Shown here piece by piece: positions 1 through 7,130 of a DNA stretch of 7,130 bases. The first letter of the stretch is position 1; each line of letters starts with the position of its first letter. This stretch comes from Planctomycetota bacterium (GTDB lineage: Bacteria > Planctomycetota > Phycisphaerae > WQYP01). Below the pieces are notes generated by a model. The model was not told the DNA's origin and did not search any database. It saw nothing but the letters and a program-made list of their open reading frames with translations. Made by a program: the position numbers and the translations under genes. The stretch spans positions 1 through 7,130 of the forward strand of contig JAKCCC010000091.1 in the NCBI GenBank assembly GCA_021838985.1, given 5' to 3'.

Positions 1-1672
1 GTGACGGCAGTTGAACGCCCTTATATTTCAGCGATGGATCCGCCGCCCAGCGACGCGCTTCGCGGAAACAGTAGTCGGCGACCCGGTTGGCCCGCGCCAA
101 AAATCCCAGTTCCGTGATTTCCTGTAAACTGCGACCCAAGTCCCGTCCCCACGACATGCCAGCGTACGCCCCCACGCCATTGCGCCATGTTCCCACCCCG
201 GTATACCACCACTCCGGCGCACCGGGGGTCGAAGTGTGGTACATTCCGTTGCGGTCGATCTTATCTAAAATGTCCTGAACGTCGTGGTAGAACACGCTGG
301 TAAGAATGTCGGCGTATACGGTTCCGCGGAAGCGAACCCGCGGCCCGTGATAGCCCGCCGGTACGGAGATCGGCAGATGTGCGGGAAAGTCGCCCGGAAT
401 TGTATATAAAAGGCGGCGTAGACGGCCCAAGGCAGCCCGTACCGCCCGGCGTTGGCCGGCCTGTGCCTGCAGGTGGTGACGGGCGAGCCAACGCTTCGCG
501 GCGGAGGTCGGCCGATCGTGCGGCAACGGGCGCCATCCGGGCGCCGGCGCCCCCGTCGGCTGAACCGTTATTCCGGAAATAATCGGTACGCCAGCCCTTT
601 TCGGATTGTCCTGAACACGAATGTCTTGAATCGGAACCGGGCGCGGTGCGATGACGCCCAGGTACGCCGCCCCCCCACCGTGGAGCGGTCGTAGCGCCAA
701 CGTGTGGCGCAGCAGTCGCCGCGCCGTCTGACTGGAAGCAAACGGCTCCGGCGCCATGGCCAGTGGTGCGCCCCACCAGGCACTGTAGCCATAAATCAGC
801 GGATACCGCACGGTTTGGCCGTCGGCGTAATCCAACAGCAGGGTTCCCATTCGCTGACCAATAAAGAGGATATGTCGCCAATCATTGGGGTTGCCCCAGG
901 CCGGTTCTCCCTGATCCCAAGTACCGGTAAATCCAGCCAGGAAAAGCCGCCGCACTGGTTGATTCAAGGGAATGGTCCAGGTGCCGCCGGATTTCATCCG
1001 ACCTCCACCACTTAAAATAAATGGAATTCCCGCAGCCTGAGCATAACCGTGGCTGTCCATTACCGGCGAAAAAGTTTTCGTCGAGGGCAATGGAATCGCG
1101 AATAAACGGCTCCGCGACACGGGAACGTCCAAAGCAATCATTCGTAGACGCGCGAATCCCAACCAAGCGAAGCCGGGACCTGTGCCATGGCGATTGTTAT
1201 CTTGGTCGACCGCTTCGAAGTAAACGGTTTGTCCTTGCAAGCCTGACACCAACCAGGATACGGGCGCGAAAGCGTCCTGCTGCGGTGGCGCCGCCCGCCG
1301 TAAAATCTTCCCGTCGGAGGCCCGCTTCAGAAAATAGGCATTCCAACCATGACCGCCCCACCGACCATCCCAACCATTCGCCAGAAAGCTGACTATGTCT
1401 CCGGAAACAACAAAGTTCGGCGAACGGATTGTGCCGGTGGCCGCTTCCCCACCCGCCTGTGATTCCGGCCGTGGACCAACCGGCCGCCCCGGTCGGGGCG
1501 TATCAACCAGTCCCCATGCGGACCCTGTGGTTTTCCATGGGGCTAAACCGTGGTGAAAAATGCTCAGATTCCAAACGGTACGGCCCGCGAAGGCCCGGCT
1601 GCTTAACGTCCCCAAGCATAGGACCAGGATGGCTGTAAGCCGTAAGGGCTTGTTTATCATCTTGTTCCCCAT
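1..1672 (-). CDS. Secreted multidomain protein, probable alpha/alpha-toroid glycosidase-like enzyme (partial, C-terminus outside window)
   Basis: I translated the minus strand by hand: 557 codons without a stop, continuing past base 1. Residues 1-29 form a signal peptide (basic MGNKMINKPLR, hydrophobic LTAILVLCLGTL, likely cleavage after SRAFA). Residues about 32-178 look like a jelly-roll module (HGLAPWKTTG, TIRSPNFVVSGD, FLANGWDG, DQDNNRHGTGPGFAWLGFARL). Residues about 195-310 look like a second beta-sandwich (GIPFILSGGG, LDYADGQTVRYPL, YSAWW). From about 395 it becomes helical, with EWWYTGVGTWRNG (487-499) and WGRDLGRSLQEITELGF (508-524), the style of (alpha/alpha)6 glycosidases. I do not recognise the exact family, and the catalytic residues may lie outside the window. 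The ATG at 1672 has no Shine-Dalgarno; an in-frame ATG at 1660 follows GGGGA and may be the true start. The gene is divergent from araC. That it is an exported enzyme for a glycan is inference; that it is a real gene is near certain. Confidence 0.87.
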   Translation of the reverse strand, partial: MGNKMINKPLRLTAILVLCLGTLSSRAFAGRTVWNLSIFHHGLAPWKTTGSAWGLVDTPRPGRPVGPRPESQAGGEAATGTIRSPNFVVSGDIVSFLANGWDGRWGGHGWNAYFLKRASDGKILRRAAPPQQDAFAPVSWLVSGLQGQTVYFEAVDQDNNRHGTGPGFAWLGFARLRMIALDVPVSRSRLFAIPLPSTKTFSPVMDSHGYAQAAGIPFILSGGGRMKSGGTWTIPLNQPVRRLFLAGFTGTWDQGEPAWGNPNDWRHILFIGQRMGTLLLDYADGQTVRYPLIYGYSAWWGAPLAMAPEPFASSQTARRLLRHTLALRPLHGGGAAYLGVIAPRPVPIQDIRVQDNPKRAGVPIISGITVQPTGAPAPGWRPLPHDRPTSAAKRWLARHHLQAQAGQRRAVRAALGRLRRLLYTIPGDFPAHLPISVPAGYHGPRVRFRGTVYADILTSVFYHDVQDILDKIDRNGMYHTSTPGAPEWWYTGVGTWRNGVGAYAGMSWGRDLGRSLQEITELGFLARANRVADYCFREARRWAADPSLKYKGVQLPS

Positions 1673-1780
1673 CTGAAAAATCGCGGGGTAGGATGTTCGC
1701 GAAGACCCCACCCGCGACAAGGTCTGCACAGGCGACTCCTGGAACGGGGCTAGGCGACGCGTTGCCGTATCGCCCAGCCT

Positions 1781-1946
1781 CGCCGCGTTGCGGCGCACGC
1801 CCCGGGCTTACGCCCCGGGGCTACCGCTTTGTCGGCACTTAGCTTTCAGGCACTCCGTCCAAAAGCCGTCCACCGGGTCGCCGCGGGCGACCTAAAGCCC
1901 GGTGCCGCGGGTTCGGTGGCAAGTCTGAGGCTCTTGCGCGCACCGG
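1781..1946. repeat. Cluster of GC-rich hairpins, possible REP-like intergenic element
   Basis: Several stem-loops follow one another. CGCCGC at 1781-1786 pairs with GCGGCG at 1790-1795. GCCCCGGG at 1799-1806 pairs with CCCGGGGC at 1814-1821, and ACGCCCCGGG occurs as a direct repeat at 1797-1806 and 1810-1819. CACCGGG at 1871-1877 pairs with CCCGGTG at 1898-1904, enclosing GGTCGCC/GGCGACC (1876-1882 and 1886-1892). CACCGG recurs at 1941-1946 and could pair with the same 1899-1904 copy. The layout resembles repeated palindromic elements scattered between genes in GC-rich bacterial genomes. No second full copy lies in this window, so the repeat nature is unproven. Confidence 0.5.
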
Positions 1947-2035
1947 AAAGTTATCCATTAACAAAGCGCCACCCCAGCAGGACCTAATTCCTAACCTCTG
2001 TTCTGTGCCCCCACCTTCGAGACCCGGTTTTGCGG

Positions 2036-2049
2036 CTGCGTCAGTGACG
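2036..2049. promoter_or_regulatory. Candidate distal operator for the AraC regulator
   Basis: CTGCGTCAGT at 2036-2045 is the exact reverse complement of ACTGACGCAG at 2141-2150, immediately before the araC start codon. The distal copy overlaps a perfect 11-base palindrome, CGTCAGTGACG (2039-2049). Paired sites upstream of an AraC-family gene are commonly used for autoregulation or looping. That reading is inference; the repeat itself is seen directly. Confidence 0.4.
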
Positions 2050-2101
2050 GGATTATCATTCGGTACGCGGTCCGGTTTCCGCAGGCGCCGGCCGGGTATC
2101 G

Positions 2102-2118
2102 ACGAGCGCCGGGCTCGT
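2102..2118. promoter_or_regulatory. Inverted repeat just upstream of the araC promoter region
   Basis: ACGAGC at 2102-2107 and GCTCGT at 2113-2118 form a 6-base inverted repeat around GCCGG. It lies just upstream of the AT-rich stretch before araC, where an operator would be expected. In a GC-rich region a repeat of this size is weak evidence by itself. Confidence 0.3.
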
Positions 2119-2137
2119 GATTTGTCAATTGTTGCTA

Positions 2138-2150
2138 TATACTGACGCAG
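2138..2150 (+). promoter_or_regulatory. -10-like hexamer directly before araC, possible leaderless start
   Basis: TATACT at 2138-2143 is a good -10-like hexamer. It ends 7 bases before the araC ATG, so transcription would begin at about the A of the start codon. No Shine-Dalgarno is visible between it and the ATG. The proximal copy of the 10-base inverted repeat (2141-2150) overlaps this site, so a bound regulator would block it. TTGTCA at 2122-2127 lies only 10 bases from the hexamer, too close for a standard -35, and the correctly spaced TCGTGA (2115-2120) is a poor match. Confidence 0.4.
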
Positions 2151-3023
2151 ATGCAAGAACCAGCTACCGCCCACGATCTGCCCACGCCTTTCTACACGGG
2201 ACACATCGCCCCTCAAACCGGATGGTCCATAGCGCCGCATCAGCATGACCATGACCAGCTTATCATGGTTTTGCAGGGACAAATTGAAGCCAACATCGCC
2301 GACCTGGTCTTGCGCGGTGAATCCGGCAGCGTGCTGTTTTATCCGCAAGGGATTCCACATCAGGAAAGATCTATCGGCCGCGGCGTGCTGGAGACGCTTT
2401 ATGTAGGCTTCCGTACCGCTGCCCACGGCATTCATCTGGGGGCAAGGCCAACCATCAGCTTCGACCAAACCGGCCGCATTCGCATGTTGATGCAATGGAT
2501 GCATGAGTTGACCTCCTCTCCGCAGAAGGATCGCGAGCTCACGCAAGCTGCCCTGCTGCAGGCGGTGCTGGAAGAGGCGGTCCGCCATCCGGAATACACC
2601 GTCAGTTCCGAGCAAATCGTGCGCACGGCGGTCCGGTATATGCGGGAAAAGTTGGCCGAGCCGCTGCGTTTGGCCGATATCGCGAAAATCGTTAACGTAT
2701 CCGCTTTTCATTTCAGCCGTATCTTTCGGCGGCATACCGGGCAGACGCCGATGCGTTTTCTGGCAAAATGCCGCGTTGAAGCAGCCCATAGCCTTCTGCA
2801 AAGTTCCACACTCCCGATGAAGGCCATCGCCCGGCGCACGGGGCTGAGCGACCCTTTTCATTTTTCCCGAACATTTCGCCGTCTGGTGGGCTATCCGCCC
2901 AGCCGGGTGCGACGGCCAGAGTTGTCGTTGGAGGCTGTATCAGCTCCCCGCCACCAAGCGCGCCCCGGTGCCGGTAACCGCTCTCCGACGCGGCGCTTAT
3001 CCCGGCGCGCCGGGATAAGGTGA
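2151..3023 (+). CDS. AraC-family transcriptional regulator with N-terminal cupin domain
   Basis: The 290-residue protein has the usual AraC two-part layout. Residues about 20-90 form a cupin-type sensor with the histidine cluster PHQHDHDQ (29-36) and the turn YPQGIPH (64-70); in this family the pocket often binds a sugar or other small ligand. Residues about 155-255 form the DNA-binding domain: a first helix-turn-helix at LRLADIAKIVNVSAFHFSR (172-190) and a second at MKAIARRTGLSDPFHFSR (223-240), followed by RRLVGYPPS (243-251). The ATG at 2151 is the only reasonable start, because an in-frame TGA lies at 2118-2120. Residues 256-290 are a basic, low-complexity tail beyond the conserved fold. 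The gene is convergent with GH2 and divergent from the left secreted protein, a typical position for a local regulator of carbohydrate genes. The ligand is unknown. Confidence 0.95.
   Translation: MQEPATAHDLPTPFYTGHIAPQTGWSIAPHQHDHDQLIMVLQGQIEANIADLVLRGESGSVLFYPQGIPHQERSIGRGVLETLYVGFRTAAHGIHLGARPTISFDQTGRIRMLMQWMHELTSSPQKDRELTQAALLQAVLEEAVRHPEYTVSSEQIVRTAVRYMREKLAEPLRLADIAKIVNVSAFHFSRIFRRHTGQTPMRFLAKCRVEAAHSLLQSSTLPMKAIARRTGLSDPFHFSRTFRRLVGYPPSRVRRPELSLEAVSAPRHQARPGAGNRSPTRRLSRRAGIR
2996..3019. repeat. Perfect 24-base palindrome overlapping the araC 3' end
   Basis: CTTATCCCGGCG at 2996-3007 is followed directly by its exact reverse complement at 3008-3019, ending two bases before the araC stop codon. 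It may fold as a hairpin in either convergent transcript, but no T-run follows on either strand, so it is not a canonical intrinsic terminator. It could equally be a binding site for a dimeric protein or a palindromic repeat element. Confidence 0.6.
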
Positions 3024-3035
3024 GTGCGGCGCCAA

Positions 3036-3062
3036 TCCCGATAGTCCCGATAGTACTCGGGA
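3036..3062. repeat. Tandem 9-base repeat with small hairpin in the convergent spacer
   Basis: TCCCGATAG occurs twice head-to-tail (3036-3044 and 3045-3053). The second copy begins a stem, TCCCGA (3045-3050) with TCGGGA (3057-3062), around a 6-base loop. It lies between the araC and GH2 stop codons, where a bidirectional terminator would be expected. There is no T-tract and the stem is short, so terminator activity is only possible. Confidence 0.3.
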
Positions 3063-3098
3063 GATCCATGAACGGTTCCCTGTAAAGCAGCGCACATG

Positions 3099-6000
3099 TC
3101 AGCGCCGTGACCAACCCGCGGCCGGCACCCTGGGCCGAGTTCCCACCGCAGCGTCGCGGCGAGACGGATCACGCCGGTTACGCCGGGCCGGTTCCTGCAG
3201 GGCCTGATGGATCGGCTGATAATAATAATGAAAGCCGGGGTACCAGGGCCGGTTGTAGGCACCATTAAGTCCGTCGTGCGTGGAATCGTCCCAAATACGG
3301 TCGTGACCCGCATAGATGCCGCCATGCCAATCCGGCCCCCAGAAGTGCCCTTGGCTCGTCGCCAGCAGATCACCGGGCAACAGAACGTCCCGGTCAGAGA
3401 AGTACACCCAGTGCCGATCGGGGTAGGTGTTCACCGGAATTCCACCTGGTAGGTTGAGCCAGCGTGCTTTGACATAAGGGTGCGGATAGTAATCCCCGGC
3501 GTGCGGTGAGCCATTGGCCAGAATGGCATTCCACACTTGTCGGCAGTAGCCGTAGCAATCACCAATCCCATTAAATTGATAGGGTCGGTTCCACGGGGCA
3601 AGGCCGGCGCATCGGGCCATGACCAATTTTTGCAGCACGGCGCCGCATTGGCCGGCCTTGATCAAGGCGTCGATACGCTCCGGTGTGGTGCCGGTTAAGA
3701 TGACCAACACCCGCGGTGGCAGGCCACGGGCCGTGGCGGTGAGGGTAATGCGGCCGGGCCGATCGCCGGCGCGCACCAGCGCCATCCCTAGTCCGTGAAA
3801 AACCCGCACCTGATGCCCCACGTTCGATTCATGATTGGCCGGGTTGCCATTGGCTACGCCGGCCAGCGTACCGGCGCCGGTAACGGTAAAGCGCACCAAG
3901 TTAGCGGCACGCGCCACCACCGTGCCATGGGCGTCAACAACCGCCACTGCCACCGGGGCCAGGCTTTCGCCATCCGCGGGTAGCGTGGCTACCTCGTCCG
4001 TTAAGCGCAGACGCGCCGGCGGCCCGGCGGTCCGATTCACATAGGTCGCCACTACCCGTCCGGCGTCGTAGCCGTAGGCGGTAAGAACTCCCGGCCGGTA
4101 CGGCACCTGCCAATCCAGGTAGCGGTATTTCGGCATGCGCTGGGCGCCCAAGCTACGGCCGTTAAGCTCCAGCTTCACCCGCTGGCAGTTGGAATAAACG
4201 CGCACCAGGATCGGTTTCCCGTCCAACGACTGCGGCAAATCCCAAGCCGGGAAGGCGTAGATGGACGGCTGCTTGGTCCACCAGGCGTGCCAATAGTAAT
4301 AGTCCGGCTTGGGAAAGCCGCAGAGATCCATCATCCCGGTGCGATTGCTGACATCTGGCCAACCAATGGGGTTAGGCTCGCCACGGTAATCAAAGCCGGT
4401 CCAGAGAAATGCGCCGGCGACGAAAGGATGCCCCATCACCGCCCGCCAGGTATGCCAGGGGCGATGGCCCCAGACATAAACCGTTTTTCCGTGTTGAATC
4501 CAAGTACCGTATTCATTGATATGCCCCGCGGGTACGTTGGTCCGGTAGACGCCCCGATCACTGTAGGAGTTGGAATCTTCACTACCGAAGATCATTTTGT
4601 TGGGAATGTCCCGGTGAACCCGGGCATAGAGACCTGTGCCATAATTGCAGCCGACAATATTTTCCACCTTCATAAACCCGTGGCCAAAAAAAGACTTGGT
4701 TCGCGGAAATTGAGCATAGGCACAGGTAATCGGCCGGGTCGGATCAATCTGGTGAACCACTTTCATCATGGCCTGGAAGACTTTTCTGCCATAAGGACTC
4801 GATTCAATCCAGACTTCTTCATTGCCCAGCGACCACATTATGATGCAGGGATAGTTGCGCTCCTGCAGAATCATCGCTTTCAGATCAGCCAGTTTCGAAT
4901 ACGGCGCTCCGGGCGGCGTTTTCGGCGAATACACATCCCCCATATGCCGATTTTCATCCATAACCAGCATCCCCAAACGGTCGCAGGCCCGGTAAAACGC
5001 GCGGGCGAGGGGATTATGCGCCGTCCGGTAGGCATTGGCCCCCAAGGCTTTGAGTTTTTTAATCCGCCAAAACCACAGGTTATCCGGCGCCCCAATGCCC
5101 ACCGCGGGAAAATCCTGGTGGTTGCATGTGCCTTGGATCTCCACATGCCGACCGTTCAGAAAGAAACCCTGATTCGGATCAAAGCGCATGGTGCGTATGC
5201 CGAAGGTGGTGCGCTTGGCGTCAACCGTTTTATGGCGCACACGAAGCAAGGTCATTAAATGATATAGATTCCGATGGCGCAAGGACCATAAATGGGCTAC
5301 GCTTAGCGCCACGTGCTGCGCAAAAACGGCGCTCTGGCCGGCCGGCAGACTTTCAGCGGTTGCCGCCCGCGCGACTCGCTTTCCACTGGGCCCGGAAACC
5401 ACCGAGACCAGAGTGAAGCGCCGGGCGGTGTGGTGGTGATTGTCCACCGTGGTTTGAATCGTGAGCTGAGCGGCGGCTTGATCCCCAGTGGGTGAACCAT
5501 AGTGGATCGGACCGGACACCCGGCTGATAACGAACGTTCCCCACGGCGCTACATGCAGTTTACCAGTCACGATCAGCCGCACATGGCGATAGATGCCTCC
5601 GCCTTCATACCACCAGCCCTCAAACCAGCGCGGATCAACGAAAACCGTCAAGGTATTGGGCCGGGTAAAATGAACAAATCGGCCGATGCTGTAACGGAAG
5701 GCGGTGTAACCACTGGGGTGCTGACCCACCGGGCGGCCATTAACCAATACCACCGCATCGCGGTACACGCCGCCAAAATTCAGCCAAATGGTTTTGTTCC
5801 GGGCCGTGGAGGGCAAGGTGAATGTCCGCCGATACCAAGCCGGATAGACCGGCAGCGAACCGTGGCCGGGATTGGCCCGGTGGGTGAAGCGGCCCGCCAC
5901 GATATAGTCGTTGGGAAGCTGCACCGGTTTCCACAGGCCCTTCGGCCATGGGCAGTGCATATGCCGGACCAGCCAGCCGCTCAACACGGGCATGGACATC

Positions 6001-6200
6001 CACCGATGGAAGTTTGGCATTCGGTGGATCAACCAGCCCTTATCCAACCCGTAGACTTGGCGGACGGCTGGCATCGTCGGGGCGGCGGTTGGTCGCAGCG
6101 CCGCGGGCGCCAGTTGCGCCGGGCGCCCCACTGCGGCCACCGAGGCTAAGGTCATGGCAAGGGTTCCCCCCACCAGCATTCGACGCAAACACGAAATCAT
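3099..6200 (-). CDS. Secreted GH2 glycosidase (beta-galactosidase/beta-glucuronidase type) with C-terminal NlpC/P60-like domain
   Basis: The 1033-residue protein starts with a signal peptide (about 1-25: CLRR, then hydrophobic MLVGGTLAMTLASVAAVG). The GH2 domains follow in order: N-terminal sugar-binding beta-sandwich (about 48-215), immunoglobulin-like sandwich (222-335), TIM barrel (338-645), a DUF4982-like domain (655-722) and a GH2 C-terminal beta domain (728-836). The catalytic acid/base is E461 in MWSLGNEE and the nucleophile is E541 in IFGSE; YRTAHNP (391-397) is the usual barrel motif. It should cleave a terminal beta-linked sugar outside the cytoplasm, but galactose versus glucuronic acid cannot be decided here. 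Residues about 838-1000 are an additional domain resembling NlpC/P60 cysteine peptidases: C882 in GDCYGYCRQVW, LLPGDLL (940-946), and H959 in HGGIYAG. The last 30 residues are arginine-rich and probably unstructured. The start is fixed by an in-frame TAG at 6228-6230 and a good ribosome-binding site. The gene lies 180 bases downstream of the sulfatase on the same strand. Confidence 0.96.
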   Translation of the reverse strand: MISCLRRMLVGGTLAMTLASVAAVGRPAQLAPAALRPTAAPTMPAVRQVYGLDKGWLIHRMPNFHRWMSMPVLSGWLVRHMHCPWPKGLWKPVQLPNDYIVAGRFTHRANPGHGSLPVYPAWYRRTFTLPSTARNKTIWLNFGGVYRDAVVLVNGRPVGQHPSGYTAFRYSIGRFVHFTRPNTLTVFVDPRWFEGWWYEGGGIYRHVRLIVTGKLHVAPWGTFVISRVSGPIHYGSPTGDQAAAQLTIQTTVDNHHHTARRFTLVSVVSGPSGKRVARAATAESLPAGQSAVFAQHVALSVAHLWSLRHRNLYHLMTLLRVRHKTVDAKRTTFGIRTMRFDPNQGFFLNGRHVEIQGTCNHQDFPAVGIGAPDNLWFWRIKKLKALGANAYRTAHNPLARAFYRACDRLGMLVMDENRHMGDVYSPKTPPGAPYSKLADLKAMILQERNYPCIIMWSLGNEEVWIESSPYGRKVFQAMMKVVHQIDPTRPITCAYAQFPRTKSFFGHGFMKVENIVGCNYGTGLYARVHRDIPNKMIFGSEDSNSYSDRGVYRTNVPAGHINEYGTWIQHGKTVYVWGHRPWHTWRAVMGHPFVAGAFLWTGFDYRGEPNPIGWPDVSNRTGMMDLCGFPKPDYYYWHAWWTKQPSIYAFPAWDLPQSLDGKPILVRVYSNCQRVKLELNGRSLGAQRMPKYRYLDWQVPYRPGVLTAYGYDAGRVVATYVNRTAGPPARLRLTDEVATLPADGESLAPVAVAVVDAHGTVVARAANLVRFTVTGAGTLAGVANGNPANHESNVGHQVRVFHGLGMALVRAGDRPGRITLTATARGLPPRVLVILTGTTPERIDALIKAGQCGAVLQKLVMARCAGLAPWNRPYQFNGIGDCYGYCRQVWNAILANGSPHAGDYYPHPYVKARWLNLPGGIPVNTYPDRHWVYFSDRDVLLPGDLLATSQGHFWGPDWHGGIYAGHDRIWDDSTHDGLNGAYNRPWYPGFHYYYQPIHQALQEPARRNRRDPSRRDAAVGTRPRVPAAGWSRR
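3201..3689 (-). other. NlpC/P60-like cysteine peptidase/amidase domain within the GH2 protein
   Basis: This sub-region encodes residues about 838-1000. It follows the family pattern: D881-C882 at the start of a helix (YGYCRQVWNAI), about 60 residues later PGDLL, then H959-GGIYAG. Aligned with the family's HVGIYxGNGxxIHA, the third polar catalytic position falls on D971 (RIWDDS), where His, Asn or Gln is more usual. Members of the fold cut peptidoglycan peptides or related amide bonds. Whether this copy is active, and on what substrate, is unknown. The assignment rests on motif spacing alone. Confidence 0.65.
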
Positions 6201-6207
6201 ATTAAGG

Positions 6208-6213
6208 TTCTCC
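6208..6213 (-). promoter_or_regulatory. Ribosome-binding site of the GH2 gene
   Basis: On the minus strand GGAGAA lies 7 bases before the ATG at 6200, good Shine-Dalgarno spacing. It is the clearest ribosome-binding site in the window and supports this start. Confidence 0.7.
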
Positions 6214-6259
6214 GAAACCGCCTTGGACTATTCCGCAAACAGGCTGCGCCGCCCCACGC

Positions 6260-6272
6260 TGTCACCGTGACA
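6260..6272. promoter_or_regulatory. Candidate operator upstream of GH2
   Basis: TGTCAC (6260-6265) and GTGACA (6267-6272) form a perfect 13-base inverted repeat around one C, about 60 bases before the GH2 start. Its GTCA...TGAC halves resemble the palindrome CGTCAGTGACG upstream of araC, but the spacer differs (CCG versus G). It could be a regulator-binding site; the evidence is symmetry and position only. Confidence 0.3.
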
Positions 6273-6278
6273 CGCCTG

Positions 6279-6304
6279 GCCGCCGCTTATCCTGAGGCGG
6301 CGGC
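6279..6304 (-). terminator. GC-rich stem-loop between the sulfatase and GH2 genes
   Basis: GCCGCCGC (6279-6286) and GCGGCGGC (6297-6304) form an 8-base, all-GC stem around a 10-base loop. It lies about 75 bases after the sulfatase stop codon on the transcribed strand. No T-run follows, so it could be an attenuating or 3'-stabilising hairpin in a shared sulfatase-GH2 transcript rather than a complete terminator. Confidence 0.35.
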
Positions 6305-6380
6305 ATTAAGGCGCGGCGCCTCCGGCTCCGACCTTACGCGGGGGTCAACACCTGGCATCACACCCCTGCTGCGACGGCGC

Positions 6381-7130
6381 CTAGGGATAATACGGCCACC
6401 GATCAAGGCGCGGCCGCGCTTCGCCCGCCTCCACCATGCGCTCGATGAGCCGACGACGCAAGTCCGCGGTTACCTGCACCATCGAGCGGTCGCCAACGTA
6501 GTGCACCAGCGCGGGCGGATCCGCACGGCCGGCCAGATTGACCAGTTGGGCCGGATCGGCCCGGTTATTATAAAGTTGATAATCCCGGTAGCGCCGGCTG
6601 CCAGAGGTGTGGATCGGGTTCAAACCCGGCGCCAGCGCCACATAGGTCCATTGGTCGTCGCGCAGGGCGCGGGCGACCTCTGATTCGCTGATCTGGATGA
6701 AGACCTCATTACGCCAGGCCGCCCGGGCCTTGGCATCGTGCAGCAGCGGCATAAAACTTCGGCCCTGCATGCAGGTCGGAATCGGTAAACCCAGGTGGTC
6801 CAGCAGCGAGGGCGTTAAATCAATCATGCCAACCAGTTCATCGATGACGCGGCGGTGATTGAAGCCCGGCCCCTGGATCATCAGCGGACAATGAATGGAA
6901 CTTTCATGGGGGCTGCGTTTGTACTCGGTATTGCGCGTGCGGAAATGGCAGCCATGGTCGCTCAGGAAGATCACCAACGTGTTCTTTTCCAGGTTTTCTT
7001 CCTGGAGCACCTGGAAAATCCGGCCCATGGATTCATCAATGGCCTGGCAGTCGCCGTAATAATTGGCCAACTGATACGGCCAGTCGCCGGGGAGCGCGCG
7101 CAGGTCGAGCGGGGCATAGGGGTTGCGGAA
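6381..7130 (-). CDS. Sulfatase, alkaline-phosphatase superfamily (partial, N-terminus outside window)
   Basis: The frame is open from the right window edge to the TAG at 6381-6383, giving the last 249 residues. The first visible residues (NPYAPLDLRALPGDWPYQLA) lead into YYGDCQAIDESMGRIFQVLQ, the usual sulfatase helix before the metal site. TLVIFLSDHG (visible residues 51-60) carries the Asp-His metal ligands, and EYKRSPHES (69-77) supplies the Lys/His that contact the sulfate. ELVGMIDLTPSLLDHLGLP follows, then the C-terminal subdomain with YQLYNNRADPAQLVNLAG. The formylglycine motif (C/S-x-P-x-R) and any signal peptide lie outside the window, so substrate and export cannot be judged. The TTG at 7070 is an internal leucine codon, not the start. 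With GH2 downstream on the same strand, it probably removes sulfate from a glycan that GH2 then cleaves. Confidence 0.95.
   Translation of the reverse strand, partial: FRNPYAPLDLRALPGDWPYQLANYYGDCQAIDESMGRIFQVLQEENLEKNTLVIFLSDHGCHFRTRNTEYKRSPHESSIHCPLMIQGPGFNHRRVIDELVGMIDLTPSLLDHLGLPIPTCMQGRSFMPLLHDAKARAAWRNEVFIQISESEVARALRDDQWTYVALAPGLNPIHTSGSRRYRDYQLYNNRADPAQLVNLAGRADPPALVHYVGDRSMVQVTADLRRRLIERMVEAGEARPRLDRWPYYP

Follow-up and report, generated by a model that had tools for sequence, protein, structure and literature searches.

Results

Gene content of the window

In the window, by which we mean the whole stretch of 7,130 nucleotides that was analysed, a reverse-strand gene encodes a GH2 glycoside hydrolase whose reading frame continues into a second, NlpC/P60-like domain, referred to below as the tail. 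The main features are as follows, with the evidence for each in brackets.

3099..6200, reverse strand: whole fused gene, ATG to stop, 1033 amino acids (open reading frame and translation)
6096..6200, reverse strand: N-terminal export signal, approximately residues 1-35 (read by eye from the sequence)
3690..5948, reverse strand: GH2 enzyme, GalA/GalB-like, residues 85-837 (Pfam domains, NCBIfam GalA score and PDB relatives)
3195..3689, reverse strand: NlpC/P60-like tail domain, residues 838-1002, 165 amino acids (homologue family and predicted fold)
3102..3194, reverse strand: Arg/Pro-rich C-terminal extension, residues 1003-1033, 31 amino acids (weaker constraint, dN/dS 0.475)
2151..3023, forward strand: AraC-family regulator with a cupin domain (96% identical in genome G001)
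6381..7130, reverse strand: C-terminal part of a sulfatase truncated at the window edge (its counterpart in G001 has 516 amino acids and is 98% identical)
2..1798, reverse strand: large protein without a known family, likely exported, truncated at the window edge (94% identical in G001)

The fused frame, read on the reverse strand from 6200 to 3099, is uninterrupted for 1033 codons from its ATG, and the GH2 part passes directly, with no linker, into residues 838-1002 and from there into the extension, so that the continuation of some 165 residues beyond GH2 described by the sequence-only reading is indeed free of any break. A pattern scan of the fused protein returned no lipobox at a signal-like position, the only match being MISC, at the start codon. 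Judging from its sequence, the product is likely a secreted two-domain protein.

All three neighbours are kept, at 94-98% identity, in both genomes in which we found the fusion, namely that of the window (G000) and a second one of the same genus (G001, comprising loci L006, L012, L034 and L036). The large exported-type protein is full-length in G001, where it has 1002 residues (L036 2881-5889, reverse strand), and searches of Pfam, NCBIfam and PDB sequences gave no match for it. In the same locus, two similar, adjacent proteins with N-terminal methylation motifs (L036 12098-13378 and 13531-14757, reverse strand) lie immediately upstream of the sulfatase. By their families, the sulfatase and the AraC regulator point to a glycan-use locus directed at a sulfated glycan rather than at peptidoglycan.

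The GH2 part

Five GH2 domains score over their Pfam cut-offs, these being the N-terminal sugar-binding, Ig-like, TIM-barrel, DUF4982 and C5 domains, and the last of them ends at residue 830. In an alignment of 33 rows (the window, the protein P0002, L006 and 30 relatives out of the 119 others listed), 28 of the 30 non-fused relatives stop within approximately 11 residues past 837 and the remaining two within 27, and two glutamates are kept in every row, which we take to be the catalytic pair by the roles familiar for GH2.

4818..4820, reverse strand: E461, in N460-E461, presumed acid/base (33 of 33 rows)
4578..4580, reverse strand: E541, presumed nucleophile (33 of 33 rows)

With domains to 830, a boundary at 837 and both residues in place, the earlier claim of a GH2 enzyme complete up to about residue 836 stands. 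Its sugar specificity is uncertain because the protein scores 774.9 bits against the NCBIfam GalA equivalog, under the cut-off of 900, and on its profile scores it is filed under GH2 and not as GalA itself. Four of its five best PDB relatives bear the name beta-galactosidase, and the GH2 part is likely an exo-beta-galactosidase.

In domain order up to 837 and in catalytic E461 and E541 the protein is like GalA/GalB beta-galactosidases, from which it differs by its tail: among the best 120 of 2826 matched proteins, the tail is covered by P0002 alone, all others covering at most 83% of residues 80-1005. P0002, which comes from a protein collection, differs from the window's fusion at one residue, 807, and may share its source with the window. 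The other close GH2 gene of the window's own genome (L002, 979 amino acids) is without the tail.

The tail as a protein family

In a search with the tail alone against 5.8 billion proteins, we found 23 tail-only proteins of 153-286 amino acids, free of GH2 and 49-73% identical to the tail. A precomputed Pfam domain is present in one of them (PF07602) and in none of the other 22, two carry Verrucomicrobiae names, and 11, among them all nine from P0003 to P0011, look lipoprotein-like in that they match a simple lipobox pattern beyond residue 9. We aligned 22 of these 23 proteins, omitting P0016, which is an extended version of P0015, with the window, its fused relative and three further loci; the resulting 27 rows single out the following positions.

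3579..3581, reverse strand: Y874, possible fourth active-site residue (Tyr in 26 of the 26 rows with a residue there)
3555..3557, reverse strand: C882, predicted nucleophile (27 of 27 rows; two residues before a model helix)
3324..3326, reverse strand: H959, predicted catalytic histidine (27 of 27 rows; first residue of a core strand in the model)
3288..3290, reverse strand: D971, predicted third catalytic residue (Asp in 26 rows, Gln in one; aligns with the second His of 7cfl)

The motifs named by the sequence-only reading, i.e. C882, PGDLL (942-946), HGGIYAG (959-965) and D971, are all where it placed them, and their identity or near-identity across the 27 aligned rows means that C882, H959 and D971 are not chance matches. 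Invariant throughout are D881, C882, G884, Y885, G943, D944, H959, G961, A964, G965 and W970. The order is the non-permuted one, cysteine, histidine and then a polar residue (C882, H959, D971); the circularly permuted, lecithin-retinol-acyltransferase-type order was ruled out, since the cysteine precedes the histidine.

Profile searches with the window's tail gave no Pfam or NCBIfam family, no CHAP (PF05257) match, and a sole PHROG match at E 0.3. In the Pfam search that the sequence-only reading had proposed as a check, no family is reached at cut-off, and three of 24 tail-family members match NLPC_P60 below threshold, the best at E 0.054. Falling short of the PF00877 cut-off, the tail represents a divergent clade and not a textbook member, and by its profile scores it is not filed under PF00877. 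On these searches the tail and its relatives make up a separate protein family, absent by name from the libraries used.

The company that the family keeps bears on what it may act upon. In a sister genus, genome G003 (loci L007, L031 and L037) carries a GH25 muramidase gene that precedes the tail-only gene on the same strand; in G013 (L008, L032 and L038) the gene on the corresponding side matches the C-terminal part of that GH25 protein at 76% identity, the contig stopping before any GH25 domain, so that the GH25 domain itself lies beside a tail gene in one locus only (L007). The opposite side holds a GxGYxYP putative glycoside hydrolase in L008 and an outer-membrane efflux protein in L007. 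Elsewhere, tail relatives in metagenome-assembled genomes of Myxococcota and Deltaproteobacteria (L009 and L010) carry one and two SH3_5 domains, respectively. The GH25 neighbour and the SH3 domains favour a cell-wall peptide as the substrate of the tail, and the available part of PMC11288935 gives a proposal, made for Trichomonas, that lysozyme and NlpC/P60 enzymes act as partners on peptidoglycan.

Two further observations concern these loci. The L007 muramidase (5406-7568, forward strand), which adjoins the tail-only gene, is long-bodied and terminates in a PEP-CTERM-like sorting region. The tail of L011, whose record bears the title Phycisphaera mikurensis isolate FI88_71_9, groups in the tree with L009, L010 and P0022, two of which are Myxococcota or Deltaproteobacteria records, and its contig may be misbinned.

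The same surroundings can be read in another way, in which the tail would belong to a sulfated-glycan locus and would act, instead of on peptidoglycan, on glycoproteins or glycan-linked peptides of an algal or biofilm matrix. The sulfatase, the AraC regulator and the large likely exported protein, which adjoin the gene in both fused genomes, speak for such a substrate, as do the negative search for GH25 in those genomes (found in zero of two) and the two tail relatives in which the domain is joined to a DUF1565 match or, in L011, to a ricin-type lectin in the same frame. Set against this are the relatives with a neighbouring muramidase gene or with SH3_5 domains of their own, and we regard the matrix substrate as unlikely, if by no means far-fetched. 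PF00877 itself was found in one of the 28 genomes of the bacterial family (G008), which belongs to the 17 of at least 90% completeness, and CHAP in none of the four genomes tested; absences in G000 are weak because that assembly is 69.5% complete. With PF00877 so scarce, one may ask how the cross-links of peptidoglycan are opened in these bacteria.

Predicted fold and enzyme class

The predicted structure of residues 838-1010 has a pLDDT of 80 and a pTM of 0.82, and its best fold matches are NlpC/P60 and CHAP-type papain-like hydrolases, so the papain-like fold anticipated from sequence is what the model predicts. Helix 47-59 of the model, residues 884-896, begins two residues after C882, and D971 sits on the strand that follows that of H959, 12 residues on, a gap equal to that between the two histidines of the aligned NlpC/P60 autolysin 7cfl. 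The earlier assignment of Asp971 to the third catalytic position is supported by this spacing, by its alignment with the second His of 7cfl and by its conservation. Clustering of C882, H959 and D971 in space is consistent with the topology of the model. Some features of the model count against our reading of the tail: Foldseek with the tail model gave nothing at E <= 0.001, and the five models range in pLDDT from 80 to 52. In addition, pLDDT is under 50 at residues 873-879, just before C882, and at 954-956, just before H959. Taken together, we think it very probable that the tail is an NlpC/P60-type domain bearing an active site.

NlpC/P60 DL-endopeptidases, which include MepS/Spr, LytE, Acd24020 and RipA/RipB, cut the gamma-D-Glu-diaminopimelate bond. 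With such PF00877 enzymes the tail shares its predicted fold, likely export, the order of Cys, GD-L, H-GIY-G and a polar third residue, and the 12-residue His-to-third spacing seen in 7cfl; it differs in missing the profile cut-off, in having Asp as the third residue, and in its own conserved blocks WNRPY, CYGYxRQVWNA, GHxWG and GFHYYY. The active site of CwlT is given as Cys-His-His-Tyr in the available part of PMC6403190, and by analogy it is possible that Y874 is equivalent to the tyrosine of that site.

One could instead suppose that the tail is a CHAP-type or related amidase (an N-acetylmuramoyl-L-alanine amidase) rather than an NlpC/P60 DL-endopeptidase, and because the NlpC/P60 and CHAP-type rows are tied in the fold comparison, the choice between endopeptidase and amidase is not settled by it. 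That said, the first Foldseek rows are NlpC/P60-type, the W-D motif, the H-GIY-G block and the His-to-Asp spacing of 12 residues all line up with 7cfl, and, unlike CHAP endolysin or amidase domains, the tail has no CHAP profile match, which makes an amidase quite unlikely in our estimation. A non-catalytic role is conceivable as well, for RipD is an NlpC/P60 fold that anchors and does not cut, and the tail could in the same manner be a wall- or glycan-binding module that holds the galactosidase in place. A pure binder, however, would not need the cysteine and histidine that are kept in 27 of 27 rows or the aspartate kept in 26, and we consider such a module improbable.

Occurrence of the fusion and selection on it

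The check for the fusion in a related genome, suggested by the sequence-only reading, was answered by G001, in which L006 contains the same GH2-tail join in a protein 96% identical to that of the window. Between the two, dS is 0.145 for the whole gene and dN/dS is 0.114 for GH2, 0.157 for the tail (from few changes, nine synonymous and five nonsynonymous) and 0.475 for the extension (from nine changes); the synonymous rates of tail and GH2 do not differ significantly (Fisher p 0.16). Judged by these rates, the tail is under selection and the fusion is held by it. That the join is an assembly artefact, or a recent and functionless loss of a stop codon, might be suspected from a short contig (7130 b) in an assembly of 579 contigs that is 69.5% complete, and is so improbable as to be almost negligible given the recurrence of the join in G001 at this divergence, the low tail dN/dS, and the separate tail genes of G003 and G013; on these grounds an assembly artefact was rejected.

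The fusion has no wider spread among the proteins compared: P0002 is the only fused one among the best 120 of 2826 GH2 relatives and again among 145 candidates of fused length, and two fused genomes are all that were found. The tail occurs in five of the 28 genomes of the bacterial family, two of them fused (one genus) and three in another genus (in one of these, G043, a contig end falls inside the tail). In samples drawn evenly from larger groups, with at most seven first-look candidates scored per row shown, it is present in G000 and G231 out of 392 genomes sampled across the phylum and in five of 397 of the class; G231 (L040) shares sequence with L011, and each genome was counted once. The sister-genus genomes G003 and G013 have tail-less GH2 relatives, up to 62% and 67% identical, respectively, and a separate, lipoprotein-type tail gene on a contig with no GH2 among the matches listed. 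The tail tree places the two fused tails together on a separate branch (support 100/100, stem 0.79), which is one of four groups at an unresolved fork. A mobile origin found no support: none of 30 pattern-matching stretches in viral contigs was confirmed as a tail relative, and plasmid records gave no match.

No GH2-NlpC/P60 fusion is named in the literature searched by titles and abstract openings, none is described in the available parts of PMC11288935 and PMC11396672, and the main text of PMC12243196, on GH2 subfamilies, mentions neither NlpC nor peptidase. The fold and the chemistry are already known; the family has no name in the libraries used, and no other protein compared here shows the pairing with GH2.

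Discussion

The account that we favour, and hold to be fairly probable, is that the gene encodes a secreted GH2 galactosidase joined in one chain to a cell-wall peptidase of the NlpC/P60 superfamily. It is carried by direct observations on sequence, namely the open frame, the conservation of both catalytic sets, the recurrence of the join in a second genome and the tail-only family, to which the model adds a predicted papain-like fold with a C882-H959-D971 site. To our knowledge, GH2 enzymes do not cut the peptidoglycan backbone. The nearest parallel in architecture is with CwlT-type bifunctional wall hydrolases, which likewise combine a glycosidase and an NlpC/P60 peptidase in one protein; the glycosidase of CwlT is a lysozyme (via the available part of PMC6403190), whereas here it is a GH2 enzyme.

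As to how such a protein may have arisen, we infer that in an ancestor of the genus a GH2 gene acquired a tail-only gene at its 3' end, and that the source gene would have been of the lipoprotein type seen in the sister genus, encoded beside a secreted GH25-type protein. Once exported, the polypeptide would strip beta-galactosyl residues from a wall-derived or other bacterial glycan, its tail would open the peptide part, most likely at the gamma-D-Glu-diaminopimelate bond, and a scavenger could thereby use cell-wall debris. We rather doubt that both sites work on one substrate. Along the same lines, a dedicated enzyme for a galactose-bearing cell-wall glycopeptide, taking both sugar and peptide from the same substrate in a lineage with no other recognised NlpC/P60 gene, is a tentative and rather unlikely proposal. 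If it were true, the protein would be the first enzyme to unite GH2 with NlpC/P60, and the tail family, common to Planctomycetota, Verrucomicrobiae and Myxococcota, would have in it its first described member. The pairing of a likely sugar-removing GH2 enzyme with a predicted cell-wall peptidase would point to a glycan-decorated peptide as the substrate.

Independently of the substrate, the analysis brings to light a conserved, mostly exported-looking family of NlpC/P60 type that the Pfam profiles used here miss. With PF00877 in only one of the 28 genomes of the bacterial family, the tail clade may be the main enzyme of the superfamily in those where it is present, that is, in five of the 28.
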